In this document: piece after piece, positions 1-64,000 of the stretch
How positions within the stretch are numbered: the first letter of the stretch is position 1
Layout: the number at the start of each line of letters is the position of its first letter
Assembly (NCBI RefSeq): GCF_900119145.1
Contig: NZ_FPIY01000001.1
Location: 124,001 to 188,000, forward strand
Length of the DNA: 64,000 nt
Reading direction: 5' to 3'
From: Cellulophaga fucicola
GTDB lineage: Bacteria; Bacteroidota; Bacteroidia; Flavobacteriales; Flavobacteriaceae
Position numbers and translations under genes: made by a program
Notes under the pieces: model-generated
Databases searched by the model: none
The model's input: only the letters and a program-made list of their open reading frames with translations
Told to the model about the DNA's origin: nothing

Positions 1-9
1 AGAAATAAA

Positions 10-351
10 ATGAAAAAAGAACCATTGAGTAAATTAGCAAGAGCAGAGAAAAAGGTAAAAGAAATTAAGGATTTTTATAATCATTTAGCTTGGTTTTTAG
101 TGGTTAATATTGTGGTCTTTATTGTTAGATTTAAAATGTTAGATATCTTCTCTATTGAATTTGATTCTGTAGGAAAAAACATTACTAATTGGATTGATGT
201 TAATATGACGATAATGCCGTTACTTTGGTTGTTTGGTTTAACCTGCCATGGACTTTATGTTTTTAAAGACAAGTTTCGTTTTTATGAAAACTGGGAGCAA
301 CGCCAAATTGAAAAATATATGGAAGAAGATAACGATACAAAGTACATGTAG
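10..351 (+). CDS. 2TM domain-containing membrane protein
   Basis: A 113-residue protein with two predicted membrane segments, about residues 25-42 and 65-86, separated by a short polar linker. It ends in a basic/acidic tail with the pattern FYENWEQRQIEKYMEED. This is the layout of the 2TM domain family, which in flavobacteria often sits beside LytS/LytTR two-component genes or at the N-terminus of histidine kinases. The response regulator 93 nt downstream on the same strand fits that context, so a role in membrane signalling is an inference. The ATG lies 9 nt from the window edge; the upstream gene, perhaps a histidine kinase, is outside the window. Confidence 0.8.
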   Translation: MKKEPLSKLARAEKKVKEIKDFYNHLAWFLVVNIVVFIVRFKMLDIFSIEFDSVGKNITNWIDVNMTIMPLLWLFGLTCHGLYVFKDKFRFYENWEQRQIEKYMEEDNDTKYM

Positions 352-444
352 TTTTAAATTATAGAATCTTAAATTTTAAAAATAGAACAGGTAGTTTTAG
401 ATTAATTTTTATAAGTTGCCAACAATAACTAAATAGCCAAACTA

Positions 445-1200
445 ATGAATGTAATAATTATTGAAGATGAAAAACCAGCAGCAAGAAGACTCAGTAGATT
501 GCTTGCAGAGTTAGATGTAACAGTTTCTAAAATGTTACACTCGGTTGAAGAATCTATAATTTGGTTTAACGAGAACAAGCATCCAGAATTAATTTTTTTA
601 GACATACAATTATCAGATGGATTGTCTTTTGAAATTTTTGATCAAGTAGAAGTAAAAAGTTCTATTATTTTTACCACTGCTTATGACGAATATGCACTGC
701 AAGCTTTTAAATTAAATAGCATAGATTATTTACTAAAACCTATAGATGATGAGGAGCTAGAAATTGCAGTAAAAAAGTATAAGGATATGACCTCTTCTAA
801 GACTCAAATATCTGTAGATTTTGAAGACATAAAAAGATTGTTAGTTAACCCAATAGAACGCGAATATAAAAAACGATTTACAGTTAAGGTAGGGCAGCAT
901 ATAAAGATTATAAATGCAGATGAGATAGAATGCTTTTATAGCGAGAATAAAGGTACCTATGCAGCTACTGCAGATGGTAGAAATTACCTATTAGATCTTA
1001 CCCTTGAGAATTTAGAATCTGAGCTAGAACCTAAAAACTTTTTTAGAGTTAGCCGTAAGTTTTATGTAAATGTAAGTTTTATAAAAGATATTGTATCTTA
1101 CACAAATTCTAGATTAAAACTAGTATTAAATAAGTACAATGAGTCAGAAATTATAGTGAGCAGAGAAAAGGTAAAAGACTTTAAGTTGTGGTTAGAGTAA
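445..1200 (+). CDS. LytTR-family response regulator transcription factor
   Basis: A 251-residue two-component regulator. The N-terminal receiver domain (about 1-120) has the acidic pocket IIIEDE at residues 4-9, the phospho-acceptor Asp53 in IFLDIQLSDG, the conserved TTAYDEYALQAF stretch and the lysine in YLLKPID. A C-terminal LytTR DNA-binding domain follows (about 140-250), with the typical FFRVSRKFYVNVSFI core. Length and order match the AlgR/LytR family. It probably acts with a 2TM-type histidine kinase encoded upstream of the window. A strong bidirectional terminator follows the stop codon. Confidence 0.93.
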   Translation: MNVIIIEDEKPAARRLSRLLAELDVTVSKMLHSVEESIIWFNENKHPELIFLDIQLSDGLSFEIFDQVEVKSSIIFTTAYDEYALQAFKLNSIDYLLKPIDDEELEIAVKKYKDMTSSKTQISVDFEDIKRLLVNPIEREYKKRFTVKVGQHIKIINADEIECFYSENKGTYAATADGRNYLLDLTLENLESELEPKNFFRVSRKFYVNVSFIKDIVSYTNSRLKLVLNKYNESEIIVSREKVKDFKLWLE

Positions 1201-1240
1201 TTGTTTTTAAATAGCTGGATTATAATATTTTAATAATATA

Positions 1241-1280
1241 AAAAAACCTAGTATAAGTTTTCTCTATACTAGGTTTTTTT
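1241..1280. terminator. Bidirectional intrinsic terminator
   Basis: Stem AAAAAACCTAGTATA pairs with TATACTAGGTTTTTT around a 9-nt loop. It has a T-run on both strands and lies between the converging LytTR and LETM1-like genes. Confidence 0.9.
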
Positions 1281-1296
1281 ATGCTTTTAGGTATCG

Positions 1297-2478
1297 TTAC
1301 TCTATTCTGTTCTCATCAAAAGAAGATGGTAGTAATTTAGGAATCAATTTAATAAAAATAGGTAGTAAAATAGCTCCTCCTGGCAGCATAAAAATTGCTA
1401 AGGAAGGTATGCTTTTAAAAATATCTAAGAGTTGGTTTTGTACTTTTCTCTTCTCTTCTACACTTAAATTTGTAACCGTAGACTTAGAAATTAAGGCTAC
1501 TAATTCCTTGCTTTCAGATAACTCTTTTTGCAATCTTTTACTATTTCTTAGTATTAATTTATTGGCAAATTTAGAAGTGTTATCATAGAATTTTTCAGCT
1601 AGATTATGGTCTTTTAAATGTGGTATTTTTTTAGCGTTTTCTTTAAAAAACACAGCTACTTTTTCTATTGAATTTTCAACCTCTTTTTTTGATAAATTTA
1701 GATCGTTTGCAATGCCAAAAACAAACTCCGATTCTTTGTAGTCTAGGGTTAAATCTTCCCATGCTGTAACGCAAATAATATCCATTAAATATTGGTATTC
1801 TATGGGCGTAAATTTGTCTATTAAACGGGCTCTGTATTGTGCGTCAAAATGATGATAATCGTCTGGTAAAAATGATAAAGAAGCAATAAATAAATAGCTT
1901 AATCGCTCGTCATATTTTTGCTGATGTTTAGAATTTAGCGTGTGGTGTACAAGATTTATTAGGATATATTCTAACTCTTCTGCATACTTTTTAATGTCTT
2001 TTTCATCCTGTAAAAAACGTTTAAAAACTAAAACATCAACAAAAAGTAAGGTATTTGTAACAGTGCTTCCAAAGGTTTTATTTATCAAATTATCTTCTAA
2101 AAAGACTCTGGATTTTATAAGAATTTCTAGTTTGTTACTTGCTTTTGAACTGGTAAAAACCTTGTCAAAAAAGCTAGAATCTACTCCTAGGGCATCGTAA
2201 AAATGATTCGTTTTTTCTACAAAATTGTTGTAATTTTTATCGTTGTATGCTATAACATAAGTAAAATATAAAGCAGAAATAAGGTTCGCTTTTGCATTTT
2301 CATCCTCTGTAGGCGTGTGTGTAATTGGTATAAAATCTAACCATTTTACATGTATTCCGTAAATAAAGCCTGTAGTACAAAGACTACGGTATAAGTCATT
2401 AAAATTAGAATAAGTAACACCACTATTTGTTACTGTTTGTCCAAACTTATCTATCCATCCAGAAGAAGAAGGGTTCAT
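1297..2478 (-). CDS. LETM1-like (biofilm-associated type) protein
   Basis: A 393-residue, mostly alpha-helical protein. Its last 45 residues hold a hydrophobic segment with a Pro-Gly kink (IFMLPGGAILLPIFIKL) followed by LIPKLLPSSF. That pattern resembles the membrane-anchored core of the mitochondrial LETM1 family, and flavobacterial relatives are labelled LETM1-related biofilm-associated proteins. A TerB-like helical segment around residues 215-270 (WEDLTLDYKESEFV) is possible. No catalytic motif is visible. The gene is monocistronic, convergent with the LytTR gene and divergent from the DUF4331 genes. The family assignment rests on the C-terminus; the biofilm role is only by name. Confidence 0.65.
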   Translation of the reverse strand: MNPSSSGWIDKFGQTVTNSGVTYSNFNDLYRSLCTTGFIYGIHVKWLDFIPITHTPTEDENAKANLISALYFTYVIAYNDKNYNNFVEKTNHFYDALGVDSSFFDKVFTSSKASNKLEILIKSRVFLEDNLINKTFGSTVTNTLLFVDVLVFKRFLQDEKDIKKYAEELEYILINLVHHTLNSKHQQKYDERLSYLFIASLSFLPDDYHHFDAQYRARLIDKFTPIEYQYLMDIICVTAWEDLTLDYKESEFVFGIANDLNLSKKEVENSIEKVAVFFKENAKKIPHLKDHNLAEKFYDNTSKFANKLILRNSKRLQKELSESKELVALISKSTVTNLSVEEKRKVQNQLLDIFKSIPSLAIFMLPGGAILLPIFIKLIPKLLPSSFDENRIE

Positions 2479-2564
2479 AACTTAATTTTTATGCTAAGCT
2501 ATATATTGTAAAGATGTAATAAATGCTTTATTTCGTTTTAACATAATTTTAACAATTAAAAACC

Positions 2565-2589
2565 AAACCCTCCTAATCAATGCTCCGTA
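2565..2589 (+). promoter_or_regulatory. Candidate ECF-type promoter (AAACC-N16-CGTA)
   Basis: AAACC at 2565-2569 and CGTA at 2586-2589 are separated by 16 nt, 33 nt before the DUF4331 start. The same two boxes with the same spacer, both preceded by CTC, recur at 5532-5556. The shape is that of ECF sigma promoters rather than the housekeeping TTG/TAnnTTTG type. Two sites only, so this is a hypothesis. Confidence 0.4.
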
Positions 2590-2621
2590 GGTAAGGCGAA
2601 TTTAATTTTAAACATACTACA

Positions 2622-3299
2622 ATGAGAAAAAACAGAAATTTATTAGTTGTATGCTTACTAGCAATAGTAGGTGTAGTTTTAGTAGCGGCAGACCATATAG
2701 ATGCTCCGTCTACTACAGGGAAGACTGCAGATATTGCAGATTTTTACGCTTTTGAGCCAACAGTTGGGTCAGATAACACAGTATTTATTGTAGATCTACA
2801 AACAAGCGTTCTACCAGATTTAGCCTATGGTACTTTTGATGAGAACGTATTAACAGAAATAAATATTGATAGAGATGGAGATTTAGTTGAAGATATAGTA
2901 ATACAGGCTATACCAAGAGATGGTGTTATGTATTTCTTTGGTCCAGTTGCACCTTCTTCTACTGGTTTAAGTGGAGAAGTAATGGTAGATTCTCCTTTAG
3001 GATCTGTTGCTATTTCTAATGCTACTGCTACAGTAGAAGAGTTATCTAACGGAGTTAAGTTATTTGCTGGCCCAAGACAAGATGCTTTCTTTTTCGATTT
3101 TTTCCAATTTAATGCTGTAATAGGCGGTATGGCTCCAGAGGGTTTTAAAGCTTCTACAGAGGCTGTAGATACTTTTGATGGTGCAAATACTATGTCTATA
3201 GCAATAGAGATTCCTAATACAATGTTAGGTACAACTACTGCTACTAATGCTTTAGGTTTAGAAGTATACAAAACTTGGGTTACTACAAACAAAAAATAA
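2622..3299 (+). CDS. DUF4331 family secreted protein, N-terminal half
   Basis: A 225-residue protein with an N-terminal signal peptide (about 1-23, ending VLVAA). The mature start DHIDAPSTTGKTADIADFYA is the hallmark opening of DUF4331 proteins, and AGPRQDAFFFDFFQF near residue 148 is the family's central motif. Typical DUF4331 proteins are roughly twice as long. This one ends where the family's C-terminal half would begin, and the next gene supplies that half with its own lipoprotein signal. The function of the family is unknown. The gene is probably co-transcribed with the next two genes. Confidence 0.82.
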   Translation: MRKNRNLLVVCLLAIVGVVLVAADHIDAPSTTGKTADIADFYAFEPTVGSDNTVFIVDLQTSVLPDLAYGTFDENVLTEINIDRDGDLVEDIVIQAIPRDGVMYFFGPVAPSSTGLSGEVMVDSPLGSVAISNATATVEELSNGVKLFAGPRQDAFFFDFFQFNAVIGGMAPEGFKASTEAVDTFDGANTMSIAIEIPNTMLGTTTATNALGLEVYKTWVTTNKK

Positions 3300-3322
3300 T
3301 AACAACACTAAAAATTACAATT

Positions 3323-4018
3323 ATGAAACTAAACAATATAAAACATCTTGCCTTAGCTTTTGGAGCGGCATTAACTATTGCATCTTGTTCTGATGATGAT
3401 AACGGAGATATGCAAATGGAACCAGAAACGACTGATTTTTCTGGAACGTATGCACAGGTAGACCATATGGGTAGACCAGGTATAAATACAGTTTTATCTT
3501 TTGATATGGACGGGCAAGCAAGTGTAAAAGACGCGCAGAATGTTACAATACCATCGGAAATGGGAGCTATGTTCCAGGCTGGTTTTGAAGCTAGGTTAGA
3601 ACAATACCATGATGTTTATGCAAATTTATTAGGAGCAGATCCTGCAGCTGTAAACTATGAGAACAATATTTTAGGTTTAGATGCTGCTACATTAACTGGC
3701 TATTTAGCTGCCGATGTTTTAGAAGTTGCTCCTAATTTACCAACTACTTATTTTAATCCTGGTACAGACAACGATGGCGATGGTAGAATTTTAGTGCCAG
3801 ATGGTGATGAAGTTGCTTTAACTGGAAGATTAATTACAGACGATGTTATTGATGTTTCTTTAATTCTACTTTTTGGTGGAGCAGAAGGTGATCGTTTTAG
3901 TGGTCAAGATACAGATGGCGACGGTATGGCAGACTTACCTCGTTTAACATCAGATGGTGTTAGCTTAACAGCAACAGTTTCTACTGATTTTCCTTTTTTA
4001 GGAACTCCAGAAAACTAG
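3323..4018 (+). CDS. DUF4331-type lipoprotein, C-terminal half
   Basis: A 231-residue lipoprotein. The ATG at 3323 opens a classic SPII signal (MKLNNIKHLALAFGAALTIA followed by SC, then an acidic stretch). A TTG start at 3275 would overlap the previous gene and bury the signal. After the lipobox, DHMGRPGINTVL matches the start of the C-terminal half of DUF4331 proteins, and the end has TDGDGMADLPRLTSDGV-like acidic, possibly Ca-binding, turns. It therefore seems to complete the preceding gene as a two-chain DUF4331 module. The role is unknown. The gap to the upstream gene is 23 nt. Confidence 0.75.
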   Translation: MKLNNIKHLALAFGAALTIASCSDDDNGDMQMEPETTDFSGTYAQVDHMGRPGINTVLSFDMDGQASVKDAQNVTIPSEMGAMFQAGFEARLEQYHDVYANLLGADPAAVNYENNILGLDAATLTGYLAADVLEVAPNLPTTYFNPGTDNDGDGRILVPDGDEVALTGRLITDDVIDVSLILLFGGAEGDRFSGQDTDGDGMADLPRLTSDGVSLTATVSTDFPFLGTPEN

Positions 4019-4033
4019 AATACAATAACTATG

Positions 4034-4057
4034 AAGGGAGGTTTTTGCCTCCCTTTA
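4034..4057 (+). terminator. Short GC-rich hairpin, weak terminator or attenuator
   Basis: AAGGGAGG and CCTCCCTT pair across a 6-nt loop, followed by a broken T-run. It lies between the DUF4331 lipoprotein and the TPR lipoprotein, so it may reduce read-through rather than end the operon. Confidence 0.5.
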
Positions 4058-4092
4058 TTACTACTTTTTATAACTCTACAAAATTAAATATA

Positions 4093-5370
4093 ATGAAAAA
4101 GATAGCCCTATTTCTTTTAATACTAAGTATAGTTTCTTGTAACCTAACAAGTAACCCTACAATTACAGATAGTCAAGATTACAATGCTTATTTAAAGGTT
4201 GATGCAGAAAAAACAACCTCAAGAAAATATGAGTTGTGGAACTCAAAAATAAAACCAGACAGTATGCAATTAACCAGTTTTGGTATAGTTGCGCAAGAGT
4301 ATAACAGGTATTTTAAAAATACAGGCAAAATAGAATACTTAAAAAAGGCAGAACAAAGTTTAGTTAAGGCAGTAGAAATTGCAGCAGTTGGTAAAGCTGG
4401 TTATTATAGGTCTTTAGCGCGTACTTATATTTCTGAGCACAGATTTAAAGAAGCTTTAGAAATGGCAATGAAAGCTCAAAAAATGGGAAGTGGAGTAGAA
4501 GAAACTCAAAGTCTTTTGTTTGATGTGTATATGGAATTAGGAAATTATACGGAAGCAGAAAATAATTTGAATCTTCTGAAAGATAAAAATAGTTTTGGTT
4601 ATTTAATACGTATTGCTAAATGGAAAGATTATAAAGGTGATTTAGATGCAACCATTGCTTATATGGAAAAAGCAAAGCAATTAGCAGAAATGGCGAATGA
4701 TAAAACTCTTAAAATATGGTCCTACACTAATATTGCAGATTATTACGGTCACGCCGGAAGAATTGAAGATTCTTATAACTACTATTTAAAGTCATTAGAG
4801 TTAGAGTCGCATAATGCTTATGCTAAAAAGGGAATTGCTTGGATTGTATTTTCTTATGAAAGAAACCCAGAAGAAGCATTGCGTATTCTAAATGCGATTA
4901 CCAAAAACTATAATTCTCCAGATTACTATTTGTTAAAGACAGAGATTGCAGAATATCAAGGGAACCATAAAGAGAAGCTTAAAAATATGGATCAATACAT
5001 AAAGGCAGTAGGCAACCCTGCTTATGGAGCTATGTACAACAGTTATAATGTTAATTTTTATTTAGATTACACAGATTTATACACAAAAGCTCTAGAAATA
5101 GCGGAACAAGAAATTAAAAATAGAGAAACACCAGAGTCGTATATGTTATTAGCAAGCAGTCTTTATAAAAAGGGAGATTTAGCTAATGCTCTACAAATTA
5201 TAACAAAGCATATAGATGGTAAAACGTTTGAACCACATATTTTATATAATGCTGCAGAAATATACAAAGCAGCAGGTAATACACAAAAGGTCAAAGAATT
5301 AAAAGTAGAGTTATCTGGAGCTATTTACGAATTAGGTCCAAATATGGAGAAGAAGATTGAGCTATTATAA
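4093..5370 (+). CDS. TPR-repeat lipoprotein
   Basis: A 425-residue protein. The ATG at 4093 gives an SPII signal (MKKIALFLLILSIVSC). A longer TTG start at 4045 would lie inside the preceding hairpin and is rejected. The body is a solenoid of tetratricopeptide-like helical pairs, with recognisable units around YLKKAEQSLVKAVEIA, FKEALEMAMKAQ, YTEAENNLNLL and GDLANALQIITKHI. It probably works as a protein-protein adaptor on the periplasmic face or outer membrane. TPR proteins commonly follow DUF4331 genes in this group, suggesting one functional unit. A strong terminator follows. Confidence 0.8.
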   Translation: MKKIALFLLILSIVSCNLTSNPTITDSQDYNAYLKVDAEKTTSRKYELWNSKIKPDSMQLTSFGIVAQEYNRYFKNTGKIEYLKKAEQSLVKAVEIAAVGKAGYYRSLARTYISEHRFKEALEMAMKAQKMGSGVEETQSLLFDVYMELGNYTEAENNLNLLKDKNSFGYLIRIAKWKDYKGDLDATIAYMEKAKQLAEMANDKTLKIWSYTNIADYYGHAGRIEDSYNYYLKSLELESHNAYAKKGIAWIVFSYERNPEEALRILNAITKNYNSPDYYLLKTEIAEYQGNHKEKLKNMDQYIKAVGNPAYGAMYNSYNVNFYLDYTDLYTKALEIAEQEIKNRETPESYMLLASSLYKKGDLANALQIITKHIDGKTFEPHILYNAAEIYKAAGNTQKVKELKVELSGAIYELGPNMEKKIELL

Positions 5371-5430
5371 GTAAGGTTAGGGATTATGTATAAATACAAC
5401 TTTTGTAGAGTTTAGTTGTAGGTTGTTGCT

Positions 5431-5470
5431 AAAAGTGCCAAAGCAGTAATGTTTTTTAGGCACTTTTTTT
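5431..5470 (+). terminator. Intrinsic terminator after the TPR gene
   Basis: AAAAGTGCC (5431-5439) pairs with GGCACTTTT (5459-5467) and is followed by a T-run. Confidence 0.8.
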
Positions 5471-5531
5471 AACAAAATTTAAGATTTTTTTGTATCTTCA
5501 ATACTAAATCGGTAAAAATGTAGTTTTAATA

Positions 5532-5556
5532 AAACCACTTAACCTAAAACTCCGTA
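5532..5556 (+). promoter_or_regulatory. Candidate ECF-type promoter (AAACC-N16-CGTA)
   Basis: AAACC at 5532-5536 and CGTA at 5553-5556 with a 16-nt spacer, 64 nt before a 47-codon ORF. It is the second occurrence of the boxes seen at 2565-2589, here 1.7 kb from the ECF sigma gene. Confidence 0.4.
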
Positions 5557-5620
5557 TGTAGTGAAAATCGCGGTAGTGCAATACCTAAAGTTGTACTATT
5601 TGTATTAAAACATATTTGTT

Positions 5621-5764
5621 ATGGAATATTACTTTTTTATACTTTGGATCGCAATTATGGCCTTTTATGGCTATAAGTTATTAACTGCTCATAAATCTTT
5701 AAAGAAGATGGAGTATAATAACGCACACAAGAGAAAAGAAAAACAGATTAAGATACACAAATAG
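5621..5764 (+). CDS. Small single-pass membrane protein (47 aa)
   Basis: An ATG ORF of 47 codons with a hydrophobic N-terminal segment (about residues 3-22, YYFFILWIAIMAFYGYKLL). A strongly basic tail rich in Lys and His follows (KRKEKQIKIHK at the end). This is the usual N-out/C-in small membrane protein layout. It sits between an upstream terminator plus promoter-like boxes and its own downstream terminator, which supports a real transcription unit. No family was recognised; the function is unknown. Confidence 0.55.
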   Translation: MEYYFFILWIAIMAFYGYKLLTAHKSLKKMEYNNAHKRKEKQIKIHK

Positions 5765-5825
5765 TGTTTTTTAATAGGTACTTAAAATATGTTTGTTTAA
5801 CATTTATTGGTTTTGTTAAATAAGG

Positions 5826-5852
5826 AAGCTCTACGCGTGTAGGGCTTTTTTT
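5826..5852 (+). terminator. Intrinsic terminator after the small ORF
   Basis: AAGCTCTAC and GTAGGGCTT pair (one T-G wobble) around GCGT and run into TTTTTTT. Confidence 0.75.
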
Positions 5853-5887
5853 GTACACTATTATAAGACGAGACAATATATAAAGAC

Positions 5888-5921
5888 AAAAAATCCTCTA
5901 GCATATGCTAGAGGATTTTTT
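5888..5921. terminator. Perfect palindromic terminator
   Basis: A perfect inverted repeat with half-site AAAAAATCCTCTAGCAT and T-runs on both strands. It ends the anti-sigma operon from the right and can also stop transcription from the left. Confidence 0.9.
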
Positions 5922-5941
5922 AGTTTGGATTATAAAAACTA

Positions 5942-6739
5942 TTAAGAGTTAGATGCTACACCTAACGTATATAGTTGTTCTAGATTTGGAGACTCACTAC
6001 CACCAGCTGGTTCTAGTGTAATTCCAAAAGCTTCAGATTCATTATTATTTGCTAACGCAAATATTTTATTTTCATCACCTTTAAAGTTTTCTAATAAACC
6101 AAGACTTGTTGGTGTTAAAGGATTAAGTTTTAAAGACCATACTTGGTATACAAAACCATCTGGAGGTTCTGGTAATCCTTTTGCATCTATAAAAACTTTC
6201 TTTTCTTCTTTGTTCCAATATGCTTTAGCAAAAGACTCAGGAGATACAGCTTGTCCGCCTAAGGCAACTACTGCAATATTCTGATCTCTAATTGTATTTA
6301 GTAAATCTTGAGATTTTATTAAAGAGTTGTTGGCATTCTCTATTGTAGTTTCTAAAGTTTCCTTTTCTTGAGATACAACCTCAATTTTAGACTCTAACTC
6401 TTTATTCTGGTTATACATCCAAAATAAACCAGCAGATAAGACAACTGCAGCAGCCCAACCTGTATAACTAGCCCAGTTGCTTTTTTGTTTTGGTAATGTT
6501 ATAACTTTAGTTTCAGACAAGCCTAATCTAGACCTTAAAGAGCTAAAATTAGCTTTGTCCATTGTTGGTGCAGCTTTTTTACTTAAAGCTAAAATTGATG
6601 CTTCTATAGCTTCTATCTCCTTTTTTAATTCAGGATATTGTTCAGCATCTTTATGTACTTGTTCGTTTTCTTCTTTAGAAAGCAAACCAGCAACATAAAG
6701 TTCTAATTTTCCGGATGATATGTATTCTTCAATATTCAT
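5942..6739 (-). CDS. Anti-sigma factor, RskA-like
   Basis: A 265-residue membrane anti-sigma factor. Residues 1-85 form a cytoplasmic sigma-binding region of the ASD type without the zinc-finger HxxxCxxC motif. One membrane segment lies at about 90-108 (WAAAVVLSAGLFWMY) and a coiled coil at about 110-150. The C-terminal RskA domain has PPDGFVYQVWSLKLNP and a glycine-rich end (LEPAGGSESP) typical of anti-sigma-K proteins. It begins 4 nt after the ECF sigma gene, so it should hold that sigma factor at the membrane and release it when the periplasmic domain is processed. Confidence 0.88.
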   Translation of the reverse strand: MNIEEYISSGKLELYVAGLLSKEENEQVHKDAEQYPELKKEIEAIEASILALSKKAAPTMDKANFSSLRSRLGLSETKVITLPKQKSNWASYTGWAAAVVLSAGLFWMYNQNKELESKIEVVSQEKETLETTIENANNSLIKSQDLLNTIRDQNIAVVALGGQAVSPESFAKAYWNKEEKKVFIDAKGLPEPPDGFVYQVWSLKLNPLTPTSLGLLENFKGDENKIFALANNNESEAFGITLEPAGGSESPNLEQLYTLGVASNS

Positions 6740-6743
6740 ATGC

Positions 6744-7274
6744 CTAGTTCAATACATTTTTTCTTAGTTGCGATATGCAACTTCTATTTCTTGTCTTTAC
6801 GGTACCAATAGGAATATTTAATTCCTCAGAAGCTTCTTTCTGCGTATACCCTTTAAAATACAGCATTTCTATTATCTGTACGCAGGTACTTTTTAAATCT
6901 TGTAAAAACTTTTTAATGCCTATAGCATCTGTCTTATGATCAAGATTTGTACTGTCTTCTAGTATACCTACGAAGTAATCTGCAGATAGGTTTTGTTTGC
7001 TGTTTTTGTGGGACTTAGAGCGCACTTCGTCGATAGCGGCATTTCGCGCAATGTTCAAAATCCACGTAAAAAAACGACCTTTAGAAGAATTATATTTATC
7101 GGCATTATTCCATATTTTAATAAATACATCTTGACAAATTTCTTGCGATATATCTGAGTTCTTAACAATAGTGTTAATTACACCACAGATATTTTCTGCA
7201 TACATATTGTAAAGTTTTTCAAAAGCTTTGGGGTCTTTTTGCTGAAACTGTACTACTAGGGTTTCTAATTGCAT
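6744..7274 (-). CDS. ECF RNA polymerase sigma factor
   Basis: A 176-residue sigma-70 family factor of the ECF type. Sigma region 2 covers about 20-90, with ICQDVFIKIWNNADKY and FFTWILNIARNAAIDEVRS. Region 4 covers about 120-172, with the helix-turn-helix KGYTQKEASEELNIPIGTV. There is no region 1.1 or 3. It is the first gene of a two-gene operon with an RskA-like anti-sigma factor, and a terminator separates it from the YceI gene upstream. It is a natural candidate for recognising the paired AAACC/CGTA boxes found nearby, which is untested. Confidence 0.93.
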   Translation of the reverse strand: MQLETLVVQFQQKDPKAFEKLYNMYAENICGVINTIVKNSDISQEICQDVFIKIWNNADKYNSSKGRFFTWILNIARNAAIDEVRSKSHKNSKQNLSADYFVGILEDSTNLDHKTDAIGIKKFLQDLKSTCVQIIEMLYFKGYTQKEASEELNIPIGTVKTRNRSCISQLRKNVLN

Positions 7275-7306
7275 ATAAATTTATATATCTAGATTCTAAA
7301 AATACA

Positions 7307-7332
7307 AAAAGCTACGTAATAACGTAGCTTTT
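7307..7332 (-). terminator. Terminator between YceI and sigma genes
   Basis: GCTACGT and ACGTAGC pair around AATA, flanked by A- and T-runs. On the minus strand it ends the YceI transcript before the sigma operon begins. Confidence 0.8.
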
Positions 7333-7362
7333 ATATAGATTGCTTTTGGGTGTTTGTGTATA

Positions 7363-8019
7363 TTACTTTTTCATTAAAAGAACTTCTCCTTTTATAGCAA
7401 CATCTTCCCAAGTTTTACTTATACCATCTGCACCAGTATGTAATGCCTCACAAGCTTTGTTAATAGATGCAACTGCATCTAAAGCACTCCACTCACCTAA
7501 ATTCATTACTCCAGTAAAGGTAAATTTGTTGTCAGCTAATTTTTCTGTTTCTAATGGTATGTTAGCTGTTTCTCCGTTTAATGTAACGTCTAAAGAAGTT
7601 TTATCTCCATCAACTTTTAAAACACCAGAAATTAACTCTGTATTTTTCATTACACCAAAAAAGAATTCTAAAATTTTAGGATCTCTTGTTCCAGTACCAT
7701 CGTTTGTAAATAAGCTACTAACAGGAATACTAAACTCCGTGCCATTTAACGCTTCTAAAGCTGTAGCGCCAGTATTAGATTTAGTAATGTTAATAGTTTT
7801 AAATGTTCCGCCAACAGGTACTTTGTCTGTAGTTTTATACGCAGTAAAACTAGCTTTTGTAGAATCTGCAATTAAAGAATATTGTACTTCTGTCTCTGTG
7901 TGACTATGATCTGCACCATTATGGTCTTCTGAGCTATGAGAATTTTCTTTGTTTGCATTTTTACAACTAAAAGCTGCTACGGCTAATAAGCTTACACATA
8001 CTAATTTTATCTTTTTCAT
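7363..8019 (-). CDS. YceI-family lipoprotein
   Basis: A 218-residue protein with an SPII signal (lipobox ending at Cys19, LLAVAAFSC). A His/Asp-rich linker at about 27-43 (HSSEDHNGADHSHTETE) may bind metal. The remainder is a YceI-like lipocalin-fold domain with DSTKASFTAYKTT, KILEFFFGVM and FTFTGVMNLGEW. YceI proteins bind isoprenoid-type lipids in the periplasm, but the ligand cannot be read from sequence. It has its own terminator. Confidence 0.85.
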   Translation of the reverse strand: MKKIKLVCVSLLAVAAFSCKNANKENSHSSEDHNGADHSHTETEVQYSLIADSTKASFTAYKTTDKVPVGGTFKTINITKSNTGATALEALNGTEFSIPVSSLFTNDGTGTRDPKILEFFFGVMKNTELISGVLKVDGDKTSLDVTLNGETANIPLETEKLADNKFTFTGVMNLGEWSALDAVASINKACEALHTGADGISKTWEDVAIKGEVLLMKK

Positions 8020-8072
8020 AATACTATAATTTAATAAAGTATAAAGGTAAAAAATCTATTACTCTTATCCTT

Positions 8073-11000
8073 TTAATTAATTGTAAAGGTTTTAATTTCT
8101 TTAAAAGAAATTGTTTTTAAGTCGCTTATTTTAGATTTGTACGGATTCCATTTTTCGGTAAAGAATGTATTCGTTTTTTCTAAAGTTTTTTCTAACTCTT
8201 CTTTAGCAAACTGTATTAATCTATTTTCTGTCTCTGTTATTCCAGTTTTTCTACTACGTACATAACCACTAGCGCTGCTAATTCTTTGCATAACTGTAAT
8301 TTCTGGATTTCTTGTTATGCCTTGTCTTTTGTCTACTTTACCTAAATAAAGAGCAATAACACTATCTATTTCTTTTACAATGTTTGTAGATAGTTTTATC
8401 TCTTCTTTATATTTTTCTTTATCAAGAGTGGCTAAATCTGCTTTGTATTTAGTTGCAGTGTTTTTACTTTCTACCAGCTGTTTAACCGCGTCTGCAGCTG
8501 TTTGCGTATAATTAGCTAAAACTTTACTAGCAGTATAAACATCATTAATTGCAGCTGTAGATACATTTAATCTTGGATCTGATTTTACCGTTAGCATTGT
8601 TTCTTCAGTAGTTGTGCCGTATGTTAACTGCACTTTGTATGTACCTGGTTTTATACGTTGTCCGCTTGGTTCTCTTTTAGATTTACGTATGCTACGCGAT
8701 GGTCTTTCTGGACCTTTTTCTGTCATATTCCATTGGTAACGGTGTAAGCCTGTTTTTTTTGGAGCTTTAATTTTTATTGTACGTATTAAATCGTCTCCAT
8801 TAAAAAACTGAAACTGTAAAGAATCTTTAGAAACCACACCATCTTTTTTAGCAGGAGTATTTTCTTTTTCTTCCTTTTTGTCATCAGCATCTGGTTTTTT
8901 TACTTTTTCTTTTTTCTTATAAAAATAAGTTAGCATTGCTCCACCTTTTTTGTTTTCGCCATTAAATAATGCGTCAGCGCCAAATCTGCTTCCGGTTGGT
9001 TGTTGGTAAGCAGCTTGGTATGCTGTAGGTGGCGTAAACAAAGCAACATCTTTAGTAAGTACAGTTTTGTCTTTAGCTATGGCTCTTAGTGGTCTAATAT
9101 CATCTAAAACCCATGCAGCTCTACCAAAAGTGCCAATAACAAGATCGTGCTCTCTAGGGTGTATAACTAAATCTTTTGTAGATACAGTAGGGAAACCTTC
9201 TGTCCATTTCTGCCATTTAGTACCAGCATCAAAAGAAACATATAAACCATCGTCTGTACCTAAAAATAATAGGTTAGGAGTTTCTAAATCTTCAACAATA
9301 GCTAAAGCATAACTTTTAACATCGCTCTCATCTACAATTCGTGTCCACGTTTTACCATAGTTTGTAGTTCTATATACATAAGGTGTGTAATTAAACCTTC
9401 TGTAATCGTTAGCAACAAGTAACGCTTCTCCTTTATTTTTATTAGATGCTTTAATCTGTGGAATCCAACTACCTTCTGGTAAACCTTTGATATTTTTAGA
9501 AACATCTGTCCAAGTGGTACCACCGTTTTGTGTTATATGCACACGGCCATCATCTGTACCAATCCATAGCATATCTTTTTCTACAGGAGAAGGCTCTATG
9601 ACCAAAATTGTACAATGATTCTCTGCACCAGTGGCATCCATAGTTAAACCACCGCTTTCGCTTTGTTTTTGTTTTTCAGGATTGTTTGTAGTTAAGTCCG
9701 GAGAAATTACAGTCCATGTTAACCCTTTATCTGTTGTTTTGTGTACAAACTGACTACCAAAATAGGCTGTAGCGTTGTTAAAAGGATCTTGTCCAATTGC
9801 AGAGTTCCAGTTAAATCGTAATTTAGTTGCTGCATCTGGCGAAGTTGGCTTTACAGAGTAGTTGTTACCTGTTTTCCAATCGTATCTAGATAAAGATCCT
9901 TGCTGACTCATAGTATAACCGTACTGAGAATTATCTAAATCTGGAACAACATCAAACCCGTCTCCAAAAGAAATTTCTTGCCAGTAGCTATTACGTATCC
10001 CTTGAGATTTCCATACAAAAGCAGGTCCACGCCAAGAACCATTGTCTTGCATACCGCCATAAACATTATAAGGAAACTCGTTATCTACATTAATATGATA
10101 AAATTGAGCAACAGGTAAGTTGCCAATAAAACGCCAAGTTTTACCACCATCTTTGGTAATGTTTAATCCGCCATCATTGCCGTCCATCATAAACTCTCCA
10201 TTTTCAGGGTGTATCCACCATGCATGATGATCTGGGTGTACACCATTATCTGCACCATAAGCAGGCATTAATTGGGTAAAGTTTTTTCCTCCATCCTCAG
10301 ATACATTTATATAAGTAAAAACAGAATATACTCTATTCTCGTTTTTAGGATCTACATAAATTTCTGAGTAGTAAAAAGGTCTATTTCCTATATCAGCTTT
10401 ATCATTAATTTTTTTCCATTTAAAGCCACCATCTTCAGATTTGTATAGTGCATTTTTTTTAGCTTCAACTAAAGCATAAACAACATTAGGTTTGTTGCGT
10501 GCAATAGCAATACCAATACGGCCTAAATCGCCTTTAGGTAAACCATCCTCTTCTGTTATTTTTTTCCAGTTTTCTCCGCCATCGTGAGTCATATATAAAC
10601 CGCTGCCGCTACCACCAGATTTAAAAAACCAAGGATCTCTTTTGTGTTCCCACATAGCGGCAATAAGCTTATTTGGGTTTGTAGGGTCCATTACCAAATC
10701 TGCAACACCAGATTTGTTGTTGGTAAATAATATTTTTTTCCAAGTAACACCGCCATCTGTAGTTTTATAAACACCACGTTCTGGATGTTCTCCCCAAGGA
10801 GAACCAATTGCACCAGCATAAACTATATTTGGGTTTGTAGGATCTATTACAATTCTGTGTATGTGTCTGGTTTTTTCTAAGCCCATTGGCAACCAGTTTT
10901 TACCACCATCTAAAGACTTGTAAATACCGTAGCCACCATTTAAACTGTTTCTTGGGTTACCTTCTCCTGTACCAACCCAGATAACAGATGGATTACTTTG

Positions 11001-11279
11001 TTGTATGGCAACAGCACCAACAGATGCAGTAATTTCTTTATCAAAAATAGGGTCCCATTTTATACCACCAGAAGTAGATTTCCATAATCCGCCAGAAGCT
11101 GTACCTGCATAAATAATATCTGGGTTGGTATGTACTGCGTCAATGGCAGTTACACGGCCGCTCATACCTCCGGGACCAATATTTCTAGGTTTTAAATCTT
11201 GTACATAATCCATTTTAAAGTCTTGTGCGGAAAGGCATAATACCGTAAAAAAGAATAAAAGTGAGTGTAGTTTTTTCAT
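8073..11279 (-). CDS. Large secreted VPS10/sortilin-like BNR-repeat protein
   Basis: A 1068-residue protein with an N-terminal signal peptide (about 1-18, ending LCLSA). Residues 30-730 form a ten-bladed-type beta-propeller with many Asp-box (BNR) turns: SGGIKWD, DGGKNW, DGGVTW, DGGENW, DGGFKW, DGGKNF, DGGKTW, NGGTTW. This is the sortilin/VPS10 fold. A Lys/Glu-rich low-complexity linker follows at about 775-805, then a C-terminal beta-sandwich and helical region. Bacterial members are annotated as glycosyl-hydrolase-like or VPS10 proteins with no proven activity. It is probably periplasmic or surface exposed. No T9SS tail is evident. Confidence 0.88.
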   Translation of the reverse strand: MKKLHSLLFFFTVLCLSAQDFKMDYVQDLKPRNIGPGGMSGRVTAIDAVHTNPDIIYAGTASGGLWKSTSGGIKWDPIFDKEITASVGAVAIQQSNPSVIWVGTGEGNPRNSLNGGYGIYKSLDGGKNWLPMGLEKTRHIHRIVIDPTNPNIVYAGAIGSPWGEHPERGVYKTTDGGVTWKKILFTNNKSGVADLVMDPTNPNKLIAAMWEHKRDPWFFKSGGSGSGLYMTHDGGENWKKITEEDGLPKGDLGRIGIAIARNKPNVVYALVEAKKNALYKSEDGGFKWKKINDKADIGNRPFYYSEIYVDPKNENRVYSVFTYINVSEDGGKNFTQLMPAYGADNGVHPDHHAWWIHPENGEFMMDGNDGGLNITKDGGKTWRFIGNLPVAQFYHINVDNEFPYNVYGGMQDNGSWRGPAFVWKSQGIRNSYWQEISFGDGFDVVPDLDNSQYGYTMSQQGSLSRYDWKTGNNYSVKPTSPDAATKLRFNWNSAIGQDPFNNATAYFGSQFVHKTTDKGLTWTVISPDLTTNNPEKQKQSESGGLTMDATGAENHCTILVIEPSPVEKDMLWIGTDDGRVHITQNGGTTWTDVSKNIKGLPEGSWIPQIKASNKNKGEALLVANDYRRFNYTPYVYRTTNYGKTWTRIVDESDVKSYALAIVEDLETPNLLFLGTDDGLYVSFDAGTKWQKWTEGFPTVSTKDLVIHPREHDLVIGTFGRAAWVLDDIRPLRAIAKDKTVLTKDVALFTPPTAYQAAYQQPTGSRFGADALFNGENKKGGAMLTYFYKKKEKVKKPDADDKKEEKENTPAKKDGVVSKDSLQFQFFNGDDLIRTIKIKAPKKTGLHRYQWNMTEKGPERPSRSIRKSKREPSGQRIKPGTYKVQLTYGTTTEETMLTVKSDPRLNVSTAAINDVYTASKVLANYTQTAADAVKQLVESKNTATKYKADLATLDKEKYKEEIKLSTNIVKEIDSVIALYLGKVDKRQGITRNPEITVMQRISSASGYVRSRKTGITETENRLIQFAKEELEKTLEKTNTFFTEKWNPYKSKISDLKTISFKEIKTFTIN

Positions 11280-11327
11280 TTTTAGTTGATCTTAGTTTGG
11301 TTTAAAAATAGGTATTTGTGAGTTATT

Positions 11328-11888
11328 TTATTGATTATCAGTAGATTTTATTTTCTTTATCTTTTTAGGGTTAATCCATAGTATAATTCCGCTTACGCTA
11401 ATAAATATAAGACCTAAGGCAATTATTGAAGAATAAAAAAGTTTAAATACAGACGCATCATTCTTTATTAAAAAATCTAGAATAGACCCATCGTGTATCA
11501 TTTCTATAATAGTATCTGTACGCTGCTTTACAGATACAATTTTACCTGTGTAACAGTTAATTTGTAGTTCTGTAAAATGATCTTCGAACCTAACTTTAGC
11601 AATACCTTTTGTAGGTCTGTAATCTATTCTATTAATTGTAGTAGAGAGTTGCAAAGAGTCTATATATGCAATAGCATTTTGTTCTATTTTTTCTAAAGGA
11701 ACAAGTGTTTTGTTGTTGTGTGTTATTTTAGATGTTGGTGGCTGTAAATAAAGTTCTTTTTTCCAGGCGAGTAAAGCGCCTGTAATACTTATAAGTAGTA
11801 TAAAAAGAACCAAGACAATGGCTATTGTTTTGTGTAATTTTCGGTATAAACGAGTGCTTTTTGCAAGCTTATTAATCTTTATTTTCAA
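11328..11888 (-). CDS. PepSY-associated TM-helix protein
   Basis: A 186-residue protein starting at TTG 11888. The reading frame has no ATG before the first membrane helix, and this TTG gives the usual short basic N-terminus (KLAKSTRLYRKLHKT) ahead of a membrane segment at about 24-43 (IAIVLVLFILLISITGALLA). A periplasmic PepSY-like domain with IDYRPTKGIAKVRF and IHDGSI follows, then a second membrane segment near 150-172 (FYSSIIALGLIFISVSGIIL). Such proteins are related to siderophore-associated or iron-reductase PepSY proteins. A longer TTG start at 11957 is possible. Confidence 0.72.
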   Translation of the reverse strand: MKIKINKLAKSTRLYRKLHKTIAIVLVLFILLISITGALLAWKKELYLQPPTSKITHNNKTLVPLEKIEQNAIAYIDSLQLSTTINRIDYRPTKGIAKVRFEDHFTELQINCYTGKIVSVKQRTDTIIEMIHDGSILDFLIKNDASVFKLFYSSIIALGLIFISVSGIILWINPKKIKKIKSTDNQ

Positions 11889-12043
11889 TAGGAACTTATT
11901 TAAAGTTTCCGAAAATAACGAAAAGTCTATCAAAATTTCATAATAATATGTTAACAAAGCGTTCTGTTATTTAGCAAAGATTTAATATAATTTGATTTTT
12001 GAAAACCAATGTTTAACTCAAAAAGCCGTATTTTTATACTTGT

Positions 12044-13171
12044 ATGAAGAATGATAAAATAAACAGAAAAGGTTTTGTTTTTAAAGAATACAAAGCCCCT
12101 TCACAAACTCCGTTTGAAAAGCTTTTTGATATATTTAAAGAGCTTATTACACATACATCTGGAGATTTTGATGAAGCTATAGATTGGTTGCGGGAGTTAG
12201 ATAAAGAGTATAAACTTACTACAGAAGACTATACCATAGACGATTTTATAGAAGACCTTAAAGCTAAAGGATATATAAAGGAAGAAATAAAACCAGATGG
12301 TACCAATGGTACTGCTATTACTGCTAAAACAGAAAGAGCTATAAGACAAGCAGCACTAGATCAGATTTTTGGTAAAATTAAACGTAGTGGTTCTGGTAAC
12401 CATAAAAGCAAAGGTGTTGGAGCAGGAGATGAGCACACTGGCGATTTTAGAAATTACCAATTTGGAGATGCTTTAGATAAAGTCTCGATGACCGAGAGTT
12501 TACGAAATGCACAAATTAATAACGGTATTGATGACTTTAATTTAACGGAAGACGATTTGGTTGTTGAAGAAACAATGCACAAATCGCAAATGAGTACGGT
12601 GCTTATGATAGACATAAGTCATAGTATGATTCTCTATGGGGAAGACCGTATTACGCCTGCCAAAAAAGTAGCAATGGCATTGGCAGAGTTAATTACCACG
12701 CGCTACCCAAAAGATACCTTAGATATACTTGTTTTTGGTAATGATGCTTGGCCTATAAAAATAGCCGATTTACCATATTTACAGGTAGGTCCTTACCACA
12801 CAAATACCGTAGCTGGTTTGCAATTGGCAATGGATTTACTGAGAAGAAAGCGTAATACCAATAAACAAATTTTTATGATTACAGATGGTAAACCTAGTTG
12901 TTTGCAAATGCCAGATGGAACATATTATAAAAATAGTGTTGGTTTAGACGAGGACATTATTAATAAATGTTACGGAATGGCACAACAAGCAAGAAAATTA
13001 CATATACCTATAACTACTTTTATGATTGCACAAGACCCATATTTAATGCAATTTGTAAAAGCGTTTACCCAAGCAAACCAAGGAAAAGCATTTTATACAG
13101 GTTTAAAAGGATTAGGAGAAATGATTTTTGAAGATTACGAGACCAATAGAAAAAAACGAATTAAAGGATAA
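12044..13171 (+). CDS. VWA-domain protein (BatA/CoxE-like partner of AAA+ ATPase)
   Basis: A 375-residue cytosolic protein, with no signal or membrane segment. Residues 1-130 are helical and charged with a Gly/Lys-rich linker. Residues 180-365 form a von Willebrand factor A domain with a complete MIDAS: DISHS near residue 190, a Thr in the NTVAG region and the Asp in MITDGKPS near 283. It is followed 87 nt downstream by an AAA+ ATPase of the MgChl/MoxR type. Such pairs act as metal-insertion or chaperone-like remodelling machines. The substrate is unknown. Confidence 0.87.
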   Translation: MKNDKINRKGFVFKEYKAPSQTPFEKLFDIFKELITHTSGDFDEAIDWLRELDKEYKLTTEDYTIDDFIEDLKAKGYIKEEIKPDGTNGTAITAKTERAIRQAALDQIFGKIKRSGSGNHKSKGVGAGDEHTGDFRNYQFGDALDKVSMTESLRNAQINNGIDDFNLTEDDLVVEETMHKSQMSTVLMIDISHSMILYGEDRITPAKKVAMALAELITTRYPKDTLDILVFGNDAWPIKIADLPYLQVGPYHTNTVAGLQLAMDLLRRKRNTNKQIFMITDGKPSCLQMPDGTYYKNSVGLDEDIINKCYGMAQQARKLHIPITTFMIAQDPYLMQFVKAFTQANQGKAFYTGLKGLGEMIFEDYETNRKKRIKG

Positions 13172-13258
13172 TTAATTAGCTGTTAGTTTATAGGTGCTAG
13201 TCTTTAGTTTAAAAAAAAGAGTGCTAAAAACCAATAATAAACAGCCAAAAGCTATAGA

Positions 13259-14725
13259 ATGAAAATAGATACAATTAAAACACTAGGCGAATTAAAAAAA
13301 GCCGGATACCAAAGCAAGTCTATCAAAGACGAGTTAAGAGATAATTTAATAGAGAAAATTAAAAATAAAGAAGCAACGTTTACGGGTATACACGGTTACC
13401 AAAACACAGTAATACCAGAATTAGAACGTGCAATTCTATCTAGACATAACATTAACTTATTGGGTTTACGTGGACAAGCAAAAACACGTTTGGCTAGATT
13501 AATGCTTAATTTATTAGATGAGTATATACCTGTTGTTAAAGGGTCTGAAATAAATGATGACCCATTACAACCAATTTCTAGATATGCAGTAGAGCTTATT
13601 AAAAAGGAAGGAGATAATACACCTATTACTTGGATGCATAGAAGTGAACGTTTTGCAGAAAAATTAGCAACGCCAGATGTTACTGTAGCAGATATTATTG
13701 GTGATGTAGACCCTATAAAAGCAGCAAACTTAAAATTGAGTTATGCAGATGATAGAGTAATACATTACGGAATGATACCACGTGCAAATCGTTGTATTTT
13801 TGTTATTAATGAGTTGCCAGATTTACAAGCAAGAATACAAGTTGCTTTGTTTAATATTTTGCAAGAAGGCGATATACAAATAAGAGGTTTTAAATTAAGA
13901 TTGCCTTTAGATATGCAATTTGTTTTTACAGCAAACCCTGAAGATTATACAAATCGTGGTAGTATTGTTACTCCTTTAAAAGATAGAATAGGATCGCAGA
14001 TTCTTACACATTATCCAGAAGATATAGAAACGGCTAAAATTATTACTGCGCAAGAAGCTAAATTAGATAGCAGACAGTCAGATGCTATTTTAGTGCCAGA
14101 TTTAGCAAAAGATCTTTTAGAGCAAATTGTTTTTGAAGCACGTAAAAGCGAATATATAGATGCTAAAAGTGGTGTAAGTGCTAGACTAAGTATTACTGCT
14201 TTTGAAAACTTATTAAGTACAGCAGAACTTAGAGCTCTAAAAAACGGAGATAATAAAACAACAGTTAGACTTAGTGATTTTATTGGTATTATACCTGCAA
14301 TTACAGGTAAGGTAGAGCTGGTTTACGAAGGCGAACAAGAAGGAGCAGCTAGTGTTGCTTATAATTTAATTGGCGAAGCAGTACAAACATTATTTGTAGA
14401 ATATTTTCCTAAGATTGAAAAACTTAAAAAACAAGAAGATGCTAGCCCGTATGACGATGTAGTTTCTTGGTTCTTTAATAACGAAGCTGGTTTTGAGCTA
14501 TTAGACGATCTTAGTGATAAGGAATATACTAATATGTTAGATGCTGTATCTCCGTTAGATGATTTATTAGGGGAGCATCAACCAAAATTAAAAAAAGAAG
14601 AAAGTTACTTTGTAAAAGAGTTTATACTTTGGGGCTTAGTACAATTTAAGCAATTAAGTAAATACAGATTTACAGAAGGTATACAGTTTAAAGATCCGTA
14701 CAGTAGTTATATAAGCGGATTATAA
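13259..14725 (+). CDS. AAA+ ATPase, magnesium-chelatase/MoxR-like
   Basis: A 488-residue ATPase. Walker A is the variant GLRGQAKTRLA at about residues 67-78 and Walker B is RCIFVINELPDL near 178-190, with a sensor-1 Asn in FVFTANPEDY and an Arg-rich VTPLKDRIGSQIL. These features place it with Mg-chelatase subunit I and sigma-54-like AAA+ proteins. The C-terminal 150 residues are helical and specific to this group. It pairs with the upstream VWA gene. The converging YdeI-like gene ends 4 nt away. Confidence 0.88.
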   Translation: MKIDTIKTLGELKKAGYQSKSIKDELRDNLIEKIKNKEATFTGIHGYQNTVIPELERAILSRHNINLLGLRGQAKTRLARLMLNLLDEYIPVVKGSEINDDPLQPISRYAVELIKKEGDNTPITWMHRSERFAEKLATPDVTVADIIGDVDPIKAANLKLSYADDRVIHYGMIPRANRCIFVINELPDLQARIQVALFNILQEGDIQIRGFKLRLPLDMQFVFTANPEDYTNRGSIVTPLKDRIGSQILTHYPEDIETAKIITAQEAKLDSRQSDAILVPDLAKDLLEQIVFEARKSEYIDAKSGVSARLSITAFENLLSTAELRALKNGDNKTTVRLSDFIGIIPAITGKVELVYEGEQEGAASVAYNLIGEAVQTLFVEYFPKIEKLKKQEDASPYDDVVSWFFNNEAGFELLDDLSDKEYTNMLDAVSPLDDLLGEHQPKLKKEESYFVKEFILWGLVQFKQLSKYRFTEGIQFKDPYSSYISGL

Positions 14726-14729
14726 CCTA

Positions 14730-15302
14730 TTATACATATTTAGACTTTATATTAGAATCGCAGAGTTTAACTATTTCTGCGATTCTTTTTTGTTTTGTTT
14801 CTACCCTTTTAGCTTGACTTAACCAGTGTAAATATTGTTTTTTATATGATGGTGCAAAATTATTATAATTGTTAAAAGCATTTGGGTTTTGCTTAAAAGC
14901 AGTCATTAAATTTTCAGGAATAATACCTTTTTCAACAGCATCTAAAGCGGTCCAAGAGCCATTTTGTTTTCCTGTCTCTACACTATCTAAGCCACTTTGG
15001 TGCATTAAACCATCAGCTGTAAGGTTATTTATATGCTGTTTATTTAATTTGCTCCAAACACTTTTTGCTTTTCGTTTACAAAAGTATTGTCTTCTTTTTC
15101 CATCACCCAAATTTTTAACCGTACTATCTATCCATCCAAAGCAAAGGGCAACTTTTACAGCATCTTCCCAAAGCATACTTTCTTTTTCGTGACTTACTTT
15201 ATATAGTATTATATAAATACCAGGACTTGTTTTATGGTTATTTTGTAACCACGTACGCCACTCCTTTGTATTTTTAAAATAGAGTTCTGGTTTTGTTTCC
15301 AT
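14730..15302 (-). CDS. YdeI/OmpD-associated family protein
   Basis: A 190-residue protein with the family opening ELYFKNTKEWRTWLQNNH, the core WEDAVKVALCFGWIDSTVK, and the C-terminal APSYKKQYLHWLSQAKRVET with its basic IAEIVKLC end. The family is small, soluble and of unknown biochemical role; the OmpD name comes from an E. coli neighbour. Its stop codon lies 4 nt from the stop of the convergent AAA+ ATPase gene, so the transcripts must overlap. Confidence 0.85.
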   Translation of the reverse strand: METKPELYFKNTKEWRTWLQNNHKTSPGIYIILYKVSHEKESMLWEDAVKVALCFGWIDSTVKNLGDGKRRQYFCKRKAKSVWSKLNKQHINNLTADGLMHQSGLDSVETGKQNGSWTALDAVEKGIIPENLMTAFKQNPNAFNNYNNFAPSYKKQYLHWLSQAKRVETKQKRIAEIVKLCDSNIKSKYV

Positions 15303-15369
15303 TTTTAGTTTGGTGATACTTTAGTATAAAGATTAATGTATATTTATATCCAAAAATAAAACAAAAAGT

Positions 15370-15948
15370 ATGCAGCGTACATATTATTTAATTGCTTTAA
15401 CTTTTATAACCGTCATGTCTACACAGGCTCAGGAGCAAACCAACCAACAATTACCGTATTACCAAATACCAACCGCACCAGAAAAATATACAGCAGGTAC
15501 GGTAGCTGCAAGGACTATAGATGCGTTAGGTTTTAGATATTATTGGGCAACAGAAGGTTTAACAGAAAAAGATCTAATGTATAAACCCAATAAAGAGGGA
15601 AGAAGTACAGAAGAAACTGTAGATCATATTTTGGGATTGTCTAAAATGATTTTAAAAGCAACTAGCTTAAAGGCTGATGATACAAATACAGAAGAACTAA
15701 CTTTTGAGCAAAAAAGAAAACTAACATTAGAAAACTTTAAAAAAGCAAGTACTATTTTTAAAAGTGCAACCAATTTAGAAGAACACGAATTGGTATTTAA
15801 TGAAAAATTTAAGCTTCCGTTTTGGAATGCTATAAATGGGCCTATAGCAGATGCTATTTGGCACAGCGGACAAATAGTGGTAATGCGTAGATCATCTGGC
15901 AATCCAATGCCAAAAGGTGTTAACGTATTAATGGGTACTAAAAACTAA
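15370..15948 (+). CDS. Secreted DinB-like protein
   Basis: A 192-residue protein with a signal peptide (about 1-20, ending MSTQAQ) followed by a DinB-like four-helix bundle: AARTIDALGFRYYWATEGL, ETVDHILGLSKMIL, and the closing IADAIWHSGQIVVMRRSSG. The His in ETVDHI and in IWHSGQI are at positions where DinB proteins bind a metal. Exported DinB proteins are common in flavobacteria with unknown function. It lies 36 nt upstream of the M16 peptidase and is probably co-transcribed with it. Confidence 0.82.
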   Translation: MQRTYYLIALTFITVMSTQAQEQTNQQLPYYQIPTAPEKYTAGTVAARTIDALGFRYYWATEGLTEKDLMYKPNKEGRSTEETVDHILGLSKMILKATSLKADDTNTEELTFEQKRKLTLENFKKASTIFKSATNLEEHELVFNEKFKLPFWNAINGPIADAIWHSGQIVVMRRSSGNPMPKGVNVLMGTKN

Positions 15949-15984
15949 TTTATTTTAACTTAAAACTAATTCATCAATAAAGAA

Positions 15985-18837
15985 ATGAGAAAAATGAAAC
16001 CTTTTTTGGCAGCATTAATTGTGTTGTTTGTAGTCTCTTGTAAAGAGAAATCGGAACAAAAAACAGAAGAAACAGCAAAAACAGAATTTAAAGTAGAATT
16101 TGAAAAATTTACATTAGATAATGGCTTACAAGTTATTTTTCATATCGATAGATCGGACCCTGTAGTAGCAGTAGCATTGACTAGTCACGTTGGTTCTGCT
16201 CGTGAAAAAGTGGGTAGAACAGGTTTTGCTCACTTATTTGAGCATTTATTATTTTTAGAATCTGAAAACCTAGGTAAAGGTGGTTTAGATAAAATGAGTG
16301 CTCGTATAGGTGGTTCTGGTGCAAACGGATCTACCAGTAGAGATCGTACAAATTATTTTCAAACAGTCCCAAAAGATGCATTAGAAAAAATGATTTGGGC
16401 AGAGGCAGACAAGCTTGGCTATTTTATTAATACAGTTACAGAACCTGTATTAGCAAAAGAAAAAGAAGTTGTAAAAAATGAAAAAAGACAACGTGTAGAT
16501 AATAACCCATACGGACACGTAAATTACGTAGTAACAAAAGCATTGTACCCAGAAGGGCACCCATATAGCTGGACGGTTATAGGTTCTTTAGAAGATTTAC
16601 AAAATGCAACTTTGCAAGATGTAAAAGACTTTTACAACAAATGGTATGTTCCTAACAACGTAACATTAACTATTGCAGGTGATTTTGATGTTGCAGAGGC
16701 AAAATCGTGGGTTAAAAAGTATTTTGATGAAATTAAAAAAGGAGATGCTATACCTACTTTAGAAAAACAACCAGTTACTTTAGAGACAACTAAAAAATTA
16801 TATTACGAGGATAATTTTGCTCGTTTACCACAACTATCTTTAACGTGGCCTTCTGTTCCTCAGTTTGATAAAGATGCATATGCTTTAGATGTATTAACTA
16901 CTTATTTATCTGATGGAAAAAAAGCTCCTTTATATAAAACCTTGGTTGAAGAAAAACAACTAACAGATTATGTAAGAATGTATAACTCAACATCGGAACT
17001 TGCGGGTGAGTTAGGATTGTCTGTTACAGCTTTTGATACTACAGAACTTACCAAAGTTAACAGTGCTATACAAGAAGCATTTGCTGCGTTTGAAAAAGAA
17101 GGTATCTCTGATGCAGACATTAATAGAATTAAAGCAGGACAAGAAACAAATTTTTACAATTCGCTTTCTAGTGTGTTAGGAAAAGGATTTCAGTTAGCAC
17201 AATACGAGATATTTGCAGGTGATCCTGGTTATGTTAGTGAAGATGTAGAAAAAATACTAGCTGTAACTAAGGAAGATGTTATGCGTGTATATAATACATA
17301 TATAAAAGATAAAAACTATGTAGCTGTTAGTGCGGTACCAAGAGGACAAGCTTCTTTAGTATTAGAAGGGTCTACAAAAGCTGAGGTTGTAGAAGAAAAG
17401 ATAGTAGAAGGTAAAGAAAGTAATTTTGATCCTAGTATTGCTGCTACTTATGAGAAAACTCCTTCTAGTTTTGATCGTAGTATAGAGCCACCATACGGAT
17501 CTAGTCCAGACGTAAAAGTACCAGACGTATACAAAGAAGAGCTTTCTTCTGGTATTAAGGTTTTTGGTATAGAAAATAACGAAGTGCCATTAGTACAGTT
17601 TAGTATTAAAATTAATGGTGGTATGTTGTTAGAAGATAAAAATAAAATTGGTGTTTCTAATTTAGTAGCTTCTATGTTAACTAAAGGAACAAAAAATAAA
17701 ACACCAGAAGAGTTAGAAAATGCAATAGAAAGTTTAGGAGCAAGTATTAATGCATCTGCCAACGACCAGTATATTACAATTTCTGGTAACTGTTTGGCTA
17801 AAAATTACACTAAAGTAATAGAGCTTGTTAACGAAATTATCTTAGAGCCACGTTGGGATGCTAAGGAGTTTAGTCTTTTAAAACAAAGTACAATTAGTCA
17901 AATTCAGCGCCAACAAGCAAATCCAAATGGTATAGCAGCTAACGAATTTTCTAAATTAGTCTACGGAAAGGATCATATTTTAGCAAATAACAATGTAGGT
18001 ACAACAGCTTCTGTTGCGTCTATTACTATAGAAGATTTAAAAAACTATTACAATGCTAATGTATCACCAACAGTTACAAGTTTCCATATTGTAGGTGATA
18101 TTACAGAACCTAATGTAAAATCTTCTTTAGCATCTTTAAATAAAAATTGGAAAGCAAAAGACGTTACAGTACCAACTATAGTTGCTGCAGAAAAGCCAGA
18201 AAAATCTAAGGTATATTTTTATAATGTGCCAGATGCTAAACAGTCTGTACTTATGTTTGGTGCACCATCTTTGGCTGCAACAGATAAAAATTACTATGGA
18301 GCCCAGGTAATGAACTATAGATTAGGTGGTGGTAGTTTTGCCTCGCAACTTACACAAGAGCTAAGAGAAGGTAAAGGGTATACTTATGGTGTGCGTTCTA
18401 GCTTTAGTGGAGATAAAACAGATGGTTTATTTTCTATATCTAGTGGTGTGCGTACCAATGTAACTTATGAAGCTTCTAATTTAGTAAAAGAAATTTTAGA
18501 GAAGTATAGCGCTGGTTACAGTCAAAACGATTTAGAGGTATCTAAAGGATATATGATAAAAAGTAATGCAAGAGCTTTTGAAACTATGGGTTCTAAGTTA
18601 AATATGTTACTTAATATAAGTACATATGACTATCCAGTAGATTATGCTAAGCAAAGAGAAGAAGGAGTTAAAAATATGTCTGTAGAAGATGTAAAAGCAT
18701 TGGCAAATGATTATATAAATCCAGATAAAATGATTTACTTAATTGTAGGTGATGCTAAAACTCAACTTAAAAAATTGAATAAGTTAGGATACGGAGAACC
18801 GGAATTACTAAACCCAGAAGAAATTCTAAAAGACTAA
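15985..18837 (+). CDS. M16-family (pitrilysin) zinc peptidase lipoprotein
   Basis: A 950-residue peptidase with an SPII signal (lipobox LFVVSC at about residue 19). It has two M16 repeats. The first half carries the inverted zinc motif HLFEH at residues 83-87 and the distant Glu in VVKNEKRQ near 165. The second half (from about 510) is the non-catalytic repeat, with RLGGGSFASQLTQELREG and the substrate-clamp motif GYTYGVRSSF. The catalytic residues look intact. It degrades peptides in the periplasm or at the outer membrane. Two start codons, 15985 and 15994, are possible. A strong terminator follows. Confidence 0.92.
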   Translation: MRKMKPFLAALIVLFVVSCKEKSEQKTEETAKTEFKVEFEKFTLDNGLQVIFHIDRSDPVVAVALTSHVGSAREKVGRTGFAHLFEHLLFLESENLGKGGLDKMSARIGGSGANGSTSRDRTNYFQTVPKDALEKMIWAEADKLGYFINTVTEPVLAKEKEVVKNEKRQRVDNNPYGHVNYVVTKALYPEGHPYSWTVIGSLEDLQNATLQDVKDFYNKWYVPNNVTLTIAGDFDVAEAKSWVKKYFDEIKKGDAIPTLEKQPVTLETTKKLYYEDNFARLPQLSLTWPSVPQFDKDAYALDVLTTYLSDGKKAPLYKTLVEEKQLTDYVRMYNSTSELAGELGLSVTAFDTTELTKVNSAIQEAFAAFEKEGISDADINRIKAGQETNFYNSLSSVLGKGFQLAQYEIFAGDPGYVSEDVEKILAVTKEDVMRVYNTYIKDKNYVAVSAVPRGQASLVLEGSTKAEVVEEKIVEGKESNFDPSIAATYEKTPSSFDRSIEPPYGSSPDVKVPDVYKEELSSGIKVFGIENNEVPLVQFSIKINGGMLLEDKNKIGVSNLVASMLTKGTKNKTPEELENAIESLGASINASANDQYITISGNCLAKNYTKVIELVNEIILEPRWDAKEFSLLKQSTISQIQRQQANPNGIAANEFSKLVYGKDHILANNNVGTTASVASITIEDLKNYYNANVSPTVTSFHIVGDITEPNVKSSLASLNKNWKAKDVTVPTIVAAEKPEKSKVYFYNVPDAKQSVLMFGAPSLAATDKNYYGAQVMNYRLGGGSFASQLTQELREGKGYTYGVRSSFSGDKTDGLFSISSGVRTNVTYEASNLVKEILEKYSAGYSQNDLEVSKGYMIKSNARAFETMGSKLNMLLNISTYDYPVDYAKQREEGVKNMSVEDVKALANDYINPDKMIYLIVGDAKTQLKKLNKLGYGEPELLNPEEILKD

Positions 18838-18858
18838 ATTAAAGTTTAGTTAAAAAAG

Positions 18859-18893
18859 AAAAATCCGCTCTATGGCTAGAGCGGATTTTTTTT
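18859..18893. terminator. Bidirectional terminator
   Basis: AATCCGCTCTA and TAGAGCGGATT pair around TGGC, with A-run and T-run flanks, between the converging M16 and M1 peptidase genes. Confidence 0.9.
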
Positions 18894-18918
18894 ATTCTAT
18901 TAATTTTAGGCTTACAAT

Positions 18919-20541
18919 CTATAAGTTTTTAAGATTAATATAGAAGTTAGGATCAAAAACAACTGAAGCATCAGATGAAGCTACATCTGTAGTTTTCCAT
19001 TCTTTAGAAGGAAAAACCCACTGTTCCTTATCATTAATTTTTACTTTAACAGGCATAGCAAAACCATCTACAATATTTGTATATCTGTATTGTAATTTAT
19101 TACTCTCAATTTTATACTCTAAAGTAGGTATGCGTACATCTCTTAAATACTGATTAAAAAAAGTTGTTAAGTCTATACCAGATTGATGGCTTAAGTAACC
19201 TTCAATTTGTTCTGTAGTTACTATAGAATGATAAAAATCTTTGTTTAATCCTCTTAAAATACGTCTCCACTTTTCATCATTATCTACCAATTGTCTAATG
19301 GTATGTATCATATTAGCACCCTTAAAGTACATATCTCCAGAGCCTTCATCGTTTACATCATAATTACCAATAATAGGTTTGTCATTAGCAATATTTCTTC
19401 GCAAACCAATAATGTATTCATTAGCTGCTTGTGTGCCGTAATAATAGTCCAAAAAGATACTTTCAGAGTACGTTGTAAAGCTCTCGTGTATCCACATATC
19501 AGCAATATCTTTATTGGTAATATTATTCGCAAACCACTCGTGACCAGATTCGTGAATAATTAAATAATCGAATTTTAAACCCCAACCAGAGCCAGAAAAA
19601 TCGTTACCCATATATCCTTGCTTATACTTATTGCCATAAGTAACAGAGCTTTGGTGTTCCATTCCTAAATATGGAGCTTCAACTAATTTGTAACCATCTT
19701 CATAAAAAGGGTAAGGTCCAAACCAATGCTCAAAAGCTTTCATCATTTTTGGGGCATCTTTAAAATGTACTTTTGCTTTTTCTAAATTATCGCTAAGCAC
19801 ATAATAATCCATAGTTAATGGTCCTTTTTCACCATTGTAAACTTCAGAAAAATGTACATAATCGCCAATATTTACATTTACACCATAGTTGTTAATTGGG
19901 TTTTTAACTACCCAATGAGATGTTACTGTATTTGCGTGTTCTTCAATTTTTTCTAATCTTCCGTTAGAGATGTTAGATAAACCTTTTGGGTTGGTAACAC
20001 TAATACGCATACTATCTACCTCATCGTACATATGGTCTTTGTTTGGCCACCAAACACTGGCGCCTAAACCTTGACAAGATGTAGCAACAAATGGCTTTCC
20101 GTTTTCATCTTTAGACCAAGAAAAACCACCATCCCAAGGAGCGTTTACAGCTTCTTTTGGGTTGCCTTTATAGTGTACAACAATTTCGTTTACAGCTCCT
20201 TTTTGCTGTTTTTGTTTTAGTTTGATAAAATGAGCGTTAGTAGCTGAGGTAAACTTAAGTTTTTTACCTTTTTGCGTCACTTTTGTAATCTTTAAAGGTG
20301 GTTGCAAATCTACTTGAAGCACTTGGTTATTTTCTAAAACAGTATATCTAATAGTATTTTTACCAGAAATATATTTTTTAGCAGGATCTACAGTTACATC
20401 TAAATCATAATAATTTAGATCCCACCAAATACGCTCTGGCGTAATAGTGCCACGTAGCGTGTCGGTTTTAGTAAATGTTTTTTGTGCAGTAATAGCAAAG
20501 CTAAAAAGAATGGCTGCACTTAGTAAAAAAGTTTTTTTCAT
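18919..20541 (-). CDS. Secreted M1-family aminopeptidase
   Basis: A 540-residue gluzincin with a signal peptide (about 1-19, ending AITAQ). The zinc site HESGHEWF has its third ligand 18 residues later in WIHESF, and the substrate-binding GMEHQSSVTYG stands in for the GAMEN motif. The N-terminal beta-saddle (20-240) and the catalytic domain are present. The large C-terminal helical domain of aminopeptidase N is missing, which is normal for short flavobacterial M1 enzymes. It probably trims N-termini of peptides in the periplasm. A perfect -7 box lies 24 nt upstream. Confidence 0.92.
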   Translation of the reverse strand: MKKTFLLSAAILFSFAITAQKTFTKTDTLRGTITPERIWWDLNYYDLDVTVDPAKKYISGKNTIRYTVLENNQVLQVDLQPPLKITKVTQKGKKLKFTSATNAHFIKLKQKQQKGAVNEIVVHYKGNPKEAVNAPWDGGFSWSKDENGKPFVATSCQGLGASVWWPNKDHMYDEVDSMRISVTNPKGLSNISNGRLEKIEEHANTVTSHWVVKNPINNYGVNVNIGDYVHFSEVYNGEKGPLTMDYYVLSDNLEKAKVHFKDAPKMMKAFEHWFGPYPFYEDGYKLVEAPYLGMEHQSSVTYGNKYKQGYMGNDFSGSGWGLKFDYLIIHESGHEWFANNITNKDIADMWIHESFTTYSESIFLDYYYGTQAANEYIIGLRRNIANDKPIIGNYDVNDEGSGDMYFKGANMIHTIRQLVDNDEKWRRILRGLNKDFYHSIVTTEQIEGYLSHQSGIDLTTFFNQYLRDVRIPTLEYKIESNKLQYRYTNIVDGFAMPVKVKINDKEQWVFPSKEWKTTDVASSDASVVFDPNFYINLKNL

Positions 20542-20564
20542 AAGAGTAGTAGTTGTTAGTCTTA

Positions 20565-20572
20565 CAAATATA
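20565..20572 (-). promoter_or_regulatory. -7 box of the M1 peptidase gene
   Basis: TATATTTG on the minus strand is a perfect match to the Bacteroidota -7 consensus TAnnTTTG, 24 nt before the ATG. A clear TTG -33 box was not found. Confidence 0.55.
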
Positions 20573-20600
20573 TACTTATCTAAAGTTCTTATAAAAAGAA

Positions 20601-20634
20601 AAAGCCATTAAAAAGTTTCCTCTTTAATGGCTTT
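20601..20634 (-). terminator. Terminator of the FKBP gene
   Basis: AAAGCCATTAAA pairs with TTTAATGGCTTT around a 10-nt loop. It follows the FKBP stop on the minus strand. Confidence 0.75.
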
Positions 20635-20653
20635 ATTATATTGTAATGTGTGC

Positions 20654-21109
20654 TTAGTTTTGATTAACACTAAGTAAGTTTATATCAAAAACTAAAACAG
20701 CCCCGCCTGGTATAGAAGCACGACCACTATCACCATATCCTAATCTAGATGGAACAAGTAAAATACCGTTACCACCTTCTTTAAAATAAGTAATACCTTC
20801 CGTCCATCCTGCAATTACTTGTTGTAAGTTAAATGAAATACCATTAGCATCACTTTCATCAAAAGTATTACCATCTGTAAAATATCCTTTATATGCTACT
20901 GTAACATCAGATGTTGTAGTTGGTCTTAAACCTGTTCCTTCGTCATTAATTACATAATACAAACCAGTAGGACTTTTTAAAGCTGTTAAGTTATTCTCTT
21001 CTATGTAAGCTTTAATTTCTTTTTCGTTCTGTTCTGTGTAATCTACATTGTCGTCATTTTTACAAGAAATAAATAATGTAAAAACTAGTATTAGTATTCC
21101 GTATTTCAT
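20654..21109 (-). CDS. FKBP-type peptidyl-prolyl isomerase lipoprotein
   Basis: A 151-residue protein. The ATG at 21109 gives a clean SPII signal (MKYGILILVFTLFISC), whereas the longer frame to 21133 would run into the -7 promoter box. The C-terminal FKBP domain has VTVAYKGYFTDGNTFDES, the VIAGWTEGITYFKEGG segment and LLVPSRLGYGDSG, with most active-site aromatics in place. It catalyses proline isomerisation in periplasmic proteins and is anchored in a membrane. Confidence 0.92.
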   Translation of the reverse strand: MKYGILILVFTLFISCKNDDNVDYTEQNEKEIKAYIEENNLTALKSPTGLYYVINDEGTGLRPTTTSDVTVAYKGYFTDGNTFDESDANGISFNLQQVIAGWTEGITYFKEGGNGILLVPSRLGYGDSGRASIPGGAVLVFDINLLSVNQN

Positions 21110-21130
21110 AAATAGTGTTTTTTTGCTGGG

Positions 21131-21138
21131 CAAATATA
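21131..21138 (-). promoter_or_regulatory. -7 box of the FKBP gene
   Basis: TATATTTG on the minus strand is a perfect TAnnTTTG, 21 nt before the ATG at 21109. It overlaps the codons that a longer ORF would need, which decides the start. Confidence 0.55.
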
Positions 21139-21185
21139 CTTAAATAGAGTTGGGTATATTTTTAAAATTAAGTTAATAAATAAAC

Positions 21186-22523
21186 TTACCTCATTATCTG
21201 GTTAGGAAAAACAACAACACTCTCAAAACCATCTTTGCCAACAGCAGCAACACCAAAAAAGTAATTGTCTATAACAATACCGTCTAAAGTGTGTTCTGTA
21301 ACATTACCAACATATTTACTATAATCCCAAGTAGGAGAGGTGGTATCTCTCCAATAAATTTTATAGCCTACAGCACCATCAACCGGACTCCATTCAAATT
21401 TTGCTGAAGGAGCAACTATACCTCCAATTTTTACTATTTTTGGAGCAGGTGGCGCCCAGGCTAAATTGGCCATAGTTATAGCATTTACAGCTGTTAGTTT
21501 TTTTGCGTATCCAAAATTTACGTGCTCTACAACATCTCCATAAGCAATGCCGTTTTCTGTTCTAATATCTTGGTGTTGTTGTGTGTAATTTTCGTGAGCT
21601 TCCATTATACGTATACCCGGAAAACCTAAATCGTTAAATGGTCTGTGATGACCACCTCTGCCAAACCTATCTAATCTATAAATCATCATAGGGTTCATCT
21701 CTGGCATATATGTTTTTACATTTTTGTGTATGTAACGAGCCAATTGACGAGAAATACCATCTACCTCACCGCCATAAAAACGTCTTGCTTGTCTTTGTCT
21801 GTCTGTTTCGTTAGCAGGTACAGGTTCAGAAAAAATTCTAAAATCTCTATTGCTAATTACTCCGTCTACACCTTTAATATTCCCAATCATATCATTGTTA
21901 AGAATACCAATAATTTCCCATTCTTTTTCTTTTGCATATTTGGCTAAACCAGCACCGCCAAATAAACCTTGTTCTTCACCAGATAATCCAACATATATAA
22001 TGCTGTTTTCAAATTTGTAGTTAGATAGTACTCTGGCTGCTTCAATAGTACCAGCCATACCGCTAGCATTGTCATTTGCTCCAGGAGCATCTGTAGTAAA
22101 GTCCATAGTATCACTTGCTCTAGAATCTATATCGCCACTCATAATAATATATCTGTTAGGGTATTTTGTTCCTTTTTGTATAGCAACAACATTAACAACC
22201 CACGCGTCGTGTGGTACTCTATTGTTTCCTTTTTTGGTCACAAAATCTTTCTGGTAAAAAACCGATAAACAGTCGTTACAATTACTAGATATGTTTTCGA
22301 ACTCAGATTTTATCCAGCGCCTAGCTGCACCAATACCTCTAGTGTTAGAAACAGTATCGCTAAATGTATTTCTAGTGCCAAAATTAGCAAGAGTAGTTAC
22401 ATCACTTTTTATACGCTCTTCTGATACAGCATTAACAATATCATAAATTTTAGAGTTTGTTTGTGCATTTGCATACGTTACACCAAGAATAAACAAAAGC
22501 GAGAATAATTTTTTAAGAGTCAT
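21186..22523 (-). CDS. Secreted M28-family peptidase with FN3 domain
   Basis: A 445-residue protein with a signal peptide (about 1-20, TYANAQ) and an M28 zinc aminopeptidase domain. Visible metal-site motifs are GANDNASG, SGEEQGLFGG, LNNDMIGN and the late His in MEAHENY. The first ligand position, usually His in a G-H-x-D-S motif, is Asp here (SGDIDSRASD), so the metal site may be altered. A fibronectin type III domain fills about 350-440 (AKFEWSPVDGAVGYKIYWRD). It is followed 21 nt upstream on the same strand by an MFS gene. Confidence 0.87.
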   Translation of the reverse strand: MTLKKLFSLLFILGVTYANAQTNSKIYDIVNAVSEERIKSDVTTLANFGTRNTFSDTVSNTRGIGAARRWIKSEFENISSNCNDCLSVFYQKDFVTKKGNNRVPHDAWVVNVVAIQKGTKYPNRYIIMSGDIDSRASDTMDFTTDAPGANDNASGMAGTIEAARVLSNYKFENSIIYVGLSGEEQGLFGGAGLAKYAKEKEWEIIGILNNDMIGNIKGVDGVISNRDFRIFSEPVPANETDRQRQARRFYGGEVDGISRQLARYIHKNVKTYMPEMNPMMIYRLDRFGRGGHHRPFNDLGFPGIRIMEAHENYTQQHQDIRTENGIAYGDVVEHVNFGYAKKLTAVNAITMANLAWAPPAPKIVKIGGIVAPSAKFEWSPVDGAVGYKIYWRDTTSPTWDYSKYVGNVTEHTLDGIVIDNYFFGVAAVGKDGFESVVVFPNQIMR

Positions 22524-22544
22524 TTTTTAGTTTTTTTATGTGAG

Positions 22545-23711
22545 TTAGTTATATTTCTTTCTTAGTAAAGCAAATAAACCAATTAATGGTCCAATACCTA
22601 AAAATAAGAAAATTAAGGGAGTATTTATTTTTGTAGTTAGAGCGGATAAGAGTTGAATACTAATAATACTAATAGCAAACCCTATAGAATTTACAATAGT
22701 TAAAGCAGTACCTTTTAATTCTGGAGGAGCAGCTTGTGCAACAAGACTAGAAAATTGAGGCGAATCTGCGGTTACTGCCATTCCCCAAACAGACCAACTC
22801 ATAAAAAAGAATAATGCAGGTAGCATAAATAATAGAGGAGATATAAAACAAAATACCCCAGATATAAACAAAGCAATAACGGCAACTTTGTAACTGCCAT
22901 ATTTTTTAGAAAAGTAACCTCCAAAAGCACAAGAAAATGCTCCTAGGGCAATAATTATAAAGGTTAGTAATGGTACAGAATAGTTTACGTTTTGTATGTT
23001 ATTTATAGTTTTAATGGCTAATGGTGTAAAAGCCCAAAAAGCATATAGTTCCCACATATGGCCAAAATAGCCAAGTGCAGCTTTAGAAAATATAGGATTC
23101 TTAAATAACTGTATGCCTGCTTTTAGCTCTAATTTAGAACTTTGTTTTCTAAACGGACCATTAGGAACAAATAGTAGTACAATTAGCCCTCCTAAAATAG
23201 CTAGTATAGAAGTTGCTTGTACTATAGTTTGATAATTACTACCCCAGCCTAAGCCACTTATTAAAAAAGGGAAAGCTGTACCTAAAACAAGTGCACCAAC
23301 CAAATAACCTAATGCTTTACCAAGTCCGTCTTTGTAATAGTCTGACGCTATCTTCATACCAACTGGGTAAATACCAGCTAAGAAAAAACCAGTACCAAAA
23401 CGCGCTCCTAATATGTGCCATTTTGTAATAGTATCTACCAGCAAGCTAAAATTGCAGAGCGCAGCAAATAGTGCACATAAAGCAAAAACTTTAGAAGGTG
23501 AAAAACGATCGGCAATCATTAATAATGCAAAGACTAAAGTACCTAGGATAAAACCCAATTGAACCGAAGATAGAACATAGCCAATAATACTATCTCCTAA
23601 GCCAGTTTTTAAAGCTAAATCATCTACTATAGCATTGCCTGCAAACCATAAAGATGTACACGCAAATTGCGATACTATTAATAATGGTAAAATATGAGAT
23701 TTCTTTATCAA
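22545..23711 (-). CDS. MFS transporter
   Basis: A 388-residue, very hydrophobic protein with about 12 predicted membrane helices. It has the MFS loop 2-3 signature in LVFALLMIADRFSPSKVF and a second-half counterpart FGGYFSKKYGSYKVAV. The frame has no ATG: upstream of TTG 23711 there are only three codons after a stop, so translation must begin at TTG. The substrate cannot be told; neighbours include trehalose synthesis and an M28 peptidase, so a sugar or nutrient role is only a guess. Confidence 0.82.
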   Translation of the reverse strand: MIKKSHILPLLIVSQFACTSLWFAGNAIVDDLALKTGLGDSIIGYVLSSVQLGFILGTLVFALLMIADRFSPSKVFALCALFAALCNFSLLVDTITKWHILGARFGTGFFLAGIYPVGMKIASDYYKDGLGKALGYLVGALVLGTAFPFLISGLGWGSNYQTIVQATSILAILGGLIVLLFVPNGPFRKQSSKLELKAGIQLFKNPIFSKAALGYFGHMWELYAFWAFTPLAIKTINNIQNVNYSVPLLTFIIIALGAFSCAFGGYFSKKYGSYKVAVIALFISGVFCFISPLLFMLPALFFFMSWSVWGMAVTADSPQFSSLVAQAAPPELKGTALTIVNSIGFAISIISIQLLSALTTKINTPLIFLFLGIGPLIGLFALLRKKYN

Positions 23712-23770
23712 GCTGTTTTGTTAAGGCTTATTGTTGGTCGTACAAAAGTACTAAACCTAAACCCTAAAAA

Positions 23771-25978
23771 TTAATCTATAAAACGCTTTAGTAATTTACG
23801 AACATCTTTTGTGCCATCTACATAATATTTAGCTTGTGTTTTTTGGTGTCCTACTTTTACAGTAATAGCAGATTCTGGTAATTCTTGAAACATAAACTCG
23901 TCTGTCCAATCATCACCTATAGCAAAAACAAAATCGTAAACATCATCATTATAAACACGCATAGCAGCACGACCTTTGTTAACATTACTACTTTTTATTT
24001 CCATTACCTTGTTGCCGTTTAATACGCTTAAATCGTCATTAGCTATTAAGCTAGTTAATACAGTGTTTAATTCGGTAGCTCTTTTGTTTCCAAAATCTGG
24101 ATCTGTTTTTCTGTAATGCCAAGCTAAAGAATAATTTTTAACTTCAATAAAACTACCAGGTGTGCGGTCTACAAAAGATTCTAAAACAGGATGTATTTTT
24201 TCCATCCAATCTTTTTTTACGTTTTCTAGCATTCTAAATTCTTCACCTTCTTGGGATATCCATACACCATGTTCTACAATCATATTGTATTTTTTGTGTA
24301 AAAACCACTTGGTAAATGTTTCTTTATCTCTGCCACTTATTAAGTACATAACAGTGTTTGGTTGTGAAGATATACGGTCTAATAAAGCGTATAGTTCTTC
24401 ATCTGGATTAGCTTTTTGTGGATCATTTTTAAAAGCGGCTAAAGTGCCATCATAATCTATAAATAACAGTCTCTTTTTAGCCGATGTATAGTTTTGTTGT
24501 ATTGTATTTAAGAGCTTCTCAGATAATTTTTTAGAAACAAAAATATTGCTATTTTCTCTTTGCTGTTTTAAAGAGTTTACAAAATCATTAGCCCATTTTT
24601 CAACATTGTAACGTTCTAATCTTTTTTGTAAAATATCATTGCGCTCTTGTTGTTCTTCTACTGGCATATTTATAGCTTGTTGCAAGGCATCTACAGTCTG
24701 TTCAAAGTTATTAGGGTTAATTAGTAATGATTCATTCATCTCATTAGCAGAGCCAGCCATTTCACTTAAAATTAAAACCCCAGTTTTGTCTGTTCTTGTA
24801 GCAATGTATTCTTTGGCAACCAGATTCATACCATCACGAATAGGAGTAAGCCATGCAATATCGCAAGAAGTGTATAAATCTATTAAGTTTTCAAAAGGCA
24901 TAGATCTGTAGAAATACCAAATTGGTGTCCAATTTACCGTAGAGAATTCTCCATTAATTCTACCAACCAACTCATCAACTTCTTTCTTTAATAATTGGTA
25001 TTGGGGTACATTAGATCTAGAAGGTACAGCTAAAATGATTAGCCTAACCTTTTCTTTATATTCAGGGTGTTTGTTTAAAAAATATTCAAAAGCATTCAAT
25101 CTTTTTGCAATTCCTTTAGTGTAATCCAATCTATCTATAGACAAAATTAATTTTGCATCTTTTGTAGATTCTTTGTGTGAATTTAATCTTTGTTGAAAAT
25201 CTGACTGATGTTCTGTTGCGTTTAGTGAATTTGCTTTACCAGCTTCGCTAAATTTTTTGTAGTCTATTCCCATAGGAAAAGAATCTACTTTAACAATTCT
25301 ATTTTCTATATGAACTTCGTTAAAACTAACATCTAATCCTAATAAACGTCTCACAGAACTTAAAAAATGCCTTTCATAGTCATAGGTATGAAACCCAATT
25401 AAGTCAGATCCAAGTAATCCTCTTAAAATCTCTTCACGCCAAGGTAGTGTTCTAAATATTTCATAAGACGGAAAAGGAATATGTAAAAAGAAACCAATAG
25501 AAATGTCTGGCTTTTTCTCCTTAACCATTTGGGGTACTAACATTAATTGGTAATCGTGAACCCAAATAATATCATCGTCATCTGCCTTAGCAATAATTTC
25601 ATCTGCAAACTTTTGATTTACTGTTTTATATATTTCCCAATTATCAAGTTCAAACTCAGAATACTCTAAAAAATAATGGAACAATGGCCATATTGTTCTA
25701 TTGCTAAATCCAAAATAAAACCCATCTACTTCTTCTGCATTTAGTTTAACTTTAGCACATCCGTGATCTTTTAAAGTAGCATCTATCTTACTTTCTAGCT
25801 CTTTAGGGATGTTTTCATCTGTTAAACCGCTCCAACCAATCCATAAATCATTACTTCCAGAGTGTACAGATTTCATCCCCGTTGCCAATCCGCCAACACT
25901 GGGAGTTGTTTTTATTTCATTATTATGAATTTCCAATTGTACTGGTAGTCTATTTGAGATAATGATAGTTTTACTCAT
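23771..25978 (-). CDS. Bifunctional trehalose-6-phosphate synthase/phosphatase
   Basis: A 735-residue fusion. Residues 1-460 are the GT20 synthase (OtsA), with LWIGWSGL, VHDYQLMLVPQMV, GFFLHIPFPSYEIFRTLPWR, DRLDYTKGI and ARDG-like TPIRDGMNLVAKEY. Residues 490-735 are the HAD-type phosphatase (OtsB), with the nucleophile in LFIDYDGTLAAF and the C-terminal GDDWTDEFMFQ. It makes trehalose from UDP-glucose and glucose-6-phosphate for osmotic protection. It is divergent from the GH15 gene across a 102-nt shared promoter region. Confidence 0.95.
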   Translation of the reverse strand: MSKTIIISNRLPVQLEIHNNEIKTTPSVGGLATGMKSVHSGSNDLWIGWSGLTDENIPKELESKIDATLKDHGCAKVKLNAEEVDGFYFGFSNRTIWPLFHYFLEYSEFELDNWEIYKTVNQKFADEIIAKADDDDIIWVHDYQLMLVPQMVKEKKPDISIGFFLHIPFPSYEIFRTLPWREEILRGLLGSDLIGFHTYDYERHFLSSVRRLLGLDVSFNEVHIENRIVKVDSFPMGIDYKKFSEAGKANSLNATEHQSDFQQRLNSHKESTKDAKLILSIDRLDYTKGIAKRLNAFEYFLNKHPEYKEKVRLIILAVPSRSNVPQYQLLKKEVDELVGRINGEFSTVNWTPIWYFYRSMPFENLIDLYTSCDIAWLTPIRDGMNLVAKEYIATRTDKTGVLILSEMAGSANEMNESLLINPNNFEQTVDALQQAINMPVEEQQERNDILQKRLERYNVEKWANDFVNSLKQQRENSNIFVSKKLSEKLLNTIQQNYTSAKKRLLFIDYDGTLAAFKNDPQKANPDEELYALLDRISSQPNTVMYLISGRDKETFTKWFLHKKYNMIVEHGVWISQEGEEFRMLENVKKDWMEKIHPVLESFVDRTPGSFIEVKNYSLAWHYRKTDPDFGNKRATELNTVLTSLIANDDLSVLNGNKVMEIKSSNVNKGRAAMRVYNDDVYDFVFAIGDDWTDEFMFQELPESAITVKVGHQKTQAKYYVDGTKDVRKLLKRFID

Positions 25979-26080
25979 AAATCGGTATTTTTTGGTAGTA
26001 TTTAATTGATTTTTGTATAAATTTCGATAAAATTGGTAATAAAACCTACTAATTAGAAATGTTTAACCCTAATTTATTAT

Positions 26081-27883
26081 ATGGATAATTTAGACTACGG
26101 AATTATAGGAAATTGTAGAAGCGCAGCCCTTATCTCTAAGAATGGTGCAATTGAATGGAGTTGCTTGCCTGCATTTGATTCTTCCTCGGTTTTTGCTAAG
26201 ATTTTAGATGAGAATAAGGGAGGTAGTTTTGAAATCCTAACGACAGAAGACTATAAAATTACACAAAAATATGTAACCCAAACTGCAATATTAGTTACCA
26301 CATATACTAGAGGAGAGCATATTTTTGAAGTACGAGATTTTATGCCAAGATATAAAACAGAAGATGGTTCTTATTACTCGCCACCAGAAATTATACGCTA
26401 TGTTAGGTACATCTCTGGGACTCCAAAATTCAAGGTCTTATATGATCCTAAGTTAGAATATGCTGCCGGAGAAACAAAGACATATATAAAAGACAATTTT
26501 ATTACTAGTTTAACACACGGAGAAAAGTTTGATACAGTTTTTTTATACACCTCTTTTAATAAAGAAAGTGTAATAAACGGTACAGAAATAGAGCTAACTG
26601 AAGATGGTTACTTTTTGTTTGGGTACAATGAGAAGATTTTTGCACCAAGTGTTAAAAAAGCATATTTAGAACAACAACGTACCAAGGTTTATTGGTTAAA
26701 CTGGAGCGGAAAAATTCCTAAGTACGAATTATATAACGACGAAATAAATAGAAGTTCCATAACTTTAAAGTTGTTAACTTACGATAAAACTGGTGCTGTT
26801 TTAGCCGCAGCAACCACTTCTTTGCCAGAAACTATTGGTGAAGTAAGAAACTGGGATTACCGTTTTTGTTGGATTAGAGATGCCTCTATGGTTATAAAAG
26901 TTATGTCCGAACTAGGACATAAAAACGTAGCCAAAAGATACTTGCAATTTATAATAAACCTTATACCAGATAAGGACGAGAAGTTGCAAATAATGTATGG
27001 CATTAATGGTGAAAAACAGTTAACGGAAGAAACTTTAGAACATTTAGATGGTTATAAAGGATCTAAACCCGTACGTGTAGGTAATGCAGCTTACAAACAA
27101 AAGCAGAACGATATTTACGGCATTCTTATGGATGTTATTTACGAACAGCTTGTTAAGTTTTCTACCGATTTAGAAAATGGAGAAGATTTGTGGGGTATAA
27201 CAAAAGGTATTGTTTGGATTGTAGAGAAGCACTGGAAAGAAGCCGATAAAGGTATTTGGGAGTTTAGAGCAGAAGATCGTCACTTTACATTTTCAAAAGT
27301 TTTATGTTGGGTAGCAATAGATAGGGCTATTAAAGTAGCGAGAATCTTTGATAAAAACCATAAAATTGAAAAGTGGACCAAATTAGAACAAGAAATTAAA
27401 AGAGATATTCACGATAATGCTTGGAATGAGGATGTTAATGCATTTACACAGTCTTACGGGTCTACATATTTAGATGCTTCCGTTTTGCTAATGGAATCTT
27501 ATGGATTTATACATGCTAAGCACCCTAAGTTTGTTGCAACAGTTAAAGCTGTAGAAGAAAACTTATGTAATGATGGTTTGCTGTATAGATATAAAAATGA
27601 AGACGATTTTGGGTTACCATCATCATCATTTACTATTTGTACTTTTTGGTTTATTAATAGTTTATTTAAAATAGGTGAAGAAGAGAAAGCACGTATGTAT
27701 TTTGATAAATTATTAGGGTATAGCAACCACTTAGGATTATTTAGCGAAGATGTAGATTTTAAAACAAAAAGACTTTTAGGTAATTTTCCTCAAGCATATT
27801 CTCATTTAGCTTTAATAGAATGTGCTCTTAATTTCTCAGCAAAAAAAAATGAAGAAAAAATACTAGAATCTATGAGAGAGTAG
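26081..27883 (+). CDS. Glycoside hydrolase family 15 protein (glucoamylase/trehalase type)
   Basis: A 600-residue cytosolic protein, with no signal. The N-terminal beta-sandwich opens with LDYGIIGNCRSAALIS. The (alpha/alpha)6 barrel contains RNWDYRFCWIRDAS at about 257-270, the catalytic acid region DKGIWEFRAEDRHFTFSKV and the closing FTICTFWFINSL with DVDFKTKRLLGNFPQAYSH. GH15 covers glucoamylases and the trehalases of actinobacteria. Being back to back with OtsA-OtsB makes trehalase activity the leading inference, but glucan hydrolysis is also possible. Confidence 0.88.
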   Translation: MDNLDYGIIGNCRSAALISKNGAIEWSCLPAFDSSSVFAKILDENKGGSFEILTTEDYKITQKYVTQTAILVTTYTRGEHIFEVRDFMPRYKTEDGSYYSPPEIIRYVRYISGTPKFKVLYDPKLEYAAGETKTYIKDNFITSLTHGEKFDTVFLYTSFNKESVINGTEIELTEDGYFLFGYNEKIFAPSVKKAYLEQQRTKVYWLNWSGKIPKYELYNDEINRSSITLKLLTYDKTGAVLAAATTSLPETIGEVRNWDYRFCWIRDASMVIKVMSELGHKNVAKRYLQFIINLIPDKDEKLQIMYGINGEKQLTEETLEHLDGYKGSKPVRVGNAAYKQKQNDIYGILMDVIYEQLVKFSTDLENGEDLWGITKGIVWIVEKHWKEADKGIWEFRAEDRHFTFSKVLCWVAIDRAIKVARIFDKNHKIEKWTKLEQEIKRDIHDNAWNEDVNAFTQSYGSTYLDASVLLMESYGFIHAKHPKFVATVKAVEENLCNDGLLYRYKNEDDFGLPSSSFTICTFWFINSLFKIGEEEKARMYFDKLLGYSNHLGLFSEDVDFKTKRLLGNFPQAYSHLALIECALNFSAKKNEEKILESMRE

Positions 27884-27911
27884 GTTAGTGACTTTTTCAT
27901 TAGTGTATTAT

Positions 27912-27949
27912 AAAAAAGATCCCTTATGCAATTATAAGGGATCTTTTTT
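27912..27949. terminator. Bidirectional terminator
   Basis: AAAAAAGATCCCTTAT and ATAAGGGATCTTTTTT pair around a 6-nt loop, between the converging GH15 and PLP-decarboxylase genes. Confidence 0.9.
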
Positions 27950-27960
27950 ATCTATATATT

Positions 27961-29376
27961 TTAATTTACTTCAGCTAAAATTTGTTTTAATAATTGCTGC
28001 AAGTGAATTTTAGTTGTAAACGGATTCATTATAGTTACACGTAAATAATGTATGCCTCTTAGTTTTGTTTGTACAATGTAGAATTCGCCTTTTTCTAATA
28101 AAGATTGACGAATTTTTTCATTTAAAGAATTGGTTTCTTTTTCTGATAACGCATCATTTATATACCTAAAGCATACAATGTTTGATGCAGGTTCTACCGC
28201 AATTTCAAAATTTGGATTTGCAACAACCATTTCAGCAAATTGATGCCCTAAGTTGTAAAGTGTAGTTACATATTCATCAAAAATTTCTTCACCATAAGTT
28301 TTTAAAATAGTATACCAATGTATGCTTGCCATTGTTTTAGTACACTCAAACGTACGTTTGGCAATGTTGTACCAATCTTCTTCTTTAGATTCTTCTAATA
28401 AATAATCTGCTTTCTGACTAAATGTTGCGTGTGATGTGTTGCCGTCTTTAAAGAGTAGGGCAGTAGTAAGTGCTGGCATCATCATCATTTTATGACCATC
28501 TATTACTATAGAGTCTGCTTTTTCTATTCCTTTTACCGTATGCTTATAGGTTTTAGAGAATATTGCAGCGCCACCGTGAGCACCATCTACGTGAAACCAT
28601 ATATTTTTTTTTGCACTAAACTCTGCAATAGCTTCTAAATCGTCATAAATACCAGTAGAGGTAGATGGCGCACTACCAATAATGGCAAATATTTCTATTC
28701 CAGAGCTTTTTGCTTTCTCGTATTCTTCATTAAGTAAGCTAATATCCATATTAAAATTAGAGGTAGATGGTATTTTTATAATTCCGACATCTCCTAATCC
28801 CATAATTCTTGCAGCTCTATCTACACAGTAATGTGCTTCTTCACTAACCATAATTCCTAACGCATTAACGCTTCCTTGGTTCCATACGTTTGTAGTTGCT
28901 TTTGCTTTACGTGCTGTAAGTAACGCTGTTAAGTTGGCTAATGTGCCACCAGAAGTTAATATACCGTTAGAAGCTATTGTATAGCCTGCTTTTTTACAAA
29001 TGTAATCTGTAACAATGCGTTCTATTGCAGATGCTGCCACACCCATTTCATAAACAGCCATACCATTGTTTAAAGATGCACTTAGCATTGCTGTAAGAGC
29101 TGTAATAGGCAAAGTAGGTGTTACTTGATGTCCAATATATTTAGGATTGTGTACATGTATAGAGTGGTCTATTATAGTGCTAAACAAGTTTTCTTGATTG
29201 CCATTTTCTAAATAGTCTTTCCAAAAAACGTGTTCATCCTTAGGCTGACTCCAATGTATAACCTTGGTGTTTTTTTCTTGAATTGTATTTTCAAAATGAT
29301 CTGCTAGTTGATCTACTAAATCGTGCCCTCTTTTTCTGAAATTTTCTGGACTATAAGCTTCGGCTAATTTTTTCAA
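27961..29376 (-). CDS. PLP-dependent group II amino-acid decarboxylase
   Basis: A 471-residue decarboxylase of the aromatic/diaminobutyrate/glutamate (group II) type. It has GILTSGGTLANLTALLTAR, IGSAPSTSTG, WFHVDGAHGGAA and the PLP lysine in VIDGHKMMMMPA. No ATG precedes the conserved N-terminus (LKKLAEAYSPENFRKRGHDL). TTG 29376 is chosen because the frame further upstream encodes unrelated residues and contains a terminator hairpin at 29421-29451. The substrate (aromatic amino acid, diaminobutyrate or glutamate) cannot be decided from sequence alone. Confidence 0.8.
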   Translation of the reverse strand: MKKLAEAYSPENFRKRGHDLVDQLADHFENTIQEKNTKVIHWSQPKDEHVFWKDYLENGNQENLFSTIIDHSIHVHNPKYIGHQVTPTLPITALTAMLSASLNNGMAVYEMGVAASAIERIVTDYICKKAGYTIASNGILTSGGTLANLTALLTARKAKATTNVWNQGSVNALGIMVSEEAHYCVDRAARIMGLGDVGIIKIPSTSNFNMDISLLNEEYEKAKSSGIEIFAIIGSAPSTSTGIYDDLEAIAEFSAKKNIWFHVDGAHGGAAIFSKTYKHTVKGIEKADSIVIDGHKMMMMPALTTALLFKDGNTSHATFSQKADYLLEESKEEDWYNIAKRTFECTKTMASIHWYTILKTYGEEIFDEYVTTLYNLGHQFAEMVVANPNFEIAVEPASNIVCFRYINDALSEKETNSLNEKIRQSLLEKGEFYIVQTKLRGIHYLRVTIMNPFTTKIHLQQLLKQILAEVN

Positions 29377-29420
29377 TCTATAAGAATTAAATAGTTGTTG
29401 TAAAATTAAGCCTTTTAAAC

Positions 29421-29451
29421 AAAAAAAACCATCAGCAAAAACTGATGGTTT
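29421..29451 (-). terminator. Terminator of the beta-oxidation operon
   Basis: AAACCATCAG and CTGATGGTTT pair around CAAAAA. On the minus strand the stem is followed by a T-run, 100 nt after the acyl-CoA dehydrogenase stop. It lies inside the open frame upstream of the decarboxylase. Confidence 0.75.
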
Positions 29452-29551
29452 GTTAAATCTCTGCTTTGTAAGCTTCAATTCGAATTAGTCAATCTTTATT
29501 CTTACTTACAAAAAGTAAGTAAGAACGGCAGTAAATATAGTCCCTTTTATG

Positions 29552-31360
29552 TTAAAAACAATATTTGTTTTCTGCCTTTACTTTTTCTGCAATTTCGTTA
29601 CGTAAATCTACGATGTCTGGATAGTTTTGGTACTTAGTAAAACGCTTAAGTCCCATTAACATCATACGTTGCTCATCGCCTTCAGCAAAAGAAATAATAC
29701 TTTCTTTTCCTTTTTTCTCTATAATATCTACTGCATTGTATAAATACAACTTAGACATTGCAATTTGAGTTTTCTGAGAATCTTCACCAAAACGTTTTGC
29801 GTTTTTCTCTGTTCTAAGAATAGCAGATTCTGCCATATAGATCTCAATTAAAATATCTGCAGCAGCAATTAATAATTGTTGGTGTTCTTCTAATTGTGGT
29901 CCAAATTTTTGAACAGCACCACCAGCAACCATTAAGAATGTTTTCTTTAGTTTCTTAATCATTACCTTTTCTTCTGAAAATAATTCAGAAAAATCTGGAG
30001 TTTCAAAAGAAGGAATACCCATTAGTTCGCTTTGTACTTCACTAGCAGGACCTAATAAATCTACGTGACCTTTCATTGCTTTTTTAACCAACATACCTAC
30101 AGAAAGCATACGGTTAATTTCATTTGTGCCTTCGTAAATACGAGCAATACGTGCATCTCTCCAAGCAGCTTCCATAGGTGTTTCTTCAGAGAAGCCCATT
30201 CCACCAAAAATCTGAATACCTTCATCTGCACAACTTTGTACATCTTCTGATACAGCAACTTTTAATATAGAACACTCAATAGCGTATTCTTCTACACCTT
30301 TAAGTTCTGCTTCTTGGTGTGTATTACCAGCAGCTTCACGCATTGCTATACGATCTTCTATGTTTTTAGAAGCTCTATATGTTGCAGACTCACCAACGTA
30401 AGCGTTAGTTGTCATTTCAGCTAATTTTATTTTAATAGCTCCAAAATCTGATATTGGAGTTTTAAATTGCTTGCGCTCGTTAGCATATTGCACACCAGTT
30501 GTTACAATTCTACGTTGAGAATCTAAACAAGCAGCTGCTAATTTAATACGACCAACGTTTAATGCGTTCATTGCAATTTTAAAACCTTCTCCACGACCAG
30601 CAAGCATATTTTCTGCAGGTACAACAGTATCGTTAAAGAAAACTTGTCTAGTAGAAGAAGCTCTAATACCTAGTTTGTGTTCTTCTTCACCTAATGTAAT
30701 GCCATTAGCGTTTTTTGGATCGTACTCAACAATAAAACCTGTAATGTTTTTATCATCTTCAATACGAGCAAAAACAATCATCAAACTACAGAAACCTGCA
30801 TTTGAGATCCACATTTTTTGTCCGTTAATTTTGTACGACTTACCATCATCAGAAAGAGTAGCAGTTGTTTTACCTGAATTTGCATCAGATCCTGCACCTG
30901 GCTCTGTTAAACAATAAGCACCAAACCACTCACCAGTAGCTAATTTAGGAACGTATTTTTGTTTTTGTTCTTCGGTACCATATAATGTAATTGGCATTGT
31001 ACCAATACCAGTATGTGCACCAAAAGCAGTACTAAAAGAACCAGTACCACTAGAGATGTAATCACAAGTTAATACTGTAGATACAAAGCCCATTCCTAGT
31101 CCGTTATATGCTTCAGGAACAGCAACACCTAAAAATCCTAATTCACCAGCTTTACGCATAACTTCTTCTGTTAATGCATAATCTTTAGCTTCGAATCTTG
31201 CTTTGTGTGCTATAATTTCACGTTCGTTGAATTCAGCTACCGCTTCTTTCATCATTGTTTGTTCTTCTGAAAAATCTTCAGGAGTAAAAACGTCTTCGCA
31301 ATTTGTTTCTTTTACTAAGAATTGACCTCCACGTAGGATATCTTTTTCTGTATCTGCCAT
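29552..31360 (-). CDS. Acyl-CoA dehydrogenase (VLCAD-like, 602 aa)
   Basis: A 602-residue FAD enzyme that introduces the alpha-beta double bond in acyl-CoA, the first step of beta-oxidation. It has the substrate/FAD motifs YCLTEPGAGSDANSGKT and KMWISNAGF, the FAD-binding VQSCADEGIQIFGGMGF and the catalytic Glu in RIYEGTNEINRML. An extra C-terminal helical domain (about 440-602) makes it longer than the 380-residue short-chain enzymes and like mitochondrial very-long-chain enzymes. It is the last gene of the MarR-thiolase operon. Confidence 0.94.
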   Translation of the reverse strand: MADTEKDILRGGQFLVKETNCEDVFTPEDFSEEQTMMKEAVAEFNEREIIAHKARFEAKDYALTEEVMRKAGELGFLGVAVPEAYNGLGMGFVSTVLTCDYISSGTGSFSTAFGAHTGIGTMPITLYGTEEQKQKYVPKLATGEWFGAYCLTEPGAGSDANSGKTTATLSDDGKSYKINGQKMWISNAGFCSLMIVFARIEDDKNITGFIVEYDPKNANGITLGEEEHKLGIRASSTRQVFFNDTVVPAENMLAGRGEGFKIAMNALNVGRIKLAAACLDSQRRIVTTGVQYANERKQFKTPISDFGAIKIKLAEMTTNAYVGESATYRASKNIEDRIAMREAAGNTHQEAELKGVEEYAIECSILKVAVSEDVQSCADEGIQIFGGMGFSEETPMEAAWRDARIARIYEGTNEINRMLSVGMLVKKAMKGHVDLLGPASEVQSELMGIPSFETPDFSELFSEEKVMIKKLKKTFLMVAGGAVQKFGPQLEEHQQLLIAAADILIEIYMAESAILRTEKNAKRFGEDSQKTQIAMSKLYLYNAVDIIEKKGKESIISFAEGDEQRMMLMGLKRFTKYQNYPDIVDLRNEIAEKVKAENKYCF

Positions 31361-31407
31361 TTGTTTTTTTATATTAGATTATAGAAGAAAGAAAATAGAA
31401 TATAGAC

Positions 31408-31770
31408 TCAGTTTAGTCCGTTTTGGAATCCCATTGTCATTCTTTGGAATTCTTCTATTTTATCTTCAATTGTTTTTAATATTTCGTTGTTTATATATTT
31501 TCTATGTTTTGCTACTAGTAATTGAGTTCCTAATTCAAAGGAAGAATCTAAAGCAATATCTAGATAATGACTAAAAGATTTATCTGTTCTAGAAGAACCC
31601 TCAGCAATGTTGCTTGGCATTGATACTGAGCATCTACTTAATTGTGAACTTAAATCAAATCTCTCGTGCTTTGGAAAATTTAATAATATATAAGAAATAT
31701 AATTTGTAATCTATAAACCGAGCTTCCAAATTTTTAAATTTCTATAATTATGTCTTTGTTTAGCGCACAT
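31408..31770 (-). pseudogene. S23-type four-helix-bundle protein, broken by an internal stop
   Basis: Reading from ATG 31770 gives NLKIWKLGL, then an amber stop at 31711-31713, then in the same frame ITNYISYILL, FPKHERFDLSSQLSRCSVS and MPSNIAEGSSR to the normal end. The full span is 121 codons, the usual length of the four-helix-bundle (S23, 23S rRNA intervening-sequence type) family, and the stop sits where Glu is usual (GAG to TAG). Translation could restart at ATG 31620 and make a 70-residue C-terminal fragment. It sits as a passenger between the thiolase and acyl-CoA dehydrogenase genes. Confidence 0.85.
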
Positions 31771-31799
31771 TTGTCTTTACTCTTTGCTCTTTTCTCTTT

Positions 31800-32990
31800 T
31801 TAGTTCAGAAACTCAAATATTCCACAAGCTCCTTGTCCTGTACCTACGCACATTGTAACAGCTCCGTATTTACCTTTCATATCACGTTTACGCATTTCAT
31901 CAAATAACTGTACAGATAGTTTTGCTCCTGTACAACCAAGTGGATGACCTAGTGCAATTGCACCACCGTTTACGTTAATAATATCTGGATTAAGACCTAA
32001 TTCTCTAATTACTGCTAGAGATTGAGAAGCAAAAGCTTCGTTTAATTCAATTAAACCTAAATCTTCTTGCTTTAAACCTGCTTGTTTTAATGCTTTTGGA
32101 ATAGCCTTAACCGGACCAATACCCATAATGCGAGGTTCTACACCTGCAGCTGCATAGTTAACTAAACGAGCAATAGGTTCTAGATTTAATTCCTTAACCA
32201 TATCCTCACTCATAACCATTACAAAAGCAGCTCCATCACTCATCTGTGAAGAGTTACCTGCTGTAACGCTACCACCAGCAGCAAATACCGCACGTAATTT
32301 AGCTAAAGCTTCTTTGCTGGTTCCTTTACGCGGACCTTCATCTTTAGTTACTGTGTAAGATTTTGTTGCTTTCTTTCCGTTAGCATCAATATAAGTTTGT
32401 TCTACTTCTATTGGTACAATTTGGTCTTGGAAACGATCTTCTGCTTGAGCTTTTAAAGCTTTCATATGCGAGTTAAAAGCAAACTCATCTTGGTCTTCAC
32501 GAGAAACTTTAAATTGCTTTGCAACAGCTTCAGCAGTGTTACCCATTCCCCAGTAGTAATCTTCGTGTCCTGCTTTAACTATATCGTAGTTTAATTCTGG
32601 TTTAAAACCAGTCATAGGAACACTACTCATACTCTCTGCACCACCAGCAATAATACAATCTGCCATACCGGCTTGTATTTTTGCAGTAGCCATACCAATA
32701 GTTTCTATTCCAGAAGAACAAAAACGGTTTACGGTAACACCAGGAACATCAACAATATCTAATCCCATTAGAGAGATTAAACGTGCCATATTTAGTCCTT
32801 GAGCTCCTTCTGGCATTGCGTTACCAACAATAACATCGTCAATACGCTTTGGATCTAAACCAGGCAGCTCACTCATCATATGTTTAATGGTTTCTGCAGC
32901 TAATTCATCTGTTCTTTTAAAACGAAACACGCCTTTTGGAGCTTTACCAACTGCGGTTCTATATGCTTTTACTATATATGCTGTTTTCAT
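31800..32990 (-). CDS. Acetyl-CoA C-acyltransferase (thiolase)
   Basis: A 396-residue thiolase, the last step of beta-oxidation, which releases acetyl-CoA. The nucleophilic Cys is in VNRFCSSGIETIGMA, the His in NVNGGAIALGHPLGCTGAK and the second Cys in CVGTGQGACGIF. Length and motifs are standard. Its start is 5 nt after the stop of the fused dehydrogenase/hydratase, so the two are translated from one message, as in FadA/FadB pairs. Confidence 0.95.
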   Translation of the reverse strand: MKTAYIVKAYRTAVGKAPKGVFRFKRTDELAAETIKHMMSELPGLDPKRIDDVIVGNAMPEGAQGLNMARLISLMGLDIVDVPGVTVNRFCSSGIETIGMATAKIQAGMADCIIAGGAESMSSVPMTGFKPELNYDIVKAGHEDYYWGMGNTAEAVAKQFKVSREDQDEFAFNSHMKALKAQAEDRFQDQIVPIEVEQTYIDANGKKATKSYTVTKDEGPRKGTSKEALAKLRAVFAAGGSVTAGNSSQMSDGAAFVMVMSEDMVKELNLEPIARLVNYAAAGVEPRIMGIGPVKAIPKALKQAGLKQEDLGLIELNEAFASQSLAVIRELGLNPDIINVNGGAIALGHPLGCTGAKLSVQLFDEMRKRDMKGKYGAVTMCVGTGQGACGIFEFLN

Positions 32991-32995
32991 TTTTC

Positions 32996-35401
32996 TTAGT
33001 TTCTTAAAGGTTTACCTTTGGTTAACATGTGCTGAATTCTTTCTAGTGTTTTACGTTCTGTACATAAACTTAAGAAAGCTTCGCGTTCTAAATCCAATAA
33101 GTATTGTTCGCTAACAAGTGTTGGTTCAGATAAATCTCCACCAGCCATTACGTAGGCTAATTTGTTTGCAATTTTATGGTCATGCTCACTAATGTAGTTA
33201 CTATCTTCCATAGAATCTGTACCTACTAAGAACATACCTAAAGCTTGTTTACCAAGTACTTTAACATCTGTTCTGCGTACTGGCTGTGTGTAGCCCATGT
33301 CTGCCATTAATTTAGCGTGTTGTTTTGCTACAGCTATTTGGCGATCTTTATTTACTACAACAATATCTTTTCCTTTTTGCAAAAGGTTAGAGTCAAAAGC
33401 TTCGTAAGCAGAAGTAGAAACTTTTGCCATACCAATAGTTAAGAAATGCTCTTGTAATACATTTAATTGTACATCTCCTTTGCTAAATAGGTCAGATGCT
33501 CTTAAAGCCATTTCTTTAGAACCACCACCACCAGGAATAACACCAACACCAAACTCTACAAGGCCCATGTAAGTTTCTGCTGCTGCAACTACTTTATCTG
33601 CGTGCAATGATAACTCACAACCACCACCTAAAGCCATTCCGTGTGGAGCAGAAATAGTTGGGATAGATGAATAACGCATACGCATCATTGTATCTTGGAA
33701 GTATTTAATAGCCATATTAAGCTCATCATACTCTTGTTCAGCAGCCATCATAAATATCATACCTATGTTAGCACCAACAGAGAAGTTTGCAGCTTGGTTA
33801 CCTACAACTAAACCAGCAAAATCTTTTTCAGCAATATCTATAGCTTTATTTAAACCAGCTAAAACATCACCACCAATAGTATTCATCTTAGATTGGAACT
33901 CTACGTTAAGTATACCATCTCCTAAATCTTCTACAACAACTCCAGAGTTTTTAAATACTTCTTTTGTTTTTCTGATGTTATCTAGAATGATAAATGAATC
34001 TTGTCCAGGAATCTTAGTTTGTTTTTTAGATGGAATGTCATAAAAGTATGAAGCGCCATCTTTTACAGTGTAAAATGATGTACTGCCAGAAGCAATCATA
34101 TCATTAACCCAAGCAGCTGGCTCTAGACCTTCCGCTTTCATTAATTCTATTCCTTTTTCTACTCCAATAGCATCCCATATTTGAAATGGACCGTGTTCCC
34201 AACCAAAACCAGCTTTCATTGCATCATCAATCTTGTACAATTCATCTGAAATTTCTGGAATACGATTAGATACGTAAGCAAATAAAGCAGTGAAACTTTT
34301 TCTGTAAAACTCACCAGCCTTATCTTTTCCTTTTACTAATATTTTAAATCTGTCTACTACTTTATCAACAGTTTTAGTAAGTTCTAAAGTTGCAAATTTT
34401 GCTCTTTTAGCAGATCTATATTCTAATGTGTTTAAGTCTAATGATAAAATTTCTTTTTTACCTTCAGCAGAAACAGTTTTTTTATAAAATCCTTGTCCAG
34501 TTTTACTTCCTAACCATTTGTTCTCCATCATTGTATTGATGAAGTCTGGCAATTTAAAAAGTTCTAAACGTTCGTCTTTTGGGCAATTTTCTCTAATTCC
34601 GTTTGCTACGTGAACTAAGGTGTCTAAACCAACAACATCTACAGTTCTAAAAGTTGCAGATTTTGGACGGCCAATTACTGGTCCAGACAATTTATCTACT
34701 TCTTCTATAGTTAAGTCTAAATCTTTTACTGCATGAAACAAGCTCTGAATACTAAAAATACCAACACGATTACCAATAAAGGCCGGAGTATCTTTTGCAA
34801 CTACAGATGTTTTACCTAAAAATTGTTCTCCGTAACCGCTTAAAAACTCTAATACAGAAGCATCAGTTTTTGGTCCAGGAATAATTTCAAATAAATTTAA
34901 GTAACGTGCAGGGTTAAAAAAGTGCGTTCCGCAGAAATTTTTCTGAAAATCTTCAGAACGACCTTCACTCATAAAATGAATAGGGATACCAGAGGTATTA
35001 GATGTAATTAACGTTCCTGGCGTACGGTACTTTTCAAGCTTTTCAAAAACTTGTTGTTTTATATCTAGCCTTTCAACAACAACTTCCATTATCCAATCTA
35101 CATTGGCAACTTTAGCAATATCATCTTCTAGGTTACCCGTAGTAATACGACTAGCAAATTTTTGATTGTAAATAGGAGAAGGTTTAGATTTTAAAGAAGC
35201 TGTTAAAGCATCGTTTACCAACCTGTTTCTAACTACTTTGTCTTCTAGTGTTAAGCCTTTCGCTTTTTCTTTGTCGTTTAGTTCTCTAGGAACAATGTCT
35301 AACAATAGCACTTCTACACCAATATTGGCAAAGTGACAAGCAATGCCACTACCCATAATACCAGAGCCAATTACAGCTATTTTTTTTATGTGTTTGTTCA
35401 T
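32996..35401 (-). CDS. 3-hydroxyacyl-CoA dehydrogenase/enoyl-CoA hydratase
   Basis: An 801-residue multifunctional enzyme. The N-terminal NAD-binding domain has IAVIGSGIMGSGIACHFA and the HCDH motif FCGTHFFNPARYLNLFEIIPG. A second HCDH C-terminal domain follows, and the last 300 residues form a crotonase (enoyl-CoA hydratase) domain with ALGGGCELSLHADKVVAA and VEFGVGVIPGGGGSKEMA. This order, dehydrogenase first, is the FadN type rather than E. coli FadB. It hydrates enoyl-CoA and oxidises the 3-hydroxy product. It lies 30 nt downstream of the MarR gene. Confidence 0.94.
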   Translation of the reverse strand: MNKHIKKIAVIGSGIMGSGIACHFANIGVEVLLLDIVPRELNDKEKAKGLTLEDKVVRNRLVNDALTASLKSKPSPIYNQKFASRITTGNLEDDIAKVANVDWIMEVVVERLDIKQQVFEKLEKYRTPGTLITSNTSGIPIHFMSEGRSEDFQKNFCGTHFFNPARYLNLFEIIPGPKTDASVLEFLSGYGEQFLGKTSVVAKDTPAFIGNRVGIFSIQSLFHAVKDLDLTIEEVDKLSGPVIGRPKSATFRTVDVVGLDTLVHVANGIRENCPKDERLELFKLPDFINTMMENKWLGSKTGQGFYKKTVSAEGKKEILSLDLNTLEYRSAKRAKFATLELTKTVDKVVDRFKILVKGKDKAGEFYRKSFTALFAYVSNRIPEISDELYKIDDAMKAGFGWEHGPFQIWDAIGVEKGIELMKAEGLEPAAWVNDMIASGSTSFYTVKDGASYFYDIPSKKQTKIPGQDSFIILDNIRKTKEVFKNSGVVVEDLGDGILNVEFQSKMNTIGGDVLAGLNKAIDIAEKDFAGLVVGNQAANFSVGANIGMIFMMAAEQEYDELNMAIKYFQDTMMRMRYSSIPTISAPHGMALGGGCELSLHADKVVAAAETYMGLVEFGVGVIPGGGGSKEMALRASDLFSKGDVQLNVLQEHFLTIGMAKVSTSAYEAFDSNLLQKGKDIVVVNKDRQIAVAKQHAKLMADMGYTQPVRRTDVKVLGKQALGMFLVGTDSMEDSNYISEHDHKIANKLAYVMAGGDLSEPTLVSEQYLLDLEREAFLSLCTERKTLERIQHMLTKGKPLRN

Positions 35402-35431
35402 TTTTATTTAGACCTATTTATTAGTTATATT

Positions 35432-35866
35432 TTATTTAAAAATTTCTTTTTTAGCAATTAGCGCATTTATAGTTTCTGTTACCTCAAAAAAGTTATTTAG
35501 CTTTTCTTCTGGTATACTTGCTTTTATAACGCTATTAAATTGAAATACAGTATCCTTAGATAGGGTTCTTTTTTCTAAACCTATATCAGTTAGGTGTATT
35601 ATTACGCCTCTTCCATCATTTGGGTTAGGTTTGCGAACTATAAATTTTTTTGCTTCTAAACTCTTTAATATCCTAGATAGACTAGTGGCTTCCATTCCCA
35701 TTTTTGGGCCTAATGCAGTAGATGCAGTACCTGTTTTTGGGTCTATACTTAATAGAGTAAAAGCCATAGCCATAGTGTTATTATGGTTCTTTGCTTCTTC
35801 GTTATACATTTTGGCTACAGCTAGCCAAGTTTCTCGTAAAGCATAATCTATGGTAATCTCCTTCAT
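35432..35866 (-). CDS. MarR-family regulator of the beta-oxidation operon
   Basis: A 144-residue winged-helix repressor: KMGMEATSLSRILKSLEAKK is the recognition helix region and FIVRKPNPNDGRGVIIHLTD the wing. ATG 35866 is chosen over TTG 35878 because the -7 box at 35887-35894 would leave only a 2-3 nt leader for the latter. As the first gene of the operon with a perfect palindrome overlapping its promoter, it very probably represses itself and the downstream enzymes. The ligand is likely an acyl-CoA, by analogy with other fatty-acid MarR/FadR regulators. Confidence 0.88.
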   Translation of the reverse strand: MKEITIDYALRETWLAVAKMYNEEAKNHNNTMAMAFTLLSIDPKTGTASTALGPKMGMEATSLSRILKSLEAKKFIVRKPNPNDGRGVIIHLTDIGLEKRTLSKDTVFQFNSVIKASIPEEKLNNFFEVTETINALIAKKEIFK

Positions 35867-35886
35867 TTGATGTTTCAATAGGTTAC

Positions 35887-35894
35887 CAAATATA
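35887..35894 (-). promoter_or_regulatory. -7 box of the MarR/beta-oxidation operon
   Basis: TATATTTG on the minus strand, a perfect TAnnTTTG, 20 nt before the MarR ATG. The palindromic operator begins 4 nt upstream of it, covering the spacer. Confidence 0.65.
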
Positions 35895-35898
35895 GTAA

Positions 35899-35924
35899 AA
35901 TTTATTATGCATGCATAATAAATT
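35899..35924. promoter_or_regulatory. 26-bp perfect palindrome, probable MarR operator
   Basis: The half-site AATTTATTATGCA is followed directly by its exact reverse complement. It occupies the spacer region of the MarR promoter, where a bound dimer would block RNA polymerase. It has the size and two-fold symmetry of MarR operators. Confidence 0.75.
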
Positions 35925-35993
35925 CAATAAAAAATGAGAGCTTAATGTATGCTTAACATTAAGTATACGTTGTATGTGAAGTAGGGTAGTAGT

Positions 35994-36027
35994 TTAGCTG
36001 CTAATGATTTAGGGTATTAGCAGCTAA
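35994..36027. repeat. Inverted repeat after the acyl-CoA ligase gene
   Basis: TTAGCTGCTAAT and ATTAGCAGCTAA pair around a 10-nt loop. No T-run follows, so it is at best a weak terminator for the ligase gene that ends 8 nt further on. Confidence 0.5.
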
Positions 36028-36034
36028 TTACAAT

Positions 36035-37804
36035 TTAGTATCCGTAAATATCATTATAAAGAGCTTTATATTTCTCTTTTATAATTTTTCTTTTAAGTTT
36101 TAGAGTAGGGGTTAAGTGTCCGCCTTCTACACTCCATGTATCTGCTGTTAATCTAAATTGCTTAATTTTTTCCCATTTAGCAAAGTTTTCATTGGCAGCA
36201 TCTACTTCTTCTTGGAAACGAGCAATTACATCTTTATTAGCAACAATTTCTTCATTGCTACCTAGTTCAAGATTGTGTATTTTTCCCCAGTTTCTAATAA
36301 ACTCAAAATCTGGTTGTATAAAGGCAGCTGGCATTTTTTCGCCTTCACCAATTACCATTACCTGATCTATAAATCTAGATTGTTTACATCTGTTTTCTAA
36401 TAACTGTGGCGCAACATATTTACCACCAGATGTTTTAAACATCTCTTTTTTACGATCTGTTATTTTTAAGAAGCCATCAGCATCTATTTCGCCTATATCT
36501 CCTGTATGAAAATAACCGTCTATAATTACTTCTGCTGTTTTAGCTTCATCTTTATAGTAACCCATCATTACTTGTGGACCTTTAATACAAATTTCTCCGT
36601 CTGATGCAATTTTAACTTCTGTATTCTGAATAGGTTTACCAACGGTGCCAATTTTAAAACCACCATTACGCATATCGTTTACAGAAACAACAGGAGAAGT
36701 TTCTGTTAAGCCGTAACCTTCCATAACACCAAAGCCTGCTGCGTTAAATACGCGAGCTAAACGTGGCTGCAATGCTGCACTACCAGAAGCCATAACACCA
36801 ACTTCGCCACCTAAAGCAGCTTTCCATTTGCTAAAGATTAGTTTACGTGCTATTGCTAATTTTTGTTCGTACCACCATCCGTTTGCTCCATAAGGTTCAT
36901 ATTGTAAACCAACATCTACAGACCAAAAGAATAATTTCTTTTTAATACCAGTTAAAGCAGCTCCTTTAGCTATAATTTTATCGTAAACTTTTTCTAGCAA
37001 CCTAGGTACAGCCGTCATTACATGCGGGTGTATTTCTTGTGCATATTCACTAATTTGGTCTATTGGCGCATAGTGTATAGTTGCACCACAATACTGGTAC
37101 AAATAAATTAACATACGCTCGTATACGTGACATAGTGGTAAAAAGCTAAGTGCTTTAGATGTACCTAATGCTATTGGTATTCTTTTAAAACTTCCTAAAG
37201 CATTGCTCACAAGATTTTCGTGAGATAACATAACACCTTTAGGTCTTCCGGTTGTACCAGAAGTATATATTAGAGTAGCTAAGTCTGTTGCCTTAACGCT
37301 ATCTTTTAGTTTTTCTACTTCAACTTGGTTAGATTCGTCTTTACCAAGCTCTAACATTTCTGACCAATTTTTACAATCGTCCAAATCATCAAAAGAATAA
37401 ACTTCTAATAAAGACGGTACTTGATCCTTAATTAATTTTACTTTTTCAAAAACATCACGACAAGAAATAAAACAGTATTTAGCTCCAGAATGATTTAAAA
37501 CATAGGCATAATCTTCTTCTGAAATAGTTGGGTAAACAGGCACGTTTTGTGCGCCCAACTGCAGAATTCCAATATCCATAATATTCCACTCCATTCTATT
37601 GGTTGAAGATATTACGGCAATTTTGTCGTCCTTAGAAACACCTAACCTTAACAGTGCCCTACTCATTGTATTTGCTTTGTCTATATACTCTTGCGTAGAC
37701 ATATATACCCACTTGCCATCATACTTTGTAGCTAATGATTGTTGTAGGTTGTATTCTTTTAATTGATAGTAAGGAAAATCAAATAATCTAGTAACTTCTT
37801 GCAT
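36035..37804 (-). CDS. Long-chain acyl-CoA synthetase (AMP-binding)
   Basis: A 589-residue adenylate-forming enzyme that activates fatty acids to acyl-CoA. It has the P-loop LIYTSGTTGRPKGVMLSHEN, the GYGLTETSPVVS motif, the YFHTGDIGEIDADGFLKITD hinge region and the Lys in KMFKTSGGKYVAP-like RKKEMFKTSGGKY. No signal or membrane segment is seen. It lies upstream of, and on the same strand as, the MarR-led operon, so it supplies substrates to it, but it has its own promoter region, with TTAATTTG (7 of 8 -7 bases) about 24 nt before the ATG. Confidence 0.93.
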   Translation of the reverse strand: MQEVTRLFDFPYYQLKEYNLQQSLATKYDGKWVYMSTQEYIDKANTMSRALLRLGVSKDDKIAVISSTNRMEWNIMDIGILQLGAQNVPVYPTISEEDYAYVLNHSGAKYCFISCRDVFEKVKLIKDQVPSLLEVYSFDDLDDCKNWSEMLELGKDESNQVEVEKLKDSVKATDLATLIYTSGTTGRPKGVMLSHENLVSNALGSFKRIPIALGTSKALSFLPLCHVYERMLIYLYQYCGATIHYAPIDQISEYAQEIHPHVMTAVPRLLEKVYDKIIAKGAALTGIKKKLFFWSVDVGLQYEPYGANGWWYEQKLAIARKLIFSKWKAALGGEVGVMASGSAALQPRLARVFNAAGFGVMEGYGLTETSPVVSVNDMRNGGFKIGTVGKPIQNTEVKIASDGEICIKGPQVMMGYYKDEAKTAEVIIDGYFHTGDIGEIDADGFLKITDRKKEMFKTSGGKYVAPQLLENRCKQSRFIDQVMVIGEGEKMPAAFIQPDFEFIRNWGKIHNLELGSNEEIVANKDVIARFQEEVDAANENFAKWEKIKQFRLTADTWSVEGGHLTPTLKLKRKIIKEKYKALYNDIYGY

Positions 37805-38243
37805 AAGAATTGATTGTATCAGAGTTGCAAATTAAGAAAAGGAATGCTTATTTTAAAATTAGATTCGTAAAAAAACACTGTAAATTCTATTATTTTCTTA
37901 GTTTAGTTTAGTAAAATGCTATAATTTAACAAGTTAACATTTTGTTAAAATTGTATTTAGATTAACAATTGTTTTGTTTTTATTCTTTTTAACTTAATTA
38001 AGGACACTTTTATTGCTAAACGCATATCTAAAATACAACAATTATTAACCAGAAATATATAATTATATGTTATAATTTTATTCTTAAGTGTCTCTTTTTT
38101 AGAGCTATTTGTGCTGTATTACCATTTGTCTACAGTAAACCGCATTTTATCGTACAAAAAGAACAAGCTATCTTTATGTAAGATAAATATATCTAAGTGT
38201 TTAGGATATTTGCCGTAATTAATTAACGCCCAAATTATTAATT
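37805..38243. other. 439-nt AT-rich intergenic region between divergent genes
   Basis: No ORF with coding features and no perfect TAnnTTTG was found. It must hold the divergent promoters of the acyl-CoA ligase and the T9SS protein. A GACACTT near 37995 and AAGTGTC near 38090 could pair over a long distance, but this is weak. Confidence 0.5.
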
Positions 38244-40856
38244 ATGAATAAATATCTACACAACTTAGGTTACATAAAAAAAAAGATTATACTTTTTTTG
38301 TTTTCAGCTATTACAGTTATAAGTATAAATGTATCCGCTCAGTCAGATCCTTTTGAGTGCGACTTTAATGCGTATTTATTTCAGACTAACGATGTTTATG
38401 CTTTAGATTTAGCTTCGGGAAGCTCTTATTTAGTTGCAGAAGACATAGTGCCAGGTAATATTAATGCAGCTGCTTATAATTCTGCAGATGGTTATATTTG
38501 GGGGTACTTATCTTCTCCGCAGATGTCAATAGTACAAATAGGAAAAGATTTTACGCCAACAATACATACTATTCCAGAATTACCTAATAATGGTAATAAG
38601 TATGTTGGAGACATTAATTTGGACGGCATTTATTATTTAAGAGCTGGTGGCACTACATATTACGCAATAGACTTAAATCCAGAGTCTAATAACTATTTAG
38701 AATATATAGGTTCTTACACTTTAGATACAAGTATTAGTATTCATGATTGGGCTTTTAATGCTGTAGATAGTAAAATATATAGCGTTAGTAAAAGTACAAA
38801 TAAATTGTACAGAATTACAGCAGAAACAGGTATGGTAGAAGATTTAGGTGAAGTTCCTATTTTAGCAGGACTTACTTATACATATGGTGCTGTTTATTTT
38901 GATGTAGATGGTAACCTTTATGTTTCTGCAAACCAGACAGGTTCTGTGTATAAAATTAATAATGTACAAGATATTACGCCAAACAATATAACATCTAATA
39001 TATTTGCTTTTGGCCCTTCTAGTTCTTCTAACGATGGTGCGCGTTGCCCAACAGCTCCAGTGCCACAAGAGAATTGTACAAACGGAGTAGATGATGATGG
39101 TGACGGGTTAGTAGATTGTGATGATCCTTCTTGCTCTGGTGTTAGTGCTTGTCCTGTAATTACAACAACTTCTGGTGGTAACGATGGCGGATTAGAAAGT
39201 AACGATAGACTTGCAAATTTAATTACCAATAGAAATTACAATAGAGCAAAAAACAATTACATTTTTGATAAGCTAACTGCTGCACAGGTAACAAAAAGTA
39301 AAGGGTATAAGCTTAGTGGAAAATACGATAGTGCTAACATACCTCTAAATGCACTTGTTCCTTTAGGTGTTCTTGGAGAAACTAGTACCATAGAATCTTC
39401 TCCGGCAGATTTACTAGCACTTACAAATGCTAGCGATATTTTCTCTGTAGATTACTTATCTGGAAACGAAACTATTGGAGCCTTAATGGTTATTAAAACT
39501 GAAGATAAAGTGTATGAGCACAGTAAGTTTATTTGTGATCGTTTTTTAGGAGCAGAATTACTATCTGTTTCAAGTTTAAAGGTAAGAGATAACAATTTTA
39601 TAAAATCTATAATTAAACAAGCAGATGGCAATAAGGAATTTGCATTGTCTTTTTCTGCAAGACTTAATGCAGATAAGAGTTTTACAATAGAATCTCATTG
39701 GAACATAGATGCGTATGAGAATAATAGTATGTTTTATAATTTTCAGATATGGTCTAATTCTGTAGATGATTTAGTGCTGCTAGCAGAAGAAATATTGTCT
39801 TTGTTAGAGGCTAATAACAAAATAGCAGCGTACAAAGGTTCTGCGCCACCACCAGTATTTGTTAGGTCTGCAAAATATGTAAACGGAACTGTAGAAATGC
39901 AGGTTGTTAATACAAACGTTTCTAAAAAAATAACTTTAGAAGGCGGATTAAAACGTACCGAAACTAGTGAAACAGATAAAGTAACGTTAGAATCTTCTTT
40001 AGATAAATATATAGATGTAATTTCTGTAGAAACGGGTGCTTTATTCGATTTAGGTTTTAGACTTAAAAATGAAAAAGGAGATACTCCAGATGATTTATTT
40101 GTTGCAGATGCTCCTTGGGGATTAGACAATTCTTCTGCTTCTACATCTATTGATATTTATGAGATAGAACAAAACAACGATTCGTATTTTGGAGATGGTT
40201 ATAGAGTAGAGCGTAACGTGCATTTAAAAGGCACAACACAAGAGTATTTAGGAGCATATAGAGCTTTTAATCCTAGATTCTTGGCAGTAGATTTATCAGA
40301 ATATAAAAAGTTGTCTTTTACTGCATCTGGAACAGGAACCTTAGAGGTTAAATTACTTAAAGGCTCTGGAGAACCATATATTGCTACTGTAGAACTAACA
40401 AGAGAGGCTAAACGTTTTGTTATAGAAGATAGCGATTTTAAAAACGAACATGGAGGTACAACAGATTATGCATCTTTAAAAGTATTGTTGTTTAACTTAA
40501 AATCATTAGACGGTAGTTTGCAAGAAAAAGAATTACAATTGTCAGATATTGACTTTAATAATACAGAAGAAAGAAACAACTATTTATCTAAAAATAAAAC
40601 CAAATCTATATTACTACCAAACCCTGTAGAGGAAAAAACAACACTTTATTTCTATGAAGAATTAGCTAGTAAATATACCTTAGAATTCTATACAATCACT
40701 GGTACATTAATACCTGCACAAACTATTGTTGGTACAGCAAAAAAAGGACAAAATAGTATAGAGATAAATGCAGAAAAGCTAGCATCTGGAATATACCTTT
40801 ACAAGTTAATTAGCTCTAATAATGCTATGTGGAGCGGTAAAATGATAAAAAGATAA
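38244..40856 (+). CDS. Secreted protein with type IX secretion C-terminal domain
   Basis: An 870-residue protein with a signal peptide (about 1-31, INVSAQ). Residues 35-270 look like a beta-propeller (DUF6923-type units such as DSKIYSVSKSTNKLYRITAETG). A MopE-like acidic turn with CTNGVDDDGDGLVDCDDPSC sits near 275-297, likely binding Ca. A middle region follows, with GVLGETSTIES and ITLEGGLKR. The last 80 residues form a type A sorting domain: ILLPNPVEEKTTLYFYEE, IYLYKLIS, GKMIKR. It is exported by the gliding-linked T9SS and probably attached to the cell surface. Partner and substrate are unknown. Confidence 0.88.
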   Translation: MNKYLHNLGYIKKKIILFLFSAITVISINVSAQSDPFECDFNAYLFQTNDVYALDLASGSSYLVAEDIVPGNINAAAYNSADGYIWGYLSSPQMSIVQIGKDFTPTIHTIPELPNNGNKYVGDINLDGIYYLRAGGTTYYAIDLNPESNNYLEYIGSYTLDTSISIHDWAFNAVDSKIYSVSKSTNKLYRITAETGMVEDLGEVPILAGLTYTYGAVYFDVDGNLYVSANQTGSVYKINNVQDITPNNITSNIFAFGPSSSSNDGARCPTAPVPQENCTNGVDDDGDGLVDCDDPSCSGVSACPVITTTSGGNDGGLESNDRLANLITNRNYNRAKNNYIFDKLTAAQVTKSKGYKLSGKYDSANIPLNALVPLGVLGETSTIESSPADLLALTNASDIFSVDYLSGNETIGALMVIKTEDKVYEHSKFICDRFLGAELLSVSSLKVRDNNFIKSIIKQADGNKEFALSFSARLNADKSFTIESHWNIDAYENNSMFYNFQIWSNSVDDLVLLAEEILSLLEANNKIAAYKGSAPPPVFVRSAKYVNGTVEMQVVNTNVSKKITLEGGLKRTETSETDKVTLESSLDKYIDVISVETGALFDLGFRLKNEKGDTPDDLFVADAPWGLDNSSASTSIDIYEIEQNNDSYFGDGYRVERNVHLKGTTQEYLGAYRAFNPRFLAVDLSEYKKLSFTASGTGTLEVKLLKGSGEPYIATVELTREAKRFVIEDSDFKNEHGGTTDYASLKVLLFNLKSLDGSLQEKELQLSDIDFNNTEERNNYLSKNKTKSILLPNPVEEKTTLYFYEELASKYTLEFYTITGTLIPAQTIVGTAKKGQNSIEINAEKLASGIYLYKLISSNNAMWSGKMIKR

Positions 40857-40905
40857 CTAAACACAACCATAAGTAAACACTACCATTGCAAACACAAACC
40901 ATTGC

Positions 40906-40940
40906 AAAAAAAAGCAGGATTTTTATAATCCTGCTTTTTT
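40906..40940. terminator. Bidirectional terminator
   Basis: AAAAAAAGCAGGATT and AATCCTGCTTTTTT pair around TTTAT, between the converging T9SS and DinB genes. Confidence 0.88.
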
Positions 40941-40947
40941 GTTTTTT

Positions 40948-41598
40948 TTAAGATGGCAATCTGCTTTTTATAAACTTAAATTGTCCGTTATGGTTAGACT
41001 CGTGCTCGCAAACGTGAAACCATTTACAATAATTGTTTGTTGGTCCCCAAGGAAAAGCTTCATCTACTTTTAAAAGCCATTTGTCATCCCTATTTGCAAA
41101 CTCCTTTAAAGTATTTTGTCGTACTTCATCTAAGGCATCTAAATAATAACTTAACTCGTTACCTTTTATTTTTTTTCGTGCCTTATCGCCTAAACCAGAA
41201 GCAACACTCCATTTTTTTGTGTCTTCTTTAGGCCAGTCTCCCCAGGTTTTATCGTTAAAAGTATGTATTTGGTAAAATCGCTCTGTTGCAGCTAAATGCA
41301 TAAGCATTGCACCAATAGAGTTGGCGTTGTCGTCTACCAAATAGTCTAACTCTGTAACACTCATATTGTGTACAGGAGCTAATATTACCATACGCATCCA
41401 AGTCATCATAGAAACTAAAGTTCCTATTTGCGGACTGTAACCTTCTTTTGGCCCAATAATATTAATATCTGTTTCTTGTGTAACAATAGTTGTTGGTTTG
41501 CCTAACGGAAAAGCTAATAAACTACTTGTTCCCATTGTTAGTAGAGATGCATTTTTAATAAACGACCTTCTGCTGCTGTTCTGTTCTTTTTTTTTCAT
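40948..41598 (-). CDS. Tat-exported DinB-like protein
   Basis: A 216-residue protein. The ATG at 41598 yields a twin-arginine signal (SSRRSFIKNASLLTMG), while the longer frame to 41673 would add 25 Cys-rich residues in front of it and is rejected. The body is a DinB-type bundle with SIGAMLMHLAATERFYQIHTF, ELSYYLDALDEVRQNTL and the closing VCEHESNHNGQFKFIKSRL, with His residues placed to bind metal. It would be folded with a cofactor before export. The role is unknown; a second exported DinB-like protein lies at 15370. Confidence 0.85.
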   Translation of the reverse strand: MKKKEQNSSRRSFIKNASLLTMGTSSLLAFPLGKPTTIVTQETDINIIGPKEGYSPQIGTLVSMMTWMRMVILAPVHNMSVTELDYLVDDNANSIGAMLMHLAATERFYQIHTFNDKTWGDWPKEDTKKWSVASGLGDKARKKIKGNELSYYLDALDEVRQNTLKEFANRDDKWLLKVDEAFPWGPTNNYCKWFHVCEHESNHNGQFKFIKSRLPS

Positions 41599-41693
41599 TT
41601 TTTTATAGATTGATGAATATGTAGGTAAGTTACAAAATTTGCAACAACACAAATTCATCATATTTTCAGTCATTTTTCTTACAAGTTCTATTG

Positions 41694-41722
41694 TTGTACA
41701 CTTGTTATATTGCTTATTTTTG
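41694..41722 (+). promoter_or_regulatory. Promoter of the paired small membrane proteins
   Basis: TTG at 41694-41696, an 18-nt spacer, then TATTTTTG at 41715-41722, which is a perfect TAnnTTTG. It ends 20 nt before the first ATG. Confidence 0.75.
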
Positions 41723-41742
41723 CAGACTATTAAATTAGTAGT

Positions 41743-42300
41743 ATGATTAAGAAGCGTGCAAAACAGCTTACTTTTATTTTAATAATCCTTTGTCATTTAG
41801 GTTTCTTGGCGGCTATTATTTTTGAAAAGCAGAACAATTATTTAATTTTTGGCTTTTTAATTATTGCATTGGTCTTATTACTTGTTACCTATAAAAAAAC
41901 TCCTGTTAGTGCTAAAAATCACACTTTTGAACATTTTTTAACTGTAGCCTTTGTCTTTTTTGGGGCTATAGTCACCTATATATTGCATACCTCTTTTGGG
42001 TTTTCTACCGTTTTGGCAGCTTCAACAGTAGGTTTGACAATTAGTTTTGTTCCTAACGTAATTAAAAATAATGCAGTAGTAAATACAGTGCCAACAGCTG
42101 TCTATTGTGGAGCATTTGTGGGTATGACAAATGCTAGCGTTGCTCCAGACTATGTTTTTATAGCTTTAGCAAGTGTTTTTACTGGTTTACTTTTAGTTGG
42201 GTCTAAAGATAGTTTTCACGGAGTAGGAGGCAAGCTTGGTACATTGGCTTTCGGTGGAGTTGTGTTGGCATTTTTAATAACATTTTTACTATCGCAATGA
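41743..42300 (+). CDS. Unknown integral membrane protein, first of a paralogous pair
   Basis: A 185-residue protein with about six hydrophobic segments, starting at 9-28 and 34-50. The last 115 residues resemble the next gene product: FFGAIVTYIL against GSLSAIVTYLL, CGAFVGMTN against FGASFIGMVS, and FHGVGGKLGTLAF against FTGFGGGLGSAAC. No known family was recognised with confidence. A canonical promoter precedes it and its stop overlaps the next start by ATGA, so both subunits are made together, suggesting a hetero-oligomer. Confidence 0.6.
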   Translation: MIKKRAKQLTFILIILCHLGFLAAIIFEKQNNYLIFGFLIIALVLLLVTYKKTPVSAKNHTFEHFLTVAFVFFGAIVTYILHTSFGFSTVLAASTVGLTISFVPNVIKNNAVVNTVPTAVYCGAFVGMTNASVAPDYVFIALASVFTGLLLVGSKDSFHGVGGKLGTLAFGGVVLAFLITFLLSQ

Positions 42301-42749
42301 AAGTAGCACATTTTATATTAGTTTTTGCAGGTAGTTTATCAGCAATTGTAACATACCTACTTCAGTTTAAGTACAAGCAAAGTGCTGTAAGAGCATCTGC
42401 ACTGGTTGGTGTTTTTTCAGGTTTATTTGTGTTGGTGTTTCCCAATGTACTGTCAAGCTATTTATCACAGAATTTACCATTGGTATGTTTTGGAGCTTCT
42501 TTTATAGGTATGGTATCTTCTAACCTTGTAAAGAGCTATTGGACAATAGGCGTATCTGGAACAATTTTCACAATACTTTTTTTAAATACGAGTAAATTGT
42601 TTACAGGCTTTGGAGGCGGATTAGGCTCTGCCGCTTGTATAGCTCTTTTGGTAACCTTGGCAATACCAATTGTAGTAAATAAAGGGAATGTAACAAACGG
42701 TTTTTTACAGCTAAAAAGACTAATAAATAAACGAAGCTTAAAAAAGTAA
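42297..42749 (+). CDS. Unknown integral membrane protein, second of a paralogous pair
   Basis: A 150-residue protein with about four to five hydrophobic segments (5-22, 35-55, 58-80, 85-105, 108-128) and a basic C-terminal tail (KRLINKRSLKK). It aligns along its length with the last two thirds of the preceding protein and shares the FxGxGGxLGxxA motif before the last membrane helix. Start and preceding stop overlap by 4 nt. It is probably a partner subunit. Weak likeness to small split ThrE/YjjB-type exporters was considered but is not convincing. Confidence 0.6.
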   Translation: MKVAHFILVFAGSLSAIVTYLLQFKYKQSAVRASALVGVFSGLFVLVFPNVLSSYLSQNLPLVCFGASFIGMVSSNLVKSYWTIGVSGTIFTILFLNTSKLFTGFGGGLGSAACIALLVTLAIPIVVNKGNVTNGFLQLKRLINKRSLKK

Positions 42750-42754
42750 GATTG

Positions 42755-43237
42755 TTATTTTAAAGCAATACTTTTAAGTTCTAATTTAAAATCTTCTGCT
42801 GTTTTATTGCCAATTAAAAAGGCTATTTCGTTAATGTTTTCTGCGCTAAAGTTAGGAATATCAACCTTATTTCCTCTAAACATTGCATACATATTACTTA
42901 GCTTAATTTCTATAGTTTGCCACTCTCCATTTGTGCTAAAAGGAGCAATAAACCAATGTTTAGTTTCTGAGTTTTCTTTTATTCTAAATTGATATGCTTT
43001 ACCATCGCCTTTTAATGTAATACAAATAGTAGTGTAGTTTTTACAGTGTAACGATGTACTGTGTTTAACCATTGCAAAACCGCCATTATTATCTAGTGAT
43101 ACGTGACCATTAAAAATAGCTAAATTATTAATTGTAACCTCAAAATTACTTTTAGATACCCCACCCATAACCGCATCTGTAATAGTATGCCATTCTTTTG
43201 AGTCTGTTGAGGAAGTAAAATCGATAATAGTTTTCAT
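42755..43237 (-). CDS. CIA30-family protein
   Basis: A 160-residue, beta-rich, galactose-binding-like protein. It has the CIA30 opening TDAVMGGVSKSNFEV, the core HVSLDNNGGFAMVKHS and the closing NFSAENINEIAFLIGNKTA. The eukaryotic CIA30/NDUFAF1 protein helps assemble respiratory complex I. The bacterial family is small and its role uncertain. No signal peptide is seen. It converges with the membrane-pair genes, 5 nt apart. Confidence 0.87.
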   Translation of the reverse strand: MKTIIDFTSSTDSKEWHTITDAVMGGVSKSNFEVTINNLAIFNGHVSLDNNGGFAMVKHSTSLHCKNYTTICITLKGDGKAYQFRIKENSETKHWFIAPFSTNGEWQTIEIKLSNMYAMFRGNKVDIPNFSAENINEIAFLIGNKTAEDFKLELKSIALK

Positions 43238-43285
43238 ATAAGTTGATGAGTTTTACACTGTGAAGATAAGTTGTTTTATCAAGCA

Positions 43286-43320
43286 TAAAAAATCCCGCTT
43301 AATGGTTATAAGCGGAATTA
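43286..43320 (-). terminator. Terminator after the 43.3-44.1 kb gene
   Basis: CCGCTTA and TAAGCGG pair around a 7-nt loop. Read on the minus strand it ends in a T-run beyond the stop of the downstream-strand gene. Confidence 0.75.
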
Positions 43321-43339
43321 TTGAGAATTGATTAAACTT

Positions 43340-44068
43340 TTAATTTTCTTTAAAGAAAAATTCATGAATGTCAATTATACTTCCTCTTCCCATTTGGACT
43401 AGGTTTTTAGTTTCCTTTAAAAAGATACCAAGCGATTTTTCATTGTATATAAATTTTATTTCATCATTATAATCTTTTGTCACATATAGATCACCCGATA
43501 ATTGATAAAAAGGAACTTCCATTTTGCTTTTTATTTTAACTCCTTTATTTACAATTTTTCCATTTGTAAGTGATTCTTTTATGTAATTATCTCTATCCTC
43601 TCCTGAAGCAGTTTTTACGTATACAGTCATCATATTTAGCCATTCTTCAGAATCTATTAAGAACCACATTACTTTTTCATAATCAATTCCGTATTCATTT
43701 ATCCACCCATAGCTAGTAAAACCTAATAAAATATGTTTTTTTCCATTTAACTTTGGTTTATCAGTCGGTATAAATTCCTGTATTTTAAAAGTTATTACAG
43801 AAGTATTAGATATATCTTTTAATTTTTTTCCGTCAAAATCTAATGTCTTTAGAGAAAAATTTTCAAATTCAGGGTTGTTAGATAAGATATACTGTGTAGC
43901 TGTTAGTTCTGCTCTTTCTTTCATTTGCTCTACCGCAGCCACTCCAGCTCCAATTGCTAGCAATGCTCCTGCAGCAGCGGCTACAACTGCTCCTTTTTGC
44001 TGTGAATAACCCGTTTTAGGAACTATACACATTGATAATAATAAAATAGTAAGAATAATTTTCTTCAT
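43340..44068 (-). CDS. Exported protein of unknown function
   Basis: A 242-residue protein with a signal peptide from ATG 44068 (about 1-22, ending TGYSQQ). The alternative TTG at 44104 would place 12 extra residues before the signal. A glycine/alanine-rich hydrophobic segment follows directly (GAVVAAAAGALLAIGAGVA, about 25-45). The rest is a soluble domain with FTSYGWINEYGIDYEKVMWF and VQMGRGSIIDIHEFF. No family is recognised. The gene stands alone between terminators. Confidence 0.6.
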   Translation of the reverse strand: MKKIILTILLLSMCIVPKTGYSQQKGAVVAAAAGALLAIGAGVAAVEQMKERAELTATQYILSNNPEFENFSLKTLDFDGKKLKDISNTSVITFKIQEFIPTDKPKLNGKKHILLGFTSYGWINEYGIDYEKVMWFLIDSEEWLNMMTVYVKTASGEDRDNYIKESLTNGKIVNKGVKIKSKMEVPFYQLSGDLYVTKDYNDEIKFIYNEKSLGIFLKETKNLVQMGRGSIIDIHEFFFKEN

Positions 44069-44180
44069 GATTTTTTTGATTTTGTTATTTAATCTAAAAT
44101 TCAAGAAAATTTTTCAATCTATATTACGGATATACGTAATTGGCTATGTTTTTTCTTATAAGAGAAAAGAAATGGAAATA

Positions 44181-44216
44181 AAAATAACCCGTTTCGTACT
44201 AGAAACGGGTTATTTT
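44181..44216 (-). terminator. Strong terminator of the ATP-grasp gene
   Basis: A 15-bp perfect stem, AAAATAACCCGTTTC with its complement, around GTACTA, with T-runs on both sides. Confidence 0.88.
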
Positions 44217-44239
44217 AAGTATATGTATAAAAAGTATTT

Positions 44240-45301
44240 TTAAGCACTAAAATGTTCACTGTTTTTAGCTTCTTCTAAGATGTCTTTATATAATGGGTGG
44301 TTTAGGTAGCCTCCATAAGCAATATCTGCCATAAATATTGATGGATATTCATTTGCTTCTATAATTATAGGGCCATTTTCGCCAATTGCAATATCCCACC
44401 CTATATATCTATCAGGGATAAAATCAACAGCCTTAAATACTACATCTTTTAATTCTTGAAAATAGGGTATAGAGAAACCTTCAAATACATATCCATTATC
44501 TGGGTGAGCTATATAATGTGCACCACCATATTCCATATATTGATGTCCTATTTTATTTAGAATTCCGTTTTGTAAATTTATACCAACGTAAAAACCTCCA
44601 GAATGTGCGTTATCAACAAAACTATCTCCAACTCCAAATCTCATAAATGCAGATAGAATGTGTGTTTTTCCTTCTTTATCAATAAAAGTTTCTACTCTTA
44701 TTGTATTTACACATTTAGGGTGTATTTTATTTATTTTAGGATGTTGTTTTACAAACTCTTCGTGTACACAACTATCAGAAACGACATATTGAAAACATTT
44801 ATTTATGTCATCAGCTAAATGCTCTTTTCTTATTTTATAACATCCTTTTCCGCCATATAGAGAAAGTGGTTTAATAAATAAACAGGAGTCTTTATTTTTG
44901 CTAAACACTAGTTCATAAAAAGAAATTAAATCATTTTTAGTTTTAATTTTATAAACATTATTCTCAAAGAAGAAATTGGAATTAAAATTGTAGCTTTTCA
45001 ATTCTGGTACGGGTAAATTATTTCTTTTACAATAAACAGAAAAGATTAACTTGTTGGAGATGATTGTAGTGTATTCTATTTTATGAAAATTTGCACTATG
45101 TTGAATTTTAGAAGCTTCTTTTGTGCTAATATAGTCCAAGTAATTATGAACTTCTTTTCTGTATAAGTACTTAAAGTAATAAAAAGGAACTTCCTTTTTA
45201 AGAATCCATAAGTGAATAGATTCTTTTAAAATTTTACCCATACTTTTTTTTCTGTTATCCTTTAGGAATACAGAAAGTCTGTTTTTTGTTTTTTGTATCA
45301 T
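44240..45301 (-). CDS. Sugar-transfer-associated ATP-grasp protein
   Basis: A 353-residue protein of the ATP-grasp superfamily, a ligase-type fold that joins a carboxylate to an amine or thiol through an acyl phosphate. Visible are the nucleotide lysine/glycine loop FIKPLSLYGGKGCYKI, the core VNTIRVETFID, the SAFMRFGVGDSFVDNAHSGG segment, and the metal/ATP end GWDIAIGENGPIIIEANEYP. This matches the subgroup found near polysaccharide genes. The neighbours here do not confirm that link, and the substrate is unknown. It has its own promoter and terminator. Confidence 0.82.
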   Translation of the reverse strand: MIQKTKNRLSVFLKDNRKKSMGKILKESIHLWILKKEVPFYYFKYLYRKEVHNYLDYISTKEASKIQHSANFHKIEYTTIISNKLIFSVYCKRNNLPVPELKSYNFNSNFFFENNVYKIKTKNDLISFYELVFSKNKDSCLFIKPLSLYGGKGCYKIRKEHLADDINKCFQYVVSDSCVHEEFVKQHPKINKIHPKCVNTIRVETFIDKEGKTHILSAFMRFGVGDSFVDNAHSGGFYVGINLQNGILNKIGHQYMEYGGAHYIAHPDNGYVFEGFSIPYFQELKDVVFKAVDFIPDRYIGWDIAIGENGPIIIEANEYPSIFMADIAYGGYLNHPLYKDILEEAKNSEHFSA

Positions 45302-45374
45302 TATATTTATTCACCATTTAAATACTTCTTAATGGGGGGATTTTGAATAAAATAATATTAAAGTGCACATAATA

Positions 45375-45404
45375 TAAAAATATGTATACACTTTAAAAGT
45401 ACAA
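45375..45404 (-). promoter_or_regulatory. Promoter of the ATP-grasp gene
   Basis: On the minus strand TTG (45402-45404) and TATTTTTA (45375-45382, 7 of 8 -7 consensus bases) are 19 nt apart, about 73 nt before the ATG. Confidence 0.5.
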
Positions 45405-45437
45405 AAAAATCCCATTTCAACTAAGAAACGGGATTTT
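45405..45437 (-). terminator. Terminator of purL
   Basis: AAAATCCCATTTC and GAAACGGGATTTT pair with one wobble. It lies 24 nt after the purL stop and directly abuts the promoter of the ATP-grasp gene. Confidence 0.8.
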
Positions 45438-45460
45438 ACTTTATGATTTAAAAAGAAATA

Positions 45461-48400
45461 TTATCCTTTTTGTTTTAAGATCCACTCTCTAGCATTTGTA
45501 AATGCTTCTAGCCAAGGCGTAACTTCGTCCTTACGGTCTGTTGGGTAATTTGCCCAGTTCCATTGGAACGTAGAACGCTCTATATGTGGCATTGTTACTA
45601 GGTGTCTTCCTGTTTTATCACATAGCATAGCAGTGTTAAAATCACTACCGTTTGGATTTGCAGGATAGCCCTCATAACCATAAGTAGAAACTATGTTGTA
45701 GTTTTCTTTTTGCATTGGTAAGTTAAACTTTCCTTCACCATGGCTAATCCAAACACCTAATGTTGTACCTGCTAATGTAGATAGCATTATAGAGTTGTTT
45801 TTTTCTACGGTTACAGATGTAAAGTTACTCTCGTGTTTATGAGAGTCGTTATACGTCATTTTTCCGTGTTGTTCATGCTCTGGGTTAATAAGGTCTAACT
45901 CCATAAATAACTGACAACCGTTACAAATACCAATAGACAAAGTGTCTTCTCTTTTAAAGAAGTTGTTTATTACTTTGTTGGCTTTTTCATTGTATTTAAT
46001 GGCGCCAGCCCAACCTTTTGCACTACCAAGTACATCTGAGTTAGAGAAACCACCAACGGCTCCTAAAAACTGAATATCTTCTAAGGTTTCACGGCCCGAT
46101 ATTAAATCGGTCATATGTACGTCTTTTACATCAAAACCAGCTAAGAACATTGCATTTGCCATTTCACGTTCAGAGTTACTTCCTTTTTCACGTAGAATTG
46201 CTGCTTTTGGTCTTTCTCCATTAATTAAAGGTAATTTACCCGTAAAGTTAGCAGGGAAAGTATATTGTAAAGGCTGATTTTTATAATTGTCAAATCTGTC
46301 TTTAGCTAAGTTGTTTGCCGTTTGTTTACTATCTAATAAGTATGATGTTTTAAACCACGTATCTCTTAACGATGTTACGTTTAGTCCCATTTCCATACCA
46401 TTATTTTTTATAGTTAGTGTTGCTTCTTTAGCCACAGAACCAATTTTAATAGCATTTACCCCAGCGTTAGCAAATAAAGCTTCTACACTTGCATCTGCCT
46501 GAAAAACTACACCAGCATTTTCAGCAAATAATAATTTTATGGTGTCGTCTTCACCTAATGCAGATAAGTCTAAGTTAGCACCCAAATTAACATCAGCAAA
46601 ACACATTTCTAATAAAGTTGTAATTAAACCACCAGAGGCAACATCGTGTCCAGCGTTAATTTTATCAGCTTTAATAGCGTCTTGTAATGTATTAAATACT
46701 GTTTTTACATAAGCAGCATCTGTAACATTTGGAGCGCTATTACCTATTTTGTTTTGTGTTTGTGCAAAAGAAGAACCACCTAATTTAAAGTTGTCTTTAG
46801 ATAGGTTTATGTAGTAAATAGCATTGTTGTTTTTTTGTAAAACAGGTTCTACTACTTGGTTAATATTGTTACAATTTGCAGCAGCAGAAATAATTACCGT
46901 ACCAGGAGCTATTACTTCTTCATCTTTATATTTTTGCTTCATAGAAAGCGAATCCTTACCAGTTGGTACGTTAACACCTAAAGCAATACTAAACTCAGAT
47001 ACGGCTTCTACAGCTTCATACAAACGTGCATCTTCACCTTCGTTTTTACAAGGCCACATCCAGTTTGCAGATAAAGAAACAGATTGTAAACCATCTTTTA
47101 AAGGAGCCCAAACAATATTAGTTAAAGCCTCTGTAATACTATTTTTACTACCTGCAGCTGGGTCTATTAATCCTGAAATAGGAGAGTGCCCAATAGAAGT
47201 AGCAATACCTTCTTTACCTTTAAAGTCTAATGCCATTACACCACAATTGTTTAATGGTAATTGTAATGGACCAGCACATTGTTGTTTGGCAACACGGCCA
47301 CCAACACAACGGTCTACTTTATTTGTTAACCAATCTTTGGAGCCTACGGCTTCTAATTGTAAAACTTGCTCTAAATAATCGTGAAAGAACTCTAAAGAAT
47401 AATTAGGGTTTTCATAATTACGAGTAACAGTTTTATCTGTTAGTATTGTTTTAGGGGAACTCCCAAACATATCTTCTAAAGCTAAATCCATAGGTTTTTC
47501 TCCTGTAGTTTTAGACTCAAATGTAAATCTATGGTTGTTTGTAACCTCACCAACTTCGTACATTGGAGAACGCTCACGTTCTGCAATGCGCTCTAGTAAG
47601 CCCATATCATCTTTACCTATAACAAGACCCATACGTTCTTGAGATTCGTTACCAATAATTTCTTTAGCAGATAATGTAGGGTCACCAACAGGTAATTTAT
47701 CCAAATCTATATGTCCGCCTGTATCTTCAACAAGTTCAGACAAACAGTTTAAGTGTCCGCCTGCACCGTGATCGTGTATAGAAACAATAGGGTTTTCATC
47801 GCTTTCTACTAAACCACGAATAGCATTTGCTGCTCTTTTTTGCATTTCTGGATTAGAACGTTGCACTGCATTTAGTTCAATGCCAGAAGCAAATTCGCCT
47901 GTGTCTGCACTAGAAACAGCAGCGCCACCCATACCAATACGGTAATTGTCGCCACCAAGAATTACTATTTTGTTACCTTCTTTAGGTTCGTCTTTTAAAG
48001 CTTGATTTTCTTTAGCGTATCCTATACCACCAGCTTGCATAATAACTTTATCAAACCCAAGTTTACGAGCATCTTCTTGATGCTCAAAAGTTAAAACAGA
48101 ACCAGTAATTAAAGGTTGTCCAAATTTGTTTCCAAAATCTGAAGCTCCATTAGATGCTTTTATTAAAATATCCATTGGCGTTTGGTATAACCAAGGACGT
48201 TCTTCCATTGCTTTTTCCCAAGGTCTATTTTCTTCTAGCCTAGAGTAAGATGTCATATATACCGCAGTACCGGCTAAAGGTAAAGAACCTTTTCCGCCAG
48301 CTAGTCTGTCTCTAATTTCTCCACCAGAACCAGTTGCAGCACCATTAAAAGGTTCTACTGTTGTTGGGAAATTGTGAGTTTCTGCTTTTAATGAAATAAC

Positions 48401-49120
48401 AGAATTAAACTCTGATTCCTTATAAAAATCTGGCTTATCTGCTGTCTTAGGCGCAAATTGTGTTACTGTTGGGCCTTTTATAAAGGCAACATTGTCTTTA
48501 TAAGCAGAAACAATATTACTAGGATTTTCTTGAGATGTTTTCTTTATCAATTTAAATAAAGAAGAAGGTTTTTCTTGGCCATCTATAACAAATGTGCCGT
48601 TAAATATTTTGTGTCTACAGTGTTCTGAGTTTACTTGGCTAAAACCAAAAACTTCAGAATCTGTTAGTTTTCTTCCAATTTTAGTAGCTACACCTTCTAA
48701 ATATGTAATTTCTTCATCGTTTAAAGCTAAACCTTCTTGTTGGTTGTAGGCAGATATATCTTCAATTGGTAAAACAGCTTCAGGAGTACTGTTAACTTTA
48801 AAAATATCTTGATTTAACTGTGCGTATTTCTGAGAAATCATTGGATCAAAATCTTTAGCATCTGCAGTAGAAGCAAAAAATTCTTCAATTCTAAAAATAC
48901 CTTCTATACCCATATTCTGAGTAATTTCTGTGGCATTTGTACTCCAAGGCGTTATCATAGCGGCTCTTGGGCCAACAAAAAAGGCGTCAAGAGACGCCGC
49001 ATTTATTTTAGGATTGTTGCCAAAAAGCCAAGTTAACTTAGTAATATCTTCTGGTGTAAGATTGTTTTTGGTTTCTACAGCAAAGATTTTGCTGGAATGG
49101 TCTCCGAAAAAGTGAATCAT
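45461..49120 (-). CDS. purL: Phosphoribosylformylglycinamidine synthase, large type
   Basis: A 1219-residue enzyme that converts FGAR to FGAM with glutamine and ATP in purine synthesis. The N-terminal and linker domains lead into the AIRS-type ATP domain, with LKAETHNFPTTVEPFNGA, MQAGGIGY and IHDHGAGGHLNCLSEL. A second AIRS half has ALGVNVPTGKDSLSMK and DVASGGLITTLLEM. The C-terminal glutaminase has the nucleophile in GICNGCQLFMEL and His in WISHGEGKF. ATG 49120 is used; a TTG at 49156 lies in the promoter. The single-chain form is typical of this group. Confidence 0.96.
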   Translation of the reverse strand: MIHFFGDHSSKIFAVETKNNLTPEDITKLTWLFGNNPKINAASLDAFFVGPRAAMITPWSTNATEITQNMGIEGIFRIEEFFASTADAKDFDPMISQKYAQLNQDIFKVNSTPEAVLPIEDISAYNQQEGLALNDEEITYLEGVATKIGRKLTDSEVFGFSQVNSEHCRHKIFNGTFVIDGQEKPSSLFKLIKKTSQENPSNIVSAYKDNVAFIKGPTVTQFAPKTADKPDFYKESEFNSVISLKAETHNFPTTVEPFNGAATGSGGEIRDRLAGGKGSLPLAGTAVYMTSYSRLEENRPWEKAMEERPWLYQTPMDILIKASNGASDFGNKFGQPLITGSVLTFEHQEDARKLGFDKVIMQAGGIGYAKENQALKDEPKEGNKIVILGGDNYRIGMGGAAVSSADTGEFASGIELNAVQRSNPEMQKRAANAIRGLVESDENPIVSIHDHGAGGHLNCLSELVEDTGGHIDLDKLPVGDPTLSAKEIIGNESQERMGLVIGKDDMGLLERIAERERSPMYEVGEVTNNHRFTFESKTTGEKPMDLALEDMFGSSPKTILTDKTVTRNYENPNYSLEFFHDYLEQVLQLEAVGSKDWLTNKVDRCVGGRVAKQQCAGPLQLPLNNCGVMALDFKGKEGIATSIGHSPISGLIDPAAGSKNSITEALTNIVWAPLKDGLQSVSLSANWMWPCKNEGEDARLYEAVEAVSEFSIALGVNVPTGKDSLSMKQKYKDEEVIAPGTVIISAAANCNNINQVVEPVLQKNNNAIYYINLSKDNFKLGGSSFAQTQNKIGNSAPNVTDAAYVKTVFNTLQDAIKADKINAGHDVASGGLITTLLEMCFADVNLGANLDLSALGEDDTIKLLFAENAGVVFQADASVEALFANAGVNAIKIGSVAKEATLTIKNNGMEMGLNVTSLRDTWFKTSYLLDSKQTANNLAKDRFDNYKNQPLQYTFPANFTGKLPLINGERPKAAILREKGSNSEREMANAMFLAGFDVKDVHMTDLISGRETLEDIQFLGAVGGFSNSDVLGSAKGWAGAIKYNEKANKVINNFFKREDTLSIGICNGCQLFMELDLINPEHEQHGKMTYNDSHKHESNFTSVTVEKNNSIMLSTLAGTTLGVWISHGEGKFNLPMQKENYNIVSTYGYEGYPANPNGSDFNTAMLCDKTGRHLVTMPHIERSTFQWNWANYPTDRKDEVTPWLEAFTNAREWILKQKG

Positions 49121-49153
49121 TGTAGCTCTTGTGTTGTTTTGTTTAACAAGCCA

Positions 49154-49161
49154 CAAATTTA
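49154..49161 (-). promoter_or_regulatory. -7 box of purL
   Basis: TAAATTTG on the minus strand matches TAnnTTTG perfectly, 33 nt before the purL ATG. It overlaps the end of the hyphenated palindrome at 49159-49177. Confidence 0.6.
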
Positions 49162-49177
49162 CACTTTTTAAGTGTAA
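49159..49177. promoter_or_regulatory. Hyphenated palindrome overlapping the purL promoter
   Basis: TTACACTT and AAGTGTAA, exact complements, are separated by 3 nt and reach into the -7 box. The position suits a repressor site; no regulator is known for it. Confidence 0.5.
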
Positions 49178-49319
49178 TTTTTTAGAAGAATAGTTAACAG
49201 TTTTTAGTGGTGATTGTTAATTTCTTCTAACTCCTAATTTAGGTGTTTTAAAGTGCTAATAAATGAGTCTATAACTTGTAGTGAGTTTATAAGATGTAAA
49301 TTGTAGAATAAGAAGTATC

Positions 49320-49510
49320 TAAAATGAAAAAGAGCCTTGTCGGCAAAAACAAGGCTCTTTTTACGAGAACACTATATGAAAATGAAAAATTTATTCTGAC
49401 TAATTATACTGCTAATATATAGCGAGTGTTTTGTTTTTTAAATTTTATGTTGTCAACTGCTAGATACTTGTTGTTTGTAAAGTAACTTATGTTGTTTTGG
49501 GTTTTTTATC
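49320..49510 (+). repeat. Tandem copy 1 of a 190-nt element with hairpin
   Basis: Copy 1 of a direct repeat with a period of 224 nt. The two copies differ at about 10 of the first 178 positions. It begins with a 14-bp stem, AAAAAGAGCCTTGT with its complement, around an 8-nt loop CGGCAAAA, followed by TTTTT. The stem could act as a terminator on either strand or be part of a small RNA. The tail after 49422 is T-rich and less conserved. Confidence 0.85.
49324..49422 (+). CDS. Possible 32-aa ORF in repeat copy 1
   Basis: ATG to TAG, translating to MKKSLVGKNKALFTRTLYEN and then a 12-residue tail ending in NYTANI. The ORF covers the hairpin. Identity between the copies is 96 of 99 nt inside the ORF and drops straight after the stop. 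Translation is not proven; the hairpin explanation competes. Confidence 0.25.
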   Translation: MKKSLVGKNKALFTRTLYENEKFILTNYTANI

Positions 49511-49543
49511 AATAAAAAATGAATACAAAAAACAAAAGCCCTT

Positions 49544-49734
49544 TAAAATGAAAAAGAGTCTTGTCGGCAAAAACAAGACTCTTTTTACGAGAACACTATA
49601 TGAAAATGAAAAATTTATTCTAACTAATTATACTGCTAATATATAGTGGGTGTTTTGTTTTTTAAATTTTATGTTGTCAACTGCTTAATACTTGTTGTTT
49701 ACAAAGTAGCTTATGTTGTTTCAAGTATTTTTTA
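49544..49734 (+). repeat. Tandem copy 2 of the 190-nt element with hairpin
   Basis: Copy 2, 224 nt further on. Its stem is AAAAAGAGTCTTGT with complement; relative to copy 1 a C-G pair became T-A, so pairing is kept. The sequence between the copies (about 49511-49543) is unrelated. It lies upstream of the His-rich secreted protein gene. Confidence 0.85.
49548..49646 (+). CDS. Possible 32-aa ORF in repeat copy 2
   Basis: Same length and frame as the ORF in copy 1, with one residue change (Ala to Thr at position 11). The other two nucleotide differences are silent. Evidence for translation is weak. Confidence 0.25.
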   Translation: MKKSLVGKNKTLFTRTLYENEKFILTNYTANI

Positions 49735-49780
49735 AAAAAATAAAGTAGGGTTTTTTAAATGTTAGTTGTTATAAAAAGGT

Positions 49781-49806
49781 ATTGCAATATTGAAGAACGT
49801 TGCAAT
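49781..49806. promoter_or_regulatory. Inverted repeat before the His-rich protein gene
   Basis: ATTGCAA and TTGCAAT, exact complements, 12 nt apart, ending 25 nt before the ATG at 49832. It may be an operator or a small leader hairpin. Confidence 0.4.
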
Positions 49807-49831
49807 TGTTTTAACTTAAAAGCCAAATTTT

Positions 49832-50266
49832 ATGAAAAAGCTACATTTTTTATTACCTGCATTTATAATAGTAATGTCATTTACAGTAACAGCACAGGAG
49901 AAAAAAACTACAGAAAAAGAAAAGTTATCTTATTATGAGCAACGTGCTAAAGAAGATGCTGCTTACGAGCAGTCTACTGAAGTAGTAACAGAAGGCGAAG
50001 AAGAATTTTGGGAAGAACAAAAGGCTTACGAAAAGGATTTAAAGAAAAGAGATAGAAAAGCGTATAGAGCTTATATGAAAGGTAAGAGAGATGCTTATGC
50101 AGAACACGCAGAGCATTGTGACTCTCATTGTCACCATAGTAATTACTACCATAGTCACGCTACGTTTTACTATAGCTACAATAATTACAGAAGAGAACCT
50201 AGGCGTTCTACTGTAGTAAGAACTAACGTTGGTATTGGGATACCAAAGGTTAGAATTGGATTATAA
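49832..50266 (+). CDS. Exported His-rich protein of unknown function
   Basis: A 144-residue protein with a signal peptide (about 1-21, ending TVTAQ). A highly charged helical region follows (30-90, rich in Glu and Lys), then a His/Cys cluster around residues 90-112 (EHCDSHCHHSNYYHSHATFY), and a basic tail ending in VRIGL. The His/Cys cluster suggests metal binding in the periplasm. No family is recognised. It stands alone with its own terminator. Confidence 0.65.
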   Translation: MKKLHFLLPAFIIVMSFTVTAQEKKTTEKEKLSYYEQRAKEDAAYEQSTEVVTEGEEEFWEEQKAYEKDLKKRDRKAYRAYMKGKRDAYAEHAEHCDSHCHHSNYYHSHATFYYSYNNYRREPRRSTVVRTNVGIGIPKVRIGL

Positions 50267-50296
50267 TTGATAATTTATAATTTGTATTTGGGAAAG

Positions 50297-50327
50297 AAAA
50301 AGTCGGCTGGTTAGAGCCGACTTTTTT
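50297..50327. terminator. Bidirectional terminator
   Basis: AAAAAGTCGGCT and AGCCGACTTTTT pair around GGTTAG, between the converging His-rich and RsmB-like genes. Confidence 0.9.
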
Positions 50328-50350
50328 GTATTATATATGTATTTTTTTAT

Positions 50351-51562
50351 TTATTTTTTTTCTAACATAGCCATATAAAAGCCATCAAAACCAGAAGTAG
50401 AAGCGTATATCTTATCTTCTTTTGTTAAAGTAAAGTCTGCACCAGCCTCAGAAGCTAAAAATGTAATAACTTGATCGTTGTTTTCTTGCGGTAAAATAGA
50501 ACAAGTTGCATATACCAACTTACCACCACTTTTAACCATTCTACTATAGCTTTGTAAAATTTCTTGCTGTGTTTTAGTAATTTTCTCTAAAAACTCAGGT
50601 TGTAATTTCCATTTAGCATCTGGGTTTCTTCTTAAAACTCCAAGTCCAGTACAAGGTGCATCTATAAGAACACGGTCTGCGCTATTGTATAGTTTTTTAA
50701 TTACTTTGGTAGAGTCTATTGGTCTTGTTTCAATATTGTGAGCGCCATCTCTTTTAGCACGTCTTTTAAGTTCTTTTAATTTGTTGCCGTAAATATCTAA
50801 AGCAATTAAAAGCCCTTTGTTTTCCATTAGAGCAGCAATATGTAAAGATTTACCACCAGCACCAGCACAAGTATCTATAATACGTTGACCAGGTTTAACA
50901 TCTAAAAAGTGACCAACCATTTGTGAAGACGCATCTTGCATCTCGAACATACCATTTTTAAAAGCTTCAGTTTTAAAAACATTAGCTCTTTCTGTAAGTA
51001 CTAATGCATCTGGGTATCCTTTAATTGGGTTAGCAATAATATTGTCTTCTAATAATGCTTTTTGCAAACTTTCTTTAGTTGCTTTTAGTGTATTTACACG
51101 TAAAACAACTTGTGCTTGCATATTTAAAGCATTCATTTCTTTGGTCCATTTTTTATCGCCTAAAGCTTTTTCTCCTAATTCATCTATCCAATCTGGAATA
51201 GATTCTTTAAACTTTCTAATTTTAGACAATTCATCAAATCTACCTTTAATTCTTCTTGTAGGTGTATCTTCTAATTGTTTCCAATCTGGTAACTCTATTC
51301 CTTTTAAAACAGCCCAAACAGTCCAAATTCTAAACAAATTAGGTCTGCTAAACGGAGCTTTAACTTCTGCTATTTCTGTGTATAGTCTTTTCCAACGTAC
51401 TATATCATATGTTGTTTCAGCTATAAAACCACGATCTCTAGATCCCCAACGCTTATCAAACTTTAAAACTTTTTCTACAACCTTATCTGCATATTCGTCT
51501 TCATTAAAAATAAGGTTTAGTGCGTCTATAACCGCAAATACTAAGTTTCTATGTAATTTCAT
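50351..51562 (-). CDS. RsmB/NOP-family RNA (cytosine-5) methyltransferase
   Basis: A 403-residue SAM-dependent RNA methyltransferase. The N-terminal NusB-like helical part (1-130) leads to a Rossmann domain with DTCAGAGGKSLHIAAL (SAM site) and the two cysteines of the family in LIDAPCTGLGVLRRNPDAKW and YATCSILPQEN. It modifies C5 of cytosine in rRNA or tRNA; which site is not shown. Confidence 0.92.
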   Translation of the reverse strand: MKLHRNLVFAVIDALNLIFNEDEYADKVVEKVLKFDKRWGSRDRGFIAETTYDIVRWKRLYTEIAEVKAPFSRPNLFRIWTVWAVLKGIELPDWKQLEDTPTRRIKGRFDELSKIRKFKESIPDWIDELGEKALGDKKWTKEMNALNMQAQVVLRVNTLKATKESLQKALLEDNIIANPIKGYPDALVLTERANVFKTEAFKNGMFEMQDASSQMVGHFLDVKPGQRIIDTCAGAGGKSLHIAALMENKGLLIALDIYGNKLKELKRRAKRDGAHNIETRPIDSTKVIKKLYNSADRVLIDAPCTGLGVLRRNPDAKWKLQPEFLEKITKTQQEILQSYSRMVKSGGKLVYATCSILPQENNDQVITFLASEAGADFTLTKEDKIYASTSGFDGFYMAMLEKK

Positions 51563-51713
51563 TTTTACTTTTTATTATTTTTTTTGATATCTAGATGTTC
51601 GCAAAACGCAAACCTATCCTAGAATGTATATAAATTTAATTATTCTTCTATGTAAAATTTCACGGAAGAAAAATTACATTCAATTCGTTTAAAAAAATAT
51701 GGCTGCAAAGGTA

Positions 51714-51743
51714 TTGTTTTAGAAAGGAATACACTTATTTTTG
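51714..51743 (+). promoter_or_regulatory. Promoter of the BNR lipoprotein gene
   Basis: TTG at 51714-51716, a 19-nt spacer and TATTTTTG at 51736-51743, a perfect housekeeping promoter. The leader before the ATG at 51849 is then about 100 nt. Confidence 0.7.
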
Positions 51744-51848
51744 ATGAAATATATGTGTGTTAATAGCTATTTAAAGATGTTCTTGCGTATTTAAATAAAG
51801 AAGTACTCTGTTTTATAGCTGTAATTGAGTACATAAAATTAGATAAAA

Positions 51849-52877
51849 ATGAAGAAAGTAATATTTGTATTGTGTTCATTAGCACTTTTTGCTTGTGAAG
51901 ATAAGAAAGAGGTAAAATCGTTTTCTGCTGTTACTGTTAAAGATATCTACACAGAAAAAGTAAGTATTAGAGCTATAGATGTTTTAGATGGTAGTTTAGG
52001 TTTTGCAGGTAGCAATGGCATTTTTGGTTCTGTAGATTTAAAAACGGATAAAGTTTTAACTAACGTACAAAAATACGATACTATTTTACCAGAGTTTAGA
52101 GCTACCGCACATACAGCAACGGACTTTTTTATGTTATCTGTAACTAACCCTGCGTTATTATATAAAACAGGTGAAAACGGACAGATGGAGTTAGTTTATA
52201 CAGAAAAAGGCGAAGGTGTTTTTTACGACGCTATTAAGTTTTGGAATAATGCAGAAGGTATTGCTGTTGGCGATAGTGTAGATGGTTGTTTGTCTGTTAT
52301 TATTACTAGAGATGCTGGCGCAACTTGGAATAAGGTTGCTTGCGCTAGTTTACCAGAAGGTATTGCTGGTGAAGGTGCTTTTGCTGCTAGTAATACTAAT
52401 ATTGCTATTGTGGGCAATAAAACGTGGGTAGCAAGCACTAAGGGACGTGTTTATTTTTCTAATGATAAGGGAGTAACTTGGGAAATATATACTGTTCCTA
52501 TGGATGGACTAGGGGAGACACACGGTATATTCTCTATAGATTTTTATGATCAAAATTTAGGTTTTGCTATTGGTGGCGATTTTACAAAACCAGAAAAAAA
52601 TATAAGAAACAAGGCTATTACTTTAGATGGAGGTAAAACTTGGAATCTAATAGCAGATGGTAAAGAGCCAGATTATAAAAGCTGTGTTCAATTTGTACCA
52701 GGAAGAAAAGGTAACGAGTTGATTGCTGTGGGTTTTACTGGAATATCTTATTCTAAGGATAAAGGACAAACTTGGAAAGAATTATCTAGCGAGAGTTTTT
52801 ATACAATTAGATTTGTAAACGATACTATTGCTTATGCTGCAGGTAAAGACCGAATAGCTAAATTGGTATTTAACTAA
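51849..52877 (+). CDS. BNR/YCF48-like propeller lipoprotein
   Basis: A 342-residue protein with an SPII signal (MKKVIFVLCSLALFAC). The rest is a beta-propeller of Asp-box blades: TRDAGATWNKV, SNDKGVTWEIY, TLDGGKTWNLI and SKDKGQTWKEL, with FYDQNLGFAIGGDF between. This layout is shared by YCF48-type assembly factors and oxidoreductase-like BNR proteins. No catalytic residues are evident. Confidence 0.82.
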   Translation: MKKVIFVLCSLALFACEDKKEVKSFSAVTVKDIYTEKVSIRAIDVLDGSLGFAGSNGIFGSVDLKTDKVLTNVQKYDTILPEFRATAHTATDFFMLSVTNPALLYKTGENGQMELVYTEKGEGVFYDAIKFWNNAEGIAVGDSVDGCLSVIITRDAGATWNKVACASLPEGIAGEGAFAASNTNIAIVGNKTWVASTKGRVYFSNDKGVTWEIYTVPMDGLGETHGIFSIDFYDQNLGFAIGGDFTKPEKNIRNKAITLDGGKTWNLIADGKEPDYKSCVQFVPGRKGNELIAVGFTGISYSKDKGQTWKELSSESFYTIRFVNDTIAYAAGKDRIAKLVFN

Positions 52878-52881
52878 AAAG

Positions 52882-52910
52882 AAAAAGGAAAGCTTATTGC
52901 TTTCCTTTTT
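52882..52910. terminator. Bidirectional terminator containing a stop codon
   Basis: AAAAAGGAAAGC and GCTTTCCTTTTT pair around TTATT. The loop contains the stop codon of the convergent Spy-like gene. Confidence 0.85.
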
Positions 52911-53346
52911 GATGTTTATCTCTATACTCGCGTATTAATTGTCTTTTAAACTCTTCTTCTACACGTGCAAGTTTGTATGTTTTTCTGTAGCTTAATACTT
53001 TGCTTATTTTAGCGTAGTATGTTTTTGTAATATCTACTTTCTCTCTTTCGAATTCCAAATACGTATCTAGTAAGTGTTTAGAGTCTTTTTCAGATAAATT
53101 ACTGTAATCATATTTTTTTTTTAAGTCTCTTCTGCCTTCATATAATTTATGAAGATCTTTTTCAAAATTCTCATATATAGGCCAAAAACCTTTAGCTTCA
53201 CTACTAGATAATTCTAATTTTTCTGTAAAGTAGGCTACTTTTAGGGATTTAATTTTTTCCCAATCATTTTTTTGACCATAAAAAACTGTAGTTCCTACAA
53301 AGAAAACTAAAACAGCTATTAGGTTACGGGTATTGTTCTTCATCAT
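52894..53346 (-). CDS. Spy/LTXXQ-like periplasmic protein
   Basis: A 150-residue exported helical protein with a signal peptide (about 1-24, TTVFYGQ). It resembles the Spy/CpxP-type LTXXQ group (EKLELSSSEAKGFWPIYENF), followed by long charged helices and a basic end. It is the last gene of an ECF sigma operon and overlaps the preceding gene by 23 nt. It probably acts as a periplasmic stress chaperone or feedback sensor. It could also start at 53343. Confidence 0.7.
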   Translation of the reverse strand: MMKNNTRNLIAVLVFFVGTTVFYGQKNDWEKIKSLKVAYFTEKLELSSSEAKGFWPIYENFEKDLHKLYEGRRDLKKKYDYSNLSEKDSKHLLDTYLEFEREKVDITKTYYAKISKVLSYRKTYKLARVEEEFKRQLIREYRDKHQKGKQ

Positions 53347-53857
53347 CTTCTAAATATATATCTTGTATGTCTATACTATTGTTAGACTCCAAGTAATTCA
53401 TAATTTCATTTTCATTAAAATTGCTCTCTACAACATCAGAAATATTAATGTCATCTACAGGTAATATCTGTGCCAGGTCGTAAGTAGAGAATTCTATATC
53501 ATTTTCATTAAAATAGCTTTCTATGTCAGATGCGGCTATGTCGTTAAAAGTGATACTTGTAGAACTTGAGTTGTTAAATACTACGGCTGCAATTAAAATA
53601 GCAACTGCGGCTGCAATACTAGAGGCTGCATATAGCTTCTTTTTAAAAGAATGTAGTTTAACAACCTTAGGTTCTTTTTGGTTTAGTTTGGTTTGAATTT
53701 TGGTATGCAGTGTACTAAAATAGTCGTCAGGAATGGTGAAGCCTTCGGTTTTTGGAATAGCAGTTTCTTGAGCAATAGAATTGTTCAGTTTTTCTGAGAA
53801 ATTTTCAAAATATGACTCAGGGGTTTTAAATCCGCTATTTTTTGGTAGACTTTTCAT
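53324..53857 (-). CDS. Anti-sigma-like single-pass membrane protein
   Basis: A 177-residue protein. The cytoplasmic N-terminus holds a repeated motif, GFKTPESYFENF near 9-20 and GFTIPDDYFSTL near 39-50. One membrane segment lies at about 75-94 (AASSIAAAVAILIAAVVF), and the periplasmic part is acidic (NENDIEFSTYDLAQILPVDD). The position directly after an ECF sigma gene makes it a likely anti-sigma factor, though it lacks the RskA domain and the zinc finger. Confidence 0.7.
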   Translation of the reverse strand: MKSLPKNSGFKTPESYFENFSEKLNNSIAQETAIPKTEGFTIPDDYFSTLHTKIQTKLNQKEPKVVKLHSFKKKLYAASSIAAAVAILIAAVVFNNSSSTSITFNDIAASDIESYFNENDIEFSTYDLAQILPVDDINISDVVESNFNENEIMNYLESNNSIDIQDIYLEDDEEQYP

Positions 53858-53890
53858 ACTTATAATTTGACTGTCAATACTCTAAATGGT

Positions 53891-54433
53891 TTAATTGCTT
53901 TTTAAATAATTTTCAATTTTTTTTGCTGCTTGATGGTAAGAAGCCTTTAAACCACCAACGGAAGTGCCTAGTATCTCTGATATTTCTTCGTATTTTAACT
54001 CGTCAAAATATTTCATATTAAACACTAATTTTTGCTTTTCGGGCAATGTGTTTATTGCTTTTTGTAGCTTTAATTGAATTTCATCACCCTCAAAATAGAC
54101 GTCTGACTGTAAATTTTGGAGTAAAATGTCTTGTAATTCTTCATTAGTTACGCCTAACATTTTAGATTTAGTCTTTAAAAATGATAAAGATTCATTAGTC
54201 GCAATTCTATATATCCAAGAAAATAGTTTACTATCGCCTTTAAAACCATCGATGTTTTTATATACCTTAATAAAGGTGTTCTGTAAAACATCATCTGCGT
54301 CTTCGTGGTTCAGTACAATTTTACGAATATGCCAATATAACCTTACTTTGTAGGTGTCAACTAAAACCTCAAAAGCCTTGGCTTGTGAGTCTTTTTGTTT
54401 TAATTGATGTACTAAAGTTTCTTCGGTTACCAA
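53891..54433 (-). CDS. ECF RNA polymerase sigma factor
   Basis: A 180-residue ECF sigma factor. Region 2 includes DADDVLQNTFIKVYKNIDGF and LFSWIYRIATNESLSFL; region 4 includes KQKLVFNMKYFDELKYEEIS and GTSVGGLKASYHQAAKKI. It starts at TTG 54433, since the frame has no ATG ahead of region 2. It is the first gene of an operon with an anti-sigma-like and a Spy-like gene, a self-contained envelope-stress module distinct from the one at 6-7 kb. Confidence 0.9.
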   Translation of the reverse strand: MVTEETLVHQLKQKDSQAKAFEVLVDTYKVRLYWHIRKIVLNHEDADDVLQNTFIKVYKNIDGFKGDSKLFSWIYRIATNESLSFLKTKSKMLGVTNEELQDILLQNLQSDVYFEGDEIQLKLQKAINTLPEKQKLVFNMKYFDELKYEEISEILGTSVGGLKASYHQAAKKIENYLKSN

Positions 54434-54482
54434 ATTGTGTATATTTAAAATTTAGACTTTTATAAGTGAAAAAGGTTTAATT

Positions 54483-56312
54483 CTATGCATCAAAAGATTG
54501 CATATCTACTAGTTTTTTATAAACGCTATTGTTATTAATTAATTCTGCATGAGATCCTTGTTCTACAATTTCTCCTTTTTGTAAAACTACAATTGTATCT
54601 GCACTTTGTATCGTAGATAACCTATGTGCAATAACAATAGAGGTTCTGTTTTGCATCATCTTTTCTAATGCATCTTGTACCAAACGCTCGCTTTCTGTAT
54701 CTAAAGCAGATGTAGCCTCGTCTAAAATCATTATTGGAGGATTTTTAAGAACCGCACGTGCAATAGATAAACGTTGCTTTTGTCCGCCACTTAGCTTGTT
54801 ACCACTATCACCAATATTAGTTTCATAGCCATTTGGTTGCTCCATTATAAAGTCGTGAGCATTAGCAATCTTAGCAGCTTCAATAATTTCTTCTTCGGTA
54901 GCATTAATTTTACCTAAAGCAATGTTGTTTTTTATACTATCGTTAAATAAAATAGAGTCTTGTGTAACTAGTCCCATTAAGTTTCTAAGCGACTTTTTAG
55001 TTAGATCTTTAATGTTATTGTCATCTATTGTTATTTCACCCTCGTTAACATCGTAAAAACGAGTAACAAGGTTTGCAATAGTACTTTTTCCACTACCAGA
55101 CTGTCCAACAAGAGCAACTGTTTTTCCTTTGTTTACTTTTAGATTAAAGTTTTTAAGAACGTACTCATCTTCATACTTAAAAGATATATTTTTTAATGTA
55201 ATGTTGTTCTGGAAATCTTCTTTTACAATTGCATTTTCTTTTTCTGCGATAGGATTTTTAGTTTCTAAAATCTCTAAAACACGTTCTGCGGCTGCATTAC
55301 CTTTTTTAACTCCATAAGATGCTTTACTCATTGCTTTTGCAGGAGTTAGTATTTGGTATGCAAGTCCCATATAAGTTATAAATAAACCCGCTTCTAAAGT
55401 TTTTTCAACCAATACCATTTGTCCACCATACCATAAAAGAATACCAATAACGCCAATACCTAAAAATTCACTAGCAGGAGATGCAAGATTTTGTCTGTTT
55501 AATAAGCTATTAGAAAATTTAAAAAATCTATTAGTTGATTTTTGAAACGTTCCTGCAAAAGTTTTTTCTGCATTAAAAGCTTTTATAACGCGTAAACCAC
55601 CCAAGGTTTCTTCTAAAATTGATAAAAATGTACCTTGTTCTTTTTGTACTTTATCCGATTTCTTTTTTAACGATTTACCAATTAATGAGATTAAAAATCC
55701 AGAAATAGGTAGAAAAATAAAAACAAATAAAGTTAATTGCGGACTAAAAGTAAGCATTGCTGCAATTGTAAATATAATAGTAAGAGGTTCTCTTACTATT
55801 AATTCTAATACTGATAAAAACGAATGTTGAATTTCTAAAACATCAGATGTAATACGTGCAATTGTATCTCCTTTTCTTTTTTCTGAATAGTAAGATATTG
55901 GTAGCTCTACAGTTTTATCATACAAAGCATTTCTTAAATCTTTTAGAACACCGTTTCTTAAAAATGTAATAAAATACATAGCTAAGTAGCCAAATACATT
56001 TTTTAAGAAAAACATACTTATAACTAAGCTAACCATTAGCATTAGAGCATCTCCTTGGTCTCCGTTGCTAACGTTTTGTGTAATAAAAAAGTTTAAGTAG
56101 TCTATGGCATAGTCTTTAATCTCTGCTAATCCTTCCCATTGTGGCGCTACAGTGACAGCTTCTGTATCTCCAAAAAGTACAGCAAGCATAGGAAATAAAG
56201 ATACCATTGCAAGTGTGCTAAATAGAGCGTAAAAGATATTGGCAATTATATTTAGTATTGCATACTTTTTGTATGGCTTAGCAAAAACTAATATTTTTTT
56301 AAAGTAATTCAT
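54483..56312 (-). CDS. ABC transporter, fused permease/ATPase (MsbA-like)
   Basis: A 609-residue half-transporter. About six membrane helices span 15-330. The C-terminal nucleotide-binding domain has Walker A VGQSGSGKSTIANLV, the signature KLSGGQKQRLSIARA, Walker B PIMILDEATSALDTESE and the switch His in VIAHRLST. It probably exports lipid or a peptide as a homodimer, and MsbA-like lipid flipping is one option. Its start overlaps the stop of the phosphohexomutase gene (TAATG), so the two are tightly coupled. Confidence 0.92.
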   Translation of the reverse strand: MNYFKKILVFAKPYKKYAILNIIANIFYALFSTLAMVSLFPMLAVLFGDTEAVTVAPQWEGLAEIKDYAIDYLNFFITQNVSNGDQGDALMLMVSLVISMFFLKNVFGYLAMYFITFLRNGVLKDLRNALYDKTVELPISYYSEKRKGDTIARITSDVLEIQHSFLSVLELIVREPLTIIFTIAAMLTFSPQLTLFVFIFLPISGFLISLIGKSLKKKSDKVQKEQGTFLSILEETLGGLRVIKAFNAEKTFAGTFQKSTNRFFKFSNSLLNRQNLASPASEFLGIGVIGILLWYGGQMVLVEKTLEAGLFITYMGLAYQILTPAKAMSKASYGVKKGNAAAERVLEILETKNPIAEKENAIVKEDFQNNITLKNISFKYEDEYVLKNFNLKVNKGKTVALVGQSGSGKSTIANLVTRFYDVNEGEITIDDNNIKDLTKKSLRNLMGLVTQDSILFNDSIKNNIALGKINATEEEIIEAAKIANAHDFIMEQPNGYETNIGDSGNKLSGGQKQRLSIARAVLKNPPIMILDEATSALDTESERLVQDALEKMMQNRTSIVIAHRLSTIQSADTIVVLQKGEIVEQGSHAELINNNSVYKKLVDMQSFDA

Positions 56313-58021
56313 TAATTTAAATTCAGTTCTTTTAGAATTCTGTTTATTTTATCTTCTAATTGTGAGTTAATCTCTTTGTAATCTTCAGCTTTTTCTAAAC
56401 TAGCATTAACACTAAAGTAGAATTTTATTTTAGGCTCTGTTCCACTTGGTCTAGCAGCCATTTTAGTGCCATCTTTTGCTATGTAAATAAGAACATTAGA
56501 TTTAGGAATAGTAATTTCTTTTTCTTCTCCTGTAATTATATTTTTAGCTGTAGATGTATTGTAGTCTTCTATCCATTCTACTTTAGAACCATCTATTGTA
56601 GTTACAGGATTGTTTTTAAAATCTACCATCATTTGCTTAATCTCCTCTGCTCCAGTAGCTCCTTTTTTTGTTAAAGAGACTAACTTTTCTTTGTAAAAAC
56701 CACAGTCTACGTAGGTGTCTATTAAATCCTTGTAAAAAGAACTTCCGTTGGCCTTAGCATTTGCTCCAATTTCGCAAGCAAGTAGAGTAGAGGTAACAGC
56801 ATCTTTATCTCTTACAAAATCACCAACCATAAAACCAAAACTTTCTTCGCCACCACCTACAAAATATTGATTAGGCGCGTCTTTTATCATTTTAGCAATC
56901 CATTTAAAACCAGTTAGAGCTGTTTTGCACTCTACATTGTAAAGATCTGCTAACCTGTTCATCATTGGAGTAGATACAATTGTAGAGCCAATAAACTCGT
57001 CTCCTGTAAACCCTTTTTGTTTGCGTTGCTCTAAAAGAAACTTGGTCATTAAAACCATTGTTTGGTTACCGTTTAACAACTCTAATTTTCCTTCTAAATT
57101 ACGAACAGCAATACCTAGTCTATCGCAATCTGGATCTGTGCCAATAACGATATCAGCATCAATTTCTTCAGCTTTTTTTATAGCCATAGAAAGTGCCTCT
57201 GGTTCTTCTGGATTAGGAGAAACAACCGTTGGAAAATCACCGTCTGGTTTTGCTTGCTCTTCTATTATAGTTACATTTTTATAACCGGCACGTTTTAAAA
57301 CCTCTGGTACAGCTGTAATAGATGTGCCGTGTAAAGATGTAAATACAATTTTAAAGTTGTCTTTATCTTTTGCGTTAAAGTTTCCGTTTTCTACAGATGC
57401 ATTTAAAAAAGCTTCATCTACTTCTGTATCTATTAATTCAATTTTAGCTTCATCAGCATTAAAGTTTACTTCGCTAAAATCTAGTTTGTTTATTTCTGAA
57501 ATAATTTCTTTGTCCTGTGGAGGTACAATTTGTCCGCCATCTGTCCAGTATACTTTATAACCATTATATTCTGGTGGGTTATGAGATGCTGTAAGTACAA
57601 TACCAACGTGACAGTTTAGGTGTTTAACTGAAAATGATAAAGCAGGTGTGGTTCTAAGATCAGAGAATAAATATACTTTTATGCTATTGGCAGAAAAAAC
57701 GTCTGCTACAGTTTTAGCAAGTGTGTCACTATTGTGTCTACAGTCGTAAGCTATAACAACTTTTAACTCTTCGTTAGGGTATACTTTTTTAAGGTAATTA
57801 CTTATGCCTTGTGTGTTTTTACCTAAGGTATATTTGTTTATACGGTTGGTTCCAACGCCCATTATACCACGCATACCACCAGTACCAAATTCTAAGTTTT
57901 TATAAAAACTATCGTTTAATTCTTCAGGGTTATTTTTTATTAAATCTTCTACTTTAGATTTTGTGTTTGCATCAAAAGTAGTTGTAAGCCAAGTTTTTGC
58001 TGATTCTAAAATTGAACTCAT
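56312..58021 (-). CDS. Phosphoglucomutase/phosphomannomutase-type enzyme
   Basis: A 569-residue alpha-D-phosphohexomutase. It has GTGGMRGIMGVGTN at the start of domain 1, the phospho-Ser loop LTASHNPPEYNGYKVYW, the metal site GTDPDCDRLGIAV, the sugar loop FVGGGEESFGFM and the phosphate loop ARPSGTEPKIKFYFS. It moves phosphate between C1 and C6 of hexose phosphates. It lies between a GT2 gene and an ABC exporter, which suggests sugar supply for envelope glycans. Confidence 0.94.
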   Translation of the reverse strand: MSSILESAKTWLTTTFDANTKSKVEDLIKNNPEELNDSFYKNLEFGTGGMRGIMGVGTNRINKYTLGKNTQGISNYLKKVYPNEELKVVIAYDCRHNSDTLAKTVADVFSANSIKVYLFSDLRTTPALSFSVKHLNCHVGIVLTASHNPPEYNGYKVYWTDGGQIVPPQDKEIISEINKLDFSEVNFNADEAKIELIDTEVDEAFLNASVENGNFNAKDKDNFKIVFTSLHGTSITAVPEVLKRAGYKNVTIIEEQAKPDGDFPTVVSPNPEEPEALSMAIKKAEEIDADIVIGTDPDCDRLGIAVRNLEGKLELLNGNQTMVLMTKFLLEQRKQKGFTGDEFIGSTIVSTPMMNRLADLYNVECKTALTGFKWIAKMIKDAPNQYFVGGGEESFGFMVGDFVRDKDAVTSTLLACEIGANAKANGSSFYKDLIDTYVDCGFYKEKLVSLTKKGATGAEEIKQMMVDFKNNPVTTIDGSKVEWIEDYNTSTAKNIITGEEKEITIPKSNVLIYIAKDGTKMAARPSGTEPKIKFYFSVNASLEKAEDYKEINSQLEDKINRILKELNLN

Positions 58022-58054
58022 TTTTATTTTTTTTATTAGTGTTGTAACTATTTT

Positions 58055-59005
58055 TTATTTGGTATTTAGCTCTTCAGAAATAGAATATCTAGTTTCATTT
58101 TTTTTAGAGCGTACCATAATTTCTCCTATAAAGCCAGCTAAAAATAACTGACTACCCATTAACATAGCGGTTAAAGCAATGTAAAATTGTGGTCTGTCTG
58201 TAATTAGTCTGCCAAATCTATTTAAGAATAATTTATCTATACCTAAATATAATGCAAAACCAAAACCAATTATAAACATTAATGCGCCTAAGGCACCAAA
58301 TAGGTGCATAGGTCTTTTTCCAAACTTAGATAAGAACCAAATTGTAATTAAGTCTAAAAACCCATTAATAAACCGTTCCATTCCAAATTTGGTGTTACCG
58401 TATTTACGAGCTTGGTGTTGTACTACTTTTTCATCAATTTTTGTAAATCCTGCATTTTTAGCAAGAACAGGAATGTAGCGGTGCATTTCGCCAGAAACTT
58501 CAATGTTTTTAACAACATCTTTTCTGTAGGCTTTTAGTCCACAGTTAAAGTCATGTAGTTTAACGCCAGATGTTTGTTGTGCAGCCCAATTGAATAATTT
58601 GGAAGGTAAATTTTTAGCGATAACAGAATCGTACCTTTTCTTTTTCCAACCAGAAATAAGATCAAATCCGTCCTTTATAATAAGGTTGTAAAGTTCAGGT
58701 ATTTCTTCTGGGTTGTCTTGTAGATCCGCATCCATAGTAATAACAACATCTCCTTGTACAGCTTTAAAGCCCGCATGTAAGGCTTGCGATTTGCCAAAGT
58801 TGCGTTGAAATCGAATACCTTTTACATTTGGATTTACTTCAGATAACTCAGTTATAACTCTCCAAGAATTATCTGTGCTGCCATCGTCTATAAAAAGTAT
58901 TTCATATAAAAAATGATTGGATTGCATTACGGATACAATCCAATCATGTAGTTCTTTTAATGATTCTTCCTCGTTTAAAAGGGGAATAACAATAGATAAG
59001 TTCAT
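58055..59005 (-). CDS. Membrane GT2 glycosyltransferase (polyprenyl-phosphate type)
   Basis: A 316-residue family 2 glycosyltransferase. The nucleotide-sugar site is LSIVIPLLNEEESL with FIDDGSTDNSW, and the metal motif is in VITMDADLQDNPEEIPELY. Two membrane helices close the protein (about 235-258 and 275-300). This is the DPM1/ArnC/GtrB layout, which transfers a sugar to a polyprenyl-phosphate carrier. The sugar is not determined. It lies 33 nt upstream of the phosphohexomutase. Confidence 0.92.
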   Translation of the reverse strand: MNLSIVIPLLNEEESLKELHDWIVSVMQSNHFLYEILFIDDGSTDNSWRVITELSEVNPNVKGIRFQRNFGKSQALHAGFKAVQGDVVITMDADLQDNPEEIPELYNLIIKDGFDLISGWKKKRYDSVIAKNLPSKLFNWAAQQTSGVKLHDFNCGLKAYRKDVVKNIEVSGEMHRYIPVLAKNAGFTKIDEKVVQHQARKYGNTKFGMERFINGFLDLITIWFLSKFGKRPMHLFGALGALMFIIGFGFALYLGIDKLFLNRFGRLITDRPQFYIALTAMLMGSQLFLAGFIGEIMVRSKKNETRYSISEELNTK

Positions 59006-59042
59006 AAGGTACTCTTGAAAATATATTCAAAAGTACAAATTC

Positions 59043-59561
59043 CTAAATAGTTTCTTGCTTTTTTATTAGTAATGCAGGAATTAAAGAAAGAATAAAGCCC
59101 ATTATAATGCTATACAGTAACCCAAATAAGATTTGCATTGTTGGTGTCTGAAATGGTTTGGTCATCTCTATATTTGCTTCTATTTGTTCTATAGTCAAGC
59201 CAGACTCTAAAAGCATTGCTTTCTGGTATTCGGTTGCTTTAGTCATAAAATCAGGATCTATTACACCTACAAGTATTTGATTAAAGATTATACCTATAAT
59301 ACCGCCAACTAAACTAACGCCTACTCCAATTTTTAAAGCCTGACCAACAGATATAAAACCTCCGTTTGCTTTTTTAAATTGAAACATACCTATTAGAATA
59401 AAAGCTAAGGTTAATAACATAGACACAACAAAGACCATTGCGCCGCCTTGGTAATGCATATCTAAAGAGAATAACATTAACCCAAACACCACGCTAATAC
59501 CTCCTAGTATTAATCCGTAGTTTAATGCGTATTTTCCAGTTTTTGGTAAATTTTCTTCCAT
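59043..59561 (-). CDS. DUF4199 membrane protein
   Basis: A 172-residue protein with four membrane segments, the typical DUF4199 arrangement: about 13-32, 38-60, 75-98 and 140-165. Conserved parts are YALNYGLILGGISVVFG and FISVGQALKIGVGVSLVGG. The function is unknown. It is the first gene of the envelope operon and divergent from the L31 gene. Confidence 0.88.
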   Translation of the reverse strand: MEENLPKTGKYALNYGLILGGISVVFGLMLFSLDMHYQGGAMVFVVSMLLTLAFILIGMFQFKKANGGFISVGQALKIGVGVSLVGGIIGIIFNQILVGVIDPDFMTKATEYQKAMLLESGLTIEQIEANIEMTKPFQTPTMQILFGLLYSIIMGFILSLIPALLIKKQETI

Positions 59562-59662
59562 TTTTATATTATTTTTGGTTATTACTTAGTTAGTAATCTT
59601 TTTAGTAAATTTGTTACAGTACAAAGGACGTTATTTTTTTTATCTTTTTTTTTAGATAAACA

Positions 59663-59692
59663 TTGTGGTTTTCATAAAAATGCGTATTTTTG
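59663..59692 (+). promoter_or_regulatory. Promoter of the L31 gene
   Basis: TTG at 59663-59665, a 19-nt spacer and TATTTTTG at 59685-59692 form a textbook Bacteroidota promoter. The ATG follows 41 nt later. Confidence 0.8.
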
Positions 59693-59732
59693 CACCGCTA
59701 AATTTATTTAGAAGAATTAAAGTTTTTAAAAA

Positions 59733-59984
59733 ATGAGAAAAGGTATACACCCAGAGAATTATAGATTAGTAGCATTTAAAGATATGTCTAACGAAGAGGT
59801 ATTTTTAACTAAATCTACAGCAAATACAAAAGAAACACTTGAGGTAGACGGTGTTGAGTATCCATTAATAAAATTGGAAATCTCTAGAACATCTCACCCG
59901 TTTTACACTGGTAAAGCGAAGTTAGTAGATACTGCTGGACGTATTGACAAGTTTAAAAACAAATACAAGAAATTTACTAAGTAA
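59733..59984 (+). CDS. rpmE2: 50S ribosomal protein L31 type B
   Basis: An 83-residue ribosomal protein with the type B opening [20 protein letters not shown] and the closing [18 protein letters not shown]. It lacks the CxxC zinc motif of type A, so it belongs to the zinc-independent form. A strong promoter precedes it and a terminator follows. Confidence 0.97.
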
Positions 59985-60005
59985 TAATTTCTTTACAATA
60001 TATTT

Positions 60006-60047
60006 AAAAAGTCACTTTTCAATTTATTTTGAAATGTGACTTTTTTT
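60006..60047 (+). terminator. Terminator of L31
   Basis: AAAAAGTCAC and GTGACTTTTT form the base of a stem extended by TTTTC and GAAAT, followed by a T-run. Confidence 0.85.
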
Positions 60048-60076
60048 AGTTTTTAATTAAAAATCTTTTTAGTGTT

Positions 60077-61252
60077 ATGAATTATATTTTATTTGATGGT
60101 AGCGCAAGAACAGCATTATTACCTTTTACTTTTACTAGGCCTGTTGCAGAGATTAGAGTAGGGATACTTACCATACGTGAAAAATGGGAAATGCATCTTG
60201 GGAGTACTACAAGTACAATAACAGAAGACTATTTAAGTGAAAAACACCCAATGGTGGAGTTAGAAGAGAATGTAATGATTAATGCGTCTTACCTCCCTAA
60301 TACTACTTTGGTTGCTTTAATTGAAGATTTAAAAGAAAACCAAGTAATATACCATAACGACAATATTGTTGCTTTTTTTGCTAAAGAAGCACAAGAAGAA
60401 ATAGATTTTGATACTTACGAAGTAATAGACTTTAAGGGAGATGTAATAACTATAGAGCAAACTTGGGATATTTTTTCTAAGAATGAAGAAGCATTGCAAG
60501 AAGATTTTGATCTTGTTACTGCCGGAAGAACTAGTGTGTCTATTTCTAAAACCAATACAGTAATAAACCCAGAAAACATTTTTATAGAAGAAGGTGCAAT
60601 TGTAGAGCACTGTATTCTTAATGCTACAAAAGGGCCTATTTATGTTGGTAGAGATGCAGAAATTTGGGAAGGTGCTATGGTGCGTGGTGGTTTGGCATTA
60701 TGTAACAATGCTGTAATAAAAATGGGAGCAAAAATATACGGTGCTACAACTATTGGTCCTTACGGTAAGGTTTGTGGCGAAGTAAGTAATTCTGTTATTT
60801 TTGGATATTCTAGTAAAGGCCATGAAGGTTATTTAGGAAATTCTGTTTTAGGAGAATGGTGTAATATAGGTGCAGATTCTAACAACTCTAACCTAAAGAA
60901 CAATTACGCTAAAGTTAAGTTATGGAGCTATGAAACAGAAAGATTTGAGCAAACAGGTTTGCAATTCTGTGGTTTAATGATGGGAGATCATAGTAAAAGT
61001 GCCATAAATACAATGTTTAACACGGGTACGGTAGTAGGGGTAAACGTTAATATTTACGCCCCAGGTTTTCCAAGAAACTTTGTGCCTAGTTTTAGTTGGG
61101 GTGGTGCTTCTGGTTTTACAACATATGGAACTAAAAAAGCTTTTGAGACAGCAAAAGTTATGATGGAAAGACGTAATGTAGAGTTTACGGAACAAGATGC
61201 TGCAATTTTAACTCACGTTTTTGAAGAAACAAAAAAATGGAGAAAAGATTAA
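60077..61252 (+). CDS. GlmU-family sugar nucleotidyltransferase-like protein
   Basis: A 391-residue protein. The N-terminal part (1-150) is nucleotidyltransferase-like with ILFDGSARTALLPFTFTRPV and REKWEM. The C-terminal part (150-340) is a left-handed beta-helix of hexapeptide repeats (ENIFIEEGAIVEHCIL, GAKIYGATTIGPYGKV, VIFGYSSKGHEG), as in GlmU. The canonical N-terminal L-x2-G-x-GTRM nucleotide motif is altered, so it may not be a bifunctional GlmU. Its place right after L31 is common in flavobacteria. Confidence 0.85.
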   Translation: MNYILFDGSARTALLPFTFTRPVAEIRVGILTIREKWEMHLGSTTSTITEDYLSEKHPMVELEENVMINASYLPNTTLVALIEDLKENQVIYHNDNIVAFFAKEAQEEIDFDTYEVIDFKGDVITIEQTWDIFSKNEEALQEDFDLVTAGRTSVSISKTNTVINPENIFIEEGAIVEHCILNATKGPIYVGRDAEIWEGAMVRGGLALCNNAVIKMGAKIYGATTIGPYGKVCGEVSNSVIFGYSSKGHEGYLGNSVLGEWCNIGADSNNSNLKNNYAKVKLWSYETERFEQTGLQFCGLMMGDHSKSAINTMFNTGTVVGVNVNIYAPGFPRNFVPSFSWGGASGFTTYGTKKAFETAKVMMERRNVEFTEQDAAILTHVFEETKKWRKD

Positions 61253-61347
61253 ATAATAATTAAGAAGCAGTAATACATTAAGTAAATTCTAATAAGTTTT
61301 TGTATTTTTCCATTTAATTTTTTAATCTATAACAGCATTGAAATTAA

Positions 61348-61833
61348 ATGAAAAAGCTAACCTTAATTCGTCACGGAAAATCCTCTTGGAATTACGATGT
61401 TTCAGACAGAGATAGACCTTTGTTAGAGCGTGGTATTAATGATGCTTATCTAGTAGCTAGTGCTATTAAAGAGCCGGTTATAGATGCGGTTTTTTCAAGT
61501 CCGGCTAATAGGGCATTGCATACGTGTAATATCTTTTTAAGAGTACTAAATATACCTTCTAGTGACTTACGTGTTTATGATGAGCTTTACGATTTCTCTG
61601 GAGAACACGTTATCAACTTTATAAAATCTTTAGACAATAGTTTAGAACACGTTGTTATTTTTGGACACAACCATGCGTTAACTCACATTGTTAATTTATG
61701 GGGAGATAAAGAAATTGAAAATGTACCCACGGCAGGTTTAGTTCAACTAAATTTTAATGTGTTAGAATGGAAAGCTATTACGAAAGGTAATACGCTAAAT
61801 GTAATATTTCCTAAAAATTTGAAGAATGATTAA
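61348..61833 (+). CDS. sixA: SixA-type histidine phosphatase
   Basis: A 161-residue phosphatase of the histidine phosphatase superfamily: the catalytic His is in LIRHGKSSWN, Arg in SSPANRALHT and the second His in VVIFGHNHALTHIVN. SixA removes phosphate from phospho-His domains of relay proteins; the target here is unknown. It overlaps the polyphosphate kinase gene by 8 nt, suggesting one message. Confidence 0.9.
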   Translation: MKKLTLIRHGKSSWNYDVSDRDRPLLERGINDAYLVASAIKEPVIDAVFSSPANRALHTCNIFLRVLNIPSSDLRVYDELYDFSGEHVINFIKSLDNSLEHVVIFGHNHALTHIVNLWGDKEIENVPTAGLVQLNFNVLEWKAITKGNTLNVIFPKNLKND

Positions 61834-63898
61834 GACAAAAAATCAATATATAAATAGAGAAATTAGCTGGTTAAGTTTTAACGCGCGTGTATTGCAAGAA
61901 AGTGCAGATGTAAAAGTGCCGTTAATAGAAAGGCTACGTTTTTTAGGTATATTTTCTAATAATTTAGATGAATTTTTTAAGGTACGTTACGCAACAGTAA
62001 AGCGTATTGTAGACGCGGGTAAAACAGGTAAAAGTGTTTTAGGTGGCGAAAAAGCTAAAGATTTATTAGAGGAGATAACAACTATAGTTATAAAACAGCA
62101 GACTAGAAGTTTAAAAATTCTAGGTGATATAGAAAAGGAGTTAGAGACAGAGAATATTTTTATTATTAACGAAAAAGAAGTTAATAAAAACCAAGAAGCT
62201 TTTATAAAAACATACTTTACAGAAAAAGTAAGTCCGCGTTTAATGACAATTGTTTTAAACGATTTAAGAGAGTTTCCGTTATTAAAAGATACCGCAGCAT
62301 ATTTGGCTATAAAAATGGTATTAAATAATGTTAATGAAAACGGTATTCCTGAGAATAAGTACGCATTAATAGAGATTCCTAAAGAAATAGAACGTTTTGT
62401 AGAGTTGCCAAAGGAAGGTGATAAAAATTATATTATTCTTTTAGATGATTTAATTAGATATTCTCTGCGTCATATTTTTAATATGTTTACGTATAAGTCT
62501 ATTTCTGCGCATATGATTAAGATTACTAGAGATGCAGAATTAGATATAGATAATGATCTTAGTAAGAGTTTTATAGAGAAAATTTCTTCTAGTGTGGAGC
62601 ATCGTAAAATTAGTGATCCAGTACGTTTTGTATACGATAAAAGAATAGCAAAAGATACCTTGGCTTTTTTAATGGAAAAGATGGGGATAGAGGAAACAGA
62701 TAGTATAATTCCGGGTGGTATTTACCACAACCGTAGAGATTATATGAAATTTCCTAGTTTAGGTCGTAAGGATCTTATGTACGGGAAAATTACGCCTTTA
62801 CCCGTTAAAGATTTTAGTTTAGAAGGTAGTATTTTAGAGCGTATTGCAGAGAAAGATCATTTGCAGTATACGCCATACCATACATTCTCTTACATCACTA
62901 AATTTTTAAGAGAGGCAGCATTAGACCCTCAGGTAAGAACCATAAAGCTTACGGTGTATAGGTTGGCGAGTAATTCTCAAGTAGTTTCTTCTTTAATAAA
63001 TGCGGTTAAAAATGGTAAGCAAGTAACGGTGCAAATAGAATTGCAAGCTAGGTTTGATGAGCAAGCAAATATTGAATATGCAGAGTTGTTACAAGCAGAA
63101 GGGGTTAAGCTTATTTTTGGAGTACCAGGCTTAAAAGTGCACAGTAAAATATGTGTTATAGAGAGAGAAGAATCAGAAGGACTTAAGCGTTATGGGTTTA
63201 TTAGTACAGGTAACTTTAATGAATCTACGGCTAAAATTTATACAGATTATACGTTGTTTACAGCGCATTCATCAATATTAAAAGAGTTAAATAAAGTTTT
63301 TGATTTTTTTGAAACTAGCTATAAAATTAATAAGTACAAGCACTTAATTGTATCGCCTCATTATACAAAAAATGTTTTTAGAGCGTTAATAGATCAAGAG
63401 ATTGAAAATGCAAAGGCAGGTAAAGATGCTTTTATAAAAATTAAGATGAATAGCTTAACTTCTTATAAAATGGTAGACAAACTTTACGAGGCTAGTAATG
63501 CTGGGGTAAAAGTTCAATTAATTATTAGAGGTATTTGTTGTTTAGTTCCCGGAGTTAAGGGAATGAGCGAGAATATAGAAGCAATTAGTGTAGTCGATAA
63601 ATTTTTAGAACATACACGTGTTTTTATTTTTGGTAACGATGGTGATACAAAAATTTATATTTCATCTGCAGATTGGATGACAAGGAACTTGGATTTTAGA
63701 GTAGAAGTTGGTTGTCCTATTTACGATAAAGATATTAAAAAACAACTATTAGATACTTTTGATATTTCTTGGAATGATAATTTAAAAGCACGTATATTTT
63801 CAGTTAAACAAGACAATGCATATCGCAAAGATAATATGCCAGAATTGCGATCACAGTTTGCACTGTATAATTATTATAAGGAGAAATTAAATAAATAG
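61826..63898 (+). CDS. ppk1: Polyphosphate kinase 1
   Basis: A 690-residue enzyme that makes inorganic polyphosphate from ATP. The N-terminal helical domain opens with INREISWLSFNARVLQESAD. The two phospho-His positions lie in LKVHSKICVIE and HTRVFIFGND, and FISTGNFNESTAKIYTDYTLF and VEIELQARFDEQANI-type VTVQIELQARFDEQANIEYA are conserved blocks. The length fits the family. The stop codon is followed 9 nt later, in the same frame, by the exopolyphosphatase start. Confidence 0.96.
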   Translation: MIKTKNQYINREISWLSFNARVLQESADVKVPLIERLRFLGIFSNNLDEFFKVRYATVKRIVDAGKTGKSVLGGEKAKDLLEEITTIVIKQQTRSLKILGDIEKELETENIFIINEKEVNKNQEAFIKTYFTEKVSPRLMTIVLNDLREFPLLKDTAAYLAIKMVLNNVNENGIPENKYALIEIPKEIERFVELPKEGDKNYIILLDDLIRYSLRHIFNMFTYKSISAHMIKITRDAELDIDNDLSKSFIEKISSSVEHRKISDPVRFVYDKRIAKDTLAFLMEKMGIEETDSIIPGGIYHNRRDYMKFPSLGRKDLMYGKITPLPVKDFSLEGSILERIAEKDHLQYTPYHTFSYITKFLREAALDPQVRTIKLTVYRLASNSQVVSSLINAVKNGKQVTVQIELQARFDEQANIEYAELLQAEGVKLIFGVPGLKVHSKICVIEREESEGLKRYGFISTGNFNESTAKIYTDYTLFTAHSSILKELNKVFDFFETSYKINKYKHLIVSPHYTKNVFRALIDQEIENAKAGKDAFIKIKMNSLTSYKMVDKLYEASNAGVKVQLIIRGICCLVPGVKGMSENIEAISVVDKFLEHTRVFIFGNDGDTKIYISSADWMTRNLDFRVEVGCPIYDKDIKKQLLDTFDISWNDNLKARIFSVKQDNAYRKDNMPELRSQFALYNYYKEKLNK

Positions 63899-63907
63899 AT
63901 TTTTATT

Positions 63908-64000
63908 TTGAAGATTTTTAAGCTTGCTGCAATAGATATTGGCTCTAACGCCATACGTCTGCTTATACATAACATTATCGAAACCAAAGGAAAGAAGACA
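63908..64000 (+). CDS. ppx: Exopolyphosphatase/GppA family protein (partial, starts at TTG)
   Basis: The first 31 codons are visible, with the phosphate-loop motif KLAAIDIGSNAIRLLIHNI typical of Ppx/GppA phosphatases. The frame upstream runs directly into the ppk1 stop codon with no ATG, so TTG 63908 is the start. Together with ppk1 it controls polyphosphate levels. The gene continues beyond the window. Confidence 0.88.
   Translation, partial: MKIFKLAAIDIGSNAIRLLIHNIIETKGKKT

Follow-up and report, generated by a model that had tools for sequence, protein, structure and literature searches.

The two tandem repeats found in a 64-kb stretch of the Cellulophaga fucicola genome (i.e., the whole stretch of DNA analyzed, 64,000 nucleotides, here called the window) look like two neighboring genes for one short regulatory RNA (sRNA) that is common to a group of marine flavobacteria. 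The sRNA is probably switched on by a specific signaling pair, and in the majority of relatives examined, its core is able to base pair at the start codon of an mRNA for a CAP-domain lipoprotein. On the basis of genome comparisons, we hold with considerable confidence that the joint best explanation is a set of LytTR-activated sibling sRNAs, encoded on the minus strand in the window, that would pair with target starts, chiefly that of the CAP lipoprotein. The main signal lies in the near-invariant core, the boxes at 21-bp steps, and the conserved target, and not in the covariation of the hairpin.

Sequence comparison confirmed two tandem copies, 224 nt apart, between purL and a gene for a His-rich protein, as a previous reading made from the sequence alone (the sequence-only reading) had described. 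That reading gave the element a length of about 190 nt; the tandem arrangement held, and the measured direct repeats are 200 nt long (starts at 49320 and 49544; 91% identity). The copies differ at 18 of 200 positions overall and, in agreement with the earlier count, at 10 of the first 178. With purL (minus strand) taken to start at 49156, the gap measures 675 nt, and the His-rich protein gene (plus strand) begins at 49832 on the other side. The window holds no third copy, as had been noted: the 25-mer core matched only these two places with up to three mismatches (maximum of 0 in 100 dinucleotide shuffles). Elsewhere in the same genome, four further copies were found, three in tandem near C8:472 kb and a single one at 650 kb. 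The His-rich protein (49832-50266) is small and probably secreted and had no match in Pfam or NCBIfam; in close relatives, homologs of it (5 proteins, 11 instances) are found next to sRNA copies.

The features of both copies read on the minus strand, in the order of three perfect ACAACA boxes, a -7 box, the core UUUUCAUUUUCAUAUAGUGUUCUCG, and a terminator. The most conserved segment of each copy is the core adjoining the hairpin, rather than the hairpin itself. Start sites were inferred from the position of the flavobacterial -7 box, given as TAnnTTTG at -12 to -5 (PMC9723704). The features are as follows.

49327..49407, minus strand: sRNA gene copy 1, predicted transcript of ~81 nt with a start near 49407 (-7 box position, core, and terminator)
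49327..49362, minus strand: putative intrinsic terminator hairpin of copy 1, the stem of the sequence-only reading (stem complementarity, consensus scan, and covariation)
49364..49388, minus strand: near-invariant core TTTTCATTTTCATATAGTGTTCTCG of copy 1, the presumed target-pairing segment (comparison)
49412..49419, minus strand: -7 promoter box TATATTAG of copy 1 (consensus TAnnTTTG, one mismatch)
49448..49453, minus strand: promoter-proximal ACAACA box of copy 1, beginning exactly 34 nt ahead of the -7 box
49469..49474, minus strand: second ACAACA box of copy 1, 21 bp upstream
49490..49495, minus strand: third ACAACA box of copy 1, 42 bp upstream
49551..49631, minus strand: sRNA gene copy 2, predicted transcript of ~81 nt with a start near 49631 (-7 box, core, and terminator)
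49551..49586, minus strand: putative intrinsic terminator hairpin of copy 2, its stem with the compensatory T-A pair (stem complementarity and covariation)
49588..49612, minus strand: near-invariant core of copy 2 (comparison)
49636..49643, minus strand: -7 promoter box TATATTAG of copy 2 (sequence)
49672..49677, minus strand: promoter-proximal ACAACA box of copy 2 (sequence)
49693..49698, minus strand: second ACAACA box of copy 2 (sequence)
49714..49719, minus strand: third ACAACA box of copy 2 (sequence)

The hairpin reads as a Rho-independent terminator of a minus-strand sRNA. The 14-bp stems of both copies are fully complementary, and the two differences between them, 49335/49559 (C to T) and 49354/49578 (G to A), lie opposite one another; the compensatory change from C-G to T-A reported before is thus real. 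A scan with the terminator consensus returned copy 1 only, and the stem of copy 2 was identified by complementarity. Among 40 diverse homologs, 91.9% of the stem cells are paired, and changes on both sides occur in 47 cells, spread over 9 of the 10 pairs. None of 500 shuffles reached the observed values for cells paired, cells changed on both sides, or covariation score; 1 reached the number of pair types, and 15 reached the number of pairs with double changes. One half of what the sequence-only reading had made its case depend on, namely, homologs with further covariation, is therefore present in these 40 sequences. Its step from covariation to selection on RNA structure holds less well: the change itself is real, but covariation is expected of a terminator, and the main signal lies elsewhere. 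A T-run follows the hairpin in all of the 182 instances (of 190 unique ones) with flanks sufficient for checking the promoter and terminator. When 12 copies were folded, the terminator stem appeared in all, and weak helices touched part of the core in most; with a mean unpaired probability of 0.69 (166 predicted transcripts), the core is thus partly occupied.

Aligned on the minus strand, the family-wide unit consists of the boxes ACCACAA and TTCACAACAATA, a -7 box TAnnTTT, the core TTTTCATTTTCATATAGTGTTCTCG, and a hairpin with a T-run, and the distance from the -7 box to CATTTTC varies between 33 and 58 nt. A box matching A[CT]HWCA stands exactly 34 nt before TAnnTT in 166 of the 182 instances; similar boxes were seen by eye in the remaining 16. 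A second box lies exactly 21 bp upstream in 155 of the 166, as direct repeats do in LytTR-regulated promoters, and a third lies at 42 bp in 60 (next-best offset, 11). The AC(A/C)ACA box has no obvious fit to the Gram-positive LytTR consensus.

An exact 26-mer was found in at least 119 stretches of GTDB contigs. Most of the 80 matches listed were named as Maribacter, Allomuricauda, Flagellimonas, Cellulophaga, Eudoraea, Muriicola, Robiginitalea, and others, genera that we take to belong to the Flavobacteriaceae; a few of those listed had less specific or unusual labels (Bacteroidia/Bacteroidetes MAGs, an Algicola MAG, and Cytophaga sp. FL35). The GTDB loci were chosen by an exact core, and invariance measured on them partly reflects that selection. 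A survey of 199 Flavobacteriaceae genomes, one per genus, allowed at most one mismatch and no indel. The core was present in 34 genomes (101 matches; none for the reversed control pattern). One-mismatch matches in two of these (G130 and G210) had no visible promoter or terminator and were judged to be due to chance. Of the 99 matches in the other 32 genomes, 10 were starts of CAP genes (see below) and 89 were taken as sRNA genes, with 1 to 6 per genome (one in 3 genomes). The 19-mer was exact in 87 of the 89, which is an upper view, since the search tolerated a single mismatch at most and excluded indels. The count of 89 is based on the core, and a one-mismatch match in genome G222 (C11:388217) fell outside the promoter and terminator check of the 182 instances. 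Diverged copies carry insertions (L044, inside the core, and L194) or a degenerate core; the latter, a regulator-adjacent copy (L183, genome G143) reading TTATTTATAGTGTTCTCCG, is possibly a decaying or diverging sibling.

A search of 60 genomes with copy 2 gave matches in 17 other genomes of the same genus (E of 2.1e-11 or better) and in 3 of 19 genomes of other genera in the family (E of 4.6e-14 or better), and none better than 6e-4 among 23 genomes of other families; the tally of 59 of 60 genomes at an E of ≤1 is mostly noise. All 18 genomes of the genus carry an exact match to the 18-mer complement of the core. Phage records gave short partial matches only, none covering 80% of the query, and a single core match in IMG/VR (L167), with no visible promoter or terminator, was judged to be due to chance.

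The neighbors of the 190 instances point to a regulator. A same-strand response regulator lies upstream in 31 instances, a same-strand kinase of up to 682 aa lies downstream in 23, and menB adjoins 52. The regulator has the Pfam domains Response_reg and LytTR, and the kinase has TPR, HisKA_2, and HATPase_c. An ortholog of the LytTR regulator (≥78% identity) is encoded in all 32 sRNA genomes; among the other 167 genomes, 4 have a diverged ortholog (60 to 76%), and the remaining matches are at ≤45%. The Fisher test for co-occurrence gave 6e-33, a value without phylogenetic correction that ignores shared ancestry. In 17 of the 32 genomes, a core lies 117 to 207 bp downstream of the regulator gene on the same strand, with distances taken between the end of the regulator match and the 19-mer core. 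The genome that contains the window encodes the regulator and kinase together (C8:354.8-358.1 kb) in a menaquinone-type gene cluster, with no core in the 900 nt 3' of the regulator and no copy beside its gene. LytTR sites are described as 9-bp repeats with a 12-bp spacer (PMC2766830), which gives a 21-bp step equal to the spacing of the sRNA boxes.

Two further arrangements were observed around such genes. At three loci 3' of diverged LytTR regulators (L171, L172, and L173), similar ACAACA-type boxes and terminators were seen by eye around a different, coreless RNA-like body; L173 has several tandem units, two of which share a common CATTTGTTATA stretch. No similar boxes were seen by eye in the fourth genome with a diverged regulator (L174). 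In a Cellulophaga relative (G009; L030, 1949-4156), a gene for a 302-aa HisKA kinase occurs twice, one copy being split into two ORFs and sRNA copies lying to either side on the same strand; at L028 as well, an intact copy is flanked by sRNAs.

Candidate targets were sought in the 199 genomes with a 12-mer, GAACACTATATG, taken from the complement of the core. Outside the sRNA genes, its ATG was a likely ORF start in 12 of 18 matches in sRNA genomes and in 0 of 20 fetched from genomes without the sRNA (Fisher, 7e-6, shared ancestry ignored). A gene start was defined as an ORF of ≥50 aa from that ATG with <65 open codons upstream; without the upstream condition, the counts were 13 of 18 versus 5 of 20. 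The control comprised 20 of the 38 matches from genomes without the sRNA, L197 and L198 not being among them. Eight of the 12 starts belong to one CAP-domain lipoprotein of ~160 aa (PF00188 in three proteins tested; lipoprotein call by eye).

We then scored CAP gene starts (-12 to +13) against the complement of the core. In 30 of the 32 sRNA genomes (G190, scored separately, had a score of 11, and G097 was left out), 23 down to 10 of the 25 positions matched, with ≥16 in 23 genomes and ≥18 in 18. Among the 30 CAP starts taken from genomes that lack the sRNA, none reached 16 (best, 14); these were the best 30 with loci among 51 genomes with a match, of 64 searched. For cases and controls alike, the score was the best of several in-frame ATGs. 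Background ORF starts reached 16 or 17 in 10 of 867 cases and never 18 or above. The complementarity extends to 23 contiguous nt and lies on the start codon. Mean duplex energy was -22.5 kcal/mol for the CAP starts versus -9.1 for 860 background starts; an energy of -18 or lower was found for 25 of 30 versus 3 of 860, and 25 of the 30 duplexes were below those of all 300 shuffled cores. In the 23 paired genes, the 5' untranslated region is conserved mainly at -10 to -1 (1.31 bits per position), compared with 0.15 at -45 to -29 and 0.42 at -28 to -11. Seven of the 30 starts scored <16 in the fixed register (G169, G096, G126, G175, G200, G142, and G000). G169 and G096 pair by energy out of register (-19.8 and -19.7 kcal/mol), and the other five showed no pairing by energy (-10.7 to -4.0).

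A CAP gene with ≥51% identity to the query, which was a chimera, is retained in 11 of the 18 Cellulophaga species, and the duplexes there range from -15.4 to -26.8 kcal/mol. The other seven species, including that of the window, have CAP matches at ≤45% only, and those scored gave -3.5 to -9.0. Second CAP paralogs in the paired species, of which a subset of 7 was scored as an internal control, gave -3.5 to -11.6. For the seven species without a paired CAP gene, the search gave no other target. Among two-mismatch matches in Cellulophaga, L313 to L316 lie within coding genes and were rejected as targets, and L311/L312 and L324 are at possible gene starts. In L311 and L312, from Cellulophaga relatives, the start of a 187-aa protein reads GAAAACAATATGAAAATG, which differs from the complement of the core at two positions (about -17 kcal/mol), and this protein is a possible extra target.

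Several other mRNAs were considered. Feedback on the kinase mRNA was rejected, 36 kinase starts averaging -8.8 kcal/mol, close to the background of -9.1 (single starts reach -15). A small membrane protein with DUF6747 was scored in sRNA genomes only (30 loci, ≤16 of 25; 2 genomes carry the exact 12-mer at its start) and is left as a candidate for a clade-wide target. At L231 to L260, the starts of this 55-aa protein family, with several paralogs per genome, often read AACTATATGGGAACACTAT, which is partly complementary to the core on both sides of the ATG. The exact 12-mer was also at the start of an M23-like peptidase gene (named by eye) and of a gene for a 395-aa protein, in one genome each, and both are further possible targets.

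From these comparisons, we propose the following circuit. A TPR-HisKA_2 histidine kinase and a REC-LytTR response regulator would form the two-component system that drives the sRNA genes; the regulator would bind upstream of a sigma-A promoter, at direct repeats of ACMACA spaced in 21-bp steps. Because the boxes sit upstream of the promoter, we infer that the regulator activates rather than represses transcription. The product would be a trans-acting RNA of ~81 nt with a near-invariant, weakly structured core and an intrinsic terminator at its end, and several sibling genes may raise the dose or integrate inputs. The core is predicted to pair with about -10 to +10 of target mRNAs, chiefly that of the CAP-domain (PF00188) lipoprotein, and the complementarity over the start codon suggests that pairing would block translation initiation. 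Hfq (PF17209) did not exceed the cutoff in any of 16 genomes, 12 of them sRNA bearing, in a search that detected controls in 5 of 14; sub-threshold matches were seen in G000 (with internal stops) and G019. Another RNA-binding protein, or none, would thus be involved.

We lean, with less assurance, toward a fuller reading in which the circuit is Hfq independent and Qrr-like. The core would be almost a trans-encoded antisense to the start codon of one CAP-domain surface lipoprotein and nearly frozen over ~32 genera, and the Cellulophaga lineage of the window would have lost the CAP partner but kept the sRNA, in two tandem clusters and one single copy. Since the partner gene is apparently lost and the sRNA genes remain, the core would have to serve a further regulon. 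In a few genomes, a diverged regulator would keep similar boxes and drive a different RNA body. Comparison alone thus supplies a candidate for every link, i.e., the signaling pair, the binding boxes, the RNA, and the pairing site. The near-invariance of the core is unusual and raises the question of what fixes it (a single target, many of them, or a protein), for which the Cellulophaga species whose searches gave no paired CAP gene are a natural experiment. To our knowledge, a regulator or a target has been described for few Bacteroidota sRNAs. Many Bacteroidota lack Hfq, and how trans-acting RNAs function there is an open question.

Other explanations account for parts of these data. It is fairly unlikely, in our judgment, that the family is real but controlled by another factor, with the co-occurrence of the LytTR regulator reflecting clade membership. 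The sRNA is indeed present in a set of related genera, and the link to LytTR was drawn at the sequence level, but the regulator linkage in 17 of 32 genomes, the agreement of the 21-bp spacing with the published LytTR geometry, and the similar boxes seen by eye before a different RNA body next to diverged regulators (L171 to L173) speak against this explanation. We consider it improbable that the core is a protein-binding sequestration element of the CsrB/RsmY type, the CAP match being secondary. The strictness of the core (87 of 89 exact with one mismatch allowed) and its persistence in the lineage of the window, where no paired CAP gene was found, would suit such a decoy. A decoy would, however, carry the CAP leader's own sequence, whereas the CAP mRNA carries the reverse complement, with up to 23 contiguous complementary nt positioned on the start codon.

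The sequence-only reading had offered a small RNA, a regulatory leader, and a mobile element; among these, the small RNA has the strongest support. A mobile or repeat element (REP/MITE-like) spread in the Flavobacteriaceae would explain multiple copies, tandem arrangement, and varied neighborhoods; we give it very little credence, because copies occupy orthologous places in different genera (17 of 32 genomes have one after the LytTR gene, and menB adjoins 52 of 190 instances) and the conserved parts seen (boxes, -7 box, core, and terminator) are internal. A plus-strand cis leader or attenuator of the His-rich protein gene is likewise highly improbable. The copies do lie in the gap before the gene at 49832, and T residues follow the hairpin on the plus strand too, but the promoter boxes, spacing, and homologs all read on the minus strand, and the homologs adjoin unrelated genes, the nearest gene on either side being on the same or the opposite strand. 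As for a peptide encoded by a small plus-strand ORF (MKKSLVGKNK..., ~32 codons), the frame is open in both copies in the window and also lies within a 66-codon ORF over another copy of the genome; across the family, indels seen by eye, including the core insertion in L044, break the frame and stop, and the hairpin part changes freely, which makes this explanation extremely implausible. The minus-strand sRNA pairing with target starts remains the preferred reading.

Rfam includes a Qrr model, and the window had no match to this or any other model at the gathering score. The best sub-threshold match on a copy was PsrR1 (23.8 bits versus 42), and five homologous loci gave three weak matches, all off the copies. 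No description of the sRNA family was found in the literature searched, with subscription papers and preprints lying outside the search. The Qrr sRNAs of Vibrio, controlled by LuxO, are described as similarly arranged, with multiple siblings activated by a response regulator and located in varied genomic places (PMC4211561). The window family differs from them in its LytTR-type regulator, 21-bp direct repeats, flavobacterial -7 box, and target, in having no Rfam match, and in that no Hfq was found (16 genomes). OmrA/OmrB (EnvZ-OmpR; 88 and 82 nt) and the csRNAs (CiaRH) are likewise described as tandem or dispersed siblings under a two-component system (PMC4211561), and the window family is distinguished from these by another regulator family and the lack of an Rfam match. 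Rfp18 of Flavobacterium psychrophilum is also a conserved flavobacterial sRNA with predicted trans targets; it is described as strongly folded, its third stem-loop pairing with protease mRNAs (PMC9723704), and the window family is set apart from it by this description only. LytTR-activated promoters (SilA, VirR, and relatives) are described with direct repeats upstream of the promoter (PMC2766830), as here, whereas the window family has up to three repeats and its ACAACA boxes were compared by spacing only. Several homologous sRNA genes per genome, as in the Qrr, Omr, and csRNA kind, are present (89 matches in 32 genomes), and at the sequence level the family has its own promoter and intrinsic terminator, as two-component-controlled sibling sRNAs do. 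By analogy, the window family, with none of these systems matched in Rfam, appears to work like the two-component-controlled sibling sRNAs of the Qrr, OmrA/B, and csRNA kind.
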